From contig NZ_CDBJ01000043.1 of NCBI RefSeq assembly GCF_000820045.1, positions 223,320 to 287,319 on the forward strand: DNA of 64,000 nt. Reading direction: 5' to 3'. The position numbers and the translations under genes were made by a program. Shown in pieces: positions 1 through 64,000 of this stretch. The first letter of the stretch is position 1; each line of letters begins with the position of its first letter. Source of the DNA: Aeromonas rivuli. GTDB taxonomy: Bacteria > Pseudomonadota > Gammaproteobacteria > Enterobacterales > Aeromonadaceae. The notes under the pieces are model-generated. The model did not search any database and was not told where the DNA came from. It saw only the letters and a program-made list of their open reading frames with translations.

Positions 1-219
1 CAGAGGGCATGGAAAATGTCCACCCAAAATCTGATCTGCATCAAGAAAGTGAACTGCCTATTTATGGGTAATCTTCGGGAACCATGATCTCACTCATAGA
101 AAATGGTCTGACCAATATTTCTGCGCCAGATCACAGACAACATTTGGGTAACAGCCAATAAAAATAGCCTGCCCTGTTGGCAAGCCATTGATTTAAAAAA
201 CACAAACTTAATTTCAACA
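1..219. other. Non-coding left flank, probable pdhR promoter side
   Basis: No convincing gene is seen here. The stretch lies beyond the 3' end of ampD and is AT-richer than the rest of the window. It carries a PdhR-like operator at 102-116 (separate entry). In enterics pdhR-aceEF lies near ampD, so this is inferred to be the upstream region of a pdhR operon reading leftwards out of the window; pdhR itself is not visible. Confidence 0.5.
102..116. promoter_or_regulatory. Putative PdhR operator
   Basis: AATGGTCTGACCAAT matches the known PdhR consensus ATTGGT-N3-ACCAAT at all but one position and is nearly palindromic. PdhR is the pyruvate-responsive GntR-family repressor that autoregulates pdhR-aceEF in enterics. 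Binding is inferred from sequence only. Confidence 0.6.
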
Positions 220-798
220 CTAGCAGGATTTGTTTGTTTCCTGGCGATATCGCACCCAGTCAAAACTGCCGCCCGGATCCGTCTTGCGGCCCGGCGCTAT
301 GTCGCAGTGCCCCACCACCCGCTCTGCCACTATGGCCGGAAAACGCGCCTGAATGGTTCGAGTGAGACTCGCCAGCACGGCATATTGCGCAGGGCTATAA
401 GGCAGATCATCGGTCCCCTCCAGCTCGATGCCGATGGAGTAATCGTTGCACGCCTCTCGCCCCTCCCAGCAAGAGAGGCCCGCATGCCAGGCTCGGGCAA
501 TAAAAGGCACATATTGCACCAGCTCTCCGTCACGGCGGATCAGGCAATGGGCGGAGACCCGCAGTTGATGGATCTCGGCGAAATAGGGGTGGCCGTCGGG
601 ATTGAGGGTGCCGCTGAACAGCTCGTCGATATGAGGACCGCCGAACTGCCCTGGTGGCAGGCTGATACCGTGCACCACCAGCAAGGAGACATCCTCGGGG
701 CTGGCCCGCTCATTGTGATGAGGAGAGGGCACCCGTCTGGCCTGCTCGCACCAACCGTCTGAATCAATGGAAAATACTGTGTTAGGCTGGGTCATCAT
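220..798 (-). CDS. ampD: 1,6-anhydro-N-acetylmuramyl-L-alanine amidase AmpD
   Basis: Cytoplasmic zinc amidase that removes the peptide from anhydro-muropeptides during cell wall recycling; its loss raises AmpR-dependent beta-lactamase in many gammaproteobacteria. The 192-aa protein is an amidase_2 domain. Candidate zinc ligands, by comparison with E. coli His34, His154 and Asp164, are His43 (in VVHGI), His164 (in GHCDIAPGRKTDPG) and Asp174. Two adjacent ATG codons (798 and 795) follow a GAGAG ribosome site, so the exact start is ambiguous by one codon. It is divergent from the 908 gene, as ampD is from nadC in enterics. No ampE is visible; it would have to lie outside the window. Confidence 0.95.
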   Translation of the reverse strand: MMTQPNTVFSIDSDGWCEQARRVPSPHHNERASPEDVSLLVVHGISLPPGQFGGPHIDELFSGTLNPDGHPYFAEIHQLRVSAHCLIRRDGELVQYVPFIARAWHAGLSCWEGREACNDYSIGIELEGTDDLPYSPAQYAVLASLTRTIQARFPAIVAERVVGHCDIAPGRKTDPGGSFDWVRYRQETNKSC

Positions 799-867
799 CT
801 CTCTTGCTCATGGTATGGATGTGCGCATTACCGCCCTTAGGGTCTGGCTATCACTCCCCCCGCGTTC

Positions 868-881
868 ACAGCCCGGGCTGT
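868..881. repeat. 14-bp perfect palindrome in ampD/protease divergent region
   Basis: ACAGCCCGGGCTGT is a perfect palindrome with no loop, placed 27 bases before the ATG at 908 in the divergent promoter region. It could be an operator for a dimeric regulator or chance; nothing identifies a protein. Confidence 0.35.
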
Positions 882-907
882 TGTCCTGCACCGGGGGGCG
901 CTCTTAA

Positions 908-2259
<1,352 letters not shown>

Positions 2260-2286
2260 ACAGTCAACGCCGTTATTACCATTCAC

Positions 2287-2320
2287 CTGCCCCCGCTAGC
2301 CATGATGCCAGCGGGGGCAG
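2287..2320 (+). terminator. Stem-loop after nadC
   Basis: CTGCCCCCGCT (2287-2297) pairs perfectly with AGCGGGGGCAG (2310-2320) around a 12-base loop. The following bases are only weakly T-rich, so it may be a terminator or a 3'-end stabilising hairpin for nadC mRNA. Confidence 0.6.
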
Positions 2321-2683
2321 GGAACTCTTCTTAGTCAAGCCCCTCAATCCTTTCGGTTCACTCCCTCGATCTCCCCCCTTTCCCCGATACCGGGGCAGCA
2401 ATCAACCCCTGACGCATCTCGACTTGCAAAAGACGCCATTGACGCCTTTTCTTTAGGCAAGGCCCGCCCATGGTAAAAGGAGAAACCGGAACAGCAGACT
2501 GAATGAAAGGGAACCAAAGGAGGCCACTAACCTTCTGATTTATCTCTACTTATGTCATTAATTTAATGCTCGTCAACTAAACTGGATTGCGTTGTTGCCA
2601 AGTGCAGCAGTTTGGCTAAGCTGCCAAGAGCGGTGAGGTCACCGCCAGTGTTATCAGGACCATGTGAAATAAGGATATTGAAG
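2321..2683 (+). other. Non-coding leader region upstream of tapA
   Basis: About 360 bases without a supportable gene. The segment around 2536-2580 is AT-rich and is the likeliest place for the tapA promoter, but I cannot name a clear -35/-10 pair or a correctly spaced sigma-54 site. A 16-base inverted repeat (GCGGTGA-GG-TCACCGC, 2630-2645) lies about 38 bases before tapA and may be an operator or mRNA hairpin. AAGGATATTGAAG directly before 2684 gives the ribosome site. Confidence 0.5.
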
Positions 2684-3118
2684 ATGAGAAAGCAAACAGG
2701 CTTTACCCTGATCGAACTGATGATCGTCGTGGCCATCGTCGCCATACTTGCCGCCATCGCCCTGCCGGCGTATCAGAGTTATACCAAACGTGCCAAATTT
2801 TCGGAGGTTATCGCAGCGGTAGGGCCGGCAAAAACGGCCGTTGAAGTGTGCGTGCAAGGATGGGCTGGCGTATCCAGCGCTGTTGGTGCCAGCTGTGCCT
2901 TGGCAGGTGAAAATGCCGTATCAGGAGCAAGCGCACAGACAGTGAACTTTGATAATGTGGACGTAGCTAATGCCGCAGGTGTGATTACCATCACAGGCAC
3001 CGCCGCTGCCGCATTGGATTCATCCACTTATGCATTAATTACCTCTGGTGCAGTCATCCCTGGTGGCCAAGTGTTGTGGCAAATTTCAGGATCATGCGTT
3101 ACTGATGGTAAATGCTAA
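2684..3118 (+). CDS. tapA: Type IV pilin TapA (prepilin)
   Basis: Major subunit of the Tap type IV pilus. The 144-aa prepilin has a short positively charged leader ending in Gly6, then the type IVa N-terminus [20 protein letters not shown] with Glu5 of the mature chain, so cleavage and N-methylation fall at Gly6/Phe7. The C-terminal half is hydrophilic with four Cys: two in the centre (CVQGWAG and GASCAL) and two forming the end loop (GSCVTDGKC), probably disulfides. The start at 2684 was preferred over an upstream in-frame start because it gives a short leader and follows an AAGGA site. Codon use in the central part is more AT-rich than in tapB, as expected for a variable pilin. Confidence 0.92.
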
Positions 3119-3121
3119 CCC

Positions 3122-4828
3122 ATGACCTCTAGCCCCCATAGCGGCCTGGCCCTGAGCCTGGCCGCTTCTTCCCTGATCAGTGAGTCCGACTCACAGCACC
3201 ACCTGAGCCAGGCACGGGCCCAGCGCAAACCCTTTGTCACCTACCTTATCGAGAATGACATCCTCGCCAGCAAGACGCTGGCCGAGTTTTGCGAGCTGGA
3301 ATATGGAGTACCTCTGCTGGATCTTGCCGCTTTCGACCTGGCCGAGATCCCGCAGAAATACCTCAATCAGAAGTTGATCGACAAGCACCATGTGCTGCCC
3401 ATCTACACCCAGGGTCATACCCTCTACATCGCCATGTCCGACCCGACCAATGTGGCGGCCCTGGAAGATTTCGGCTTCAGCTTTGGCCTGCATACCGAGG
3501 CCCTGCTGGTCGAAGAGGATAAACTGAGCCAGGCCATCGGCAAGCTGCTCGAGAGCGAGCATGATGCCCTTGGCATGGACGATATTGATGAGACCGAGAT
3601 CTCGGCACTCGAAGTGGCTGACGATAGCAGTCGCCTCGACGAAAGCGTCAATACCGCCGACGACGATGCCCCCATCGTCAAATACATCAACAAGATCTTG
3701 ATGGATGCGATCCGGCAAGGTGCATCCGACCTGCACTTCGAACCCTATGAGTTCAAGTACCGCATCCGCTTTCGTATCGATGGCATACTGCACGAAGCCT
3801 CCACCCCGCCGGTCAATCTGGCCAACCGCTTCGCCGCCCGCCTCAAGGTTATGGCCAGACTCGATATTGCCGAACGACGCCTGCCCCAGGATGGCCGTAT
3901 CAAACTCAAGCTGTCCCGTAACCGATCCATGGATATGCGGGTCAATACCCTGCCGACCATGTGGGGCGAGAAGGTCGTCATCCGGTTGCTTGACTCCTCG
4001 GCGGCCCGGCTCAACATTGAGCAACTGGGCTTTGACGAGGCGCAGAAACAGCAATACCTGACCGCACTTAACAAGCCACAGGGCATGATCCTGGTAACAG
4101 GGCCCACCGGCTCTGGCAAGACGGTGTCCCTCTATACCGGCCTCAACATACTCAATACCCATGAAGTCAACATCTCCACCGCAGAAGATCCGGTGGAGAT
4201 CAACCTGCCCGGGGTCAACCAGGTGCAGGTAAATCCCAAGGCAGGGCTCACCTTCGCCAGCGCCCTGCGCTCCTTCCTGCGCCAGGATCCCGATGTGGTC
4301 ATGGTCGGAGAAATACGGGATCTGGAAACCGCAGAGATAGCCATCAAGGCCGCCCAGACCGGCCACCTGGTACTCTCGACCCTGCACACCAATTCGGCAG
4401 CAGAGACCCTGACCCGGATGATGAACATGGGGGTGCCGGCCTTCAACATCGCCTCGTCGGTGACCCTCATCATGGCTCAACGGCTCGCCCGCAAGCTGTG
4501 CGATCACTGCAAAGAACCTGACGCTATCCCCGATACCGAACTGACTGCGCTGGGCTTCAACGCCCAGCAAGTCTCCGCAGGGATAAGACTGTTCAAACCC
4601 AAGGGATGCAAGGAGTGTACCGGGGGTTACAGGGGGCGGGTCGGCATTTATGAAATACTGTTGATGTCAGAAAATATCGCCAAACTCATCATGCAGGGGG
4701 CGAACTCGTTGCAAATTGCCGCCATCGCCCAGAAGGAGGGGATGCGTACCCTGCGGTTATCAGGCCTTGAGAAGGCCCGTCTCGGCATCACCAGTCTGAG
4801 TGAAATCAATAGAATAACCACCAACTAA
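3122..4828 (+). CDS. tapB: Type IV pilus assembly ATPase TapB (PilB family)
   Basis: Cytoplasmic hexameric ATPase that powers pilus extension. The 568-aa length is typical of PilB. In order: an N-terminal GspE-N type domain (about 10-160), then the secretion ATPase core with Walker A GPTGSGKT (about residue 327), an Asp-box/Walker B region ([13 protein letters not shown]) and the His box around [12 protein letters not shown] zinc tetracysteine is visible as CDHC (about 460) and CKEC (about 497). It begins 3 bases after the tapA stop, so the two are probably co-transcribed. Confidence 0.95.
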
Positions 4829-4890
4829 TTTGTCAGGCCGCCGACTTATCACGCCGCTCATCAAGCGGCCCTCATTGCAAGGATGCAAGG

Positions 4891-6132
4891 ATGGCTACCC
4901 TTACGAAGAAGCGTAATGCTCCCCCCAAGGTTTATACCTTCCGCTGGAAAGGGGTCAACCGCAAAGGTAAAAACGTATCCGGCGAGCTGCAAGCCGAGCA
5001 TATCAACACGGTCAAAAGCGAGCTGCGCAAACAGGGTGTCAACGTCACCAAGGTACACAAGAAGAGCCAGGGGCTCTTCTCCAAAGCCGGTGCCAAGATC
5101 AAGCCCATGGACATCGCCGTGGTCACCCGCCAGATAGCCACCATGCTGAGCGCTGGCGTGCCCCTCGTACAGAGCCTGCAGATCATCGCCCGCAGCCACG
5201 AGAAGACGAGCATGCGCGAGCTGATGGGGCAGATTGCCAGCGATGTCGAAACCGGCACTCCCATGTCGGAAGCCTTGCGCCAGCACCCCCGCCACTTCGA
5301 CGAGCTGTACTGCGATCTGGTCGAAGCGGGGGAGCATTCCGGGGCACTCGAGACCATCTATGATCGCATCGCTACCTATCGGGAAAAGGCCGAAGCGCTC
5401 AAATCCAAGATCAAGAAGGCCATGTTCTACCCCTGCATGGTGATCCTGGTGGCCATCATAGTGACCTCCATACTGCTGTTGTTTGTCATCCCCCAGTTTG
5501 AAGACATCTTCAAGAGCTTTGGCGCCGAACTGCCCATTTTTACCCAGTTCGTCATCGGCATCTCCCGCTTCATGCAGGATTGGTGGTATGTGATCTTCGG
5601 GGGGATAGCCCTGGCCATCTTCCTCTATGTGCGGGCCTGGCGCCGCTATCCCAAAGTCCGCAACAACACCGACAAGTTCATCCTCACCATCCCCGTGGTC
5701 GGCATGATATTGCACAAGGCCGCCATGGCCCGTTTTGCCCGTACCCTCTCCACTACCTTCAGTGCCGGTATACCCCTGGTGGATGCACTGATCTCGGCTG
5801 CAGGGGCCTCGGGGAACTATGTCTATCGCAGCGCCATCCTCGACATTCGTAACGAGGTCGTCGCCGGGATGCAGATCAACGTCGCCATGCGCACCGTGGA
5901 TCTCTTCCCCGACATGGTGATCCAGATGGTGATGATAGGAGAGGAATCTGGCGCTATCGATGAGATGCTCTCCAAGGTCGCGACCATCTTCGAGCAGGAG
6001 GTTGACGATCTGGTCGACGGCCTCACCAGCCTGCTCGAGCCCTTCATCATGGTGGTGCTGGGCGTGCTGGTTGGCGGCATGGTGGTGGCCATGTATCTGC
6101 CCATTTTCAAACTGGGCTCTGTCATCCACTAG
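4891..6132 (+). CDS. tapC: Type IV pilus inner-membrane platform protein TapC (PilC family)
   Basis: Polytopic inner-membrane protein on which TapB acts during pilus assembly. The 413-aa protein has two T2SSF repeats (about residues 75-200 and 280-405). Membrane segments are visible around MVILVAIIVTSILLLFVIP, WYVIFGGIALAIFLYV and the C-terminal FIMVVLGVLVGGMVVAMYLP. The start at 4891 follows a tandem AAGGATGCAAGGATGG, giving a ribosome site. It is 62 bases after tapB in the same operon. Confidence 0.95.
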   Translation: MATLTKKRNAPPKVYTFRWKGVNRKGKNVSGELQAEHINTVKSELRKQGVNVTKVHKKSQGLFSKAGAKIKPMDIAVVTRQIATMLSAGVPLVQSLQIIARSHEKTSMRELMGQIASDVETGTPMSEALRQHPRHFDELYCDLVEAGEHSGALETIYDRIATYREKAEALKSKIKKAMFYPCMVILVAIIVTSILLLFVIPQFEDIFKSFGAELPIFTQFVIGISRFMQDWWYVIFGGIALAIFLYVRAWRRYPKVRNNTDKFILTIPVVGMILHKAAMARFARTLSTTFSAGIPLVDALISAAGASGNYVYRSAILDIRNEVVAGMQINVAMRTVDLFPDMVIQMVMIGEESGAIDEMLSKVATIFEQEVDDLVDGLTSLLEPFIMVVLGVLVGGMVVAMYLPIFKLGSVIH

Positions 6133-6216
6133 TGCGATCAAACCATCCCGGCGGGGGGCCAGCGCCCTCAGCCGCCGGGGTCATGCTACACTGCCTGCTT
6201 CCTTATCCGAGACTCG

Positions 6217-7089
6217 ATGCAACCCATGACTGAACTGGCGCTCAGCCTGCCCTGGCTCTACCTGGCCCTGGTATTTCTCTTTTCCCTGACCATTGGCAGC
6301 TTCCTCAATGTCGTCATCCACCGTCTGCCCATCATGCTCGAGCGTGGCTGGCTGGCCGAGTATCGGGACTACTTTCATCCTGAGAGCGAGCCCGCCCCTA
6401 CCGAGCCCTATAACCTCATGGTGCCACGCTCCCGGTGCCCCCATTGCCACCATGCCATCAGCGCCCTGGAAAACATCCCGCTATTGAGCTGGCTCTGGCT
6501 CAAGGGGTGCTGCCGCAGCTGCTCCGCGCCTATCTCGGCGCGCTATCCCCTGGTCGAGCTGCTCACCGCCCTGCTCTCCGTCGTCGTGGCCAGCCGCCTG
6601 CCTGCTGACCCTTCCCTGCTGGCCTATCTGCTGCTCACCTGGGTGCTGGTTGCTCTGACCTTCATCGATCTGGACAAGATGCTACTGCCAGATCCCCTCA
6701 CGCTGCCGCTGCTCTGGGCTGGCCTGCTGGTCAACCTCATCTGGCAGAAGGTGCCCTTGGCGGATGCCGTCATCGGGGCCATGGCCGGTTATCTGGTGCT
6801 CTGGAGCCTCTATTGGGCCTTCAAGCTGCTCACCGGCAAGGAAGGGATGGGTTATGGTGACTTCAAGTTGCTGGCAGCCCTGGGTGCCTGGCTCGGCTGG
6901 CAGGCGCTGCCGCTGATCCTGCTGCTCTCCTCCTTGGTGGGTGCCGTGATCGGCATAGCCCTTATCGTCTCCCGCCGCCAAGCGCACAGCAAACCCATCC
7001 CCTTCGGCCCCTATCTCGCCATCGCCGGTTGGGTCGCTCTGCTCTGGGGAGATAGCATCACCACCTGGTATCTGCACATGGTGCTCTGA
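6217..7089 (+). CDS. tapD: Prepilin peptidase / N-methyltransferase TapD (PilD family)
   Basis: Bifunctional inner-membrane enzyme that cleaves the TapA leader and methylates the new N-terminal Phe. The 290-aa protein has the N-terminal cytoplasmic zinc region with two CxxC pairs (CPHC and CRSC, about residues 74-102), then the A24 aspartyl peptidase part with catalytic Asp in FIDLDKMLLPD and in MGYGDFK, spread over about seven further membrane segments. In Aeromonas hydrophila TapD is known also to process type II secretion pseudopilins. MQPMTELAL offers two starts (6217 or 6226); the first is used. Confidence 0.95.
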   Translation: MQPMTELALSLPWLYLALVFLFSLTIGSFLNVVIHRLPIMLERGWLAEYRDYFHPESEPAPTEPYNLMVPRSRCPHCHHAISALENIPLLSWLWLKGCCRSCSAPISARYPLVELLTALLSVVVASRLPADPSLLAYLLLTWVLVALTFIDLDKMLLPDPLTLPLLWAGLLVNLIWQKVPLADAVIGAMAGYLVLWSLYWAFKLLTGKEGMGYGDFKLLAALGAWLGWQALPLILLLSSLVGAVIGIALIVSRRQAHSKPIPFGPYLAIAGWVALLWGDSITTWYLHMVL

Positions 7090-7155
7090 CCCCCGCTTGG
7101 GGCACAATAACCAGCAAGACGAATAAAGAACGATCACTTCAGGACACACTCACCC

Positions 7156-7770
7156 ATGTATATAGTCGCAATCACAGGGGGCATAGGCAGTGGCAAGACC
7201 ACTGTCGCCAATCTGTTTGGCGAGCTGGGCATCGACATCATTGATGCGGATGTCATCGCCCGCGAGGTGGTGGAACCCGGTACGCCAGCACTGGCGGCCA
7301 TCACCCAGCACTTCGGGGTTGGCGTGCTCGATGAAGAGGGTGCACTGGACAGACGCAAGCTCCGTGACCGCGTGTTCAGAGAGCCCGATGCCAAGGGGTG
7401 GCTCAACGCCCTGCTCCACCCCCTGATCCGCCAGGAGATGCAGCGCCAATGCGCCGAGGCTAGCTCCCCTTATTGCTTGCTGGTGGTGCCCCTGCTGGTT
7501 GAAAACCGGCTCACCGCCATGGCTAACCGGGTACTGGTGGTCGATGTGGACGAGGAGACACAGATCACCCGCACTTGTCGTCGTGATGGGGTCAGCCGTG
7601 AACAGGCCAGGGCCATCGTCACCGCTCAAGCGAGTCGTATGGCTCGCTTGGCCGCCGCCGATGACATCATTGAGAACCGGGACGGCTCTCCCGAGCTATT
7701 GCGTGGGCGAATTCTGGCGCTGCACCAAACATATCTGACATTTGCCACTCAACAAGCCCGGCAACTGTGA
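7156..7770 (+). CDS. coaE: Dephospho-CoA kinase
   Basis: Last step of coenzyme A synthesis: ATP-dependent phosphorylation of the 3'-hydroxyl of dephospho-CoA. The 204-aa P-loop protein has Walker A GGIGSGKTT (about residues 8-16), the Asp pair in IDIIDADVIAREVVEPG and the lid region RLAAADDIIENRDG. It lies 66 bases after tapD, the gene order commonly seen in gammaproteobacteria (pilD-coaE-zapD-yacG). Confidence 0.96.
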   Translation: MYIVAITGGIGSGKTTVANLFGELGIDIIDADVIAREVVEPGTPALAAITQHFGVGVLDEEGALDRRKLRDRVFREPDAKGWLNALLHPLIRQEMQRQCAEASSPYCLLVVPLLVENRLTAMANRVLVVDVDEETQITRTCRRDGVSREQARAIVTAQASRMARLAAADDIIENRDGSPELLRGRILALHQTYLTFATQQARQL

Positions 7771-7807
7771 GTACACTAGGCCGGTTTATGGCTGGCCAGG
7801 ATTAGGC

Positions 7808-8530
7808 ATGATTTACGATTTCCCTCTCAACGAAAAAAGCCGGACCTATCTTCGTCTGGAATCACTGTTCAACCAGATCCATGACAATCTGGGTAGCGAT
7901 CACCCCTGGTCTCATATCGCCTTCTTCAAGGGGCTGTTCGATCTGCAGGAACTGCTCGAGCGGGGAGATCTGCGCTCGGATCTCATCAAGGATCTTGAAC
8001 GCCTGAGTCAGCGCCTCGGCCACTGGGCAGAGCTGCCCGATGTCGATCTCGACCAGATCCGTGCGATGCAACAGGAGAGCAGCCAGCTTTCCCGCAAGCT
8101 GTTGGGTGCCGCGCGTCCCGGCGCTCGCCTCAAGGAAGACAAGCTGCTCGGCTCCATCCGCCAGCGTTTCTCCATTCCCGGCGGACTCTGCGCCTTTGAT
8201 GTGCCTCAGCTGCACCACTGGTTGACCACCCCGGCGTCCCTGCGACACCCGCAGATGGAAGCCTGGCTGAGCGACATCCAGTTGCTGATGGGGGCGATTG
8301 GCCTCTTGCTGCGACTGTGGCGCGATGCGTCCCACTTCAGCGATCAGGTCGCCACCAATGGTTTCTATCAGGACACGGCGGAGAATGCGGAGTTGATCCG
8401 TATCCGCTTGCCCCATGCCATGGGTTGCTACCCGACCCTGAGTGGCCACAAGAACCGCTTTGCGCTGCGCTTCCTGCCCACCCAGGAACAACCCATTGGC
8501 GATGTGCCCTTCCAGCTCGCCTGCTGCTAA
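7808..8530 (+). CDS. zapD: Cell division protein ZapD (YacF)
   Basis: Cytoplasmic FtsZ-binding protein that bundles FtsZ filaments and promotes Z-ring assembly. The 240-aa protein begins [18 protein letters not shown], the family-typical N-terminus; this start at 7808 is preferred to an in-frame upstream start inside coaE. The family is an alpha-helical domain followed by a beta-rich domain; no enzymatic motif is expected. Confidence 0.94.
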
Positions 8531-8536
8531 CCAAGA

Positions 8537-8557
8537 GATGGGAGCCTGGCTCCCATC
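8537..8557 (+). repeat. Hairpin between zapD and yacG
   Basis: GATGGGAGC and GCTCCCATC form a 9-bp stem around CTG just after the zapD stop. There is no following T-run, so it is more likely an mRNA processing or stabilising structure than a terminator. Flanking AAGAGATG/CATCTCTT could extend pairing. Confidence 0.4.
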
Positions 8558-8591
8558 CTGCGTCATTCATCTCTTGCCTGTGGAGGAACTC

Positions 8592-8786
8592 ATGGTCACC
8601 AAGGTCAACTGCCCCAATTGCCAAACCCCCGTGGAATGGGGGCCGCAGAGCCCGTTTCGCCCCTTCTGCAGCAAGCGCTGCCAGCTGATCGATCTTGGCG
8701 AGTGGGCCGATGAAGAGAAGCGGATCCCGGGAGAGCTCAATCCGGATCTGCTGCCAGATCCCGATGCCGGAGAGGAGTGGCGCTGA
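8592..8786 (+). CDS. yacG: DNA gyrase inhibitor YacG (zinc protein)
   Basis: Small zinc protein that in E. coli binds GyrB and inhibits DNA gyrase. The 64-aa chain has the full zinc site: CPNC near the N-terminus and CSKRC about 20 residues later, then [17 protein letters not shown], which is highly typical. The start at 8592 is chosen because a strong GGAGG lies 5 bases upstream. It is the last gene before the bidirectional terminator. Confidence 0.95.
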
Positions 8787-8799
8787 GCCCTCCCCCTCC

Positions 8800-8836
8800 A
8801 TAACAAAAAAGGGCCACAATGGCCCTTTTTTGTTAT
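8800..8836. terminator. Bidirectional rho-independent terminator (yacG / mutT)
   Basis: A 17-bp perfect inverted repeat (ATAACAAAAAAGGGCCA, loop CAA, and its complement) has an A-run on the left and a T-run on the right. It can stop transcription on both strands and sits exactly between the convergent yacG and mutT genes. Confidence 0.95.
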
Positions 8837-8861
8837 CAACGTTTCGCTACCGCATTCGTTG

Positions 8862-9272
8862 TCAGCTTTTAGCGACCAAACCCTGTAGCCGCGCGACTAT
8901 GGGGCCATTGGCATCCGGGAACTGGTAGTTATCCAGCTCGGCCAGGGGTACCCACAGACACTCCTGGCCCTCCTTGCCAAAGGGTTCACCACTGAACTGC
9001 GTCACCTTCCAGATATCCAGCAATACCTGTTTCTCGGGATAGTCATGATGCAACTCCATGAAGGGGGCGCAATCCTCGACCCGGATGCCGATCTCCTCCC
9101 ACAGCTCCCTGTCCAGGGCTGCCAGCAGATCTTCCCCCGCCTCAACCTTGCCACCGGGGAACTCCCAACGATCGCCCTGGTGACGGTCTGAGGAGCGTTT
9201 GGCGATGAAGATGTCACCCCGCTCGTTCTCGATGACGCCAACCGCCACCCAAATCCGCTTCTTCTGTTCCAC
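8862..9272 (-). CDS. mutT: 8-oxo-dGTP diphosphatase MutT
   Basis: Nudix hydrolase that removes 8-oxo-dGTP from the nucleotide pool and prevents A:T to C:G transversions. The complete Nudix box is GGKVEAGEDLLAALDRELWEEIGI. The reading frame is open upstream to 9326, but that far start lies inside the secA terminator stem. I chose the GTG at 9272, which gives VEQKKRIWVAVGVIEN, aligning with the E. coli N-terminus, and has GAGGTGA a few bases upstream; GTG at 9281 is an alternative. It is last in the lpxC-M23-secA-mutT series. Confidence 0.9.
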   Translation of the reverse strand: MEQKKRIWVAVGVIENERGDIFIAKRSSDRHQGDRWEFPGGKVEAGEDLLAALDRELWEEIGIRVEDCAPFMELHHDYPEKQVLLDIWKVTQFSGEPFGKEGQECLWVPLAELDNYQFPDANGPIVARLQGLVAKS

Positions 9273-9305
9273 TCGCTTCACCTCATGGCTGACCACTCGG
9301 GCCCT

Positions 9306-9337
9306 TAACAAAATGAAGGCGGGCACTGGGCCCGCCT
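9306..9337 (-). terminator. Rho-independent terminator after secA
   Basis: On the minus strand AGGCGGGC and GCCCGCCT form an 8-bp GC-rich stem with a 5-base loop, followed by TCATTTTGTT. It separates secA from mutT; read-through would be needed for co-transcription. Confidence 0.7.
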
Positions 9338-9357
9338 CCTTATGACTGATTGACGAC

Positions 9358-12078
9358 TCAGGTCAACTGGCCGTGGCAATGCTTGTACTTCTTGCCGGAG
9401 CCGCAGGGGCAAGGATCGTTGCGGCCCACCTTCTGCTCGTCCCGCACGAAGGTAACCGGTGCCGTGTCGGCCTGGGTCTCTTCGTCGGCCAGCTGGTTAT
9501 CGGCGGTAGCATGGGTGTAAGTACGGGGAGTCGCTTCCGCCTGCTGGCGCTGCTGCTCTTCCATCACCTCGACATCCCGCTCCTGTACCTGAACCCGGCT
9601 CAGTATGCTGACCACGTCACGCTTGAGGGTCTCCAGCATCTGGGTGAACAAGTCGAAGGATTCGCGCTTGTACTCCTGCTTGGGGTTCTTCTGGGCATAA
9701 CCGCGCAGATGAATGCCCTGACGCAGGTGATCCATGGCGGCCAGATGCTCCTTCCACAGACCATCCAGGGTCTGCAGCATCACGGCCTTCTCGAAGTTGC
9801 GCAGCACATCGACACCGACCAGCTCCTCCTTGCGGGCATAGAGTTGGTTCGCTTCGTCCAGAATGCGCTCGCGCAGCTTCTCTTCGTAGAGCTTGTCGTC
9901 GTCACTCAGCCACTGCTGAATGGGCAGGACCAGGCCAAAATCGGCGGCCAAACGGGCCTCCAGGCCGGGCACGTCCCACATCTCTTCCAGAGACTGGGGC
10001 GGAATGTATTCGTCAATCACGGCGCCATAGACGTCATCACGGATGATGTGGATGGTCTCGGAGATGTCGTTGGTCTCCAGCAGCTCGTTGCGCTGCTCGT
10101 AGACCACCTTGCGCTGGTCGTTGGCCACGTCATCAAACTCGAGCAAGTTCTTGCGGATGTCGAAGTTGCGACCCTCCACCTTGCGCTGGGCATTCTCGAT
10201 GGCCTTGGTCACCCATGGGTGCTCGATGGCCTCGCCCTCTTCCATGCCCAGCTTCTTCATCATGCCGGTGACGCGGTCAGAGGCGAAGATACGCATCAGC
10301 TGGTCTTCCATGGAGAGATAGAAGCGGGACGAACCCGGATCCCCCTGACGACCGGAACGGCCGCGCAGCTGGTTGTCGATCCGGCGGGATTCATGGCGCT
10401 CGGTACCGATGATGTGCAAGCCACCGGCGGCCAGCACTTCATCGTGACGGATCTGCCAGGCGGCCTTGATGTCGCTGATCTGTTCGGTGGTCGGGTTCTC
10501 CAGCGCGGCAATCTCGGCCTGCCAGTTGCCCCCCAGCACGATGTCAGTACCACGACCGGCCATGTTGGTGGCGATGGTGACGGCGCCGAGTTGGCCGGCC
10601 TGAGCGACGATCTCCGCCTCCATGGCGTGGAACTTGGCATTCAGCACCTTGTGCGGAATGTTCTCCTTGGTCAGGATGCCGGACAGCAGCTCGGAGTTCT
10701 CGATGGAGACGGTACCCACCAACACCGGCTGGCCGCGGGAGACGCAACCACGGATATCTTCGACGATGGCGCCGTATTTTTCTTGCGCAGTGAGATAGAC
10801 CAGATCGCCCATGTCCTTGCGCACCATCGGCTGGTTGGTCGGAATGACCACGGTGTCCAGACCATAGATCTGCTGGAATTCGAAGGCTTCGGTATCTGCG
10901 GTGCCCGTCATCCCCGCCAGTTTGTCATAGAGACGGAAGTAGTTCTGGAAGGTGATGGAGGCCAGGGTCTGGTTCTCGTTCTGGATCTTGACCCCTTCCT
11001 TCGCTTCGACCGCCTGATGCAGGCCATCGGACCAGCGACGACCCGGCATGGTACGGCCGGTGTGTTCATCGACGATGACGATCTCGTCTTTCTGCACGAT
11101 GTAATCGACGTTGCGCTCAAACAGGGTGTGAGCCCGCAGACCGGCGTTGACGTGATGCAGCAGGCTGATGTTGGTGGCGGAGAACAGGGAGTCATCCTCG
11201 GCCAGCAACCCTTCCTTCTTGAGCAGCTCTTCCACGAAGATCTGACCATTCTCGGTCAGCAGCGCTTGGCGGTTCTTCTCGTCGACCGTGTAGTGACCGT
11301 CACCGGTGTACTCTTCGGAGTCTTCCTTGTCCTGTTTGACCAGCAGCGGGATCAGCTTGTTGATCTGGATATACATGGCGGAGCTATCTTCCGCCGGGCC
11401 CGAGATGATGAGCGGTGTACGCGCCTCATCGATCAGCACCGAATCCACCTCATCCACCAGGGCATAATTGAGAGGGCGCTGCACGCGCTGCTCCGGCGAG
11501 AACGCCATGTTGTCGCGCAGGTAGTCGAAACCGAATTCGTTGTTGGTACCGTAGGTGATGTCGGCGGCGTAAGCGTCGCGCTTCTGGGACGCATCCATGC
11601 CGGGCACGTTGCAATCCACGGTCAGGCCGAGGAAGGTGAACAGCGGGCGGTTCGCCTCGGCATCACGCCTGGCCAGATAGTCGTTCACCGTCACCACGTG
11701 CACGCCGTGGCCACTCAGGGCGTTCAGATACGCCGGCAAGGTAGCGGTAAGCGTCTTACCTTCACCGGTTTTCATCTCGGCGATGCGGTTGGAGTTGAGC
11801 ACCATGCCGCCGATCAGCTGGACGTCGAAGTGGCGCATGCCAAACACGCGGCGCGAAGCCTCACGCACCGTGGCGAAGGCTTCCGGCAGCAGCTGCTCCA
11901 GGGTCTCGCCCTGATCCAGACGCTGACGATATTCGGCCGTCTTGGCCTGCAGTTCAGCATCAGACAACGCCTCGAACTGAGGCTCCATTGCATTGATCTG
12001 TTTTACTATTTTGCGCAGGGCCTTGAGCGTTCTGTCGTTCCGGCTGCCGATAATCTTGGTAAGCAGTGTGCTAATCAT
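9358..12078 (-). CDS. secA: Preprotein translocase motor ATPase SecA
   Basis: Cytoplasmic and membrane-associated ATPase that drives export of unfolded preproteins through SecYEG. The protein is 906 aa from the ATG at 12078 ([15 protein letters not shown]), which matches the usual N-terminus; an in-frame TTG at 12087 is less likely. Walker A is [14 protein letters not shown], Walker B region includes [20 protein letters not shown], and the second ATPase domain has [16 protein letters not shown] and [21 protein letters not shown]. The C-terminal SEC-C zinc motif for SecB and lipid binding is [14 protein letters not shown]. No secM-like arrest gene precedes it, unlike in E. coli. Confidence 0.98.
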
Positions 12079-12135
12079 GGGTACCAACTGTTTCTGGTTA
12101 TAAGGTTCCGTCGCTGGAACTGGAGAGAAAAAAAC

Positions 12136-13041
12136 CTAACCCCGTCTGGCAGTAAGGAATTGACTGGGGTTGACCTGACGACCGTCTTTCAACACTTCAT
12201 AATGCAAATGGACCCCGGTCGCGCGACCGGTGCGTCCCATCAGGGCTATCTGCTGACCCTGATCCACTAGCGTGCCCACCTCCACCAACAACTTGGAGTT
12301 GTGGGCATAGCGAGTCACCAGGCCATTACCATGATTGATCTCAATCATGTTGCCAAATTCAGGATGCCGACCCGACCAGCTCACTATGCCGGGCCCGGTT
12401 GCCAATATGGGCGTGCCCGGCTTGCCGCGAAAATCGACACCCTTGTGCATCTTGGCCCGGCCGTTGAACGGATCGACCCGGCCACCGAAGCCGGAGCTTA
12501 TCCAGACCCGCTCCTGCTTGACCGGCGAGCCGGAAATAAAGCCTGCGTCAGTGATATGGTGATTGAGCATGAAAGATTCAAGTACTGACAGCTGTTCTTC
12601 ACGACTGCTGAGCTGTTTGCTGAGGTGAGCCATGGAGCTTTGCAGCTCGTCCAGGTTCACCTCCAGATCGGCATCATAGGAGGGGCCGCCCATGGGAGGC
12701 AGCTCTTTGAAGTTGAATTCGTCGGGATCGAGCTCGGCTTGTTCGGTCAGGCGCTCGCCGAGGGCATTGAGCCTGCCCAGCTGGCCCTGCATGGTGCCTA
12801 CCTGAGCCGCCAGCATGGCGAGTTGCTCACGGGCCTGATCGGTAGTTTGGCTCGCCTGCTGCTGCTCTGCTTGAATCAGCGCCAGCTCGAGGGCGGCCAT
12901 TTTCTGATGCCAGCTCTGCCATAACAGGACACAACCCAGTACCAGAATAGAAAGAAAGAGACCGCCGACCCAGGCCAGACGTTGTTTGGGGAAGTGCAGC
13001 TTGCGCCGCTGCTTGCCATTGAGGATCAGGGTAATGCTCAT
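12136..13041 (-). CDS. M23-family peptidoglycan endopeptidase, membrane-anchored
   Basis: The 301-aa protein has an N-terminal membrane anchor (about residues 22-42), a coiled-coil stretch rich in Gln, Glu and Leu (about 45-105 and 128-158) and a C-terminal LytM/M23 domain (about 180-298). The zinc ligands appear intact: His199 and Asp203 in HKGVDF, and His278 and His280 in VHLHYE, so it should be an active endopeptidase rather than a degenerate EnvC/NlpD activator. It lies between lpxC and secA, where E. coli has secM, and probably trims peptidoglycan in the periplasm. The exact bond cleaved is not known. Confidence 0.88.
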   Translation of the reverse strand: MSITLILNGKQRRKLHFPKQRLAWVGGLFLSILVLGCVLLWQSWHQKMAALELALIQAEQQQASQTTDQAREQLAMLAAQVGTMQGQLGRLNALGERLTEQAELDPDEFNFKELPPMGGPSYDADLEVNLDELQSSMAHLSKQLSSREEQLSVLESFMLNHHITDAGFISGSPVKQERVWISSGFGGRVDPFNGRAKMHKGVDFRGKPGTPILATGPGIVSWSGRHPEFGNMIEINHGNGLVTRYAHNSKLLVEVGTLVDQGQQIALMGRTGRATGVHLHYEVLKDGRQVNPSQFLTARRG

Positions 13042-13131
13042 AGAAATTCAATCTGCTCGGTCGGGTGAGGCGAGTTGCCACCACGAAAATAAAACCGGGA
13101 GAGTATCGGTATCGGGATGTAAACAAGAATG

Positions 13132-13168
13132 ACAGGACGTCGGTGCGGAGAGATGACCGACGTCCTGT
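13132..13168 (-). terminator. Inverted repeat after lpxC
   Basis: ACAGGACGTCGGT and ACCGACGTCCTGT form a perfect 13-bp stem with an 11-base loop, just downstream of the lpxC stop. The T-run on the minus strand is poor, so termination may be partial. Confidence 0.6.
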
Positions 13169-13178
13169 TGCACAGCTA

Positions 13179-14102
13179 TCAGGCTAGAACCAAACCGTTA
13201 TCGTAGTAAGCGATGGGCGCTTTGTCGCCCTCACCCTCGAAGGTCACCAGTTCCCATGCCTCCTGCTGAGCCAGCAAGGCACGCAGCAGTTTGTTGTTCA
13301 AGGCATGACCCGTCTTGTAGGCGCGGAATTCGCCGATGATGCTGCGGTTACACATATAAAGGTCACCGATAGCATCCAGCATCTTGTGCTTGACGAACTC
13401 ATCTTCGTAGCGCAAACCATCTTCGTTCAGCACCCGATAGTCATCCAGCACCACGGCATTCTCCAGGCTTCCGCCCAAGGCCAGGTTCTGGGAGCGCAGG
13501 TACTCGATGTCGCGCATGAAGCCGAAGGTACGGGCACGGCTGATCTCTTTCACGAAAGAGGCGCCGGAGAAGTCCAGTACACAACGCTGATTGCGGCCTT
13601 CGAACACCGGGTGCTGGAAATCGATCTCGAGATCCATCTTGAAGCCGTTGCGATAGGGGTGGAATTCCGCCCACTTGTCGCCGTCCTCAACCCGGATGCT
13701 CTGCTTGATCCGCACAAACTGCTTGGGCGCATTCTGTTCGCGGATCCCGACTTCCTGCAGCAGGTAGATGAAGGGGTGCGCACTGCCATCCATGACCGGG
13801 ATCTCGGGAGCATCAACCTCGACATAGAGGTTGTCGATCCCCATTCCGGCCAAGGCGGCGGAGAGGTGTTCTATGGTGGAAACACGCACACCAGCTTCGT
13901 TGACCAACGCAGTACAGAGTACGGTATCCCGCACCTGGTCAGCATTTGCTGGCAATTCCACCACAGGATCCAGATCGGTACGCAAGTAAACGATCCCTGT
14001 GTTCACAGGTGCCGGACGGAATGTCATTGTGACTTTCCGACCCGAATGCAGGCCCACACCAGTGGCCTGGACACTCGTTTTCAAGGTTCTTTGTCTAATC
14101 AT
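13179..14102 (-). CDS. lpxC: UDP-3-O-acyl-N-acetylglucosamine deacetylase LpxC
   Basis: Committed, zinc-dependent step of lipid A synthesis in the cytoplasm. The 307-aa product starts [20 protein letters not shown] at 14102. Zinc ligands by family are His in [14 protein letters not shown] (about residue 79) and His and Asp in [13 protein letters not shown] (about 238 and 242); the later [13 protein letters not shown] carries the catalytic His region. It follows ftsZ as in other gammaproteobacteria and probably has its own promoter. Confidence 0.97.
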
Positions 14103-14149
14103 GGGCGTATCCACAGCTAAATTCCGGACCAGATGGTCGTTGACGGGCC

Positions 14150-14179
14150 ATCTTAGCACATTCCTTAAACAACAAACAA
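14150..14179 (-). promoter_or_regulatory. Candidate lpxC promoter
   Basis: On the minus strand TTGTTT (14179-14174) and TAAGAT (14155-14150) are separated by 18 bases, about 40-50 bases before the lpxC ATG. Both elements deviate from consensus, so this is a moderate call. Confidence 0.4.
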
Positions 14180-14198
14180 ACCAGCCCCGTTAGAGGCT
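14168..14198 (-). terminator. Weak terminator at ftsZ 3' end
   Basis: On the minus strand AGCCTC and GGGGCT form a short stem (14183-14198) directly at the ftsZ stop, followed by a T-rich GGTTTGTTTGTTGTTT. It overlaps the candidate lpxC promoter, so it may only attenuate read-through. Confidence 0.45.
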
Positions 14199-15349
14199 TA
14201 GTCTGCCTGCTTGCGCAGGAAAGCCGGAATATCCAGATAATCAGGCTCACGACGAGCTTGTGGCTCGGCATTCACCGCCTTGGCCGGGGCCTCTTCCATC
14301 ACGCGAGACTGCAGGGCTTCGCTGATCAGGGGCTGACGGGCCGGACGCTCTTGTACCATGTTGTTTTTCACGAGCGTGATGTCGCTCTTGCGATCGGCAC
14401 CGATACCGGTCGCAACCACGGTCACCCGCAGCTCGTCTTGCATCTCTGGGTCGATTACGGTACCCACCACCACGGTGGCATTCTCGGAGGCGAAGGCCTT
14501 GACCGCGTTACCCACGGTTTCGAACTCTTCGATGGTCATGTCCATGCCGGCGGTGATGTTGACCAGGATGCCACGGGCACCGGCCAGATCCACGTCTTCC
14601 AGCAGCGGGCTGGAGATGGCTTTCTCGGCAGCTTCTTCGGCACGGTCATCCCCGGAGGCGGAACCGGTACCCATCATGGCGGTACCCATCTCACGCATCA
14701 CGGTACGCACATCCGCGAAGTCGACGTTGATCAAGCCCGGACGGGTGATCAGTTCGGCAATGCCCTGTACCGCGCCCAACAGCACGTCGTTGGCCGCCTT
14801 GAAGGCGTCCAGCAGGGAGATACCGCGGCCCAACACCTTCAGCAACTTGTCGTTGGGGATGGTGATCAGGGAGTCGACGTTCTTCGAGAGCTCTTCGATG
14901 CCGTGGGCGGCAAAGCCCATCCGCTTCTTGCCTTCGAAGGAGAACGGCTTGGTCACCACGGCGACGGTCAGTATGCCCATCTCGCGGGCCACTTCAGCCA
15001 CGACGGGGGCCGCGCCAGTACCAGTACCACCGCCCATGCCCGCGGCGATGAATACCATGTCGGAACCGGTCAGCAGCTCACGCAGTGCTTCACGGTCTTC
15101 CAGGGCGGCTTCACGACCCACATCCGGGCTGGCTCCGGCACCCAGTCCCTTGGTGATACCACTGCCGATCTGCAGTGTGGTGTTGGCACTGGAGTTACGC
15201 AGTGCCTGGGCGTCGGTGTTGATGGTGATGAATTCAACACCTTCGATGTTTTGACGAACCATGTGCTCGACTGCGTTGCCGCCGCCGCCACCCACGCCTA
15301 TCACCTTGATGACAGCTTCGTCCGTGTGGCTATCCATAAATTCAAACAT
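14198..15349 (-). CDS. ftsZ: Cell division GTPase FtsZ
   Basis: Tubulin-like GTPase that forms the Z ring at midcell. The 383-aa protein begins MFEFMDSHTDEAVIKVIGVGGGG at 15349 with GGAGAGAC upstream. The tubulin signature GGGTGTGAAP is present (about residues 102-111), with the T7-loop region NVDFADVRT and a short variable linker, ending in the conserved tail YLDIPAFLRKQAD that binds FtsA and ZipA. It follows ftsA by 40 bases. Confidence 0.98.
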   Translation of the reverse strand: MFEFMDSHTDEAVIKVIGVGGGGGNAVEHMVRQNIEGVEFITINTDAQALRNSSANTTLQIGSGITKGLGAGASPDVGREAALEDREALRELLTGSDMVFIAAGMGGGTGTGAAPVVAEVAREMGILTVAVVTKPFSFEGKKRMGFAAHGIEELSKNVDSLITIPNDKLLKVLGRGISLLDAFKAANDVLLGAVQGIAELITRPGLINVDFADVRTVMREMGTAMMGTGSASGDDRAEEAAEKAISSPLLEDVDLAGARGILVNITAGMDMTIEEFETVGNAVKAFASENATVVVGTVIDPEMQDELRVTVVATGIGADRKSDITLVKNNMVQERPARQPLISEALQSRVMEEAPAKAVNAEPQARREPDYLDIPAFLRKQAD

Positions 15350-15389
15350 GTTGTCTCTCCGCTTTATTTGCTGACTGACGCAAAATCTT

Positions 15390-16649
15390 TTAGAACTCGC
15401 CACGCAACCAGTTGCTGACCCGTTTGACCAGCCCACCGACACTTGCCTTGGCGGTATAATCGTTGCTACTGCCTGTGGATTGATGGGTACGGCCGTATTG
15501 CAGCAACCCGACCGCGGTCGAGTAGACTGGCGCCTGCACGTAATCACTCAATCCGCGCACATTCATGGGTTCCCCGACCCGGACCTGACACTGGAATACC
15601 TGCTCTGCGCACTCCACTATGCCTTCGATCTGGGCCGCACCACCGGTCAGTACCAAACCGGCGGCCAGCTGATGCTTGACCCCCTGCTGTTTCAATTCGC
15701 TTTGCACCTTCACCAGCTCGTCATTGATCATGGAGAGCAGCTCGGTGTAGCGCGGCTCTATCACCTCGGCCAGGGTCTGTCGTTGCAGACTGCGGGCCGG
15801 GCGTCCACCGACGCTGGGCACTTCAATATTGTCTTCTTTACTGACCAGGCGGCCCAGAGCGCAGCCGTAGCGCACCTTGATCGCTTCGGCGTCCAACGGC
15901 GGCGTGCCGAAGGCGTAGGCGATATCGCTGGTGACAGTGCTGCCGGCATAGGGGATCACCTTGGTGTGACGCAGGGCCCCGCCGGTAAACAGCGACATGT
16001 CCATGGTGCCGCCACCGATGTCGACCACGCAGACGCCCAGCTCTTTCTCGTCTTCGGTCAAGACGGCGTAGCTGGAGGCCAGGGCGGAGAAGATCAGCTG
16101 ATCGACCCTCAACCCCACCTTTTCCACACACTTCTCGATGTTGCGAGCCATGTCGTTGTGGCAGGTGATCAGGTGCACCTTGGCGGCCATCCGTACCCCG
16201 GACAGACCGACCGGGTTCTTGATGCCCTCCTGGTAGTCGATGGCAAACTCCTGGGGCAGCACGTGCAGCACCCTCAGCTCATCGGACAGACGCACCGACT
16301 TGGCGGTGTGGATGACGTTGTCCACGTCCTCCTGAGTCACCTCCTCGTCGGAGATAGGCACCATGCCGGTCTCGTTGCGGCAATCAATGTGCTTGCCAGA
16401 CAGACCCAGATAGACGGAGCTAATCTGGCAGTCGGCCATCATCTCGGCCTCTTCCACGGCTCGACGCAGGGACTTGACCACGGAATCCAGATCGTTGACC
16501 CCGCCCTTGTCCATGCCGCGAGAGGTATGGCTGCCCATACCGATGACATTGAGTTCACCGTCCGGCAGCACTTCGCCCACCAGAACCGCCACCTTGGTAG
16601 TGCCGATATCCAGCCCGACAATCAGATTTCTATCTGCGGTTTTGGTCAT
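15390..16649 (-). CDS. ftsA: Cell division actin-like protein FtsA
   Basis: Actin-family ATPase that tethers FtsZ to the membrane. The 419-aa protein starts MTKTADRNLIVGLDIGTTKVA (ATG at 16649), with the phosphate 1 motif GLDIGTTK, phosphate 2 VVDIGGGTMDMSLF, and adenosine motif VLTGGAAQIEG. The C-terminal amphipathic helix GLVKRVSNWLRGEF is the membrane-targeting sequence. The start overlaps ftsQ by 20 bases, implying translational coupling. Confidence 0.97.
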   Translation of the reverse strand: MTKTADRNLIVGLDIGTTKVAVLVGEVLPDGELNVIGMGSHTSRGMDKGGVNDLDSVVKSLRRAVEEAEMMADCQISSVYLGLSGKHIDCRNETGMVPISDEEVTQEDVDNVIHTAKSVRLSDELRVLHVLPQEFAIDYQEGIKNPVGLSGVRMAAKVHLITCHNDMARNIEKCVEKVGLRVDQLIFSALASSYAVLTEDEKELGVCVVDIGGGTMDMSLFTGGALRHTKVIPYAGSTVTSDIAYAFGTPPLDAEAIKVRYGCALGRLVSKEDNIEVPSVGGRPARSLQRQTLAEVIEPRYTELLSMINDELVKVQSELKQQGVKHQLAAGLVLTGGAAQIEGIVECAEQVFQCQVRVGEPMNVRGLSDYVQAPVYSTAVGLLQYGRTHQSTGSSNDYTAKASVGGLVKRVSNWLRGEF

Positions 16650-17382
16650 GCGCTTTCTCTTCGTTCTTCTTCCAGCCAACCGCCATCCCGGTGTCGTATC
16701 GAAGGTCCACATAAGCCACTTGCTCACGGGGTTCGATGATCGGGAAGACATCGATAAATCTCTGTAGACGGAGCGCCATATCCGAGCGCCCCACAAACAG
16801 TTGAACATTGTTATCCAGCGTCAGTTCCCAGCCATAACGTGGGGTCAGATTGACCGCACTGAGCTTGTAACCACGCTCTGCCAGCTGCGCCTCAAAGTGG
16901 TGGCTGTTCTCCAGCACCTTGGCAGCCTGGTCATCAGGGCCGGACAGTTGCATCAAGGGGCTCTTCACCCGATTTGGTGCACTGAACAGCTCACCCTTGG
17001 CATTGATGAATCGGTCGCCATTCCAGCGGGCCGCCACCTTCTGCTCCGTGAGGTAGACCTTGATCTTGTCGGGCCACTTCTTGCGTACCGACACCTGGGC
17101 GACCCAGGGCAATGCCGTCAGACGTGTCTGCAGGGCATTCACATCCATCTCGAAGAAGTTGCGGGGCGCATCGCCATCCAGCACGGCACTGCGCAACTCC
17201 TCCGCCTTGATATATTGGTGTTGCCCCTGTACCAGCAAGGCACTGATGGGCAACCGGTTGGCATCTGTCAGCCAATCCTTTACGTCCAGCGCACTCTGGT
17301 AGAGCCCCGCCATCACCAGGAGGAAAAACGTCACTCCGATGATGAAGCCGCCCTTGGTGCGCCCTTGTGCCCTTGCCTCCAC
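16630..17382 (-). CDS. ftsQ: Cell division protein FtsQ
   Basis: Bitopic divisome scaffold that joins FtsB/FtsL to early division proteins. The 250-aa protein has a short cytoplasmic N-terminus, a membrane segment (about residues 13-29, GFIIGVTFFLLVMAGLY), a POTRA domain (about 40-110, ISALLVQGQHQYIKAEEL) and the beta domain. The start is GTG at 17382 with GGGGA 8 to 12 bases upstream; an ATG nearby is in another frame. It is the first gene after a strong internal promoter. No ddlB lies upstream, unlike in E. coli. Confidence 0.94.
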   Translation of the reverse strand: MEARAQGRTKGGFIIGVTFFLLVMAGLYQSALDVKDWLTDANRLPISALLVQGQHQYIKAEELRSAVLDGDAPRNFFEMDVNALQTRLTALPWVAQVSVRKKWPDKIKVYLTEQKVAARWNGDRFINAKGELFSAPNRVKSPLMQLSGPDDQAAKVLENSHHFEAQLAERGYKLSAVNLTPRYGWELTLDNNVQLFVGRSDMALRLQRFIDVFPIIEPREQVAYVDLRYDTGMAVGWKKNEEKAHDQNRR

Positions 17383-17409
17383 CCGTCATATCCCCGTAAA
17401 ACGTGACCA

Positions 17410-17460
17410 GACCGCCGGCCGGGCCGGGTGCGCCATTATATAGGCCCCGGCTTGGCGGTC
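17410..17460. repeat. GC-rich inverted repeat around the ftsQ promoter
   Basis: GACCGCC (17410-17416) and GGCGGTC (17454-17460) are perfect inverted copies, and the bases inside them (GGCCGGGCC and GGCCCCGG) are also largely complementary. The -10 box lies in the loop. The arms may bind a regulator or form a 5' mRNA/DNA structure. Confidence 0.45.
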
Positions 17461-17462
17461 AA
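17435..17462 (-). promoter_or_regulatory. Sigma-70 promoter for ftsQ-ftsA-ftsZ
   Basis: On the minus strand TTGACC (17462-17457), a 16-base spacer and a consensus TATAAT (17440-17435) lie about 50 bases before the ftsQ GTG. This is one of the best sigma-70 matches in the window and would give ftsQAZ expression independent of the mraZ promoter. Confidence 0.75.
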
Positions 17463-17478
17463 AATACTCATTAGGCCC

Positions 17479-18933
17479 TCAGGCGCCGGATTTCATGCTC
17501 TCTACGCTCAATTTCATCTCACCGAGACGTCGGGCCAGCGCCCCCACGTTGCCCGCCCCCTGGGTCAGCACCAAATCCCCCTCACCGATGAGATCCGCCA
17601 ACACGGCCGGCACATCATCCGGCGTGGCGACAAAAACCGGCTCCAGGCTGCCACGGGAGCGAATGGAACGGCACAGGGCGCGGCCATCGGCACCCGGGAT
17701 CGCCTCTTCACCGGCGGCGTAAACCTCCAGCATCACCAAGACGTCCACCTTGGAGAGCACGTCGGCAAAATCTTCATAGAGATCGCGGGTGCGGCTGTAG
17801 CGGTGCGGCTGGAACACCATCACCAGACGCTTCTCGGGCCAGCCGGCGCGCGCGGCGTTGATGGTGACCTTCACTTCGCTCGGGTGATGGCCATAGTCAT
17901 CCACCAGCATGGCCTTGCCACGCCCGGTCTCGAATTCGCCATATTGCTGGAAGCGACGCCCTACTCCCTCAAACTTGGCCAGGGCATTGATGATGGCCTC
18001 ATCACTGACACCATCTTCGGTCGCGACCGCGATTGCGGCAGCGGCGTTGAGCGCGTTGTGCACACCCGGCAGGTTTAGAGTCACTTGCAACTCACCGGCA
18101 TCTTTACGGCATACCCGGAAGCTGCTGCGATGGGTAGTTTGCACGAAGTCCAGCACCTGCACATCGGCGTCATCGGACAGGCCGTAGGTCAGGGTCGGAC
18201 GCGCTATCTCAGGCAGCATGCCACGGACCACAGGATCGTCAACACATACCACAGCCAAACCGTAAAAAGGCAGGTTATGGAGGAATTCGATGAAGGTGGC
18301 TTTCAACTTGGAGAAGTCACCGCCATAGGTGTCCATGTGGTCCGCTTCGATGTTGGTCACGATGGAAACCATGGGCTGCAGATGCAGGAAAGAGGCATCG
18401 CTCTCATCCGCTTCCGCTATCAGATAGCGGCTGCTGCCCAGTCGCGCATTGGTACCGGCACTGTTGAGCAGGCCACCGATGACGAAGGTGGGATCCCGGT
18501 CCGCCTCGGCATAGATACTGGCGACCAGACTGGTAGTCGTGGTCTTGCCGTGGGTGCCGGCGACGGCGATGCCATGGCGAAAACGCATCAGCTCGGCCAG
18601 CATCTCGGCGCGGCGCACTACGGGGATGCGTTGCTCGCGCGCAGCAAGCAGCTCGGGGTTGTCGGTATTGATGGCGGTGGAGACCACCACGACGCTGGCG
18701 CCATCCACATGCTCGGCACTGTGACCGACGAAGATCTGCGCCCCCAGGCTGGCAAGCCGCGCCGTCACGGCATTGCTGGCCAAGTCAGAGCCTGAGACCT
18801 GATAGCCTTCGTTGGCCAGCACCTCGGCAATGCCGCCCATGCCCGCACCACCTATTCCGATAAAGTGGATGCGACGCACGCGGCGCATTTCGGGGATCAC
18901 AGTACGCAGTTTTGCCAGTTCAACCTTGTTCAT
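17479..18933 (-). CDS. murC: UDP-N-acetylmuramate--L-alanine ligase MurC
   Basis: ATP-dependent addition of L-Ala to UDP-MurNAc, the first peptide step of the peptidoglycan precursor. The 484-aa protein starts [19 protein letters not shown] (ATG at 18933). It has the Mur N-terminal Rossmann motif [15 protein letters not shown], the ATP loop [14 protein letters not shown] and the ligase C-terminal domain with [10 protein letters not shown] and FQPHRYSR. It follows murG, but a micro-ORF (18920-19048) lies between and overlaps its first codons. Confidence 0.97.
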
Positions 18934-19048
18934 AATTCTCTCTTGACTCTGCCGCCAGTCCCGCGCACTCATCTGCAACGCGCTCTGCGGCCTCAATACA
19001 TTGAGGGGTAAGACTGCACGGCTTGGCCTGTGCAATCCTGATCAGCAT
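18920..19048 (-). CDS. Micro-ORF bridging murG and murC, carries a diverged copy of the murG 3' end
   Basis: A 42-codon ORF starting at the ATG (19048) that overlaps the murG stop and ending at a TGA (18922-18920) inside the first codons of murC. Residues 18-32 read [15 protein letters not shown], which aligns with the MurG C-terminus [15 protein letters not shown]; the first 17 residues have no visible match to MurG. It is either a recombination scar or a small translated bridge. I know of no family for it. Its position would let ribosomes leaving murG reach murC. Confidence 0.45.
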
Positions 19049-20136
19049 GCTTTCTCACTCTGCCCGGTTGCGAGCCGCTTGCACTCATCGGCAACCCGTT
19101 CTGCCGCATCGATAATGGCGACGCGCCGCGCCGCCTTGGCCATGTTCAACAAGATCTCCCTGCGCCCGGCCAGCCAGCTGAGGCGGGCCGCCAGGGTGGT
19201 GGGGCTCAGTTCCGCCTGGGGCAGGAATTCGGCGGCGCCACCATCGACCAGGGTCAAGGCATTGCGGGTCTGGTGATCGTCCACCGCATGGGGCAGCGGC
19301 ACGAAGATGGCCGCCACACCGGCGGCAGCCACTTCAGAGACGGTCAGGGCCCCCGCGCGACACACCACGAGATCGGCCCAGGCATAGGCATCGGCCATCT
19401 CCTTGATAAAGTCGCTCACCTCCGCATCCTGCCCCAGGGCGGCATAGGCATTGGCCACGGCCTCCCTGTTTCCTTTGCCGGTCTGGTGGCGCACCTCGAT
19501 GGGCACTCCCGCTGCGGCAACCGCGGCGGGGACCTGTTCATTCAGTACCCGGGCCCCCAGACTGCCGCCAATGATGAGCAGGTGCAGAGGGGCGGGCTGA
19601 GTGTTGATGCGGCTGGCCGGTTCCGGCAGCGCCACTACTTCCGGGCGGACCGGATTACCGACCACTGCGGTGCGGTTGCTGGGGGCAAACGCGCCGGGGA
19701 AGGCCATCAGCACTCGCTTGGCGAGGCGCGCCAGCAGCTTGTTGGTCATGCCGGCAGCGGCATTTTGCTCATGAAGCAGCAGAGGAATACCGGACAACCA
19801 GGCCGCCACGCCACCTGGACCCGAGGCGAAGCCCCCCATGCCGAGCACCACATCAGGTTTGATCTCTCTCAGTACCTGACGCGCCTGCAGTATGGATTTG
19901 ACGATGCGGTAAGGGGCGACCAGCAAGCGCTTGATGCCATTGCCACGCACCCCCTGAATGTCGATGAAGGAGATGGGGTAGCCATGGGCCGGCACCAGCT
20001 CGGCTTCCATGCGATCCGCCGTGCCGAGCCAATGTATGGTCCAGCCTTGTGCCTTGAGCCTGTCAGCCACCGCCAAGCCGGGGAACACATGGCCCCCGGT
20101 ACCACCGGCCATCACCAACAACGTCTTGCTACTCAC
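19042..20136 (-). CDS. murG: UDP-GlcNAc:lipid I N-acetylglucosaminyltransferase MurG
   Basis: Peripheral inner-membrane GT28 glycosyltransferase that converts lipid I to lipid II. The 364-aa protein has the N-terminal loop [17 protein letters not shown], a second glycine-rich loop [18 protein letters not shown] and the donor-binding [32 protein letters not shown]. It starts with GTG in a GTGA overlap with the ftsW stop, giving coupling. Its C-terminus [17 protein letters not shown] is repeated in diverged form just downstream. Confidence 0.97.
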
Positions 20137-21317
20137 GCAACCTCCCGCACGCGCGCCTGGGCACTGGCCTGGCGCAATTCGAAATCGATCCGGATCAACA
20201 TGCTCACCGCGACCGTCATGATGATGAGACTGGAGCCACCATAGCTGACCAGTGGCAGGGTCAACCCCTTGGTCGGCATCATGCCACTGGCGGCACCCAC
20301 GTTGACGAAGGTCTGGAAACTGAACCAGATGCCGATCCCGATGGCGAGATATCCCTCATAGAGCTTGTCTGCCACCAGGGCCTGATGACCCAGCTTGAGC
20401 GCCTTGTATGCCAGGGCGAAAATCAGGAAGAGGGCGCCGAGCACCCCGAGATAGCCGAGCTCCTCACCCAGGATGGCGAACACGAAGTCGGTGTGGGCCT
20501 CCGGCAGGTACTCCATCTTCTGGATGGAGTTGCCGAGCCCTTCCCCAAGCCAGCTGCCGCGGCCAAACGCCATCAACGACTGGGTCAGCTGATAGCCACT
20601 GCCGAAGGGGTCGGCCCAGGGGTCGAGGAAGGAGGTCACCCGCCGCATCCGATACGGCTCGGCGATGATCAGGGTCACCACGGCGCTCACCCCCACCAGA
20701 ATGAGGGCGATGAACTGACCCATGCGGGCCCCCGCCAGGAACAGCATCCCCAACGAGGTGACAAACATCACCACCACGGAGCCCAGATCCGGCTGGGCCA
20801 GCAGCAGCACGGCCACCAGGAAGAGCACCGCCATCGGCTTCATGAAGCCGATGAGCCGCTCGCGCACCTCGTTCTGGCGGCGTACCAGGTAGCCCGCCAG
20901 ATAGACAAAGAGCGCCAGCTTGCCAAATTCGGCCGGTTGCAGGTTGAAGGGCCCCAGGGGCAACCAACGCACCGAGCCGTTGACGCTCCGTCCCACCAGC
21001 AGCACCAGCACCAGCATCAGGATGGCGAGCAGCAGCATGGGGCCGTTGTATTGCTGCCAGCGGGCCATGGGCACCTGCAAGACAAACCAGGAGATACCGA
21101 GCGCCATCACCAGGAAGAGGCCGTGGCGTTTGACAAACATGAAGGGGTCGTTGGCCAGCGCAATCCCTTCCGGGATGGAGGCCGAGGCCACTATGACCAG
21201 CCCCACCGTCATCAGCGAGAAGCCCAGCACCACCAGCTGGCGATCGTAGAGCGCACCGGGCCGGGCGGGCAGCAGGATCCGTTGCAGGAAAGCCAGGGTC
21301 GCGCGCAGGGCGTTCAT
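20133..21317 (-). CDS. ftsW: Septal peptidoglycan glycosyltransferase FtsW
   Basis: SEDS-family polytopic membrane enzyme that polymerises lipid II at the septum together with FtsI. The 394-aa protein has about ten membrane segments. Conserved SEDS features are seen: the catalytic-Asp region before [11 protein letters not shown] and the signature [19 protein letters not shown]. It starts at the ATG of a CTATGAACGC sequence that occurs twice in this junction, and overlaps the downstream murG by 4 bases. Confidence 0.97.
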
Positions 21318-21412
21318 AGGGCCATCACCCGTTCAGCGGTAAGGCGATCACCGCGAACGTCGAAGGATGTGAAGAGGTTAAGCCCGTCCAGGCTGGCAAG
21401 GGGCGCGTTCAT
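21314..21412 (-). CDS. Micro-ORF bridging murD and ftsW, diverged copy of the murD 3' end
   Basis: A 32-codon ORF. Its ATG (21412) overlaps the murD stop as ATGA and its TGA (21316-21314) overlaps the ftsW start as ATGA. From residue 6 it reads [20 protein letters not shown], aligning with the last residues of MurD (ASLDQFKSFEARGDRFT) with a 3-residue insertion, and ends VMAL where MurD ends LMLstop. The nucleotide copies (21311-21397 and 21406-21480) share CGTTCATAG and CGAAGGAT blocks on the plus strand. Whether a protein is made is unknown. Confidence 0.45.
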
Positions 21413-22692
21413 AGCATCAGTACCAGTTCGGTGAAGCGATCGCCCCGTGCTTCGAAGGATTTGAACTGATCCAGACTGGCGCAGGCCGGGGCAAGCAGCA
21501 CCCAGTCGCCGGGTCTGGCGTCGGCTGCGGCCTTGGCGACGGCGGCCTCGAGGGAGTCAACCCGCTCAGTCTGCTCGCCCAGCGCCAGCAAGGTGTCGGC
21601 ATCCTGACCAAAGCAGTACATCTTGTCTATCTGGCTGCCGAGCAGCGCTTGCACAGGGCCAAAATCCTGGCCCTTGCCCTGGCCGCCAGCCAACAGCAGC
21701 AGGTGCCCCTTGACCGATTCCCGCACCCCAGCCACGGCGGCCAGGGTGGCCCCCACGTTGGTGGCCTTGGAGTCATTGATCCAGCGAACCCCCGCCACCT
21801 CGCGCACGAAGCGGGCACGGTGGGGCAGTCCTTCGAAGCGGCGCAGCACGGCAAGCTGTGGCTCGCGGGGAATGCCGACGGCGTCGCACAGGGCCATGGC
21901 GGCAAGGGCGTTGGCCTGGTTGTGGGCACCGACGATCTTCATCTCGTCCACCGCGATGAGCGGCTCGCCATGCAGACTCAGCCACAGGCGCCCCTCGCAG
22001 AGGGTTCGGCCATAACTCTTGTCGTCCAGGCCAAAACTTTGCCAGAGCTCGCCCACGTCGGGCAGGGTCAGGGCATCGTCCCGATTGACCAGAATATGTT
22101 GGGAATGCTGATGGATCTCTTGCTTGGCGGCGCGGTAATCGGCCATGCCCATGTAGCGATCCATGTGATCCTCAGAGAGGTTCAGCACCACTGAGGCGAC
22201 GGCGCGCAGGCTATGGGTGGTCTCGAGCTGGAAGCTGGAGAGCTCCAGCACGCAGAGATCCATCGGCTGCTTGAGCAACGTCAGCGCAGGGGTGCCGATG
22301 TTGCCACCGACGCCCACCTTGAGGCCCGCCTCGGCGATCATCTCGCCGACCAGAGTGGTGACCGTGCTCTTGCCGTTGGAGCCGGTGATGGCAATGACGG
22401 GGGTGTGGGTCTCGCGCACGAACAGCTCGATGTCGCCGACTATGTCCACCCCCCGCTCGGCGGCAGCCCTGAGTTCGGGGGTCGCCAGGGCGATACCGGG
22501 ACTGGCCACGATCAGATGGGCCTGGGTGAGCAAGGCTTCATCCAGTCCCTCAATGAGTTCAACCCCGGCCGGGAGCTGATCCTGACCAGGGGGATTGCGA
22601 CGGGTATCCATCACCAGGGGGGTCACACCACGGCCGAGGAAATAATCGACACAAGAGAGACCGGTTTTCCCCAGACCTATGATGATGACCAT
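21409..22692 (-). CDS. murD: UDP-N-acetylmuramoyl-L-alanine--D-glutamate ligase MurD
   Basis: ATP-dependent addition of D-Glu to UDP-MurNAc-L-Ala. The 427-aa protein begins MVIIIGLGKTGLSCVDYFLG (ATG at 22692), with the ATP loop ITGSNGKSTVTTLVGEM, the ligase motif LNLSEDHMDRY and C-terminal RWINDSKATN and LLLAGGQGKG. The C-terminal ACASLDQFKSFEARGDRF is the typical family ending, so the gene is complete despite the extra 3' copy next to it. It starts 2 bases after the mraY stop. Confidence 0.97.
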   Translation of the reverse strand: MVIIIGLGKTGLSCVDYFLGRGVTPLVMDTRRNPPGQDQLPAGVELIEGLDEALLTQAHLIVASPGIALATPELRAAAERGVDIVGDIELFVRETHTPVIAITGSNGKSTVTTLVGEMIAEAGLKVGVGGNIGTPALTLLKQPMDLCVLELSSFQLETTHSLRAVASVVLNLSEDHMDRYMGMADYRAAKQEIHQHSQHILVNRDDALTLPDVGELWQSFGLDDKSYGRTLCEGRLWLSLHGEPLIAVDEMKIVGAHNQANALAAMALCDAVGIPREPQLAVLRRFEGLPHRARFVREVAGVRWINDSKATNVGATLAAVAGVRESVKGHLLLLAGGQGKGQDFGPVQALLGSQIDKMYCFGQDADTLLALGEQTERVDSLEAAVAKAAADARPGDWVLLAPACASLDQFKSFEARGDRFTELVLML

Positions 22693-22694
22693 GA

Positions 22695-23777
22695 TTAACG
22701 CACCTTCAGGGTGGCAAGACCCAGCAGCACCAGCATCAGGGTGATGATCCAGAAGCGCACGATGACGCGCGGCTCGGGCCAGCCCTTCTTCTCGTAGTGG
22801 TGATGAATGGGCGCCATGCGGAAGATGCGTACCCCGCGCAGCTTGTAGGACCCAACCTGCAGGATAACGGAGACGGTCTCCATCACGAAGACGCCCCCCA
22901 TGATCACCAGCAGGAACTCCTGGCGTACCAGCACGGCTATGGTGCCAAGGGCACCGCCCAGAGCCAGTGAGCCCACATCCCCCATGAAGACCTGAGCGGG
23001 ATAGGTATTGAACCAGAGGAAGCCCAGGCCCGCCCCTATGATGGCGGTGCACACAATCACCAGCTCGGAGGTATAGGGCACATAAGGAATGTGCAGGTAG
23101 CTGGCAAAATTGACGTTGCCGGTCGCCCAGGCAATCAGGGCGAAGCCTCCTGCCACCATAACGGTCGGCATGATGGCCAGACCATCCAGACCATCGGTCA
23201 GATTGACCGCGTTGGAGGTACCGACGATGACGAAGTAGGTCAGCAGGATGAACATCAGCCCGAGCTGCGGCATCACATCCTTGAGGAAGGGCACCACCAG
23301 CTGAGTCTGACCATCATGGGTGGCCGTGGTGTAGAGGAAGACGGCGACGATCAGTGCCACCGCGGATTGCCAGAAATATTTCCAGCGGGCGATCAGGCCA
23401 TCGGTATTCTTGCGCACCACCTTGCGATAGTCATCGACGAAACCGATGGCACCGTAGGCGGCCAGCACGAACAGCACCAGCCAGACATAGGGGTTGTCGA
23501 GGCGACACCAGAGCAGCACAGAGACGAAGATGGCCGCCAGTATCATCAGGCCGCCCATGGTCGGGGTACCCGCCTTGCTGAAATGAGACTCAGGGCCGTC
23601 CTGGCGGATCACCTGGCCAAATTTCATGATCTGCAGGCGACGGATCAGCCGTGGTCCCAACCAGAGTGCCACTCCGAGCGCCGTGAGGATAGACAGGATG
23701 GCGCGCAGCGTCAGATAGGAGAAGACGTTGAAGAAGGTGAAGTGCGGGGTGAGTAATTCCGCCAGCCAGACTAGCAT
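22695..23777 (-). CDS. mraY: Phospho-N-acetylmuramoyl-pentapeptide transferase MraY
   Basis: Integral membrane enzyme that transfers phospho-MurNAc-pentapeptide to undecaprenyl phosphate, making lipid I. The 360-aa length is standard, with ten membrane segments. Conserved sites: GLIDDYRK-type region [31 protein letters not shown] and [15 protein letters not shown], and the C-terminal histidine loop [15 protein letters not shown]. It overlaps murF by 7 bases. Confidence 0.98.
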
Positions 23778-25126
23778 GAGGCTTGCTCCTGATGGTCGGC
23801 GACCATGTTGACTATCTCTTCCATGCGCGAACCACGCGCCCCTTTCACCAGAATCGAGATGGTTTGCTCTGTGTTTATCATCTGTGCCAGCGCGTCATAC
23901 AAGGACGCCTTGTTGTCAAAATGTCGGCCGCCCGCAGCATCCGCGGTGTGGCGGCTCTGTTCACCCACTGTCAGCACGGCGTCGAGGCCGCGTTCGCGGG
24001 CGTGGTGTCCAACCCGGGCATGTTGCGCGGCAGACTCCTCGCCCAACTCCTTCATGTCACCAAACACCAGCACCTTGTAGCCACCCATGGCGGTCAGGGC
24101 ATCGATGCCAGCCAGTACGGACTCCACACTGGCGTTGTAAGTGTCATCAATCAGGGTCAGGTCACCCCAGCGCCGCACGCAGAAGCGGCCCTTGACCGGC
24201 GCCATCTGCTCCAGCCCCGCCTTGACCGAGGCAAGCGACGCCCCCAGTGCCAGGCAGCCCGCGGCGGCGGCCAGGGCATTGGCCACGTTGTGGCGACCGG
24301 GAATGGCCAGGGTAAGGGTCAACTCTCCCTGCGGGGTCACTAGCACGAATTCGGCGCAGCCCTGCCCGTTGAGTACGATGTCACGGGCATGGAAGGGCTG
24401 GCTCTGATCTTCGAGGGAGAAGGCGCACCGAATGCCCCGTTCCCGCCACTGGGGCCAGAACTCGTTGTCGGCATTGACGATGGCGTTACCGCACTCGCCC
24501 AGACCTTCGAAGATTTCGCTCTTGGCATGGAACACCCCTTCCAGAGAGCCAAAACCTTCCAGATGAGCCGCCGCCACGTTGTTGATGATGGCGGCATCGG
24601 GCCGGGCCAGGGAGGTGGTCCAGGCGATCTCCCCCGGGTGGTTGGCACCCAGCTCCATCACCGCAAACTGGTGCTGCGCCTCGAGGCGCAGCAGGGTGAG
24701 CGGTACGCCCACTTCGTTGTTGAAGTTGCCAGCGGTGGCCAGCACCTCGCCTTCATGGCGCAGTATGGCGGTCGCCATCTCTTTCACCGTGGTCTTGCCG
24801 CAACTGCCGGTGATGGCCAGCACCTTGGGGTTGACGCGCTCGCGCACCAGTCGACCGAGCAGACCCAACCCCTTGAGGCTGTTTGTCACTATCAGCTGGG
24901 GAATGGCCAGGGGCAGCTCGCGCTCAACCAGCAAGGCGCTGGCGCCTGCCGCCATGGCTTGCTCACAAAAATCGTGGGCGTCGAAACGCTCACCGCGCAA
25001 GGCAACGAAAAGTGCGCCCGGACCCAGGGTACGGGTATCCGTGCTGATCGCGGTGATCTCTGCGTCCTCACCCAGTAACCGGGCATCGAGTGCCTGCGCC
25101 AGTTCGGCAAGCCTGAGGGTCATCAT
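23771..25126 (-). CDS. murF: UDP-MurNAc-tripeptide--D-alanyl-D-alanine ligase MurF
   Basis: Adds the D-Ala-D-Ala dipeptide to complete the pentapeptide precursor. The 451-aa protein has MurF N-terminal substrate region ([27 protein letters not shown]), ATP loop [13 protein letters not shown] and central ligase motifs, and C-terminal [10 protein letters not shown]. Two consecutive ATG codons (25126 and 25123) mark the start; the region just upstream is a duplicated copy of the murE/murF boundary. Confidence 0.97.
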
Positions 25127-25251
25127 GTGAATGACTCCAATAATATTGTGTCCAAGGCGGCCGCGACGGTCTCCCGGTCGGAAAGCCTGAGGGCCATCAT
25201 CTGAATGACTCCATTATTGTGTCCAAGGCGGCCGCGACGGTCTCCCGATCG
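25111..25251. repeat. Tandem duplication of the murE/murF boundary
   Basis: Copy A (25111-25180) and copy B (25185-25251) contain the same boundary: the end of murE and the first codons of murF. By hand alignment 63 of 67 aligned bases match, plus one 3-base indel. Copy B holds the real murE 3' end and copy A the real murF start; the DNA between them is the fused remnant. Confidence 0.9.
25123..25200 (-). CDS. Micro-ORF bridging murE and murF, fused murF-start/murE-end copy
   Basis: A 25-codon ORF that starts with the ATGATG (25200) overlapping the murE stop and stops at the TGA (25125-25123) inside the murF ATGATG. It reads MMALRLSDRETVAAALDTI and then LLESFT: the first six residues copy the MurF N-terminus (MMTLRL) and the rest copies the MurE C-terminus (DRETVAAALDTIMESFR). 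It is clearly a product of the tandem duplication. Translation is plausible because both junctions are of the coupling type, but no function is inferred. Confidence 0.45.
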   Translation of the reverse strand: MMALRLSDRETVAAALDTILLESFT

Positions 25252-26690
25252 CTGTAGTGCCGCTTGTCGGTACCAATGATCTGATAATCCTCGTGCCCCT
25301 TACCGGCCACCAGGATGATGTCCTCTTTGCTCGCCTGCGCCAACGCGAATTCGATGGCCTTGACCCTGTCGTGCTCTATGGTCACAGCATCAGGATCGGC
25401 AAGACCCGCCACCATGTCAGCCATGATGCGGGCCGGCGATTCGGTACGGGGATTGTCATCGGTCAGGATCACGCAATCCGCATGTTGCTCTGCCATGGCA
25501 GCCATCATGGGACGCTTGCCGCTGTCTCTGTCACCGCCGCAACCGACGATGCACCACAGACGACCCTCGCAGTGCACCCGCAGGGCCTGCAATGCCTTCT
25601 CCAGCGCATCCGGGGTATGGGCATAATCGACCACGGCAAGCGGCACCTGACCACCACCGAAGCACTCCATGCGCCCCGTGACTCCCTGCAAGCGGGGAGC
25701 GGTCACCAGCAGCTGCTCGAGCTCATGGCCGAGCACCAGCATGACCCCCATGGCGGCCAGCACATTGCTGACGTTGAAGCGGCCGAGCAAGGGGGCGGAT
25801 AATACACCATTCCCCCAGCTGGAGTTAATGGCAGAACTGAATCCCTGCTGATGAAATTGGGGATCCTGCGCCGTCAACTGTCGCCCTGGATGATTTTCAA
25901 TCGGGCCATTGGTGCCAAAGGCCACCGCCTGGGGATACAGGTTCAACCATTCGCGCCCGAGCGGGTCATCATGATTGATGACGGCATTCGCGGCATCGAC
26001 CTGCTTGAGCAGCAGCGCCTTGGCCTCGCCATAGGCGGCCATGGTGCCGTGATAGTCGAGGTGATCCCGACTCAGATTAGTGAAAACAGTGGCGGCAAAA
26101 TGCAGGTCGGCGACCCTGTGCTGAACCAGACCGTGGCTGGAGACTTCCATGGCAACCAGACTGGCGCCTTTGTCCCGCAAGGCGGCCAGATTGGCCTGCA
26201 CTTCGAGGGCGCTGCCCGTGGTGTTGGCGGCTTCAATCAGCTCGCCAAACAGACCATTGCCTATGGTGCCCATGACGGCGGCCTTGCCACCCGGTTCACC
26301 GACCAGCAGGCTATGCCAGTTGGCGACCAGCAAGGCGGTGGTGCTCTTGCCATTGGTGCCGGTGATACCAATCAAGTCCAGCGCCGCCGCAGGCTCCCCG
26401 AAGAAACGCCCGGCCAGACCCGACAGCCTGGCGGGCAGATCGCGAATACCGACGCAGGGCACATCGAGCGCAGACGGTACGAATGTCCCATCTTCCTCAA
26501 ACAGCACGGCGCTCGCCCCCTGGGCAACCGCCTGTTCGATGAACTGTCTGCCGTCGACCTGATGCCCCTTGAGCGCCACGAACAGACAGCCGGGGCCGAC
26601 CCGTCGGCTATCGAGCTGCATGTCGGTCAGCGGGAGCGCCTGGGCCTCAATGCCAAGGGGGCGCACGAGTGCATCAAGTGTGAGGGACAA
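25197..26690 (-). CDS. murE: UDP-MurNAc-L-Ala-D-Glu--meso-diaminopimelate ligase MurE
   Basis: Adds meso-diaminopimelate to the peptide stem. The 497-aa protein has ATP loop GITGTNGKSTTALLVANW, carbamylated-Lys region and the DNPR motif (LTDDNPRTESP) that marks a diaminopimelate rather than lysine enzyme. No ATG fits the family N-terminus. The TTG at 26690 gives MSLTLDALVRPLGIEAQ, has GGAGG with 6-base spacing and overlaps the ftsI end by 17 bases, so I chose it. Confidence 0.94.
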   Translation of the reverse strand: MSLTLDALVRPLGIEAQALPLTDMQLDSRRVGPGCLFVALKGHQVDGRQFIEQAVAQGASAVLFEEDGTFVPSALDVPCVGIRDLPARLSGLAGRFFGEPAAALDLIGITGTNGKSTTALLVANWHSLLVGEPGGKAAVMGTIGNGLFGELIEAANTTGSALEVQANLAALRDKGASLVAMEVSSHGLVQHRVADLHFAATVFTNLSRDHLDYHGTMAAYGEAKALLLKQVDAANAVINHDDPLGREWLNLYPQAVAFGTNGPIENHPGRQLTAQDPQFHQQGFSSAINSSWGNGVLSAPLLGRFNVSNVLAAMGVMLVLGHELEQLLVTAPRLQGVTGRMECFGGGQVPLAVVDYAHTPDALEKALQALRVHCEGRLWCIVGCGGDRDSGKRPMMAAMAEQHADCVILTDDNPRTESPARIMADMVAGLADPDAVTIEHDRVKAIEFALAQASKEDIILVAGKGHEDYQIIGTDKRHYSDRETVAAALDTIMESFR

Positions 26691-28419
26691 CGGCGGCCTC
26701 CATCTGGGCGAGCGAGGGGGGCGGCGCATTGGGCACCGCATCGGGACGAATGTTGTAGAGCTGGAGTACGCCGCCCATGGCCTCGGCGAAGGGCGGGGTG
26801 GCAACGGCGCCACCGTAATAGGCACTGCCCTTGGGCTCGTTGATCACCACCACCATGACGAAGCGAGGATCGCTGGCTGGCGCGAAGCCGGCGAACCAGC
26901 CCATGTAGTCCTTGCCATAGCCACCGGCGACCGCCACCTTGGCGGTGCCACTCTTGCCACCGATGCGGTAGCCGGGCACCTTGGCCTTGGGAATGGCATT
27001 GTCGACCACGAACTCCAGCGCCTGCATCATGGCCTTGGCGTTGTTGTGGTCGATGACCTGCTCTCCCCTGGGCGCCTTGTCCAGCTTGATTGTGGAGATG
27101 GGTACCCGCTTGCCCTGATTGGCCAGGGTGGCGTAGGCGGAGGCCAGCTGCAGCGGTGTCACCCGCAGGCCGTAGCCGAACGACAGGGTGGCGCGCTCGA
27201 TATCGGACCAGCGCCGACGCTGGGGCAGCATCCCAAGGCTCTCACCGATCAGGCCGCTGCCGGTGTCATTGCCAAGCCCGAACAGGCTGAGGGTGTTGAT
27301 CATCTCCTGAGCCGGCATGCGCAAGGCGATCCGTGACATGCCGATGTTGGAGGAGTAACGCAGTATGTCGAACAGGTTGTTGGCACTGTGGATGCTGACA
27401 TCCCTGATCTGCTTGGCGCCGATATAGAGCGGGCCACCCGGGATATGATCTTTCCAGCTCGTCACCCCGGCCTGCAAGGCACTCAACAATATCAACGGCT
27501 TGAGGGTGGAGCCCGGCTCATAGGTATCTGTCACAACCCGGTTGCGCACCCGGAAACTCTGATACTGACCGCGGTTATTCGGGTTGTAGGAGGGGGTGTT
27601 GACCATGGCCAGCACCTCCCCTGTCTTGACGTCCAGCATGACCAGGGATCCGGAGGTCGCCTTGTTCTCATCGGTGGCGCGCTTGAGGGCGCGGTAGGCC
27701 AGCGCCTGTACCCGCTGATCGATGCTCAAGGCCAGGTTGTTGGCATTCTTGCCCTCTTTCACCACCCCGAGCCGCTCTATGACCCGACCCTGACGATCCT
27801 TGCGCACCCGCTGTTCCCCAGGGGTTGCCGTCAGCCACTGGTCGTAACTGCGCTCTATGCCTTCGATGCCGTGGCCATCGATGTTGGTCACCCCCACCAG
27901 ATGAGAGCTGATCTCCCCAGTGGGGTAGAAACGGCGGGATTCCGGGCGCAGGAAGACCCCCCCCAGCTTGAGGCCCTTGATGTATTCGGCCACCGCAGGG
28001 GTCACCTGGCGCTGCAAGTAAACGAAGCGTTTCTTGGGGTTGGCGGTACGGCGCTTGAGCACATCGATATCGACCTTCAGCACGGCGGAGAGCGCCAGCC
28101 AGGCCCGCTCGTTATGGATGGAGCCGGATTCGTGCACCGTCTTGGGATCGGCCCAGACCGCCTCAACCGGCACGGAGACGGCCAGCTGTTCGCCGTTCCG
28201 ATCCGTGATCATGCCGCGCACAGCCTGGGTCGAGGTGGTACGCAAAGAGCGCAGGTCCCCCTCCTGACGCAACCTGTCCGGGTTGATCACCTGGATCCAG
28301 GCCAGACGCAAGATAAGCCCGATAAACGCGACCCCGATGAAGAACACCAGGGTGCGAAAGCGCCACGGATAGAGTGACGGGGCTTTGGCCTGCGCCTTGG
28401 CGGGCGTCTTGCGTTTCAT
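26674..28419 (-). CDS. ftsI: Septal peptidoglycan transpeptidase FtsI (PBP3)
   Basis: Divisome transpeptidase and beta-lactam target. The 581-aa protein has a cytoplasmic basic tail, one membrane anchor (about residues 21-41, FRTLVFFIGVAFIGLILRL), a pedestal domain and the transpeptidase domain. The three catalytic motifs are visible: SxxK as STLK in YEPGSTLKPL, SxN as SSN in YSSNIGMSRIALRM, and KSGT in GGKSGTAK. It overlaps ftsL by 4 bases and murE by 17. Confidence 0.97.
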   Translation of the reverse strand: MKRKTPAKAQAKAPSLYPWRFRTLVFFIGVAFIGLILRLAWIQVINPDRLRQEGDLRSLRTTSTQAVRGMITDRNGEQLAVSVPVEAVWADPKTVHESGSIHNERAWLALSAVLKVDIDVLKRRTANPKKRFVYLQRQVTPAVAEYIKGLKLGGVFLRPESRRFYPTGEISSHLVGVTNIDGHGIEGIERSYDQWLTATPGEQRVRKDRQGRVIERLGVVKEGKNANNLALSIDQRVQALAYRALKRATDENKATSGSLVMLDVKTGEVLAMVNTPSYNPNNRGQYQSFRVRNRVVTDTYEPGSTLKPLILLSALQAGVTSWKDHIPGGPLYIGAKQIRDVSIHSANNLFDILRYSSNIGMSRIALRMPAQEMINTLSLFGLGNDTGSGLIGESLGMLPQRRRWSDIERATLSFGYGLRVTPLQLASAYATLANQGKRVPISTIKLDKAPRGEQVIDHNNAKAMMQALEFVVDNAIPKAKVPGYRIGGKSGTAKVAVAGGYGKDYMGWFAGFAPASDPRFVMVVVINEPKGSAYYGGAVATPPFAEAMGGVLQLYNIRPDAVPNAPPPSLAQMEAAVVPHT

Positions 28420-28730
28420 GGTTGGTTGATTACCTTCTCAGTGGTCACCAGGGGGCGAGCCATCTGTAACTTATCCATGGCCAGCGCTGCCACACGGGAG
28501 TGCTCGGCCAGGGTCCCCTGCTCCAGCAGCAGGTGACGCCATTCGATATTGAGCCTGTCTTCCTCGGCCATGAGATCGTTCTGGGTCGACGTCATGACCC
28601 GCGTCATGTTGGTCACCAGGATCACCGCAAAGGAGGTCACCAGCACGGCAACGGCCAGCGCGAGCTGCAGCTTGTGGCGCCACAGGTCCTGGATTATCTC
28701 CTTGCCGAGGTGAACGCGGGGCTCGCTCAT
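28416..28730 (-). CDS. ftsL: Cell division protein FtsL
   Basis: Small bitopic divisome protein that forms a coiled coil with FtsB and binds FtsQ and FtsWI. The 104-aa chain has a short cytoplasmic part, a membrane segment (about residues 20-41, LQLALAVAVLVTSFAVILVT) and a periplasmic helical region (NDLMAEEDRLNIEWRHLLLEQGTLAEHSR) that fits a leucine-zipper-like helix. Position between rsmH and ftsI supports the call. Confidence 0.92.
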   Translation of the reverse strand: MSEPRVHLGKEIIQDLWRHKLQLALAVAVLVTSFAVILVTNMTRVMTSTQNDLMAEEDRLNIEWRHLLLEQGTLAEHSRVAALAMDKLQMARPLVTTEKVINQP

Positions 28731-28733
28731 GAG

Positions 28734-29672
28734 TTAATCCGCCAACCGCTGGGCGACCCGCAGCACCGAGCTGCGTGATCGGCTGTTTTCGCTGACTTCA
28801 TGGTCAGAAGGCTTGAGTGCCTTGCCCACCGACTTCAACTTGCGACCACCGGCCAGTTGGGACTCGGTCAGGGGGATGCCGCGGGGAACGTCCGGGCCCT
28901 TCTCATGTTTGCGGATGAAGTGTTTCACGAGGCGATCTTCCAGGGAGTGGAAGCTGATGACCGACAGGCGCCCTTCCGGGGCCAGGGCCTGCAAGGCACC
29001 ATCGAGGGCCGTCTCTATCTCGTCCAGCTCGCTGTTGATATAGATGCGGATCGCCTGGAAGCTGCGGGTGGCGGCGTGTTTACCCTTCTCTTTGCTCGGA
29101 TTGACCCTGGCAATCATCTCCGCCAGTGGCCGGGTACGCACATAGGGCTCAGTGGCACGGTCATGGACGATGGCGCGGGCTATCTTCTTGGCGAAGCGCT
29201 CCTCACCAAAGGTCTTGAGCACCCAGGCAATATCATCCACATCGGCCCTGGCCAGCCACTCGGCGGCGCTCTGGCCGCTGGTCGGATCCATGCGCATGTC
29301 GAGGGGGCCATCTTTCATGAAGCTGAAACCGCGCTCTGCATCATCGAGCTGAGGCGAGGAGACCCCCAGATCCAGCAGGAAGCCGTTTACCTTGCCGAGC
29401 AGGCCGCGATCATTGAGGTAGTCGGTGATGCCGGAGAAGGGGCCATGGACTATCTCGAAACGGGAGTCCTGGATCTTGGCGGCCTCGGCGATGGCCTGGG
29501 GATCGCGGTCAATCGCGATCAAGCGGCCATGGGGGCCCAGTTTTTCCAAGATGAGACGGGAGTGACCGCCACGGCCAAAGGTGCCGTCGACGTAGATGCC
29601 GTCCGGCTGGATGGCCAGACCTTCGACGGCTTCGTGCAACAGCACTGTGATGTGTTCAGCGGCTTGGCTCAT
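28734..29672 (-). CDS. rsmH: 16S rRNA (cytosine-1402-N4)-methyltransferase RsmH
   Basis: SAM-dependent methyltransferase acting on C1402 of 16S rRNA. The 312-aa protein begins with [13 protein letters not shown], then the SAM loop [30 protein letters not shown], and the C-terminal [14 protein letters not shown]. Its ATG follows directly after the mraZ stop codon (TAA-ATG), the usual dcw arrangement. Confidence 0.97.
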
Positions 29673-30131
29673 TTATAGCGAGAAATCCTGTAAACGATCC
29701 GAGCCAGCCCAGTCATCCTCGGGCAGGCTCGCGATATCGGTATCGATCTGATGTTGCCAGCGGGACTCGTCCCACAGCTCAAACTTGTTGAGCTGACCCA
29801 CCAGCATGATTTTTTTGTCCAGCCCGGCATGAGTGCGCAGGGGCTGGGAGAGCAAAAGACGGCCATTGCCGTCCAGTTCACATTCGGTCGCGTGGCCGAG
29901 CAGCAGACGCTGCAGGCGGCGCTGTGCCGGATCCATGCTCGAGAGTGTCTTCAGCTTGCGCTCAATCTCCTCCCATTCATGCAAGGGGTAGAGCAGCAGG
30001 CAGGGGTGGGCGATATCGATGGTACAGACCAGCTGGCCGTCGCATTCGTCGCGCAGCCAATCACGGTATTTGGTCGGAATCGCCAGTCGCCCTTTGACAT
30101 CCAGGCTGATGGCGTGAGCACCACGCAACAA
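29673..30131 (-). CDS. mraZ: Transcriptional regulator MraZ
   Basis: DNA-binding repressor of the dcw operon, built of two SpoVT/AbrB-like halves with DxxxR motifs ([16 protein letters not shown] and [16 protein letters not shown]). From the TTG at 30131 the product is 152 aa, the E. coli length, with GGGG spaced properly upstream; an ATG at 30140 has the GGGG too close but remains possible. Four MraZ-type operator repeats lie about 40-70 bases upstream, indicating autoregulation. Confidence 0.93.
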
Positions 30132-30170
30132 ATTAGCCATCCCCAATGAGTAACACATGGTGGGCCTTTG

Positions 30171-30205
30171 CCCAGAAAAACCACTTTGATCCACTTTTCT
30201 CCACT
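30171..30205 (-). promoter_or_regulatory. MraZ operator: four GTGG-type direct repeats with 10-bp phase
   Basis: On the minus strand GTGGAGAAAA, GTGGATCAAA, GTGGTTTTTC and TGGGC are placed exactly 10 bp apart (plus-strand boxes begin at 30171, 30181, 30191, 30201). E. coli MraZ is known to bind TGGGN repeats separated by 5 bases, i.e. the same 10-bp phase. The array sits just downstream of the -10 box, a repressing position. Confidence 0.85.
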
Positions 30206-30209
30206 GTGA

Positions 30210-30238
30210 AGTTTAAGGACGAGTAAAGTGCTTTTCAA
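30210..30238 (-). promoter_or_regulatory. Sigma-70 promoter of the dcw operon (Pmra)
   Basis: On the minus strand TTGAAA (30238-30233), a 17-base spacer and TAAACT (30215-30210) lie about 80 bases before mraZ. The operator repeats begin 4 bases after the -10 box, so the predicted transcript start lies within the operator. The 130 bases further upstream hold no gene. Confidence 0.75.
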
Positions 30239-30372
30239 GCAAGGATCCTTACGGCGGGGAACATATTGACGCAGCGGCTGACAAGGGCAGATTAAGTGAG
30301 TTGATTTTCCACAAGTTATTTGCTGGAAAAAGACAGCGATTAATTAGAGACCCATTGAGGCAACGCCTCCAT

Positions 30373-30675
30373 TCAGGGCGAAATAATAAAGCGATAAAGG
30401 ATTAAGGTACACAAGGCAATGCTCACACCGACCACGGGATAGATGATGTAACCATCCCCAGCCCGCCGTGCTCGCAGGCAAACAAGCTGACAAAGCAGCA
30501 GGTTGTAGAGAATGAGGAGGGCGCTCAGCAGCATATTTGTCGCCAGACCCAGTCCATCCATATAAAGGATGTAGAGTCCCATCAGCACGAAGTTAATCAG
30601 GATGAGATAGAGCAGAAATTTCTGTAGTGTTCTGCCTGCTGTCGAGGGGGTTTTTGCTTGTGGTATCATGCTCAT
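30373..30675 (-). CDS. Small integral membrane protein of unknown function
   Basis: I do not recognise a family. The 100-aa product (ATG at 30675 after AAGGATGTG) has three hydrophobic segments: about residues 19-40 (FLLYLILINFVLMGLYILYM), 44-66 (ATNMLLSALLILYNLLLCQLV) and 77-97 (YIIYPVVGVSIALCTLILY), with basic residues between the second and third. It lies alone between the mraZ promoter and the divergent transglycosylase gene. It could be a real single-gene unit; function unknown. Confidence 0.6.
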   Translation of the reverse strand: MSMIPQAKTPSTAGRTLQKFLLYLILINFVLMGLYILYMDGLGLATNMLLSALLILYNLLLCQLVCLRARRAGDGYIIYPVVGVSIALCTLILYRFIISP

Positions 30676-30776
30676 CACATCCTTGAATCCACATGAACAG
30701 TCGACAAAAAAGGTCTGAAACTGTTGAGAGCAACCATGTTTTTATTCCCATTCGGCCACCCAGAGATGGCGGCGCC

Positions 30777-31787
30777 ATGAGAGTCATAACAAAATGGCTG
30801 TACTCGCTGACAATTTTGACATCATCCTGTTGTTATTCTTATCAAAACTATCATTGGCAGTCGGGTTTTCCCAGCCCCCTGACAGGGGTGGGCAATGAGC
30901 TGGTACAGGAACAGACTCAGTTCCTGCTCAAACAGCAGGATTATCTGCAGCGACGCCTGAGTCAGGTGCAACCGATGATCCGCTGGGTCGCCCAGCAGGT
31001 CGAAGCCAGACATCTCCCCCCCCTGCTCAGTTTCGTACCCCTCATCGAGAGCAGTTACCGGTTGGAGGTTGTCTCCCACGCGGGGGCAGCCGGTCCCTGG
31101 CAATTGATGCCCCAGACGGCGAGTCGCTTCGGGGTCCCCATTAACAACAGCTTTGATGGCCGCTACTCCCTGCCGCTCGCCACCGAGGCAGCACTCACCT
31201 ACCTCGCCTGGCTCTATCAACTGTTCGATCGGGACTGGCCATTGGCCTTGGCAGCCTACAACGCGGGGGAGGGTCGAGTCGCCAAGGCCATACTGGCCGC
31301 CAACAGCCGTAATCTGTGGGATCTGGCGCTGCCGGAGGAGACCCTTTTCTATGTCGCACGCCTGCTGGCCCTCTCTCGTCTGTTGCAGAACCCAGATCGC
31401 TACAGTTTCATGCTACCCCCCTGGCGCCAAGGGGCCGATCTGCAACTCGAATCAGAACCTCAGGGCTGTTCCCTGCTGGCCTGGGCACTTGAGAAAGGTG
31501 TTTCCATGAATGATGCCAGTCGCTGGAATCCCGCCTGGCGCCTGCCCCAGGCTCAGGGGGTAAGCCGTTGTCCCATTGCCTACAGCACATCCGACGGGCA
31601 CCAACCCAGTGGACATCAAGCGACCAGGGGGCCCTTTATCGCCAGTACCATTTCATTGGAGAGTCTGCATGATCCCTTGCTGCTCCAGGCAAGCAAGGGA
31701 CTGGATCTGGGTCAAGGCGGGCTCAGGTTGGAGAAGGTGCCTGATCCGCTGGGTCTGGATCGACGCCCGGTTCCGCTACTGCCATGA
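30777..31787 (+). CDS. MltD-like lytic transglycosylase
   Basis: Periplasmic enzyme expected to cleave the MurNAc-GlcNAc bond with 1,6-anhydro formation. The 336-aa product starts at 30777 with a signal-like N-terminus (MRVITKWLYSLTILTSSCCYS), perhaps a lipoprotein although the lipobox is not canonical. The SLT domain spans about 70-190: catalytic Glu in PLIESSYR, then AAGPWQLMPQTASRFG and ALAAYNAGEGRVAKAI. The C-terminal part lacks a clear LysM repeat. It borders the flagellar cluster, whose FlgJ lacks a muramidase domain, so it could open the wall for lateral flagella; that is only inference from position. Confidence 0.85.
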   Translation: MRVITKWLYSLTILTSSCCYSYQNYHWQSGFPSPLTGVGNELVQEQTQFLLKQQDYLQRRLSQVQPMIRWVAQQVEARHLPPLLSFVPLIESSYRLEVVSHAGAAGPWQLMPQTASRFGVPINNSFDGRYSLPLATEAALTYLAWLYQLFDRDWPLALAAYNAGEGRVAKAILAANSRNLWDLALPEETLFYVARLLALSRLLQNPDRYSFMLPPWRQGADLQLESEPQGCSLLAWALEKGVSMNDASRWNPAWRLPQAQGVSRCPIAYSTSDGHQPSGHQATRGPFIASTISLESLHDPLLLQASKGLDLGQGGLRLEKVPDPLGLDRRPVPLLP

Positions 31788-32178
31788 AGCAGTGTCGCCA
31801 GTGGCTGAGCACAGGAGCCAGATCCACTTGTCCCGGATCCGTCCAGCTGGCTCCATAGAAACTCAAATACTGGCCTATGCCGCGCCTATGCATGATCTGG
31901 CACTCGAGCCGGATGTGGGGGGCAAGCGAGAGGCTGATGGTGTCAGGCAGTTCGAAACGGGACGGGGCCAGGAAGCCCACCCCGCCAGGTCCTATGTCCT
32001 TGATCACTGCCCGCCCGATCCGCTTGTCAAACAACAGACCGCTGATCAGCAGGCGAGCGGCGATGCCACAGCTTTGCGCCTCTAAGGGGGTGGTGCCGTC
32101 GTGCAGATACCAACGCGGTACCTTGCGTCTGGGATCCTGCTGCAGCAGCGTTAGCTCATGGGCTAGTTCATCCTTCAT
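31723..32178 (-). CDS. PilZ-domain protein next to the lateral stator
   Basis: The 151-aa protein has an N-terminal RRKVPR segment fitting the RxxxR c-di-GMP motif (about residues 18-22), then about 35 residues on, KDIGPGGVGFLAP, which corresponds to the [D/N]xSxxG motif but with Gly in place of Ser. This suggests a PilZ fold, possibly with altered binding. Its ATG overlaps the lafU stop (ATGA), making it the last gene of the lafB-lafU operon. A YcgR-like effect on the lateral motor is inferred. Its 3' end overlaps the convergent transglycosylase gene by 65 bases. Confidence 0.7.
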   Translation of the reverse strand: MKDELAHELTLLQQDPRRKVPRWYLHDGTTPLEAQSCGIAARLLISGLLFDKRIGRAVIKDIGPGGVGFLAPSRFELPDTISLSLAPHIRLECQIMHRRGIGQYLSFYGASWTDPGQVDLAPVLSHWRHCFMAVAEPGVDPDPADQAPSPT

Positions 32179-33113
32179 CTGGGCACACCTTCCTTGGCCT
32201 GGGCCGTCGCGGCCTGTATCTGTGAGCTGAACAACTGATCTAGGCTCTGCTCGGCCTCGGTCGTCATGATCAGCAATTCGATGCGCCGGTTACGGCTACC
32301 GGTCGGGTTATCGGCATCCTCCAGCATGGTATCTGACATCGCCACTACCTGGGCAATCCGCTGTGGCGGCATGCCGCCTGCCAGCAACACCCGTCTGGCC
32401 ATCATGGCGCGATCGGAGGAGAGCTCCCAGTTGCTGTAGTTGTCTCCGGCAAAGGGGGTGTTATCCGTGTGACCCGAGATCATCACCCGGTTCTCCACCC
32501 GCTGAAACACCGGGGCCAGCCCCATCAGCAGATGACGGAAGAAGGGGCTGATCCTGGCACTACCCCGGCTGTACATCTCCCTGTCCTCGTTGTCCCGGAT
32601 GAGGATCCGCAGCCCCTGCGGCACCAGCTGAAGCTCCAGGTTGTTCTTGGCCTGCAGTTGATCGGCCAGGGAGTCGATGACGCCAGCCAATTGCGCCATC
32701 TGTTGCTTGCCCTCGACCCGCCCCACAATCAGGTTGCTGTAGTGATCGACTCCCTTCTCATTGAGGATGCTCTGGCTGGGGTCTCTGTGTCTGGGCATCA
32801 ACTGGCCGTCCGGCGTGTAAACGGGCACCAGCTCTTCCAGGGGTGAGGGCTGGCCGCCGAGGTCGACCGGGAAGGGGCTATTACGGATATCGAAGGGATT
32901 GGCCGCGTTGTCCAGAATACTGTAATCACGCAGATGGCTGGCGACCTGCTCACGCTCCTCCTGATTGGAGACGGCCAGGATCCAGAGCACCATGAACAGG
33001 GCCATCATGGCGAGGGTGAAGTCGGCGAAGGCCACCTTCCAGGCCCCTCCGCTCTTGGGCGCCGAGTTGCGTCGGTTCTGCCGCTTGATAATGATCTGTT
33101 CGTGGTTACGCAT
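32175..33113 (-). CDS. lafU: Lateral flagellar stator protein LafU (MotB family)
   Basis: Peptidoglycan-binding stator subunit of the proton-driven lateral motor. The 312-aa protein has one membrane segment (about residues 29-50) with the ion-carrying Asp in FADFTLAMMALFMVLW, a plug/linker, and an OmpA-like domain (about 165-290) with VMISGHTDNTPF and NWELSSDRAMMARRVL. It begins directly after the lafT stop. Confidence 0.94.
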   Translation of the reverse strand: MRNHEQIIIKRQNRRNSAPKSGGAWKVAFADFTLAMMALFMVLWILAVSNQEEREQVASHLRDYSILDNAANPFDIRNSPFPVDLGGQPSPLEELVPVYTPDGQLMPRHRDPSQSILNEKGVDHYSNLIVGRVEGKQQMAQLAGVIDSLADQLQAKNNLELQLVPQGLRILIRDNEDREMYSRGSARISPFFRHLLMGLAPVFQRVENRVMISGHTDNTPFAGDNYSNWELSSDRAMMARRVLLAGGMPPQRIAQVVAMSDTMLEDADNPTGSRNRRIELLIMTTEAEQSLDQLFSSQIQAATAQAKEGVPR

Positions 33114-33971
33114 CTACATCGCCTTGTTGGTGACCCACTCTTCCAGCTCCATGAAGCTGGGTTTGACGTCGGGCTCTAATACCTTGCGTCCCGAGTCCAC
33201 CGCAAGCAGAGGCTGTTTGCCACGCAACTGGGCCAGCAGTATGGATTTGACGCACATCAGCAGGGAGATGCGCCGTTTGACCAGATCTTCCATGGCGCTG
33301 CTCAGGGGCTCGAGCAGGCAGTAACACATGAATATCCCGATGAAGGTGCCGACCAGGGCCGCAGCCACGTGTACGCCAATGGCGGTGAGAGGGCCATCGA
33401 GCTGCTGCATGGTGATGATGATGCCCATGACTGCCGCCAGTATGCCGAAGCCCGGGCAGGCCTCCCCCGTCTTGTGCAGGGCATGGGCCGGTTTGAGCAT
33501 CTCCTCCTCGATGGCCATGATCTCCTGCTCGAGCATGGTCTCCAGTTCATGGGGGCTGATCTTGCCCATGCCGAGCAGGCGCAGGTTGTCGATGATGAAG
33601 CCCAGCAACTGAGGATCCTCGGCGATCTGCGGGTACATCAGGAAGACCGAGCTCTGCTGCGGATTCTCGATGTGTTCATCGAGGGCCTTGAGGCCCTTGC
33701 TGCGGGTCTCTTCCAGCAGTTGATGCATCAAGGTCAGCAACTCGCGGTAGAGCTCCCGCTCAGCCTTGTTTGGCTTGGCCACCAGTTTGATCTGGCGCCA
33801 CATCTCGTGGAGCACCTCTTTGGAGTTGCCGATGAACATGGAGCCGATGGCCGCGCCGAAGATAATGACCATCTCGGCGGGCTGCCACAGGGCGAGCAGG
33901 CGCCCACCGGCCATCATGAAACCGCCCAGCACACACACGAAGATGATGCCCAGGCCTAGCTGTTTTTGCAT
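33114..33971 (-). CDS. lafT: Lateral flagellar stator protein LafT (MotA family)
   Basis: Four-span stator subunit that couples ion flow to torque. The 285-aa product begins MQKQLGLGIIFVCVLGGFMMAGG (ATG at 33971). Membrane segments are near residues 5-22, 31-50, 166-190 and 200-222; the large cytoplasmic loop between spans 2 and 3 holds KEVLHEMWRQIK and basic residues expected to touch FliG. PGFGILAAVMGIIITM and the Pro-containing third span are family-typical. Confidence 0.94.
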   Translation of the reverse strand: MQKQLGLGIIFVCVLGGFMMAGGRLLALWQPAEMVIIFGAAIGSMFIGNSKEVLHEMWRQIKLVAKPNKAERELYRELLTLMHQLLEETRSKGLKALDEHIENPQQSSVFLMYPQIAEDPQLLGFIIDNLRLLGMGKISPHELETMLEQEIMAIEEEMLKPAHALHKTGEACPGFGILAAVMGIIITMQQLDGPLTAIGVHVAAALVGTFIGIFMCYCLLEPLSSAMEDLVKRRISLLMCVKSILLAQLRGKQPLLAVDSGRKVLEPDVKPSFMELEEWVTNKAM

Positions 33972-33995
33972 GAATGCTCCCGCACAACACAAGGA

Positions 33996-34020
33996 GCCTC
34001 GCCACGGGGTGTGGCGAGGC
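33996..34020 (-). repeat. Intra-operon hairpin between lafS and lafT
   Basis: GCCTCGCCAC and GTGGCGAGGC form a perfect 10-bp stem with a 5-base loop in the 53-base lafS-lafT gap. There is no T-run on the minus strand. It could limit or stabilise part of the transcript, giving lafS and lafTU different levels. Confidence 0.6.
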
Positions 34021-34024
34021 ATGA

Positions 34025-34735
34025 TTAGATGGAATCGACCAATTGCTTCTTGAGCTGAAGCACACACTGCTTATGCAGCTGACAAACCCGGGACTCGGTC
34101 AGACCGAGTACCAGGGCTATCTCCTTCATGTTCAGCTCATGTTGGTAGTAGAGGGAGAGCAGCAACTGCTCCCGCTTGTCCAGGGTGGCGAGCACCTTGC
34201 TGAGGGTCATGGCCAGGTCGGCATCATCGGATTCGGCGGTCGGCGCCCGGCCACCGTTCTCCAGCCACTCTTCCAGACTCTGCAAAGCCTCGGCCTGGCT
34301 GGCATAGGCAAGCTGGCGGACCTCCTCCACCGAGGTGGCGAGCGCATCGGCCAGCTCTTGCTCGGTCGGTGCGCGCCCTGCGCTGTTGTGCAGCTCGCGC
34401 TGGGCCTGGTTGTAAACATGGACCTGCTGACGCAGTTGGCGTGGTCGCCAGTCGAGACGACGCAGCTCGTCGAGCATGGCGCCACGGACGCGCTTGAAGG
34501 CATAACTCTCGAACTGTTGATCCGGCTCACCATCATAGCGACGCCAGGCCTCCAGCAAGCCCATCATGCCCACCTGCTCCATGTCATCCTGATCGAAACT
34601 GGCAGATACCTGGCTACGCAGGTGACTGGCCGCCCGTTTGACCAGGGGCAGATAGCGCATCAAGATGGCCTGCTCGCCTAAGATGGGCCTCTTGGCGGCG
34701 AAGACATCTGGCTGCTCCCACTCCGAATGACTCAT
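34025..34735 (-). CDS. lafS: Lateral flagellar sigma factor LafS (sigma-28 / FliA family)
   Basis: Alternative sigma factor for late lateral flagellar genes such as lafA. The 236-aa protein has region 2 (LMRYLPLVKRAASHLR, DDMEQVGMMGLLEAWRRYD, FESYAFKRVRGAMLDELRRLDW), region 3 and region 4 with a helix-turn-helix (LNMKEIALVLGLTESRVCQLHKQ). It is probably held by FlgM encoded at 52834. It lies 7 bases after lafF. Confidence 0.95.
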   Translation of the reverse strand: MSHSEWEQPDVFAAKRPILGEQAILMRYLPLVKRAASHLRSQVSASFDQDDMEQVGMMGLLEAWRRYDGEPDQQFESYAFKRVRGAMLDELRRLDWRPRQLRQQVHVYNQAQRELHNSAGRAPTEQELADALATSVEEVRQLAYASQAEALQSLEEWLENGGRAPTAESDDADLAMTLSKVLATLDKREQLLLSLYYQHELNMKEIALVLGLTESRVCQLHKQCVLQLKKQLVDSI

Positions 34736-34742
34736 CGCGGAC

Positions 34743-35201
34743 CTATTGCACCAACACCTTGGTGATCAGCACTTCATCCAGATAGGTCTGATAACCATAT
34801 CCCTGTAGCGTCGTGGTCAACTTGCCAAGCAGCGAGCTCTGCAGGACGCTGATGTTCTGCAGCTCCTGCCGCACGTTCTCCAGGGTCCGATGGCTGAAGT
34901 ACTGCACCATGGCGTTGCGGATCAGGGGTTTGAGCTCTTCCAGCACGGTCAGTTGGGCCGGATTGTGGGTCACCAGGGCCAGTTCCAGTACCAGATAATG
35001 GGTCTGGGCCCCCCCCTCCAGGCTGATGACGAAACGCTCCATGGGTTTGAATAACGGCGTCGCACTGAGTTCAGGCTTGGCCTCGGTCAGACCGAGCCAG
35101 ACCCCGATCTGCTCCCGCTTCAGATAAGCGCCATAAGCTAGCACCAGCAGTAAGCAGCAAGCCGCCACTATCACCATCAACCACTTGAAAAATCGCCGCA
35201 T
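34743..35201 (-). CDS. lafF: Lateral flagellar FliL-like protein LafF
   Basis: Single-span basal body protein of the FliL family, thought to surround and support stators. The 152-aa product has a membrane segment at about residues 6-24 (WLMVIVAACCLLLVLAYGAYL) and a periplasmic FliL domain ending in the typical YLDEVLITKVLVQ. It lies between lafE and lafS. Confidence 0.9.
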   Translation of the reverse strand: MRRFFKWLMVIVAACCLLLVLAYGAYLKREQIGVWLGLTEAKPELSATPLFKPMERFVISLEGGAQTHYLVLELALVTHNPAQLTVLEELKPLIRNAMVQYFSHRTLENVRQELQNISVLQSSLLGKLTTTLQGYGYQTYLDEVLITKVLVQ

Positions 35202-35232
35202 CGTATCTCGTTACCTTGTTGTTCGGTTGCTA

Positions 35233-36333
35233 TCAGACCAGGGTGTTGAGCCAATCTCGGCCCCGGGTGTCGGTCGGTGAGGGTTCATCGGCCCAGTCGC
35301 GCCGCCCGGCCAGTACCTCATCCTGAGTCCAGGCCTGACGCCGCTCCTGCTCGCCCCCCTGACCCACATTGACCTCGACCCCACCGGCATGATGGGGTGC
35401 CAGGCTCATGCGCAGCCGTTCCATTGACTGGATAAGGGCGTCACGCACCGCCGGATTAGCCACATTCAGCTGCACACTGAGCTTGTCTCCCTCCATCCGC
35501 ACCGTGAGCTCAAGGCGCCCCAGCTCAGGGGGGTCCAGGCGAATATGAGCCTGCTTTATCTGATGGTTGACCTGCATCTCGACCTTGTCGCGAAGCAGAT
35601 CGGCCAGTTGCTGACCCCATTGAGACTGGTTGTCTGCCAGCTTGGCCGGTGCCCATTGATACTCGGGACCGCGAGCCAGCTGCTGGGTGGTGAGGGTGGG
35701 CACTTGCATCCCTTTCGATTCGACCCCCTCCCCTTTGGGCAGATCCCCCCCCAACGCAGCGATCAGGGCGGGAGGCAAAACGGGTAAGGGACGGGCGGTA
35801 ACGGCTTCACCGGCGCGGGTTGTCGCGGGAGTCTGATGTTCAGCCTGGCTGGCTTGACCGGCCAGATCGGCGAAGGCACCTTGACGCAGCTTGAGCCTCG
35901 CCTGCAGCGTCTCGAATGCGAGCGATGGCACATCCGGCAACAGCGGCCGATCCTCCCGAGTCGAGACAAGTGCCTGGGTTACCTGCGTCGGGCGCGACTC
36001 CACGCTGAAAGTCAGTGTCTCCACCCCGGCACTGCGCCGGGAGAAGCCGCTGCTCGTGGATGCTGTGAAACCAGTCATGGGGTCTTGCTGCAGGAAAACA
36101 GCGAGGGCGGCGGCCAGCGCCTCCTCATCATGGTGACCCTCTTCCGGCGGGGCCTGCTCATTGCCTTGTTCTTGAGGCAGCGTTGGCAAAGGAAGAGGCG
36201 GTACCTCAGCGTGGGGGCTGTCGAGCGGCAGGTAACCCTGTTCGGGCTCCACCGGCTGGCGACTACGAATAGTGCCCTGCTCTGGGGACGCGGCGGCCAG
36301 TGTCGCCTGCTCCAGATGGCGGATCACAGCCAT
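35233..36333 (-). CDS. lafE: Lateral flagellar hook-length control protein LafE (FliK family)
   Basis: Secreted ruler that sets hook length and switches export specificity. The 366-aa protein has a long disordered N-terminal part rich in Pro, Gln and Glu and a C-terminal Flg_hook domain (about residues 240-330: VNHQIKQAHIRLDPPELGRLELTV, LNVANPAVRDALIQSMERLR). It starts inside the last codons of lafX (10-base overlap). Confidence 0.92.
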   Translation of the reverse strand: MAVIRHLEQATLAAASPEQGTIRSRQPVEPEQGYLPLDSPHAEVPPLPLPTLPQEQGNEQAPPEEGHHDEEALAAALAVFLQQDPMTGFTASTSSGFSRRSAGVETLTFSVESRPTQVTQALVSTREDRPLLPDVPSLAFETLQARLKLRQGAFADLAGQASQAEHQTPATTRAGEAVTARPLPVLPPALIAALGGDLPKGEGVESKGMQVPTLTTQQLARGPEYQWAPAKLADNQSQWGQQLADLLRDKVEMQVNHQIKQAHIRLDPPELGRLELTVRMEGDKLSVQLNVANPAVRDALIQSMERLRMSLAPHHAGGVEVNVGQGGEQERRQAWTQDEVLAGRRDWADEPSPTDTRGRDWLNTLV

Positions 36334-36662
36334 GACTGCACCTCGTCATAGGCTTGCATCCCTTCGTGCCCCTGACTGAGTCGTTGCCACTCTTGCTGAC
36401 GGGTCTCCAGCTCGGCCCGGCACTGGGCAAGCGCCTCGCCATGCCAGGCTTTGATCTGCTGACGGACAGGCTGCAGAGCCTGCCAAAGGGAGGGCGAGTT
36501 CGCCAGTGCGCCGCAAAACTGTGCCAACCGCTGATCGGTCAAGCGCACCGCATCCCACTGACCGGCCTGGGCCTGCTGTTGCAACTGACGACCCAGAGCC
36601 AGCAGCTGGCGCTGGCGAGTCTCATACTCGATGCCGGGTATCGATGGCTTTTTGACGGGCAT
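36324..36662 (-). CDS. lafX: FliT-like flagellar chaperone (LafX/LafD)
   Basis: Small 112-aa alpha-helical protein in the position of the FliT-type chaperone of lateral systems. It starts MPVKKPSIPGIEYETRQ at 36662 (AAGG 8 bases upstream), and is rich in Gln, Arg and Leu with amphipathic helices. It probably escorts the LafB cap protein or affects regulation; sequence similarity to FliT is weak by eye, so the call rests mainly on gene order. Confidence 0.65.
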   Translation of the reverse strand: MPVKKPSIPGIEYETRQRQLLALGRQLQQQAQAGQWDAVRLTDQRLAQFCGALANSPSLWQALQPVRQQIKAWHGEALAQCRAELETRQQEWQRLSQGHEGMQAYDEVQSWL

Positions 36663-36787
36663 GGCAAGGGCCTTAATGAGTGGTAGCACATAGCCACTAG
36701 CAAGGAGTGGGCCATAAAATAAATAATAATTATCAATGAATTAGGATGTCGACATGGGAATGGCGGGAAGTGCTGCTTCCGCCTGCT
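36663..36787 (-). promoter_or_regulatory. AT-rich gap between lafC and lafX, possible internal promoter
   Basis: This 125-base gap is far more AT-rich than its neighbours (an AATAAATAATAATTATCAATG block on the plus strand). On the minus strand a hairpin GGCGGAAG/CTTCCCGCC follows the lafC stop, then TCGACA and TATTAT lie about 18 bases apart. This resembles a terminator-plus-promoter arrangement for lafX-lafE-lafF-lafS-lafT-lafU, but both parts are imperfect. Confidence 0.35.
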
Positions 36788-37180
36788 TCACCCCTTGTGA
36801 GCCGCCATGGCTTCCCAGCCCTGTTTTAGCTCCAGTAGAATGCGTCGCACATCGGCGAAACCAGCCAAATCATTGCTGACGCTGATCTCGAACAGGCGCT
36901 GGCCACAGTAGTCATAGAGACGGTGCAGGTTGGCCGCAAGCTCCCCCCCCTTCTCCATGTCGAGGGCGCTGTCGAGGCCACCGAGGATCTGCAGACACTT
37001 GTTGATGGCCTGCCCCTTGCGCTCATACTGCCTGGCCTGGATATGGCCTTCGGCCCGGGCTATCTCATCGAGCAGGCCATCCATCAACATCAGCACCAGC
37101 TGATGGGGATCGGCGCTGGCGGCCTTGGCCTGAGTGGCGGCAAATTGGTAGGCATCGTAGCCATCTTGGTGTTCAAACAT
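36788..37180 (-). CDS. lafC: Lateral flagellin export chaperone LafC (FliS family)
   Basis: Cytoplasmic chaperone that binds the C-terminal helices of flagellin and prevents early polymerisation. The 130-aa helical protein shows family features near the N-terminus (YDAYQFAATQAKAASADPHQLVLMLMDGLLDEIARAEGHI) and DYCGQRLFEISVSNDLAGFADVRRILLELKQGW. It is downstream of lafB in the same direction. Confidence 0.93.
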   Translation of the reverse strand: MFEHQDGYDAYQFAATQAKAASADPHQLVLMLMDGLLDEIARAEGHIQARQYERKGQAINKCLQILGGLDSALDMEKGGELAANLHRLYDYCGQRLFEISVSNDLAGFADVRRILLELKQGWEAMAAHKG

Positions 37181-37219
37181 GGAAAACTCACTTAGTCAGA
37201 ATAAAGCGCGGGCATCGAC

Positions 37220-38503
37220 TCACAAAGAACCCATGGTCTGCATCATCTGGTTCATGGTGGTGAATTGATTGAGGTAGCGCTTATACGTGGATTCCATGCG
37301 CCGATCCAGTGCCTCCATCCGCTCGTCCAGACGGCGCTGGTTGTTCTCAAGACCCGTCTTGCGTCCTTTGAGCATCCCATCCCGCTTGGTGTAAGGATCC
37401 ATGGCGTTACTCATCCGCTTGAGCAGACCATCATCCCCCATCAATGCCTTGCCAAGCAGCTCGGGGTCCTTCTCCAGCGCCTTGTTGAAGTCAGTCTCGT
37501 TGAACGCCAGCTTGCCCGCCTTATCCGTCTTGATCCCCAAGCTATTCAGGGTCAGGCCATTGGGCAGATCCCGTACCTTGGCAGCCAGCAGGCTCTTGAG
37601 ACCGCGCACCCCACTGTCCGAGGCAAGGGCTCCCGGCGCCTTGGGATCGCTGGCGGTCATCTTGGCCAACTCGCCCACCAGCTCGTTGTAGCTGTCGACA
37701 AACTGCTTGAGGGAGCCGGTCACGGCCTCGGTATCTTGACCAATGGTGACCTGCATCGGGGGATCCCCGGCCGCCTGCACCTTGGTCAGCTCCAAAGTGA
37801 GACCATCGACCACATTCTCTATCTTGTTGCTGGCAGAGGTGATGGTGAGCGGGCTATCCCCCCCCATCCGCAACTTGGCATCCTGCGCCTTGGTGATGTC
37901 GGTGCGAGCCGCCAGCGCAGTGGCGAAGGCACTGGCCGGATCGCCGCTGTAACTCAGATTGATGACGTTCTCCTCCCCCGTCTCCTTGCCGGTCAGTACC
38001 AGGTTGACCTTGCCATCGGTGCGCACCAGGGTCGCCTTGATCCCGGGGTTGTCCGTGGCATTGTTGATGTGGGAGACCAGATCCTTGACGGTCGCCCCCG
38101 CCGGCAGGGCGGCCAGGTCCACGTTCATGGTCTTGCCCTTCACCGCCAGAGAGAGAGTGCCACTCGCCGGCAGGAGATCCGTGTCGCTGTCGAGCTGCAC
38201 CCCCAGCTGATGAGCCTGAGCCAGCTGCTCGACGAAGAAACTGTATTGACCCGAGCTCGCCTTGCCGTTGCTGGTGACCGTCATGAAGCCCTCCTGGGAC
38301 ATGGTCGCCTTCTGGGCCTGCAAGGTGGAAGCCTTGTTCAAGTCCTTGAGCATGGTCTGGAAGGTGGAGAGCTTGGTGTTGAGCGCGCTCAACGCCGTCT
38401 GCTGCCCCTTGACGCTCGCCATCTGGCGATTGAGCAGGGCATCCATGTTCTGACGCTCGGCGGCAACCAGCTGAGAGGCCATGGAGGAGGGATCTATCTG
38501 CAT
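37220..38503 (-). CDS. lafB: Lateral flagellar filament cap protein LafB (FliD family)
   Basis: Secreted cap that folds incoming flagellin at the filament tip. The 427-aa protein has the N-terminal D0-like helix (DPSSMASQLVAAERQNMDALLNRQ), central FliD domains and C-terminal coiled region (LENNQRRLDERMEALDRRMESTYKRYLNQFTTMNQMMQTMGSL), as expected. It lies downstream of lafA1 and its terminator. Confidence 0.95.
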   Translation of the reverse strand: MQIDPSSMASQLVAAERQNMDALLNRQMASVKGQQTALSALNTKLSTFQTMLKDLNKASTLQAQKATMSQEGFMTVTSNGKASSGQYSFFVEQLAQAHQLGVQLDSDTDLLPASGTLSLAVKGKTMNVDLAALPAGATVKDLVSHINNATDNPGIKATLVRTDGKVNLVLTGKETGEENVINLSYSGDPASAFATALAARTDITKAQDAKLRMGGDSPLTITSASNKIENVVDGLTLELTKVQAAGDPPMQVTIGQDTEAVTGSLKQFVDSYNELVGELAKMTASDPKAPGALASDSGVRGLKSLLAAKVRDLPNGLTLNSLGIKTDKAGKLAFNETDFNKALEKDPELLGKALMGDDGLLKRMSNAMDPYTKRDGMLKGRKTGLENNQRRLDERMEALDRRMESTYKRYLNQFTTMNQMMQTMGSL

Positions 38504-38581
38504 CTTGTTACACCCTTGAGACTAGGTTCATCCGGCATGTCGATTGGAAAACACAGGCACCTGCTTTCCGATGGACAGGCG

Positions 38582-38614
38582 ATAAAAACAGGCCGCCCGG
38601 ACAGGGCAGCCTGT
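38582..38614 (-). terminator. Rho-independent terminator after lafA1
   Basis: On the minus strand ACAGGCTGCCC and GGGCGGCCTGT form an 11-bp stem with one T-G pair and a 5-base loop, followed by TTTTAT. It should isolate the flagellin transcript from lafB. Confidence 0.85.
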
Positions 38615-38622
38615 CAACACCA

Positions 38623-39489
38623 TTAACGCAGCAGGGAAGTGACCATGCCAGTCATCTGGTTGGAGTTGGAGAGCACGGACATGCCAGCTTGCATCAGCAT
38701 CTGGTTCTTGGTCATGTTGGTGGTCTCCTGGGCGAAGTCGGCATCCATGATGCGACCGTTCGCCATGTCGGTGTTCTCTTTCATGTTGGAGAGGTTGTTG
38801 ACCGTGTGCTCCAGACGGTTGATGTTGGCACCGAACTGGGAACGGGCGGTACCGATGGCGTCCAGGGCATTTTCCATCTCGGTGATTTGCGTATTGAAAT
38901 CGGTGGACTTCAATACGGTAGCGGCCACATCGGCGTCCTTAAAAGCAGTTTCAGCATCATCGATAGCTTTGTTCACTGCTTGAACATTGGTGCTGGCATC
39001 AACATCAAGTTTCTCCCCAGCAGTGCCACCGATCTGGAAGGTCACGGCGGCAGCACCAAACTTGCCAGCATCGCTGATTAGGGCCTGGCCGCCAAACTTG
39101 GTGTTGTCGCTGATGTTTTTCAGCTCGGCGGAGAGCTCCTTCATCTCGGCACCGATGGCCAGACGATCGTCATCATTGGTGGTGCCGTTAGCGCCCTGGG
39201 TGGCCAGATCCTTCATGCGCTGGACGATATTGGTCATCTCGTCCATCGCCCCTTCGCCAGTCTGCATCATGGAGACGGCATCCTGGGCGTTGCGCATGCC
39301 GACCTTCTGGCCGTTGGACTGGGCCTGCAGGCGGGTGGCCATCTGCAGACCGGCGGCATCATCGGCGGCGGAGTTGATGCGCAGACCGGTGCCCAGACGC
39401 TGCATGGCGGTGCCCAGCATCTTGTTGGTGGTATTGAGCTGGCTCTGAGTGGTCAGAGAGGCGAAGTTGGTGTGAATGGACAAACCCAT
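38623..39489 (-). CDS. lafA1: Lateral flagellin LafA1
   Basis: Filament subunit of the lateral flagellum. The 288-aa protein has conserved D0/D1 ends ([19 protein letters not shown] and the C-terminal [19 protein letters not shown]) and a short variable central part, about residues 160-215. It is almost identical to LafA2 outside that part. The start at 39489 is set by the flagellin N-terminus and the AGGAG upstream. It ends before a strong terminator. Confidence 0.96.
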
Positions 39490-39623
39490 GATGTACTCCT
39501 CGAAAAGCTGCGATGCAGCGGGTAACCCTGTAGGGAGGAGAAGCGACCGGGGGCGGCCAAGACTTGAATGGATTACTGAAAAAATACGGGAAAAGCGGAA
39601 ACGGTCAGGAGGGGAGGAAGCGG

Positions 39624-39653
39624 AAAAAGGCACTCATCCAGGGGATGAGTGCC
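39624..39653 (-). terminator. Rho-independent terminator after lafA2
   Basis: On the minus strand GGCACTCATCC and GGATGAGTGCC form a perfect 11-bp stem with a 3-base loop, followed by TTTTT. It separates lafA2 from lafA1, so each flagellin gene is probably its own unit. Confidence 0.92.
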
Positions 39654-39660
39654 ACAGATA

Positions 39661-40521
39661 TCAACGCAGCAGGGAGGTGACCATGCCGGTCATCTGGTTG
39701 GAGTTGGAGAGCACGGACATGCCAGCTTGCATCAGCATCTGGTTCTTGGTCATGTTGGTGGTCTCCTGGGCGAAGTCGGCATCCATGATGCGGCCGTTCG
39801 CCATGTCGGTGTTCTCTTTCATGTTGGAGAGGTTGTTGACCGTGTGCTCCAGACGGTTGATGTTGGCACCGAATTGGGAACGTGCGGTACCAATGGCGTC
39901 TAAGGTATCTTCCATCTTAGTGATTTGAGCATTGAAGGCCGTAGCAGCGAGGGCAGCCGTATCGGCAGTGCCAAAGTCTGCTGTAGCAGTTGTGATGGTT
40001 GCATTCACAGCTTTAACATTTGCACTGGCATTCACATCAAGTTTCTCACCAGCAGTACCACCTATCTGGAAAGTCACGGCAGCAGCACCAAACTTGCCAG
40101 CATCGCTGATCAAGGCCTGGCCGCCAAACTTGGTATTGTCACTGATATTTTTCAACTCAGCAGTCAATTCCTTCATCTCGGCACCAATAGCCAGACGATC
40201 GTCATCATTGGTGGTGCCGTTGGCACCCTGGGTGGCCAGGTCCTTCATGCGCTGGACGATATTGGTCATCTCGTCCATGGCGCCTTCGGCGGTCTGCATC
40301 ATGGAGACGGCATCCTGGGCGTTGCGCATGCCCACTTTCTGGCCATTGGACTGGGCTTGCAGGCGGGTAGCCATCTGCAGACCGGCGGCATCGTCGGCGG
40401 CGGAGTTGATGCGCAGACCGGTGCCCAGACGCTGCATGGCGGTGCCCAGCATCTTGTTGGTGGTATTGAGCTGGCTCTGAGTGGTCAGCGAGGCGAAGTT
40501 GGTGTGAATGGACAGACCCAT
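39661..40521 (-). CDS. lafA2: Lateral flagellin LafA2
   Basis: Second lateral flagellin, 286 aa. The first about 150 and last about 70 residues match LafA1 nearly exactly (visible differences include Ala for Gly in [11 protein letters not shown] and Thr for Ser in [10 protein letters not shown]). The centre differs strongly ([20 protein letters not shown] against [20 protein letters not shown]) and is more AT-rich, with several silent differences beside it. Start ATG at 40521 with AAGGAAACG upstream. Confidence 0.96.
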
Positions 40522-40758
40522 GGTCGTTTCCTTGAGTGAGATGCTGCCGGGCAGCTGATTGGTTGACTCCCTTCAAGAGCGACCGCCCGGCGGTGAAAAT
40601 GAAATGACGGCCGCACTTTTTTAAAATTTTCACCCGCCCCCTGCCTGGGTGCATCGCTTGCCACTTCGGGCACCCTTCTTGCAGTGCGTCGGCCACAGCG
40701 ATCAATACGGGCAGCCGCCCGTGCGATCATGAGGTTCAAGCCACGCAAGGAGATCAGA

Positions 40759-41931
40759 ATGGCCCATACCCTGCTTACCCCCAGGTACTATCAGCAATTC
40801 CAGTGCATCGGCGATCGATGCGAAGACAACTGCTGTCATGGTTGGACCATTTCCATCGACAAGCAGACCTATCGCCACTACGTCAGCCACCCTGATCAAC
40901 TCATCCAGAGCACCGCCAAACAGCATATCCAGAAGGTGAAAAAATCCGATGCTCATTGGGGCACCATCCGCATGGACAAGACGGGAGCCTGCCCCTTCCT
41001 CGACGGAACAGGATTGTGCAATGTCCACAAGCAGGCGGGCCCCGAAGCCCTCAGCCAGACCTGCAAGAGCTACCCCAGGCAGCAAACCCAGTTGGGTGAT
41101 CAGCACAGGCGCAGTCTGATGCTCTCCTGCCCCGAGGTCAGCCGCCGGGTGTTGCTCGACCCCCAGGCCATGGCGATGGAGGCGACCCCCTTCATCGGCA
41201 AGGGCAAGCCCAAGGCCATCGCTCCGGCCCAGGCCTCCTTGCACATGTTGAGCATCGATGTGCTGCTGGCCGATGCCATGACGGTGGAAGAGCGGCTCTG
41301 GTTGATTGGCATGCTGGTACACAGAGATGAGAGCAAGGTATCTAACCAGGCCTTCCTCGAGCAGATGGTGCCCATGATAGAGCAGGGCCAACTCGCCACG
41401 GCCTTCGCCCAGCTCCCCTTCATGGGCAAGATCCAGTGGTGGGCGCTGCGCACCCTCACCCATCTGCTGATGCTCAACAACCAGCACCAGCAGCGCCGTG
41501 GGCGCGTGACCATGAGCCGCTGTCTGGAGACCATCAATCGGGTGCTGGAGGGCGAGTATGATGAACACAAACTCGCCAGCCTGCATCAGTGCTGGCATGA
41601 ACGGGTTGCCCCCTTCCTGGCCGAACGACCCCATATTCAGCAGAACCACCTGCTCTATTACGTCTATCACAACCAGTTCCCGGCCCAGGGACAGAGTCCG
41701 CAGCTGGCCTATCGCCTGCTGATCGCGGACTACTTCCTGCTGCGCAGCTACCTGTGCCTGCTGGCCATGGGGGATGCGCCCCTGACCGAGGGGGATGTCA
41801 CGGACCTCTTCTACAGCTATCACACGGTTCGCCAGCACAACGCGACCTTCCTGAGCACCCTAGAGAAGGGGTTGGAAGATTCCGGGCTCGCCAGCGACCT
41901 GACCCTCTACGCCTTGCTCAAGACGGGATAA
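40759..41931 (+). CDS. fliB: Flagellin lysine N-methylase FliB
   Basis: Predicted to methylate surface lysines of flagellin, as FliB does in Salmonella. The 390-aa protein has the Cys-rich N-terminal family signature (FQCIGDRCEDNCCHGWTISIDK, here residues about 15-36 in two pieces) and a second Cys cluster (ACPFLDGTGLCNVHKQAG and QTCKSYPR, about 80-115) likely to bind a metal or iron-sulfur centre. The start at 40759 has AAGGAG. It is transcribed divergently from lafA2, and the likely substrates are LafA1 and LafA2. Confidence 0.88.
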   Translation: MAHTLLTPRYYQQFQCIGDRCEDNCCHGWTISIDKQTYRHYVSHPDQLIQSTAKQHIQKVKKSDAHWGTIRMDKTGACPFLDGTGLCNVHKQAGPEALSQTCKSYPRQQTQLGDQHRRSLMLSCPEVSRRVLLDPQAMAMEATPFIGKGKPKAIAPAQASLHMLSIDVLLADAMTVEERLWLIGMLVHRDESKVSNQAFLEQMVPMIEQGQLATAFAQLPFMGKIQWWALRTLTHLLMLNNQHQQRRGRVTMSRCLETINRVLEGEYDEHKLASLHQCWHERVAPFLAERPHIQQNHLLYYVYHNQFPAQGQSPQLAYRLLIADYFLLRSYLCLLAMGDAPLTEGDVTDLFYSYHTVRQHNATFLSTLEKGLEDSGLASDLTLYALLKTG

Positions 41932-41955
41932 TCCGGGAGCGGGGATGCCAGAAAC

Positions 41956-41984
41956 GACAACACCCCGGGTCACGGGGTGTTGTC
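41956..41984. terminator. Bidirectional stem-loop between fliB and the flgL operon
   Basis: GACAACACCCCG and CGGGGTGTTGTC form a perfect 12-bp stem with a 5-base loop between two convergent genes. T-runs are short, so strength is uncertain. Confidence 0.7.
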
Positions 41985-42008
41985 TGTGTCACCAAATGCA
42001 CGACGCGA

Positions 42009-43013
42009 TCAGGCCAGCAGGGCCACCACATTCTGGCGGGAGACATTGGCCTGGGCCAACAGGCCCGCCATGGTACCGGCAAAACCGCCATCCTTGAGCT
42101 GGCTGCTCAACTTGCTTTGCAGCTGTTCCAGCTCATCGAGCTTGAGACTCTGGCTGCGGGATTTCACCTTGTCCAGCTGCTGGACCATCTTCTGGCGGAA
42201 CTGTTTGAGTTCGCGAACCGACTGCTCTATCTCGCCGAGCAGCTTGTGCAATCTGCGCTGCTCCTGCTTGATCTCACCGCGCCCCAGCCCCTCACCCAGC
42301 AGGCTCAATTGACCAGGGTGCTGCTTGAACTTGACCGGCACCGGGTTACCGGCCGGGATCCGGATCCCTTCACCACTGATGAGGACAGGTTCATCCAGTT
42401 TGCGTCTCTGCGCCTCCGGTAGACTCAGCTCCAGCTTGCCCTGCTCACTCATCCTGGCCTGGATCTGCTCCTTGTTCAGGGCCTGATCCAGCCGCTTGAT
42501 CACCTCTTGTCCCTGGGCTCCCGCCGGAATCAACACTTCCACCGCGCTGTTGCTGACGGGAAAGGCCAGTACCAGTCGCTCGGCCGTCGGTTTGGCCGTC
42601 AGCAGCTCCAGATGATCGACCCCATAATGAACCCGGCTGCCCGCACCATTCAGCAACCTCGGCTTGAGGGCATCCGTCAAGGGGGCATCCTGACTGGTCA
42701 GTTTCTCTTCGAGGGTGCGCAGACGCTGGACTATCTCCCCCCCGGCACTCGTGGTCTGCGAGAGCTGCCGCTCCAGGCGCTTGAGCTCGCCCCACACCTG
42801 ACCGAGGGCCTGCTCGCCACCCTGAGCATGGGCGATACGTTGCTGGGCCGTGCCAATCAGCGCCCAACGTTCCAGCCTCGCCACATTGGGGTGACGATCC
42901 ATGGCGACCGGCTGGCGACTCTTATTCTTCCCCTGGACAGATGCCTGACCGCGCAACTTGAGCTGGGCGGGGGCTTCGGCCACACCGCCCGGTCTGGTCT
43001 GCTGGATCTGCAT
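42009..43013 (-). CDS. Coiled-coil protein of the lateral flagellar locus, flagellin-like C-terminal tail
   Basis: I do not recognise a named family. The 334-aa protein is Gln-, Arg- and Leu-rich. Heptad-like helices are visible at about residues 60-115 and 255-310 (EQRRLHKLLGEIEQSVREL, QLDKVKSRSQSLKLDELEQL), with a beta-rich part between. The last residues, GLLAQANVSRQNVVALLA, resemble the D0 tail of flagellins. It follows flgL by 18 bases and is last in the flgB-flgL operon. It could be an exported axial-type or junction protein, or a chaperone partner; this is inference. Confidence 0.65.
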   Translation of the reverse strand: MQIQQTRPGGVAEAPAQLKLRGQASVQGKNKSRQPVAMDRHPNVARLERWALIGTAQQRIAHAQGGEQALGQVWGELKRLERQLSQTTSAGGEIVQRLRTLEEKLTSQDAPLTDALKPRLLNGAGSRVHYGVDHLELLTAKPTAERLVLAFPVSNSAVEVLIPAGAQGQEVIKRLDQALNKEQIQARMSEQGKLELSLPEAQRRKLDEPVLISGEGIRIPAGNPVPVKFKQHPGQLSLLGEGLGRGEIKQEQRRLHKLLGEIEQSVRELKQFRQKMVQQLDKVKSRSQSLKLDELEQLQSKLSSQLKDGGFAGTMAGLLAQANVSRQNVVALLA

Positions 43014-43031
43014 CTTGGGTCCTTATCCGGG

Positions 43032-43931
43032 TCAGGGAATGTAGTTGAACAGGCTCAGGCCATTGACCTTGGCAAACGCCTGCTGCTGGACCTGAAGAGC
43101 CATCAGCACATGGGCTTGCTTGGTCACCGCCTCGGCATAATCGAGGGACTCTATCTGATCGCTCACTTCCTTGCTATAGATGGTCTTCTCGGCATGGCTC
43201 TCGTCGATCTGGTCGAGCAGATTGATGCGGGCGCCTATGCCGCTCACCATCTGGCTGATCTCATCTTGCAACAGCTGACTGCGATCCAGCATGGCACCCG
43301 CCTCGGCATTGGTATCACCGGTCGAGCTCTCCAGCAGCGTCACCAGATCGTCCAGCTGTTTGAAGAAGTCCCCGCCCTGAATGAAGAGGCTATCGGCGGT
43401 GTGATTGAGGCCGACCGTCACCCCCTTGGCCACCACCACCTCCCGCACCAGGGCATCCCCCTGATAGAGGTAGTTGCCACCCGCATCCTTGACGATGGCG
43501 GTCTTGTCGACCTGACTGCCCGCAAACAGGCTGGAGCCACTCTCGTTGCGGCCATTGGCGAGATCGAGCAGACCCTCCTTGAGCACCGCCAGCTCGCTGG
43601 CAACCGCAGCCCTGTCATCGGGGGACATGCTGCCGGTGGCCGCCATCTGGGTCAGGTCTCGCAACCGCATCAGCATGTTGGTCATGGTGTCGAGCTGCTG
43701 CTCCCCTTGGGATAGCTGGCTCTTGGCATTGAAAATGTTCTTCTGGTACTGGGCCATGGCCGTCTGCTCTTTGTGCAGCCCCTGCAGGCGCACGCTGCCG
43801 ATGGCGTCATCCGATGGCTGCAGGATCCGCTTGTTGCTCGCGATCTGACGATCGAGCCGCGCATAGTCACCGAAGCCCTGTTGCAGGTTGCCGAGCATGC
43901 TGAGCTGGATCTGGTTGGTACTGACACGCAT
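43032..43931 (-). CDS. flgL: Lateral hook-filament junction protein FlgL
   Basis: HAP3, which joins the hook to the filament. The 299-aa protein begins MRVSTNQIQLSMLGNLQQGFGDYARLDRQIASNKRILQPSDDAIGSVRL, typical of FlgL (quoted region residues about 1-50, key SNKRILQPSDD), and has a flagellin-like C-terminal helix. Upstream, between it and flgK, lies an 18-codon remnant of the flgK end. Confidence 0.93.
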   Translation of the reverse strand: MRVSTNQIQLSMLGNLQQGFGDYARLDRQIASNKRILQPSDDAIGSVRLQGLHKEQTAMAQYQKNIFNAKSQLSQGEQQLDTMTNMLMRLRDLTQMAATGSMSPDDRAAVASELAVLKEGLLDLANGRNESGSSLFAGSQVDKTAIVKDAGGNYLYQGDALVREVVVAKGVTVGLNHTADSLFIQGGDFFKQLDDLVTLLESSTGDTNAEAGAMLDRSQLLQDEISQMVSGIGARINLLDQIDESHAEKTIYSKEVSDQIESLDYAEAVTKQAHVLMALQVQQQAFAKVNGLSLFNYIP

Positions 43932-43941
43932 GGAGAGTTCC

Positions 43942-43998
43942 TCAGAACATGTTCAGGAAAAAGGTGAAGAGCGGGTGCTGGTCGGCGCTGACAATCAT
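43942..43998 (-). CDS. Micro-ORF between flgK and flgL, diverged copy of the flgK 3' end
   Basis: An 18-codon ORF, MIVSADQHPLFTFFLNMF, lying between the flgK stop and the flgL start. It aligns with the FlgK C-terminus VISTSDQLFTSLLNMF, with two extra residues. The shared DNA includes the final AACATGTTCTGAGG-type end. It has an ATG but no clear ribosome site. It is most simply a scar of a 3'-end duplication or exchange; it may or may not be translated. Confidence 0.35.
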   Translation of the reverse strand: MIVSADQHPLFTFFLNMF

Positions 43999-44008
43999 GG
44001 ACTTAGCC

Positions 44009-45328
44009 TCAGAACATATTCAGGAGGGAGGTGAAGAGTTGATCCGAGGTGCTGATCACCTTGGCATTGGCCTGATACGCCTTGGTGTAGGCCATCACCT
44101 TGACCCCTTCCTCATCGGTATTGACGCCGCTGACACTGCTCAGCTTGAGGGAGAGTTGCTGCTCCAGGTTGGCGTTGGCATCCAGTTGGGCCTTGGCCTG
44201 GCCGCTCTGCACCGCCATCTGGCCAAGCAAACTGCCGTAGGCGTCATACTGGCCATCCTTGATGGTGATCAGCGCCTGCAGATTACGGTTGTCGCCCGGG
44301 CCCCCTCCGACCTGGGCAAAGGCGAGATCGTCCCCTTTAAAACCCGACGCCAGCTTGAGCGTGCCGGCAGGATCCAGCGGGTCATAGACGAACAGCGGCT
44401 TGCCGGTGCCGCCATTGAGGTCTATGCCGTTCATCTGCTTGGCATTGAATTCATCGGCCAGCTTGCTGGCTATCTGGCCTAGCTCATCCCGGGTCGGACG
44501 CAGTACCTCGGCACGGTAAGCGAGCATGCCGGCCAGGGTGCCGCCACTGAGCTTGGGCACCTCGAACGTCTGGGGGCCAAAGCTCAGGGAGAGCTGGTCA
44601 CCCTTGATGGTGAGGCTGCTGCTGCTCGCGCCCAGCACCAGGGGTTGTCCCTGAGGCAGGCTGAGTGCCACGGATCCATCGCTCTGGCGGTTGACCCTGA
44701 CCTCCATCAGGGTGGAAAGCTCACGGATCACCTGATCCCGGCTATCTTCCAGCACCGAGGTATTCACCCCTTTCGAGGATTGATCGCCGATCTGCTTGTT
44801 GAGTTCGGCCACCTGCCCCAGGTAACTGTTGACCTGACTGACGCTGCCGTTGAGCTGATCGTCGATCTGCTTCTCCTGAGTCAGCAGGCTCTCGCTTAGC
44901 TGATTGAAACGGTTGGCAAGCGCACCGGCCGAGCTGACAATCTGACTGCGCTGGGCCGGGGTTTCCGGACTGTCCAGGGCCGCACTGAGTGAGGCAAAGA
45001 AACTGTCGAGTCCCTTGGCAATATTCATCGATTCGCTGCCAAGCAGTTGCTCGGTGGTATTGATGTATTGATGAAAGGAGTAGGCAGATCCCAGGGAGGA
45101 GCCGGCACGCCAGTGCTGGGCCACCAGATAGTCGTCGGTGATGCGGCGCACTCCGACGACTTCAACCCCCATGCCGTTATCCAGCCGACCAAAACCAGAC
45201 AGGCTGCCCATCATGGCCTCCTGGCGCGAATAGCCGGTGGTATTGGCGTTGGCAATGTTCTGGGCGCTGACATTCAACGCTATCTGGGCGGCGTTGAGAC
45301 CACTGAAGCCGATATTGAGCAGTGACAT
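44009..45328 (-). CDS. flgK: Lateral hook-associated protein FlgK
   Basis: HAP1, first hook-filament junction protein. The 439-aa protein starts MSLLNIGFSGLNAAQIALNVSAQNIANANTTGYSRQ (family D0/D1 pattern, key NIANANTTGYSRQ) and ends with KVISTSDQLFTSLLNMF, needed for axial packing. It follows flgJ by 61 bases. The complete C-terminus is present, and a partial copy follows downstream. Confidence 0.95.
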   Translation of the reverse strand: MSLLNIGFSGLNAAQIALNVSAQNIANANTTGYSRQEAMMGSLSGFGRLDNGMGVEVVGVRRITDDYLVAQHWRAGSSLGSAYSFHQYINTTEQLLGSESMNIAKGLDSFFASLSAALDSPETPAQRSQIVSSAGALANRFNQLSESLLTQEKQIDDQLNGSVSQVNSYLGQVAELNKQIGDQSSKGVNTSVLEDSRDQVIRELSTLMEVRVNRQSDGSVALSLPQGQPLVLGASSSSLTIKGDQLSLSFGPQTFEVPKLSGGTLAGMLAYRAEVLRPTRDELGQIASKLADEFNAKQMNGIDLNGGTGKPLFVYDPLDPAGTLKLASGFKGDDLAFAQVGGGPGDNRNLQALITIKDGQYDAYGSLLGQMAVQSGQAKAQLDANANLEQQLSLKLSSVSGVNTDEEGVKVMAYTKAYQANAKVISTSDQLFTSLLNMF

Positions 45329-45389
45329 CTGTCAGCGTTCCTTCTGTTGGCAGGTTGGCGATAGGGATAGAAGCGGGTATGCCTTGGCA

Positions 45390-45782
45390 TCACCCCGGTT
45401 TCTTCATCCGGGTCAGGGGTTGCTGGAAAGCCACCAGGCCCTGTTCCTGTGAAGCGACCATGGGCTCGGGATTCTTTAATGCGGGATCCAGTTGCCTGAC
45501 CATCTGCTCCTTGAGCCCCAAACCACCGCGCTGCACCAGGCTCATGGCGAGCTGGCTGTCATACATGTCGCGATAGAGCCCCTCGCCCTTGATCAGCTTG
45601 TCATCCTCGTCTTGCAAGGCATCGGTCGCGGCTCGCATGTGCTTGAGCACCGTCTGCAAAAAGCCAACCTCGAACTGGCCGGCGGCCGCCTCCAGGGCGG
45701 CCCGCTGATCCGGGTTGCTCTTTATCTGCTGCAACTCATTGAGATCCTGATAAAAACCAGGTTCTGATGTGATTCTAGTCAT
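45390..45782 (-). CDS. flgJ: Lateral rod-assembly protein FlgJ (N-terminal domain only)
   Basis: Rod cap / scaffold protein. The 130-aa product contains the FlgJ N-terminal rod-binding domain (AAGQFEVGFLQTVLKHMRAATDAL, LYRDMYDSQLAMSLVQRGGLGL) and lacks the C-terminal muramidase domain of the E. coli protein, which is more than twice as long. It is not an obvious truncation: downstream sequence shows no remnant of such a domain. Wall opening must rely on another enzyme. Confidence 0.92.
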   Translation of the reverse strand: MTRITSEPGFYQDLNELQQIKSNPDQRAALEAAAGQFEVGFLQTVLKHMRAATDALQDEDDKLIKGEGLYRDMYDSQLAMSLVQRGGLGLKEQMVRQLDPALKNPEPMVASQEQGLVAFQQPLTRMKKPG

Positions 45783-45791
45783 GATAGGTCC

Positions 45792-46898
45792 TCAGATGAC
45801 CACCAGCTCGCCTTCGAGGGCTCCCGCCTCATCGAGGGCTTGCAGTATGGCCATGACATCATCCGGGGTGGCTCCCAGGGAGTTGACCGCCTTGACGATC
45901 ACCTCGAGGGAGGTCCCTTCCGGCCAGACAAACATATTGTTGCGCTCCCGATCAACCTGGATCTGGGAGTTCGGTGTGGTGGTGGTCTGCCCATTGGAGA
46001 AGGCGTTGGGCTGACTCACCGTCTGGCTCTCGCCTATGGTGACAGTGAGACTACCATGGCTGACCGCCGCCTTGCGCACCTTGACCCCCTGCCCCATCAC
46101 CACGGTGCCGGTCCGGCTGTTGAATACCACCCTGGGCCGCGCCTTGCCAAGGTCAATCTGGATGTCTTCGAGCAAGGCCATGAAGGAGATACGTTGGCTC
46201 TCATCCTTGGGGGCCGCCAACTGGATGCGGCCCGCGCTCACCGCCCTGGCCACCGGCCCCAACTGGGCATTGATGGCGCGCTCCACGTTGCGAGCGGTTC
46301 GGAAGTTGGGTTGATGCAGGTTGAGGGTCACTTCAGGCTTGTCGGCGAAGCTGTTGACCGCCTCCCGCTCTATGATGGCGCCATTGGGGATGATACCTGC
46401 GGTCGGGACATTGATGGTGACCGAGGAGCCGGACTGGCCTTCGGCCTTCACCCCGGCGACCACCAGATTGCCCTGGGCGACCGCATAGACTTCACCGTCA
46501 ATACCCCGCAGTGGCGTCAACAGCAAGGAGCCGCCACGCAGGCTCTTGGCATCGCCGATGGAGGTGACTGTCACGTCCACCAGCTGGCCCTTGCCCGCCA
46601 GGGCAGGCAGGGTCGCCTGCACCGACACCGCGGCCACGTTCTTGAGCTTGGGATCGATATCGTCAGGCAGCTGCACACCGAACTGCTTGAGCATGTTGGC
46701 CATCGACTGACCGGTGAATTTGACCTGGCTGCGATCCCCGGTGCCGGACAGACCGACCACCAGGCCATAGCCCACCAACTGGTTGGGGCGCAGTCCCTGC
46801 ACGTCCGCAATGTCGAGCAGAGCACGCTTGCTGGCCGGTGCCGCCGTCGCAAGCAGGGGCAGAACCAGGCAGAGCAGGGCAGGAAGCCACTTTTTCAT
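45792..46898 (-). CDS. flgI: Lateral flagellar P-ring protein FlgI
   Basis: Periplasmic P-ring subunit. The 368-aa precursor starts at 46898 with a signal peptide ([20 protein letters not shown], cleavage near residue 20), then [30 protein letters not shown], the conserved mature start. C-terminal [28 protein letters not shown] is typical. It lies 8 bases after flgH. Confidence 0.96.
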
Positions 46899-46906
46899 AA
46901 GAGTCC

Positions 46907-47581
46907 TCAAAATGGCGCAAAGGCTGAGCTGAAGAAGCGGCTCAACCACCCCATCTGGTTGCTGTCTGCCAAGGCACCTCGCCCGGCATAGGTGATGCGG
47001 GCGTCGGCGATGCGCTGGGAAGAGATGCGATTGCGCTGATCGATGTCTTCGACCCGCACCATGCCGCCGAGCCGCACATACTCGTCCCCCTGGTTGAGAC
47101 GGATCCACTTCTCGCCGCGGATCCCTATCACCCCATTGGGCATCACCTCTGCCACTGTGACCGTGATGGCACCGGACAGGGTGTTTTGCTGGCTGGACGT
47201 CGCGCCGCCGTCAAAATCCCGGTCAGCGCTCAGGGTTGCCCCCCAGTCGGTGCGCACCTCACCGCCGATGGACGGGGCCGGTACATTGAGACTGCTGCTC
47301 TTGCTGGTACTGGTATTGGCCTTCTTGCTGGATTGGGTTCGCTCCTCCAGCATGACGGTCAAGATGTCGCCGACCCGATAGGCGCGCCTGTCCTGAAACA
47401 GGGTGAACATATAGTTGTCGCGATAGAGGCTGCCATCCTCGCCACTGGCCGCCACGGGCAGATTGGGACGCGAGGGGGCCCACTGCTCTTCACCCGGCTC
47501 GGGGGCGCGCAGCTCATAGGTGGCGCAGCCACCGAGCAGCAACACCAGCCAGAGACTCTGCCTGAACACGCTCATCATCAC
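46907..47581 (-). CDS. flgH: Lateral flagellar L-ring lipoprotein FlgH
   Basis: Outer-membrane L-ring subunit. The 224-aa precursor has a lipoprotein signal with lipobox LGGC (about residues 16-19) followed by [12 protein letters not shown]. Further family segments are [21 protein letters not shown] and [27 protein letters not shown] (quoted in parts). A GTG at 47581 overlaps the flgG stop; ATG codons at 47578 and 47575 are alternatives. Confidence 0.94.
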
Positions 47582-48363
47582 AGGGCCTGGGTCACGAACT
47601 TCAGCATCTGATCCGCCGCCGAGACCACCTTGGCATTCATCTCATAGGCGCGCTGGGTGGTGATCATGTCGACCATCTCTTCCACCACATTGACGTTGGA
47701 ACTCTCCAGGGTGTACTGCTTGATGGCCCCCATGGCATCCTCGCCAGGCACCCCTTCGATCGCCTCACCGGAGGCTCCGGTGGCCCGATACAGGTTACCG
47801 CCCAGCGCCTCCAGACCGGCCGGATTGGCGAAGTTGGTCAGGGTGATCCGGCCGAGCTCCACGTTCTCCTGCTGGCCCGGCAGAGTGGCACTGACGGTGC
47901 CATCTGTGCCGATGGAGACCTTGGTGGCATTGTCCGGGATCTGGATCTGCGGCAGCATGGGCAGGCCATCGGCATTGACCAGCAACCCCTCGGCGCTGCG
48001 ATGCCACTGGCCATTGCGGCTATAGGCGGTTTCACCATCCGGGCGCTCTACCCCGAAGAAACCCGCCCCGACCACCGCCATGTCCAGTTCCTGGTTGGTA
48101 TTCTGGAACTGACCCGAGGTGAACACCTTCTGGGTCCCGACCACCCGAACCCCGTTCCCCATCTGGATGCCGATCGGCGCCAGATTCTGTTGATCCTGCT
48201 GGGCACCCGGTTGGCGCTGGACCTGATAGAAGAGGTCTTCGAAAGCAACCCTATCTCGCTTGAAGCCGACCGTGTTGACGTTGGCCAGGTTGTTGGAAAT
48301 GCTGGCCATCTTGGCATCTTGTGCCGACAGGCCGGTCTTGCTGACCCATAATGCTGCGTGCAT
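47578..48363 (-). CDS. flgG: Lateral flagellar distal rod protein FlgG
   Basis: Distal rod subunit. The 261-aa protein has the rod/hook signature SNNLANVNTVGFKRDRVAFEDLFYQ at residues about 25-48 (key NNLANVNTVGFK), the central FlgG domain, and the C-terminal NVNVVEEMVDMITTQRAYEMNAKVVSAADQ motif (key MITTQRAYEMN). It overlaps flgH by 4 bases. A hairpin GGATCCGGCC/GGCCGGGTCC lies in the 66-base flgF-flgG gap. Confidence 0.96.
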   Translation of the reverse strand: MHAALWVSKTGLSAQDAKMASISNNLANVNTVGFKRDRVAFEDLFYQVQRQPGAQQDQQNLAPIGIQMGNGVRVVGTQKVFTSGQFQNTNQELDMAVVGAGFFGVERPDGETAYSRNGQWHRSAEGLLVNADGLPMLPQIQIPDNATKVSIGTDGTVSATLPGQQENVELGRITLTNFANPAGLEALGGNLYRATGASGEAIEGVPGEDAMGAIKQYTLESSNVNVVEEMVDMITTQRAYEMNAKVVSAADQMLKFVTQAL

Positions 48364-48429
48364 CGACTCTCTCCACTGCGTTCATGAGGACCCGGCCAGG
48401 GGCCGGATCCGAAATATTGCCCCTGAGGG

Positions 48430-49164
48430 TTAACCCTGGCCCGAGATGAGGCGGGCGCCCTGGCGGGCCTGATCGTCTGCCGTCTTCATCAACTTGACCT
48501 GCAATTCGAAGTTGCGGGTCAGTGCCATGCTGCCGATCAGCTCGTCGACCGCGTTGACGTTGCCCCCTTCCAGGAAGCCGGAGGCCATCACCACCTCTTC
48601 ACTCGGCTCGGCATCGCCGCCCTGGCGCAGGCGAAACAAGCCATCCAGTCCCTTGACCAGCTCGCTGGCCGCCGGATTGACCAGCTTGAGCCGTCCCACA
48701 TCGAGGCGGGCGCCCCCACCGGGAGGCGTGATGCTCAGGGAGCCATCATTGCCGAAACTGAGATCCCGATAGGCCGGCACCACCAGTTCACCGCCATCCC
48801 CCAGCACGGGGCGGCCATTGAGGCTGAGCAGGCCATCGGCATCGACTTCCAGATTGCCGGCCCGGGTATAGGCCTCTGCACCATCTGCCGTTTGCACCGT
48901 CAGAAAACCCTCACCACGCACCGCCACGTCCAGCTTGCGATCCGTCTGCATCAGGGCACCGGCTCGAAAGTCGGTGCCGGCTACCTCTTCCCGCGCCATG
49001 ACGCGGCTCTGGTAACCATCCCCGCTCAAGGCGTAAGCGGAGACCCGCTCGAAATCGGCTCGAAAACCCGCCGTGTTGAGGTTCGCCAGGTTGTTGGCCC
49101 GGATCTGCTGGGCGACCAGGGAGTGCTGGGCGCCGGACATGGCGGTGTAGATTAGCTTTTCCAC
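48430..49164 (-). CDS. flgF: Lateral flagellar proximal rod protein FlgF
   Basis: Proximal rod subunit. The 244-aa protein starts MEKLIYTAMSGAQHSLVAQQ with the rod signature ANNLANLNTAGFRADFERV and ends with the D0 helix SMALTRNFELQVKLMKTADDQ. It is located between flgE and flgG, as in most flagellar operons. Confidence 0.95.
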   Translation of the reverse strand: MEKLIYTAMSGAQHSLVAQQIRANNLANLNTAGFRADFERVSAYALSGDGYQSRVMAREEVAGTDFRAGALMQTDRKLDVAVRGEGFLTVQTADGAEAYTRAGNLEVDADGLLSLNGRPVLGDGGELVVPAYRDLSFGNDGSLSITPPGGGARLDVGRLKLVNPAASELVKGLDGLFRLRQGGDAEPSEEVVMASGFLEGGNVNAVDELIGSMALTRNFELQVKLMKTADDQARQGARLISGQG

Positions 49165-49173
49165 GGATCAGCC

Positions 49174-50376
49174 TCAGAAGGAGTTGAAGAGCACCTGGGT
49201 CATCTTGTCTGCCGAGCTGATGCTCTTGGCGTTCGCCTGGTAGTTGCGCTGAGAGGTCATCAGGTTCACCAGCTCACCGGTCAAGTCCACGTTGGAGCCC
49301 TCGTAGGCGCCCGAGGTCAGCGAACCCAGGGTGCCGCTGCCCGGGGCACCGACCACTGGCTGACCGGAGGAGAAGGATTGCTGCCAGGTGGTGTTGTTGC
49401 TCTGCAGCAGACCATTGGGGTTGGCGAAATTGGCCATGACCACCTGCCCCTGCAACAGGCTCTGACCATTGGTGAAGGTGGCGTAGACGCCGCCATCCCC
49501 ATCGATGCGGACCCCGGTCAGGTCGCCGGAGGTGTAACCGTTGGACTGGTTGCGGCTGACGTTGAAGTCGGAGGCATACTGGCTGAACTTGCTCAGACCG
49601 ATGTCCAGGGTCATGGGCTCCGCACCCTGCGGTGTCAGGGCCAGGGTCGCCTTGTCGGCACCGCTGCCCACCGCATCAAAAGAACCATCCGTATTGAACT
49701 TGAGGTTGGTGGTGGTCCCGTTGGCGACGCCATCGACCGTGTAGTGCACCTGCCAGTCGTTGCTGCCAACCTTGACGAAATACTGGGTGACATTGTGTTC
49801 GCTGCCCAGGGAGTCAAACACCTTGCTGGACTGGGAGAAGTTGTAGCTCTCCGCCTTGCTGGCATCGAACGGATTGAGCGTGGTGTCTATGTTGCTGGCA
49901 TCCGCCTTCAGATTGCCCACAAACTCCAGGGAGTCGGAGGCCTTGGCGGGCAGACTGCCGGTACCCACCTGCAGATCGCCCACAACCCCCGTCTGCAACT
50001 GACCGGCGCCGTTGACGGTATAGCCTTGCAGGCGATCCCCGGTCGAGGTGGTGAGGTAGTTGTTGGCATCGCGCTGGAACATGCCGGCACGGGTGTAGGA
50101 GGTCTGGCCGTTGCCATCCTTGAGCTGGAAGAAACCATTGCCGGAGATCGCCAGATCCAGACCACGGCCGGTGCGCATCAGATCGCCGTTGCGATCGAAG
50201 TTCTGGGAGACGTTGTTCATCTCGACCCCACCCGCCTGGCCGCCACCATAGATGGCTGCAAACTCGGCACGGCTCGATTTGAAACCGGCGGTGCTGACGT
50301 TGGCTACGTTGTTGCTGATGACGCTCAATTCCTGGTTAACGGCGCGCAGGCCGCTCAGTCCGATACTAAAAGACAC
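49174..50376 (-). CDS. flgE: Lateral flagellar hook protein FlgE
   Basis: Structural hook subunit. The 400-aa protein begins MSFSIGLSGLRAVNQELSVI with NNVANVSTAGFKSSRAEFA, has the central hook domains, and ends VDLTGELVNLMTSQRNYQANAKSISSADKM (key LMTSQRNYQANAK). It is 18 bases after flgD, whose product caps hook growth. Confidence 0.96.
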   Translation of the reverse strand: MSFSIGLSGLRAVNQELSVISNNVANVSTAGFKSSRAEFAAIYGGGQAGGVEMNNVSQNFDRNGDLMRTGRGLDLAISGNGFFQLKDGNGQTSYTRAGMFQRDANNYLTTSTGDRLQGYTVNGAGQLQTGVVGDLQVGTGSLPAKASDSLEFVGNLKADASNIDTTLNPFDASKAESYNFSQSSKVFDSLGSEHNVTQYFVKVGSNDWQVHYTVDGVANGTTTNLKFNTDGSFDAVGSGADKATLALTPQGAEPMTLDIGLSKFSQYASDFNVSRNQSNGYTSGDLTGVRIDGDGGVYATFTNGQSLLQGQVVMANFANPNGLLQSNNTTWQQSFSSGQPVVGAPGSGTLGSLTSGAYEGSNVDLTGELVNLMTSQRNYQANAKSISSADKMTQVLFNSF

Positions 50377-50394
50377 TGTGTCGCTCCTATGGGC

Positions 50395-51072
50395 TTATGC
50401 CGATTTGCCAAACTGGATGGCGCTGAACAGGGGGACTTCCCCAACGCCCGCCACCTCTAACATGATGTCGCCGGTGCCGGGCAGGGTGACCCTGTCCACC
50501 GTACTGGAGACATAGTGCTTGCTCTGCACCTTGCTCCCGGCCAGGGAGGCTTTCACCTCAAAGCTGTACTCGCCGGCGGGTAATACCGGCAGGTCGTAAT
50601 CGATGCCACCAGCCTTGCTCTCACCCCAGTTGCGGGTCGCAACCAGGGTGCCATGTTGATCAAATACCTTGAGCTCGACCTGGTCGGCCGCGCCACCCAG
50701 CTCAATCTGGCCCCGTATCGCCTTCTCTGCCCCCTGCTTGAGGGAAGCAGTCGGCACCATGACATCCCGACCGATCAGATCCGTGCTCTGCAGCACCTGC
50801 TGGGTATCCATCATGGCGATGGACTTTTGCTGCAATACCTTCAACTGCTCGACCCCCTCCACCATGCTGAACTGGGCCAGCTGGGTGACGTATTGGGAGC
50901 CGTCGAGGGGATTGGTGGGATCCTGATTCTGGAGCTGGGCCACCATCATCTGCAAAAACTCGTTGCGCAGCTGCATGCCACCGCTCGCCGTGCCGTTGCC
51001 AGCGATGTTGTCATCCAGGCTCTGACTGATGCTGCGGGCCGTGTCCAGGCTACTGACCTGAGGAAGGCTCAT
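50395..51072 (-). CDS. flgD: Lateral flagellar hook cap / scaffold FlgD
   Basis: Scaffold needed for hook assembly. The 225-aa protein has the N-terminal secretion and assembly segment FLQMMVAQLQNQDPTNPLDGSQYVTQLAQFSMVEG (key QLQNQDPTNPLD, about residues 38-70) and a C-terminal FnIII-like/Tudor domain with LPAGEYSFEVKA. It follows flgC by 2 bases. Confidence 0.95.
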   Translation of the reverse strand: MSLPQVSSLDTARSISQSLDDNIAGNGTASGGMQLRNEFLQMMVAQLQNQDPTNPLDGSQYVTQLAQFSMVEGVEQLKVLQQKSIAMMDTQQVLQSTDLIGRDVMVPTASLKQGAEKAIRGQIELGGAADQVELKVFDQHGTLVATRNWGESKAGGIDYDLPVLPAGEYSFEVKASLAGSKVQSKHYVSSTVDRVTLPGTGDIMLEVAGVGEVPLFSAIQFGKSA

Positions 51073-51074
51073 GA

Positions 51075-51497
51075 TCAGACCTGCCCGAGGCGCAGGAGAC
51101 CCTGCTGCATGCTGGAGATACGATTGATGACCTCCACCGAGGTCTCAAAGCCGCGCGAGGCACTCATCATGTCGGCCATCTCCTCCACTGCATTGACGTT
51201 GGAGTGGTACACGAAGCCATCCTCATCGGCCAGGGGATTGGTCGGCTCCAGCCGCCGCTCAATCTGGCGATCGGATTGCACTATGCCGGCAATCTGTACC
51301 TGGGCGGCCCCCATGCCATCGGCATCCTGAACCCGCTGATACAGGGTGGAGAACACCGGCTTGATGGCACGAAAAGCCTCCTCTTCCCGTCCCGCCACGC
51401 TATCGACGTTGGCAAGGTTGGAGGCGACGGTATCGAGACGGACCGTCTGTGCCCGCATGGCACTGCCGGCGATCTCATAGATTCGATTGAACGACAT
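51075..51497 (-). CDS. flgC: Lateral flagellar proximal rod protein FlgC
   Basis: Rod subunit. The 140-aa protein begins MSFNRIYEIAGSAMRAQTVR and has ASNLANVDSVAG in place of the usual N(L/I)AN motif, then YHSNVNAVEEMADMMSASRGFETSVEVINRI. Lengths and spacing are those of FlgC. It starts 2 bases after flgB. Confidence 0.95.
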   Translation of the reverse strand: MSFNRIYEIAGSAMRAQTVRLDTVASNLANVDSVAGREEEAFRAIKPVFSTLYQRVQDADGMGAAQVQIAGIVQSDRQIERRLEPTNPLADEDGFVYHSNVNAVEEMADMMSASRGFETSVEVINRISSMQQGLLRLGQV

Positions 51498-51499
51498 GA

Positions 51500-51889
51500 T
51501 TAACGGCCCTCGATCGCCTTGGCGATCCCGCTGAGTTTCATATTGAGGAAGGTCAGGCTGGTCTGAAAATCGGTGGCATTGTTGGCAAACTTGCTCTGCT
51601 CCACACTGAGCTCGGCGGTGTTGCCATCCATGGAGACCTGGTAAGGCATGCGGTAGAGGGGATGCTGCATATCATCCTGCAGACGCCCCCCCGCAATGGC
51701 ACCGCTCTCTTCCTTGGCCGCCACTTGCTGTGCGACCCGACCCAGAATGCTCTTATAATCCACGTCCCTGGCCAGATAGCCCGGGGTATCCACATTTGCC
51801 AGATTACCTGCGAGGATACGCGCCCTATCCGTTCGCACATTCAGGGCATAGGGATGTACCCCCAGCGCACTGTCAAATGAGATACTCAT
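51500..51889 (-). CDS. flgB: Lateral flagellar proximal rod protein FlgB
   Basis: Rod subunit at the base. The 129-aa protein shows RARILAGNLANVDTPGYLARDVDY (key GNLANVDTPGY, about residues 26-40) and the C-terminal NNATDFQTSLTFLNMKLSGIAKAI. It is the first gene of the flgB-flgL operon and is preceded by a sigma-54-like promoter. Confidence 0.95.
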   Translation of the reverse strand: MSISFDSALGVHPYALNVRTDRARILAGNLANVDTPGYLARDVDYKSILGRVAQQVAAKEESGAIAGGRLQDDMQHPLYRMPYQVSMDGNTAELSVEQSKFANNATDFQTSLTFLNMKLSGIAKAIEGR

Positions 51890-51934
51890 GCTTCATCCTC
51901 TCGTCAGCGAAATAGTCAGACCCGTGCAGGCCAT

Positions 51935-51950
51935 ATCAAGACTCATGCCA
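51935..51950 (-). promoter_or_regulatory. Candidate sigma-54 promoter for lateral flgB
   Basis: On the minus strand TGGCATGAGTCTTGAT fits the sigma-54 pattern TGGCACG-N4-TTGCW at 10 of 12 defined positions with correct spacing; the -12 element has GA in place of GC. It lies about 46 bases before the flgB ATG. LafK, a sigma-54 activator, is encoded at 59133, which fits. Confidence 0.5.
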
Positions 51951-51953
51951 ACC

Positions 51954-52754
51954 ATGAAAAATCACCCCGTTCGCCCTATGGCGTGGCCTCATACCCTGCC
52001 TGGCACGCATCAGGGGGAAGCTGGCTTTCCCGGCAGGAAGTGGGGCGGCCTCTTGTTGATGCTGCTGCTCGCCCTGTCTCCCGGGGTGCAAGCCCAGACG
52101 GAGACACTGGATATCACCGCCCTGGAGCAGACCCTGCGCCAACAGGCGCAACGTCAGCTCGACGATTATCTGACCCTGCAACGCTGGCAGGCCAACCGCG
52201 TCGATTATCAAGTCTGGCTCGCGCCAGCGGCGGCGCACCTGCCCCCTTGTCGACAAGCCCTCGGGTTGCAGGCTGGCGGTCTCTATCGCCAGCCCTGGGG
52301 TCGGCGCCCCTACCTCATCAGCTGCGGCGATCCCCAATGGCAACTCAGGGGCAGGGTCGATGTCAGCGTCTTCATGTCGGTCTGGGCCACGGCCCAGGAG
52401 ATAGCCAAGGGGCACCCAATCCAGGTCGCCGATCTGGTTGCCAAGGAGCTGGAAGTCAGCCGCATTCAGCGCGGTTTCACCCCGGCGAGCCTCTCCTTGC
52501 TCGAGCAAAAAAGCGGTCGCAGGCTGCGCACGGGCCAGCTGATCGGTGAACTCGACCTGCAGAAACAGTGGGCGGTGCGCCAGGGGGAAGGGGTACTGAT
52601 CCGGGCGGGTCAGGGCAGCTTTGCCGCCACGACACGGGGGGAGGCGCTGGAAAATGGCGCCATTGGCGAGGGTATCAGGGTACGCAACAACAGCTCGGGC
52701 AGAGAGATCCAGACCTGGGTGCTGGGCAAGGGCGAGGTGGAGACACGATTTTGA
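51954..52754 (+). CDS. flgA: Lateral flagellar P-ring assembly chaperone FlgA
   Basis: Periplasmic chaperone for FlgI. From the ATG at 51954 the product is 266 aa; a hydrophobic signal segment (GLLLMLLLALSPGVQAQ) sits at about residues 31-47, unusually far from this start, so the true start may be later or at 51945. The C-terminal SAF domain is clear: AQEIAKGHPIQVADLVAKELEVSR and GTRGEALENGAIGEGIRVRNNSSGREIQT (in parts; key RVRN, GREI). It is divergent from flgB and heads flgA-flgM-flgN. Confidence 0.9.
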   Translation: MKNHPVRPMAWPHTLPGTHQGEAGFPGRKWGGLLLMLLLALSPGVQAQTETLDITALEQTLRQQAQRQLDDYLTLQRWQANRVDYQVWLAPAAAHLPPCRQALGLQAGGLYRQPWGRRPYLISCGDPQWQLRGRVDVSVFMSVWATAQEIAKGHPIQVADLVAKELEVSRIQRGFTPASLSLLEQKSGRRLRTGQLIGELDLQKQWAVRQGEGVLIRAGQGSFAATTRGEALENGAIGEGIRVRNNSSGREIQTWVLGKGEVETRF

Positions 52755-52833
52755 GTGTTTTGAGCGAACAGTCCATTCAAGTTATGCTGAACCCCGGTCG
52801 CTTTACTCCAGTAGACCATCAGGAAGTGAACAT

Positions 52834-53106
52834 ATGAAGATCACCCGCGCCGACCTCATCCCGACTCAACCCCTGACTCAACGCAGGCAGGATGCGGCCC
52901 CAACGCCAAACCCACCTCGCCAGAGCGGTGAGAGCCAGATCAGTGCCACTGCCCAGACCATGGCACAAGCCAGTATCGCCCTGGCCGACACCCCGGATGT
53001 CGACATGGCCAAGGTCGAGCAGATCCGTCAGGCCATAGGCGAAGGGCATCTGAGCCTCGACATGGATGCCTTGAGCCAGGCCATATTGGAACTGCACCGT
53101 CGATGA
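52834..53106 (+). CDS. flgM: Lateral anti-sigma-28 factor FlgM
   Basis: Binds LafS until the hook is complete and is then exported. The 90-aa protein starts MKITRADLIPTQPLTQRRQD at 52834 with AGGAAGTGAAC upstream. The disordered N-terminal half and C-terminal sigma-binding helices (VDMAKVEQIRQAIGEGHLSLDMDALSQAILEL, key VEQIRQAI and LDMDALSQAI) match FlgM. It overlaps flgN by 4 bases. Confidence 0.94.
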   Translation: MKITRADLIPTQPLTQRRQDAAPTPNPPRQSGESQISATAQTMAQASIALADTPDVDMAKVEQIRQAIGEGHLSLDMDALSQAILELHRR

Positions 53107-53549
53107 GCCAATCCGCCAGCCCTCTGGATGCCAAACAGAGAGTCAAGCAACTGCTGCTCGGCATCCAGCGGGATCTCGGCCGCTATGGCGAGTTGCAACA
53201 GATGCTGCAGCGCCAGCATCTGTTGCTGGCGACCCACGAAGTGGATGCCTTGACCCAGCATAATCTGCAGCAAACTGAACTGATGAAGCAGATAGAGCAA
53301 CAGGCTCAGCAACGCTGCCAGCATCTGCTCGCCCTGGGCATGGCGCCCAATGAGCAGGGCATGGCCAAGCTGATCGCTCGCCTGCCCGCTCAGTTGCAAC
53401 ACACCATGACGGGCCAGTGGCAACAACTCGAGTCCAGCCTGCGCCAGTGCCAACAGCAGAACGATCGCAACGGTCGCCTGCTGGCGGGACAGATTGAAAC
53501 CCTGCATACCCTGCTCGGTCAGCGCCAGGAGTATGGCCAGGAAGCCTGA
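53103..53549 (+). CDS. flgN: Lateral flagellar export chaperone FlgN
   Basis: Cytoplasmic chaperone for FlgK and FlgL. The 148-aa helical protein is rich in Gln and Leu with FlgN-typical segments (LEQQAQQR-like IEQQAQQRCQHLLALG, IARLPAQLQ, RNGRLLAGQIETLHTLLGQ). It ends the flgA-flgM-flgN unit, converging on fliJ 24 bases later. Confidence 0.9.
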   Translation: MSQSASPLDAKQRVKQLLLGIQRDLGRYGELQQMLQRQHLLLATHEVDALTQHNLQQTELMKQIEQQAQQRCQHLLALGMAPNEQGMAKLIARLPAQLQHTMTGQWQQLESSLRQCQQQNDRNGRLLAGQIETLHTLLGQRQEYGQEA

Positions 53550-53573
53550 ACCTCAGGCTCTTCCCCCCCTGCG

Positions 53574-53984
53574 TCAACTACCCCGGGTACGATGGCGCAG
53601 GCCGCTTATCTCATCGAGCAGACGCTGCTCCTGTGACTCCCTGAGTCTCCTGTCCGCCAGTGCCCGCCGATCCAGCACCCCTTCCAATCCCTTCACGCGC
53701 CCGAACTGCTGGCGCAATTGCAACTCATGGCGATCCAGATCGAGGCGCGCCATCGCCGATTGCTGAACCTGATGGGCATGCAAGCGGCGCAGCTGGGCAT
53801 CCATCTGCTGACGATTTTGCAGCAACAGAGGGTGGAAACCCTGCCCCTGACCCAGGCTGGCGATCACCTCCTGCAATCTGAATGCCCGCAGCTCCTCACG
53901 CTGAGCCAGCTCACGCAACCGCTGACGCTCCTTGCCCATCTCGTCCAGCGCCTGCTGTTGTAAACCCAGATAGGCATTGAGCAC
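53574..53984 (-). CDS. fliJ: Lateral flagellar export chaperone FliJ
   Basis: Coiled-coil component of the export ATPase complex that links FliI to FlhA. The 136-aa product is almost wholly helical with heptads (LGLQQQALDEMGKERQRLRELAQREELR and later RLDLDRHELQLRQQFGRVKGLEGVLDRR). Identity is supported by length and its place directly after fliI. Confidence 0.85.
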   Translation of the reverse strand: MLNAYLGLQQQALDEMGKERQRLRELAQREELRAFRLQEVIASLGQGQGFHPLLLQNRQQMDAQLRRLHAHQVQQSAMARLDLDRHELQLRQQFGRVKGLEGVLDRRALADRRLRESQEQRLLDEISGLRHRTRGS

Positions 53985-53993
53985 TGTCTCTCC

Positions 53994-55328
53994 TTAGGCC
54001 GGGCGGCCAAGCGCCTGGCGCAACCCGGCAGGGGCCTCGGCCAGGGGGGTCACTTCATGGATCCCTTGCTGCAGCAGCGCCGCGATGGCGGGGTAACGCT
54101 GCACGGCCTCATCCATCTGGGCATCCGCCCCCGCCTGATAACCGCCAAGAGGCAGCAATTCGCGCACCTGCTGATAACGCCCCCACAGCTGGCGCAGGGT
54201 GACCGCCAGGGATTGCCACTCTGCCGGTACCACCTGAGGCATGACCCGGCTGACCGAGGCACCGATGTCGATGGCCGGATAGTGGCCCTCTTCGGCCAGG
54301 CGCCGGGTCAGCACTATGTGGCCATCCAGAATGGCGCGGGCCGCATCCACCACAGGATCTTGCTGATCGTCCCCTTCCGCCAGCACCGTATAGAAGGCGC
54401 TCAGGCTGCCATTGGGATCGACACCGTTACCGGCCCGCTCCACCAGCTGGGTCAACATGCTGAACACAGAAGGCGGATAACCCCGAGTGGCGGGTGGCTC
54501 ACCGATGGCCAGGGCTATCTCGCGCTGGGCCTGGGCATAACGGGTCAGGGAGTCCATCAGCAGCAACACGTCCTGGCCCTGCTCGCGAAAGTATTCGGCG
54601 AGGCGATGACAAAGCTGAGCCGCGCGCAGCCGCATCAGCGGGGATTGATCGGCCGGTGCTGCAATGACCACGGCCCGCGCCAGCCCCTCGCGGCCCAGGC
54701 TGTGTTCGATAAACTCGCGCACCTCGCGCCCTCGCTCGCCGATCAGACCGACGATGACGATCTGGGCCGTGGTGTTGCGGGTCATCATGCCAAGCAGCAT
54801 GCTCTTGCCGACCCCGGAGCCTGCGAATAACCCAAGCCGCTGACCCTTGCCGACCGTGAGCAAGCCATTGATGGCACGCACCCCGACGTCGAGGGGCTCG
54901 CGCACCGGGGTACGCTGCAGGGGATTGGGGGGGGAACTGAACAAGCTGACGCGCTCCCCGGCGTCTGGCAGCGGGAGGCCATCCAGAGGTTGCAACAAAC
55001 CATCGAGCACGCGGCCAAGCAGGTGATCGCCGACCCGGATCGTCTCCTCACCCGAGATGGGCAACACCCTCGCCCCCGAGTAGAGGCCACTCATGGCCTG
55101 CAACGGCATCAGGTAAGAGACGTCGCGATTGAAGCCGACCACCTCCGCCAGCAGATAGCCCTCGCCCGCGGTATCCACCCGGCAGCGCTGGCCCATGACC
55201 AGCTGGCAGCCAACCACTTCCAGGGTGAGCCCCGTGACCCGCACCAGCCGGCCATAACGGCGAAAGCCGGGGGCGGGCTCAAAGTCATCCAGTGCCGAAC
55301 TGAGCGCCTGCTGCAAACGCTTATCCAT
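53994..55328 (-). CDS. fliI: Lateral flagellar export ATPase FliI
   Basis: F1-beta-like ATPase of the type III export apparatus. The 444-aa protein has Walker A GLFAGSGVGKSMLLG (about residues 165-179), VGLIGERGREVREF, the Walker B region LLLMDSLTRYAQAQREIALAIGEPPATRGYP (key LLLMDSLTRYAQAQREI) and the C-terminal stalk. It starts within the last codons of fliH (8-base overlap). Confidence 0.97.
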   Translation of the reverse strand: MDKRLQQALSSALDDFEPAPGFRRYGRLVRVTGLTLEVVGCQLVMGQRCRVDTAGEGYLLAEVVGFNRDVSYLMPLQAMSGLYSGARVLPISGEETIRVGDHLLGRVLDGLLQPLDGLPLPDAGERVSLFSSPPNPLQRTPVREPLDVGVRAINGLLTVGKGQRLGLFAGSGVGKSMLLGMMTRNTTAQIVIVGLIGERGREVREFIEHSLGREGLARAVVIAAPADQSPLMRLRAAQLCHRLAEYFREQGQDVLLLMDSLTRYAQAQREIALAIGEPPATRGYPPSVFSMLTQLVERAGNGVDPNGSLSAFYTVLAEGDDQQDPVVDAARAILDGHIVLTRRLAEEGHYPAIDIGASVSRVMPQVVPAEWQSLAVTLRQLWGRYQQVRELLPLGGYQAGADAQMDEAVQRYPAIAALLQQGIHEVTPLAEAPAGLRQALGRPA

Positions 55329-56013
55329 TCAGGCTGGCATCCAGGGCGCTGTTGATCTTGTCAAGGCAGGCGTCGAGCCGCTCCGCGGTATTGACCTCAA
55401 TCACAGCCGCCTGAGTCTCGAGCCTGGCATCCCCCATGGCCAGGGCCGCATCCTGCTGCAACGGCCAGCCAGCGCAGCGGGTCACGCCGAGTTCGGCCAG
55501 ACGGCGTCTGTCTCCCTCATTGAGGTAGATGACCAACTCTTCAGGCTGGCTCGGCAGGCTGGCCAGCGCCTGCTCGACTTGCGTCAGCACTTGCTGGGGG
55601 TTGAGGGTGAACTCGGCCTGGATGACCCGCCGCGCCACCTGCTCAACCAACTGAGCCAACACCTGCTTTTGCTGCAACATGCGGGCCTGGCAGAGGCTAT
55701 CCCACTGTTGCTGCAATTTCTCAAAAGGCACCATGGCCTGGTCGAAGGAGCCGCGTCCTTCGGCCAATCCCTGGGCAAGGCCCCGGGCCTGGCCCTGCGC
55801 CACCCCACGACTCTCACCCTCAATCAGGCCGCTGGTGAGTCCCTGCTGGTAACCTTCCTGATAACCCAGATCCTGGCCCTGCTCCAGCCCCTGCTGGTAA
55901 CCGAACTCGAACTGCTCCTGCTCGCTCGGCTCCCCCTCTCCGACCTGGCCGAGTTGCGGGAAACGGTAGCGACGGGTCGCCCCCGGGGCCAACTTGCGCA
56001 TCTTGTTAGGCAT
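55321..56013 (-). CDS. fliH: Lateral flagellar export regulator FliH
   Basis: Dimeric stator-like partner of FliI. The 230-aa protein has the Gln/Glu-rich N-terminal part, a helix built of repeated GxxxG units (GYQQGLEQGQDLGYQEGYQQG then GLIEGESRGVAQGQARG, about residues 40-90), as known for FliH, and a C-terminal domain akin to the V/F-ATPase delta subunit. Confidence 0.92.
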   Translation of the reverse strand: MPNKMRKLAPGATRRYRFPQLGQVGEGEPSEQEQFEFGYQQGLEQGQDLGYQEGYQQGLTSGLIEGESRGVAQGQARGLAQGLAEGRGSFDQAMVPFEKLQQQWDSLCQARMLQQKQVLAQLVEQVARRVIQAEFTLNPQQVLTQVEQALASLPSQPEELVIYLNEGDRRRLAELGVTRCAGWPLQQDAALAMGDARLETQAAVIEVNTAERLDACLDKINSALDASLNG

Positions 56014-56025
56014 GCTCGTCTCTCA

Positions 56026-57054
56026 TCAGTTGACCGTGGGCTCTTCGAACAGCTGGAACTCGACCTCGCCCTGCTCGACCAGTTCGCGCACCAGTTGCAT
56101 GATGTCGTCCCGTGCTTGTTCCACCTTGCGCAAAGAGACGCTGCCCTGATCCTGGATCTGGGCCTCGAGGGACTGGGCCATCCGCTTGGGCATGGCACCG
56201 AGCACCACCTTGCGAAAGCTGGTCTCGGTGTTCTTCAGAGCCAGGGCCAGCAGATCGGCGGGCAACTCCTGCACCAGGCGCTGCAAGGTGTCGTCGCTCT
56301 GACGGCGCAGGGCCATGAAGTCGAACATGTTCTTCTCTATTTCGAGGGCCATGTCGCCATCGCGCTCACGCAGCAGGGAGAGCATCTGCTCCTTGTTGCC
56401 CTGATAACGATTGAGGATATCGGCAACCTGGCGCACCCCGTTGACCTTGGCGCCGGACTGATCCGCCACATAGGCCAGACAGCGATCCAGGGTGAGTCGC
56501 AGCTCATCGAGCACATGCTCGCTCACCGAGCTGAGTCCGGCGACCCGAACCAGCAGGTCATCGTGGAGCGAACCTGGCAAGGCATCGAGCACTGCCGAGG
56601 CGGTCTGGGGCGGCAGGAAGGCCAGCAAGACGGCCTGCATCTGCGGGTGTTCGTTGCGAAAGAAGCGGGCAAGCACCTCGGCAGGCACCCACTGCAGACG
56701 CTGGATATCCTGGCTCATGGCGTCGCCATACAGGCTATCGAGCAGGCTGCGGGAGAGCCGTTGGCCCAGGGCAAGATCCAGGGTCTGCTCCAGATAATCC
56801 CGGGAGGCGCTGGCGATGCCGCTCTGCTCCCGGTACTGGATGAAGAACTGCTGCAGGGTCCACTTCGCCTCGATGGAGCTGACCCCGGACAGGCCCGCCA
56901 TCTTGGAGATGAGCCGTTGCACCTCGTCGCGCGACAGCTTCTGCATCACCTTGGCGGCCGCCTCTGTGCCCATGCTGAGCAACAAGATGGCCGCCTTCTC
57001 CAGGTTGTCTATGTCGATGTCCACTGCACTCTGGTTCATGTTAGCGTTGCTCAT
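56026..57054 (-). CDS. fliG: Lateral flagellar motor switch protein FliG
   Basis: Rotor protein that takes torque from LafT. The 342-aa protein starts MSNANMNQSAVDIDIDNLEK; residues about 18-100 are the FliF-binding domain, with the EHPQ motif in FFRNEHPQMQAVLLAF at the middle domain, and a C-terminal torque helix with alternating charge (RKVEQARDDIMQLVRELVEQGE). It overlaps the fliF end by 14 bases. Confidence 0.96.
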   Translation of the reverse strand: MSNANMNQSAVDIDIDNLEKAAILLLSMGTEAAAKVMQKLSRDEVQRLISKMAGLSGVSSIEAKWTLQQFFIQYREQSGIASASRDYLEQTLDLALGQRLSRSLLDSLYGDAMSQDIQRLQWVPAEVLARFFRNEHPQMQAVLLAFLPPQTASAVLDALPGSLHDDLLVRVAGLSSVSEHVLDELRLTLDRCLAYVADQSGAKVNGVRQVADILNRYQGNKEQMLSLLRERDGDMALEIEKNMFDFMALRRQSDDTLQRLVQELPADLLALALKNTETSFRKVVLGAMPKRMAQSLEAQIQDQGSVSLRKVEQARDDIMQLVRELVEQGEVEFQLFEEPTVN

Positions 57055-58786
57055 TACTGCTCACCCATGCCTTGACCACTTCGGCCACCCGGGCCGTGTC
57101 TTTGTCCACCAGCAGTTGCAGGTGTTTCAGCTGCACCTCGAGTTCAGAGCCCGGCTCGGGCAGCGCATCGAGGTCCAGGGCGCTGAAGTGAGGCCCCTGC
57201 TCATCATCGGTACGGATGAGACCTTTACTGTGAGGCGCCGCCAGCGTCTCATCGGTCCGGCGCTGTAGCGGCAGGCCGAGTTCGGGTTCCCGCTCCTCCT
57301 GCTCTTCTTCGTCCGGCACGACCACTGGCTGCTGGGTACGCACCAGATGCTTGACCAGGGGACGTATCCCGAAGAACACCAGAGTCAGACCCAGCAGGCC
57401 GCCGACCAGGTAACGCAGGGAGTCCTGCCAGTACGGGGTCTCCCACCAGCTGGATTCGGGAGGGGCGACCTGCACCTCGTCGGTGAAGTTGAATACCTGC
57501 AGGCTGATCTGATCGCCCCGACCGGTATCAAAGCCGACGGCCCGCTCCACCATCTGACGGATCTGGCCAAGCTGAGCCTCATTCCAGCCCTCTTTCGGCG
57601 CAGTCTGCTCGTTGAGCAGCACCGAGACGTTCATCCGCTCGAGTCGCCCCTGCTGATAGCGGGTATGCACCACGGTGCGGCTATTTTCGTATTGGCGACT
57701 GCTCTCCTGGCGCTCGGTCCGGCTGTCGTTCTTGGGGGCCGGTTCCGCGGGTACCGCGGCGGCACCATCGGCCGGTTCGGCCTGGGGTGCCGTCTCGGGT
57801 GGCCGATTGGACAGGGCTCCCGGGATCCCCATGGCCAGGGCATCGACCGTCTTGTCGGACTTGTTGGTCTCCTGGGTGATCACACCTTGCGGATCGAACT
57901 GCTGCTGAGTCTCTTCGACCGCATTGAAATTGACGTCTGCGGCTATCTGCACCCGGAAGTTGCCCGTGCCCAGCATGGGGTAGAGCATGTCAGTGGCACG
58001 CTGGCGTATGTATTGCTCCAGCTTGCGCACGTATTCCATCTGCTGCACGCTCTGTTTGCCAAAGCCCATCTTGTCTCCCAGCTCGCTGCTCAGCAGCTGG
58101 CCAGCCTGATCGATGATGGTCACGGCGCCCGGTTTCATGCCGGAGATGCTACCGGCCACCAGATTGGCGATGGCCTCAACCTGACCCGCTTCCATCGATT
58201 GACCCGGTTGCAGATCCACCATGACAGAGGCACTGGGCTTCTCTTCATCACGACCGACAAACAGGGTTCGCTTGGGAATAGCCAGATGGACACGGGCACT
58301 GCGCACCGCGTTGAGGGAGATAATGGTACGCGCCAGCTCCCCTTCCAGGGCGTGACGATAACGCGCCCCTTCCATGAATTCGCTGGTGCCAAGACCCGTG
58401 ACCGCATCCAGCCCTTCCAGGCCAGAGGGCATGGCGGCACGGACCCCACGCGCAGCTAGTGCCATACGAATGTGAGCCAGTTGACCCTCTGGCACCAGTA
58501 CCTGCCCGGAGCTTTTCTCAAGCTGGAAGGGGATCTGCTCTTTCTCCAGCATCTCCATGATATTGGCGGTGTCGTACAACTCCTGCTTGCCGTACAGGGG
58601 CACGTAGTTCTTGCTGGAGGTCCAGAGGATGACCACTATGGTCCCCGCCACGGTGGCGGCCAACAGGGCTATGGTCAGGATGGATTTATTGTCGCGAGAG
58701 AGGCTGCGCCAGTTCTTCAGCCACGCCTGTATGCGCTGCTGCATGCTGACGGCCTCCCGTGGCGAGCCGCTTACCAATTCAGTCAT
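57041..58786 (-). CDS. fliF: Lateral flagellar MS-ring protein FliF
   Basis: Inner-membrane ring that nucleates the basal body. The 581-aa protein has two membrane spans (about residues 38-57, SILTIALLAATVAGTIVVILW; and about 447-467, SLRYLVGGLLGLTLVFFGI) with large ring-building periplasmic domains between, including LEGELARTIISLNAVRSARVHLAIPKRTLF (key ARTIISL, ARVHLA). The C-terminal acidic tail binds FliG. Confidence 0.96.
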   Translation of the reverse strand: MTELVSGSPREAVSMQQRIQAWLKNWRSLSRDNKSILTIALLAATVAGTIVVILWTSSKNYVPLYGKQELYDTANIMEMLEKEQIPFQLEKSSGQVLVPEGQLAHIRMALAARGVRAAMPSGLEGLDAVTGLGTSEFMEGARYRHALEGELARTIISLNAVRSARVHLAIPKRTLFVGRDEEKPSASVMVDLQPGQSMEAGQVEAIANLVAGSISGMKPGAVTIIDQAGQLLSSELGDKMGFGKQSVQQMEYVRKLEQYIRQRATDMLYPMLGTGNFRVQIAADVNFNAVEETQQQFDPQGVITQETNKSDKTVDALAMGIPGALSNRPPETAPQAEPADGAAAVPAEPAPKNDSRTERQESSRQYENSRTVVHTRYQQGRLERMNVSVLLNEQTAPKEGWNEAQLGQIRQMVERAVGFDTGRGDQISLQVFNFTDEVQVAPPESSWWETPYWQDSLRYLVGGLLGLTLVFFGIRPLVKHLVRTQQPVVVPDEEEQEEREPELGLPLQRRTDETLAAPHSKGLIRTDDEQGPHFSALDLDALPEPGSELEVQLKHLQLLVDKDTARVAEVVKAWVSSNEQR

Positions 58787-58794
58787 CAGTAACC

Positions 58795-59121
58795 TCAGAG
58801 CGGCATGCGCATGATGTCATCGAAACCCGTCATCAGCTTGTTGCGCACCTGCATCAGGGCGGAAAAGCTAAGACCGGCTTTCTGACTGGCCACCATGGCC
58901 CCGACCAGATCATCGCTCTGGCCCGCATCGACCGCCGTCATCAGACGGGAAGAGATGTTTTGTTGTTCGTTGACCCGATTGACCACGTCTCGCATGGCAT
59001 TGCCGAAGGAGACTTCCTGACCGCCCTGGAGCTCGATGTGAGGCTCCTGGCTCGCCACCCGCTTCAGCTCCTGCATCTGCTGCAACAGAGTGGTCTGTGA
59101 CGACATCATTTCAATCTTCAC
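58795..59121 (-). CDS. fliE: Lateral flagellar MS-ring/rod junction protein FliE
   Basis: Small adaptor between the MS ring and rod. The product is about 108 aa from a GTG at 59121 with GAGG upstream; ATG codons at 59109/59106 are alternatives, and a further upstream TTG overlaps lafK. The C-terminal half has the FliE pattern VASQKAGLSFSALMQVRNKLMTGFDDIMRMPL (key SFSALMQVRNKL). First structural gene after lafK. Confidence 0.9.
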   Translation of the reverse strand: MKIEMMSSQTTLLQQMQELKRVASQEPHIELQGGQEVSFGNAMRDVVNRVNEQQNISSRLMTAVDAGQSDDLVGAMVASQKAGLSFSALMQVRNKLMTGFDDIMRMPL

Positions 59122-59132
59122 TGGGTTATCCC

Positions 59133-60509
<1,377 letters not shown>

Positions 60510-60927
60510 ATGAACCTGAACCTGTGATTGTATTGTCGTCAATCAACAGAACTGAAATGTCAAAACCGAGGAAAGAGGTGGCCGCCGCCATGCATCTGCG
60601 TGCATGTCGGTTTGCTATAGGCGTCATTCGTGACGGTACCTATCCCTGGTAACCCCGCTATCATTGGCATTCCCGCCATTAGACCGGAGGCTTTGCGTCC
60701 TGACTTTTCAGTTCAGTTTGCCTTTTTCATGCGATATGCCCTTATGCAAAAGGACAGCCAGACAGCGGTTGTCGCAGCCTGGCAGCACGTATCAAATTAT
60801 TATATTTATCAGTATGTTTTGGCGGAAAGCGTCAAAACACGGCGCATCATAACAAGTTGAGAAGACAGTTCAAGCACAGATGCGGAATAAGGTTTTCCTA
60901 TCTGACTGAGATCAAGGGCAATTCTCT
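60510..60927 (-). other. Non-coding region between flhA and lafK
   Basis: About 420 bases with no supportable gene; short ORFs here look random. An AT-rich island (about 60790-60825) includes TATAAT-like elements on the minus strand and a TTGACG (spacing not ideal), so the lafK promoter is likely in this stretch. Nearer lafK a TTTTGACATTT also occurs without a well-placed -10. No clear terminator for flhA was found. Confidence 0.45.
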
Positions 60928-63003
60928 TCACCCCAGGGTACCGACCACTTCCACCCTCAGCTCCTCCGGGATCTCGTTGTAAGAGAGTACCTTGAGCCCC
61001 TTGGCGAAGGAGGTGGCATAACGGGACAGCAAAGGTCTCAGTTGGGGCATCACCACCAATACTGGGGCATGGCCCTGCTGCTGGAGCTGCTCCTTGACAA
61101 GGGGCATATTTTGTTGGAGCTGAGCCAGCAATTGGGGGTCAACCGGGAAACTGTCCAGCGCCACCTTGCCCTGTTGCTGAGCCTGATTCATGGCCGCCAA
61201 CAGTGTCTGCTCCAGCCGTTCATCCAGCGTAAAGGTGGCCAGCAGCTCACGCTGTCCTATCACCTGGCGCACTATCTGGCGCTTGAGGGCGCAGCGCACG
61301 TCCGCCGCCAGCAGCACGGGATCCTTGGTCAGCTCGCTCGCGTCGAGCAAGGTGGTCGCTATGGTGCGGATGTCGGTCAGGCTCACCTGCTCCTTGAGCA
61401 GTTGCCGGAACACCCGAAGCTGCTGCATCTGGGTCAGGGCGAGGTTGAGCTCCTCCGCCAGACGGGGAGACAGGGTCGCCAGGTATTGACCCAGCTTGCC
61501 GACTTCATCGTGGCCGAACAGGGTGTCGAGCTGTTCACGCAGCAGCTTGCTGGCATGGGTCGCTATCACGGTCGCCGAGTCCACCACCGAGTAACCCAGA
61601 TTGAGTGCCTTGGCCTTGTGGTCCGGGGCTATCCAGACCGCGTTCATGCCGTAGGCGGGATCCTGGGTCAGCTCGCCGTCCAGGGCACCGTAGGTCTCGC
61701 CACTGCTGATGGCCATCAGCCGCTGGCAATCCACCTGCCCGCTCGCCATGGGCACGGAGGAGATCCGGACTCGGTATTGATCGGGTTGCAGCTGCAGGTT
61801 GTCGCGCACCCTGATCTCGGGCAGCAAGAAACCATACTGCTCGGAGAGGGTCTTTCTGATGCCCCGCACCCGCACCAGCAGCTCGGCGCCCTTGTCCGCC
61901 TCGGCCAGGGGAACCAGCTTGTAACCAAGCTCGATGGCGATGGGATCGACATAGGGCAGATCCTGCCACTCCAACCCCTGATGTTCAGGCAACACCAACT
62001 GCTGACTCAGTTGCTCGGCGGCATCGAGCGCCGGATCCTGCTGCTGTCGCAGGCTCACCCGCCAGCCGGTCCAGGCCAGCACGGCGGCAAAACTGACGAA
62101 GGCCAGCATGGGCATGCCGGGCACCAGACCCAGGATCAGCATGATGGCGGCAGCCGTGTAGATAACCCTGGGCGACGCCAATAGCTGCTGGCCCACCTGA
62201 TCGGACATCTCCCCCTCATCACTGACCCGGGTCACTATGATGGCGGCTGCGGTAGACATCAGCAGGGAGGGGATCTGGGCAACCAGACCGTCCCCTATGG
62301 TGAGCAGGGCATAGCGCTGGAAGGCCTCTGCCACCGGCAGGGCATGCTGAAAGATACCGATGGCAAGACCGCCAACCAGGTTGATGATGAGCACCAGCAA
62401 CCCGGCGATGGCATCCCCACGCACGAACTTGGAGGCACCATCCATGGCCCCGTAGAAGTCGGCCTCGCGGGAGATCTCTTCCCGCCGGGCCCGGGCCTGG
62501 TGTTGATCCATGATGCCGGCATTCAAGTCGGCATCTATGGCCATCTGTTTGCCCGGCATGGCGTCCAGGGTGAAGCGGGCCGACACCTCGGATATCCGTT
62601 CGCCACCCTTGGTGATGACCACGAAGTTGATGATCATCAAGATGATGAACACCACCAGGCCAACCACATAGTTGCCGCCGATGACCACCTCGCCAAACGC
62701 CTGGATGACCTTGCCCGCCGCATCATTGCCCTCATGGCCATTGAGCAGCACCACCCGGGTCGAGGCGACGTTGAGGGAGAGCCTCATCAGGGTAGCCACC
62801 AGCAGCACGGTCGGGAACACGGAGAAGTCGAGGGGACGGCGGGCCGAGACCGAGACCAGCAACACCATGATCGCCAACACTATGTTGAAGGTGAACAGGC
62901 CATCGAGCAGCCAACCCGGCAGCGGCAGTATCATCATGGCCAGTATGGCCAGCAGCATCAGGGGGATGGCCGTATAGGACTTGGTCAGGGTACGCCAGTT
63001 CAC
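60928..63003 (-). CDS. flhA: Lateral flagellar export gate protein FlhA
   Basis: Large export-gate component. The 691-aa protein has about eight membrane segments in residues 1-330 and the conserved FHIPEP-type loop with LDAMPGKQMAIDADLNAG (about 140-160), then the four-part cytoplasmic domain. It lies 3 bases after flhB, in the same direction. Length matches the family. Confidence 0.96.
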   Translation of the reverse strand: MNWRTLTKSYTAIPLMLLAILAMMILPLPGWLLDGLFTFNIVLAIMVLLVSVSARRPLDFSVFPTVLLVATLMRLSLNVASTRVVLLNGHEGNDAAGKVIQAFGEVVIGGNYVVGLVVFIILMIINFVVITKGGERISEVSARFTLDAMPGKQMAIDADLNAGIMDQHQARARREEISREADFYGAMDGASKFVRGDAIAGLLVLIINLVGGLAIGIFQHALPVAEAFQRYALLTIGDGLVAQIPSLLMSTAAAIIVTRVSDEGEMSDQVGQQLLASPRVIYTAAAIMLILGLVPGMPMLAFVSFAAVLAWTGWRVSLRQQQDPALDAAEQLSQQLVLPEHQGLEWQDLPYVDPIAIELGYKLVPLAEADKGAELLVRVRGIRKTLSEQYGFLLPEIRVRDNLQLQPDQYRVRISSVPMASGQVDCQRLMAISSGETYGALDGELTQDPAYGMNAVWIAPDHKAKALNLGYSVVDSATVIATHASKLLREQLDTLFGHDEVGKLGQYLATLSPRLAEELNLALTQMQQLRVFRQLLKEQVSLTDIRTIATTLLDASELTKDPVLLAADVRCALKRQIVRQVIGQRELLATFTLDERLEQTLLAAMNQAQQQGKVALDSFPVDPQLLAQLQQNMPLVKEQLQQQGHAPVLVVMPQLRPLLSRYATSFAKGLKVLSYNEIPEELRVEVVGTLG

Positions 63004-63006
63004 AAC

Positions 63007-64000
63007 TTACCTCTCGGGTTGACGCAATTCAGGGGGCACATGCAGGGGGGCTAGCGGGCCGGGCTGCTTGCCCCGCCCAGCCTGATAGGCCTGCAACTGC
63101 AATACATGGTTCAGGACATAAGCCACCGCGGTATAGAGACCGGCCGGGACCTCCTGATCGATTCGGGTCGAGTAGTAGATGGCTCGAGTCAGCTCAGGCA
63201 GGCTCAATACCATCTTGTCGTGCTGCTTGCCCACCTGCTTGATCCGCTCGGCCATGCTGTCGACCCCCTTGGCGATCACATAAGGGGCATTGGCGCGGGC
63301 GGGATCGTATTTGATGGCCACCGCATAGTGGCTCGGGTTCACCACTATCACATCGGCCTGGGGCACCCGCTTCTCGATGCGGGCCCTGGCCAGCATGGCT
63401 TGTACTTGACGGATCTTCGCCTTGATCTCCGGGCGACCCTCGCTGTTCTTGTGCTCATCCTTGACCTCCTGCTTGGTCATGCGCAGTTGTTTCTGCATCG
63501 ACCAGCGTTGGTAAGGCACATCGAGCAGGGCGATCAGCATCTGAACGGCGCCAAGTAGGATAAAGGCCTGGGAGAGGATCCCCAGCGCCTGCTCCATCGC
63601 CATCTGGGGCGGCATTCGATTCATTTGCAACAGGGTCGGCCACTGATGCTGCAATAACAGGGCCAAGGTTGAACCAATCAGCACTATCTTGAGAATGGAC
63701 TTGAGCAGCTCCATCAGGCTATGGGTGGAAAACATGCGCTTGAGCCCCTTGAGCGGATTGAGTTTCTCACCGCTGGGCATCAACTTTTTCCAGGTGAACA
63801 CCATGCCCCCCGGCACCATGCTGACCAGGATCAGCATCAGTGCCAGGAAACCGAACAGGGGCAGCAAGGCCATGAGCATGCTGAGCAGGGCCTCCCCGGT
63901 CCAGCTCATCATCATCTGGGGATCCCGCGCCCCCTGCCAGTCGAAACGGATGGGACGTTTCATCAATTCGGCGAAGAAACTGCCAAGGCCGGGCACCATC
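63007..64000 (-). CDS. flhB: Lateral flagellar export switch protein FlhB (5' end outside window)
   Basis: Inner-membrane export protein that switches substrate class from rod/hook to filament. About 331 C-terminal codons are seen; the first roughly 50 residues lie beyond the window. Membrane segments are near LLSMLMALLPLFGFLALMLILV and LLKSILKIVLIGSTLALLL. The auto-cleavage site reads NPSH (in VNPSHYAVAIKYDP) rather than the usual NPTH. Confidence 0.93.
   Translation of the reverse strand, partial: MVPGLGSFFAELMKRPIRFDWQGARDPQMMMSWTGEALLSMLMALLPLFGFLALMLILVSMVPGGMVFTWKKLMPSGEKLNPLKGLKRMFSTHSLMELLKSILKIVLIGSTLALLLQHQWPTLLQMNRMPPQMAMEQALGILSQAFILLGAVQMLIALLDVPYQRWSMQKQLRMTKQEVKDEHKNSEGRPEIKAKIRQVQAMLARARIEKRVPQADVIVVNPSHYAVAIKYDPARANAPYVIAKGVDSMAERIKQVGKQHDKMVLSLPELTRAIYYSTRIDQEVPAGLYTAVAYVLNHVLQLQAYQAGRGKQPGPLAPLHVPPELRQPER

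Follow-up and report, generated by a model that had tools for sequence, protein, structure and literature searches.

Organization of the lateral flagellar locus

The window analyzed here, a stretch of 64,000 nucleotides from Aeromonas rivuli, carries a lateral flagellar gene cluster in which an intact open reading frame (ORF), here called lafW, follows the gene for the hook-associated protein FlgL. The first-pass annotation had described an ORF of this length and position behind flgL, and both points are borne out by the ORF list and by the TIGR02550 match of the upstream gene. The genes that frame lafW are as follows:

42009-43013, minus strand: lafW-type gene, 334 amino acids, ATG start, intact (ORF list)
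43032-43931, minus strand: lateral flgL (TIGR02550, E = 2e-59, above the cut-off)
40684-41931, plus strand: fliB-type flagellin lysine-N-methylase gene (NCBIfam NF038110, E = 2.1e-83)
38623-39489 and 39661-40521, minus strand: two tandem lateral flagellin genes (Flagellin_N/C)
37220-38503: fliD, downstream (FliD_N, FliD_C)

The direct upstream neighbor of lafW is flgL, with 18 bp between the two genes, and the 334-residue product, LafW, ends in GLLAQANVSRQNVVALLA. Proceeding downstream from lafW, the order is the FliB gene, the two flagellin genes (90% identical, with identical ends), fliD, and then fliS and fliK. The earlier statement that the ORF lies before the flagellin genes is correct in that both of them are found downstream, but it passed over the fliB-type gene, which intervenes on the opposite strand. 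At other Aeromonas loci, one, two, or four flagellin copies (four at locus L055) were seen within the stretch taken. After fliS lies a 121-residue ORF (36324-36689, minus strand) without a family match above cut-off; by comparison, its position is that of the small chaperone LafD/LafX in other lateral clusters. A scan of positions 30001-64000 for sigma-28 sites (up to two mismatches) was uninformative, since all five matches carried two mismatches and none was located directly before a flagellin gene.

Distribution of LafW and its tie to lateral flagella

A scan of genome contigs with the motif G[EQ]G[IVQ]RxPAG[NE], which misses relatives without it (e.g., the E. coli form), yielded 48 named LafW loci from Aeromonas, Oceanimonas, Zobellella, Oceanisphaera, Shewanella, Parashewanella, Ferrimonas, Moritella, Thalassomonas, and Marinobacter, together with one member of the Alteromonadaceae and one unassigned gammaproteobacterium. 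The closest named relative found for A. rivuli LafW is that of Aeromonas bivalvium (87% identical). Two alignments were built: A1 contains 26 members chosen without any motif, and A2 contains 40 sequences, namely A. rivuli LafW and 39 of the 48 locus proteins, leaving out near-duplicates (L045, L046, L049, L050, L052, L056, L072, and L078) and the read-through form L047 described below.

LafW is encoded directly after FlgL in all 48 named loci, and a LafA-type flagellin gene is present further downstream in 41 of them. With the LafW frame taken to start at its first Met, the gap between flgL and lafW has a median of 12.5 bp and amounts to 2-20 bp in 45 of the 48 loci (84-100 bp in the other three); with gaps this short, co-transcription of lafW with flgL is likely. 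A second genome search, in which many species overlap with the 48, placed FlgL upstream of LafW in 40 of 41 loci. At the exception (L039, genome G261), the upstream gene is not flgL but a ParM-type plasmid segregation gene (L039:1-549, PF21523, E = 1.9e-37).

At E ≤ 0.01, LafW relatives were detected in 34 of 295 genomes of the order, the weakest match (E = 0.00785 over 45 residues) being probably due to chance, and in 19 of 37 Aeromonas genomes. Within Aeromonas, the genus to which the co-absence comparison applies, these 19 are exactly the 19 genomes with a lateral-type FlgL (E ≤ 4.7e-52); in the 18 genomes that lack LafW, the E-values of FlgL matches do not go below 4.5e-22. A single genome (G029) is divergent, and it is so in both LafW and FlgL (34% and 40%, respectively). 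Across the class, 369 genomes were sampled, A. rivuli itself and at least three others of the same order among them, and three gave matches: A. rivuli, a locus with FlgL upstream (L092), and a short coiled-coil match (L093). The last was counted as chance, matches to FlgK, FlgL, and LafA being absent from the 3.2 kb taken around it. The synteny with flgL and the co-occurrence with a lateral-type FlgL support the lateral-flagellar membership proposed at first pass, and A. rivuli LafW is a genuine and conserved protein, specific to lateral flagella, from a family already known.

Identification as the counterpart of E. coli LafW

Judged by its sequence relationships, the A. rivuli ORF is the counterpart of LafW of the E. 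coli Flag-2 system, which one paper lists as a “putative hook-associated protein” and as a flag-2 marker absent from flag-1 (PMC6993521). Profile A2 matched E. coli LafW at E = 1e-7 (probability 94%), and the protein of an intermediate locus (L041) matches it at 2e-47. Direct BLASTP of A. rivuli LafW against E. coli LafW returned nothing significant, and E. coli LafW was likewise absent from the results of a genome search with the A2 HMM at E ≤ 1e-4. Both proteins share a position between flgL and lafA and the same kind of tail, whereas the E. coli form is without the GEGxRxPAGNP motif. When the intermediate gene was searched against E. coli genomes, 1260 of 5426 gave some match, with an 84-base piece matched in those listed; one such match viewed in context has flgL and lafA on either side and carries the annotation “flagellar hook-associated protein.” Since the E. 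coli Flag-2 homolog already bears a name, the first-pass description of the ORF as unassigned reflects a gap in naming and no longer stands. In the literature searched, mostly papers available without subscription, LafW is named but no functional test of it was found.

Predicted fold of LafW

An AlphaFold2 model of LafW was computed from 40 sequences (mean pLDDT 68.9) and consists of a coil at residues 1-43, two helix pairs, a beta domain at residues 127-227, and two short tail helices. Combined with conservation and profile matches, it divides the protein as follows:

42888-43013, minus strand: residues 1-42, variable, proline-rich, predicted coil (AlphaFold2, conservation, proline content)
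42699-42887, minus strand: residues 43-105, D1 N-terminal helices at 44-86 and 91-105 (AlphaFold2, profile match to flagellin D1-N, VIA)
42333-42635, minus strand: residues 127-227, beta domain resembling Flagellin_IN (AlphaFold2; PF07196 in relative L059)
42342-42374, minus strand: residues 214-224, GEGIRIPAGNP motif, a common family signature (21 of 26 A1 members)
42093-42272, minus strand: residues 248-307, D1 C-terminal helices at 248-288 and 292-307 (AlphaFold2, VIA)
42012-42083, minus strand: residues 311-334, flagellin D0-C-like tail, L..QAN..R....LL (alignment, tail profile)

The long helices predicted at residues 44-86 and 248-288 agree with the long coiled coils read from the sequence earlier. 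Invariance of the GEGIRIPAGNP motif in A2 is partly a product of selection, the loci having been gathered with that motif.

Structure comparison returned flagellar axial proteins. With the LafW model as the query, flagellins filled the first 12 rows of a Foldseek search (E = 3.0e-8 to 9.4e-6), followed by FliD, FlgL, and further flagellins; whole-length agreement in the first 12 rows was poor (TM-scores 0.19-0.32, rmsd 17-27 Å), which leaves the D1 helices as the basis of the match. VIA-align can align parts of a structure; it spanned model residues ~35-296, and its first five rows gave rmsd values of 2.3-3.8 Å over 132-146 residues with Z-scores of 10.8-11.0, a range (Z 10-11) below the tool’s caution level for helical bundles of about 13. 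Among its best 50 rows, 48 were flagellar axial proteins and the last two were IpaD. In profile searches against the PDB, A1 found flagellins in the first 14 rows (best E = 8.8e-5) over two collinear stretches, whereas the wider profile A2 reached flagellins only at E = 0.011, with a coiled-coil construct ranked first. Local hhalign of LafW against the lateral LafA and FlgL profiles gave nothing.

At E ≤ 0.01, A. rivuli LafW matched no Pfam family, including Flagellin_IN, Flagellin_N, and Flagellin_C, and the latter two were also not in the list of 16 families obtained for the 40 A2 members at the same threshold. Flagellin_IN (PF07196) was matched above its gathering score in the relative L059 only (E = 3.4e-8). 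The remaining Pfam and NCBIfam matches, to coiled-coil families, were taken as chance because they fell below the cut-off where one is listed and differed between members. The fold of LafW is therefore predicted to be a flagellin D1 helix pair with an inserted Flagellin_IN-like beta domain.

A conserved tail and an unusual N-terminus

The first-pass annotation had likened the end of the protein to the D0 tail of flagellins and had named homologs that lack it as grounds for refutation. Across the family the resemblance holds up and exceeds chance: a loose tail pattern, composed after the alignment was seen, fits all 40 members of A2 and 24 of the 26 in A1. Residues 311-334 are also the most conserved region measured, with a mean pairwise identity of 0.54 in both A2 and A1, compared to 0.47 for the next-best region (residues 201-230, A1). 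A tail-only profile built from 24 sequences was searched against 177,635 PDB sequences, and flagellins took ranks 1-3 (E = 0.41, 0.62, and 1.4, each weak), with matches that end at residue 281 of 281, 286 of 286, and 280 of 282; the fourth and last row was a beta-glucuronidase.

The N-terminus presents the opposite picture. Residues 1-42 of LafW occupy the position of the flagellin N-terminal D0 helix without resembling it. They are predicted as coil by AlphaFold2, whereas an equally deep FlgL control is predicted to form a helix at residues 5-31. In this control, the helices at 5-31 and 268-293 have pLDDT values under 50, and N-terminal pLDDT is under 50 in both the LafW model and the control. 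By itself, the low pLDDT of LafW residues 1-41 is no sign of a missing D0 helix, the FlgL control being equally low; the argument rests instead on the predicted helix, on conservation, and on proline content. Pairwise identity in A2 is 0.25 for residues 1-20 and 0.13 for residues 21-42; the corresponding values in A1 are 0.39, derived from 156 of 325 pairs that are mostly near relatives, and 0.14. FlgL taken from the LafW loci has an identity of 0.45-0.50 over its first 42 residues, which are conserved like the rest of that protein. Three or more prolines occur within the first 40 residues in 29 of 40 LafW sequences, in none of 39 FlgL sequences, and in none of 53 LafA sequences (a count that omits 3 of 56 whose start was not recognized), and the mean number of prolines there is 3.65 in LafW versus 0.97 in FlgL.

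From these data, LafW appears to lack the N-terminal D0 helix found in flagellin, FlgK, and FlgL. Taken with the fold matches, the predicted coil, the conservation, the prolines, and the tail profile suggest a protein composed of a flagellin-like D1, a Flagellin_IN-like insert, and a D0-C segment without D0-N. The refutation envisaged at first pass, a predicted structure without D0-like helix pairing, applies by half: the model has a D1 helix pair that matches flagellin, but no D0-N helix is predicted and a D0 pair is not seen. Residues 1-42 are a possible export signal; the better conservation of residues 1-20 relative to residues 21-42 in A2 would suit a short signal of this kind and weakly favors export.

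Compared to the flagellins FliC and LafA, LafW thus has a predicted D1 helix pair, an inserted beta domain, and a D0-C-like tail in common, and it differs in having neither a predicted D0-N helix nor a match to Flagellin_N or Flagellin_C; the PAGNP motif is its own, as is a conserved tail Arg. FlgL (HAP3) resembles LafW in its adjacent gene and its D1 fold (2d4x, Z 9.9, rmsd 2.7 Å over 124 residues), but its N-terminus is conserved and predicted to include a helix, and in the 48 loci the two proteins are encoded by separate genes.

Possible roles in lateral flagella

In Aeromonas, Shewanella, and other bacteria, lateral flagella drive swarming and attachment to surfaces, and the standard flagellar parts list derives from systems without lafW. 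Deletions of the lateral genes flgL2 and flgH2 have been described in Shewanella piezotolerans WP3 (PMC5178100). The gene order flgK-flgL-lafW-lafA parallels the hook-to-filament order of the parts. Taken with the observed co-occurrence, the synteny with flgL, the conserved tail, the predicted D1 fold matches, and the annotation of the E. coli family member, this order leads us to give about an even chance to the reading that LafW is an exported axial protein of the lateral flagellum, likely present in few copies at the hook-filament junction, where it would act as an adaptor for lateral flagellin. Under this scheme, lafW would be expressed together with the hook and hook-associated proteins, and LafW would leave through the type III apparatus of the lateral flagellum, following FlgK and FlgL and preceding or accompanying the first lateral flagellin. 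A few copies would then be placed on or beside the FlgL layer and would form the adaptor at which lateral flagellin assembly starts. More generally, the structural or export role suggested at first pass is supported as probable by sequence and model evidence.

The lack of a predicted D0-N helix complicates a position at the junction. In Salmonella, the junction consists of 11 FlgK and 11 FlgL subunits, and the D0 domains of FlgE, FlgK, FlgL, and FliC line a continuous channel (PMC12221982). A subunit without D0-N would leave this inner D0 tube incomplete, which weakens the junction reading, and it would have to form a different kind of junction layer. We offer only as a tentative possibility that lateral flagella have a third junction protein, of flagellin fold, whose D0 domain is halved to its C-terminal tail by loss of the N-terminal helix, and which would build an incomplete or short-lived layer between FlgL and flagellin. 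If this is true, a LafW layer between FlgL and the lateral flagellin would be a feature that the textbook flagellum lacks.

The main rival to the junction reading is that LafW remains in the cytoplasm as a flagellin mimic on FliS (LafC) or FlgN, regulating or assisting the export of lateral flagellin. This is suggested by analogy with HP1076 of H. pylori, a FliS partner described as a flagellar protein that resembles flagellin D1 without being a flagellin, which indicates that a D1-like protein can serve in this capacity (PMC7248283). The flagellin segment that FliS binds is the C-terminal D0 part, some 40 residues long (PMC7248283); this is the very part that LafW keeps and its best conserved one, and the rival must be regarded as a real one for that reason. 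The absence of D0-N would likewise suit a protein that does not polymerize. On the other hand, lafW is tied to flgL and not to fliS or to a flagellin gene, and HP1076, compared with LafW by its description, comes from another lineage and has only 171 residues (PMC7248283), which would leave hardly any room for a beta domain and a tail as well. HP1076 was absent among the best 50 Foldseek rows and the 50 VIA rows listed, an absence that excludes nothing. Overall, we consider a cytoplasmic mimic rather unlikely.

It is also unlikely that LafW is exported but acts away from the junction, whether as a minor component of the filament, a factor concerned with length or cap, or a surface adhesin. The flagellin-type tail and D1 fold would suit such a protein, and the FliD of A. 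rivuli also carries Flagellin_IN (E = 1.4e-5). Moreover, hhalign placed LafW columns 160-218 on FliD columns 159-219 (P = 0.0038, probability 8.8%), a match only slightly better than those in the comparison set (reversed FliD, P = 0.029; FlgK, 0.025; FliK, 0.032). However, fliD is already encoded downstream, and lafW follows closely behind flgL.

Should LafW prove to be an axial protein with half a D0 domain, the hook-filament junction would differ among flagella; alternatively, flagellin mimicry would control export. What is new here is the flagellin-type predicted fold and tail, the strictness with which lafW is tied to flgL, and the predicted loss of the D0-N helix.

Other names for LafW and the slot downstream of its gene

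Maf-5, a lateral motility accessory factor, is reportedly encoded between flgL and lafA in A. hydrophila AH-3. Although the shared flgL-lafA interval and a 349-residue Plesiomonas protein named Maf-5 at the same place (PMC4481668) would speak for it, we reject as highly improbable the idea that the A. rivuli ORF is Maf-5, because A. rivuli LafW has no Maf domain (PF01973), Maf is a separate gene after lafW where it is present (L045, L054, and L056), and the Plesiomonas protein is itself without classical Maf domains according to its authors (PMC4481668). Given its place and size, the Plesiomonas “Maf-5” is probably LafW.

Further labels have accumulated for this gene or its counterparts. One E. 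coli record (H2) names the LafW counterpart FlhF, and lafWZ is called a putative toxin/antitoxin system in one paper (PMC4637896), whereas another locates the toxin/antitoxin system between lafW and lafZ (PMC3032704). In V. harveyi, lafW is entered in a table of virulence-associated genes (PMC6805501). For V. parahaemolyticus, the counterpart may be VPA0275, a positional guess from LfgK being VPA0273 and the cluster ending at VPA0275. The present assignment helps to clear up the use of LafW, FlhF, the toxin-antitoxin label, and probably Maf-5 for one gene or its counterpart.

The interval between lafW and the flagellin genes behaves as a swappable flagellin-modification slot that holds FliB, Maf, or neither. 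FliB occupies it in 13 of the 48 loci; a Maf protein (PF01973) follows LafW in the three loci tested (A. piscicola, E = 1.4e-33; A. enteropelogenes, E = 4.3e-35; A. lacus, E = 7.2e-34), and other loci have neither. In A. salmonicida (L047:5998-8334, also L009), the LafW frame shifts at its last residues and continues into the Maf frame, giving an open frame of 785 amino acids in which the conserved LafW tail is altered; this read-through would be consistent with a decaying lateral system in that species.
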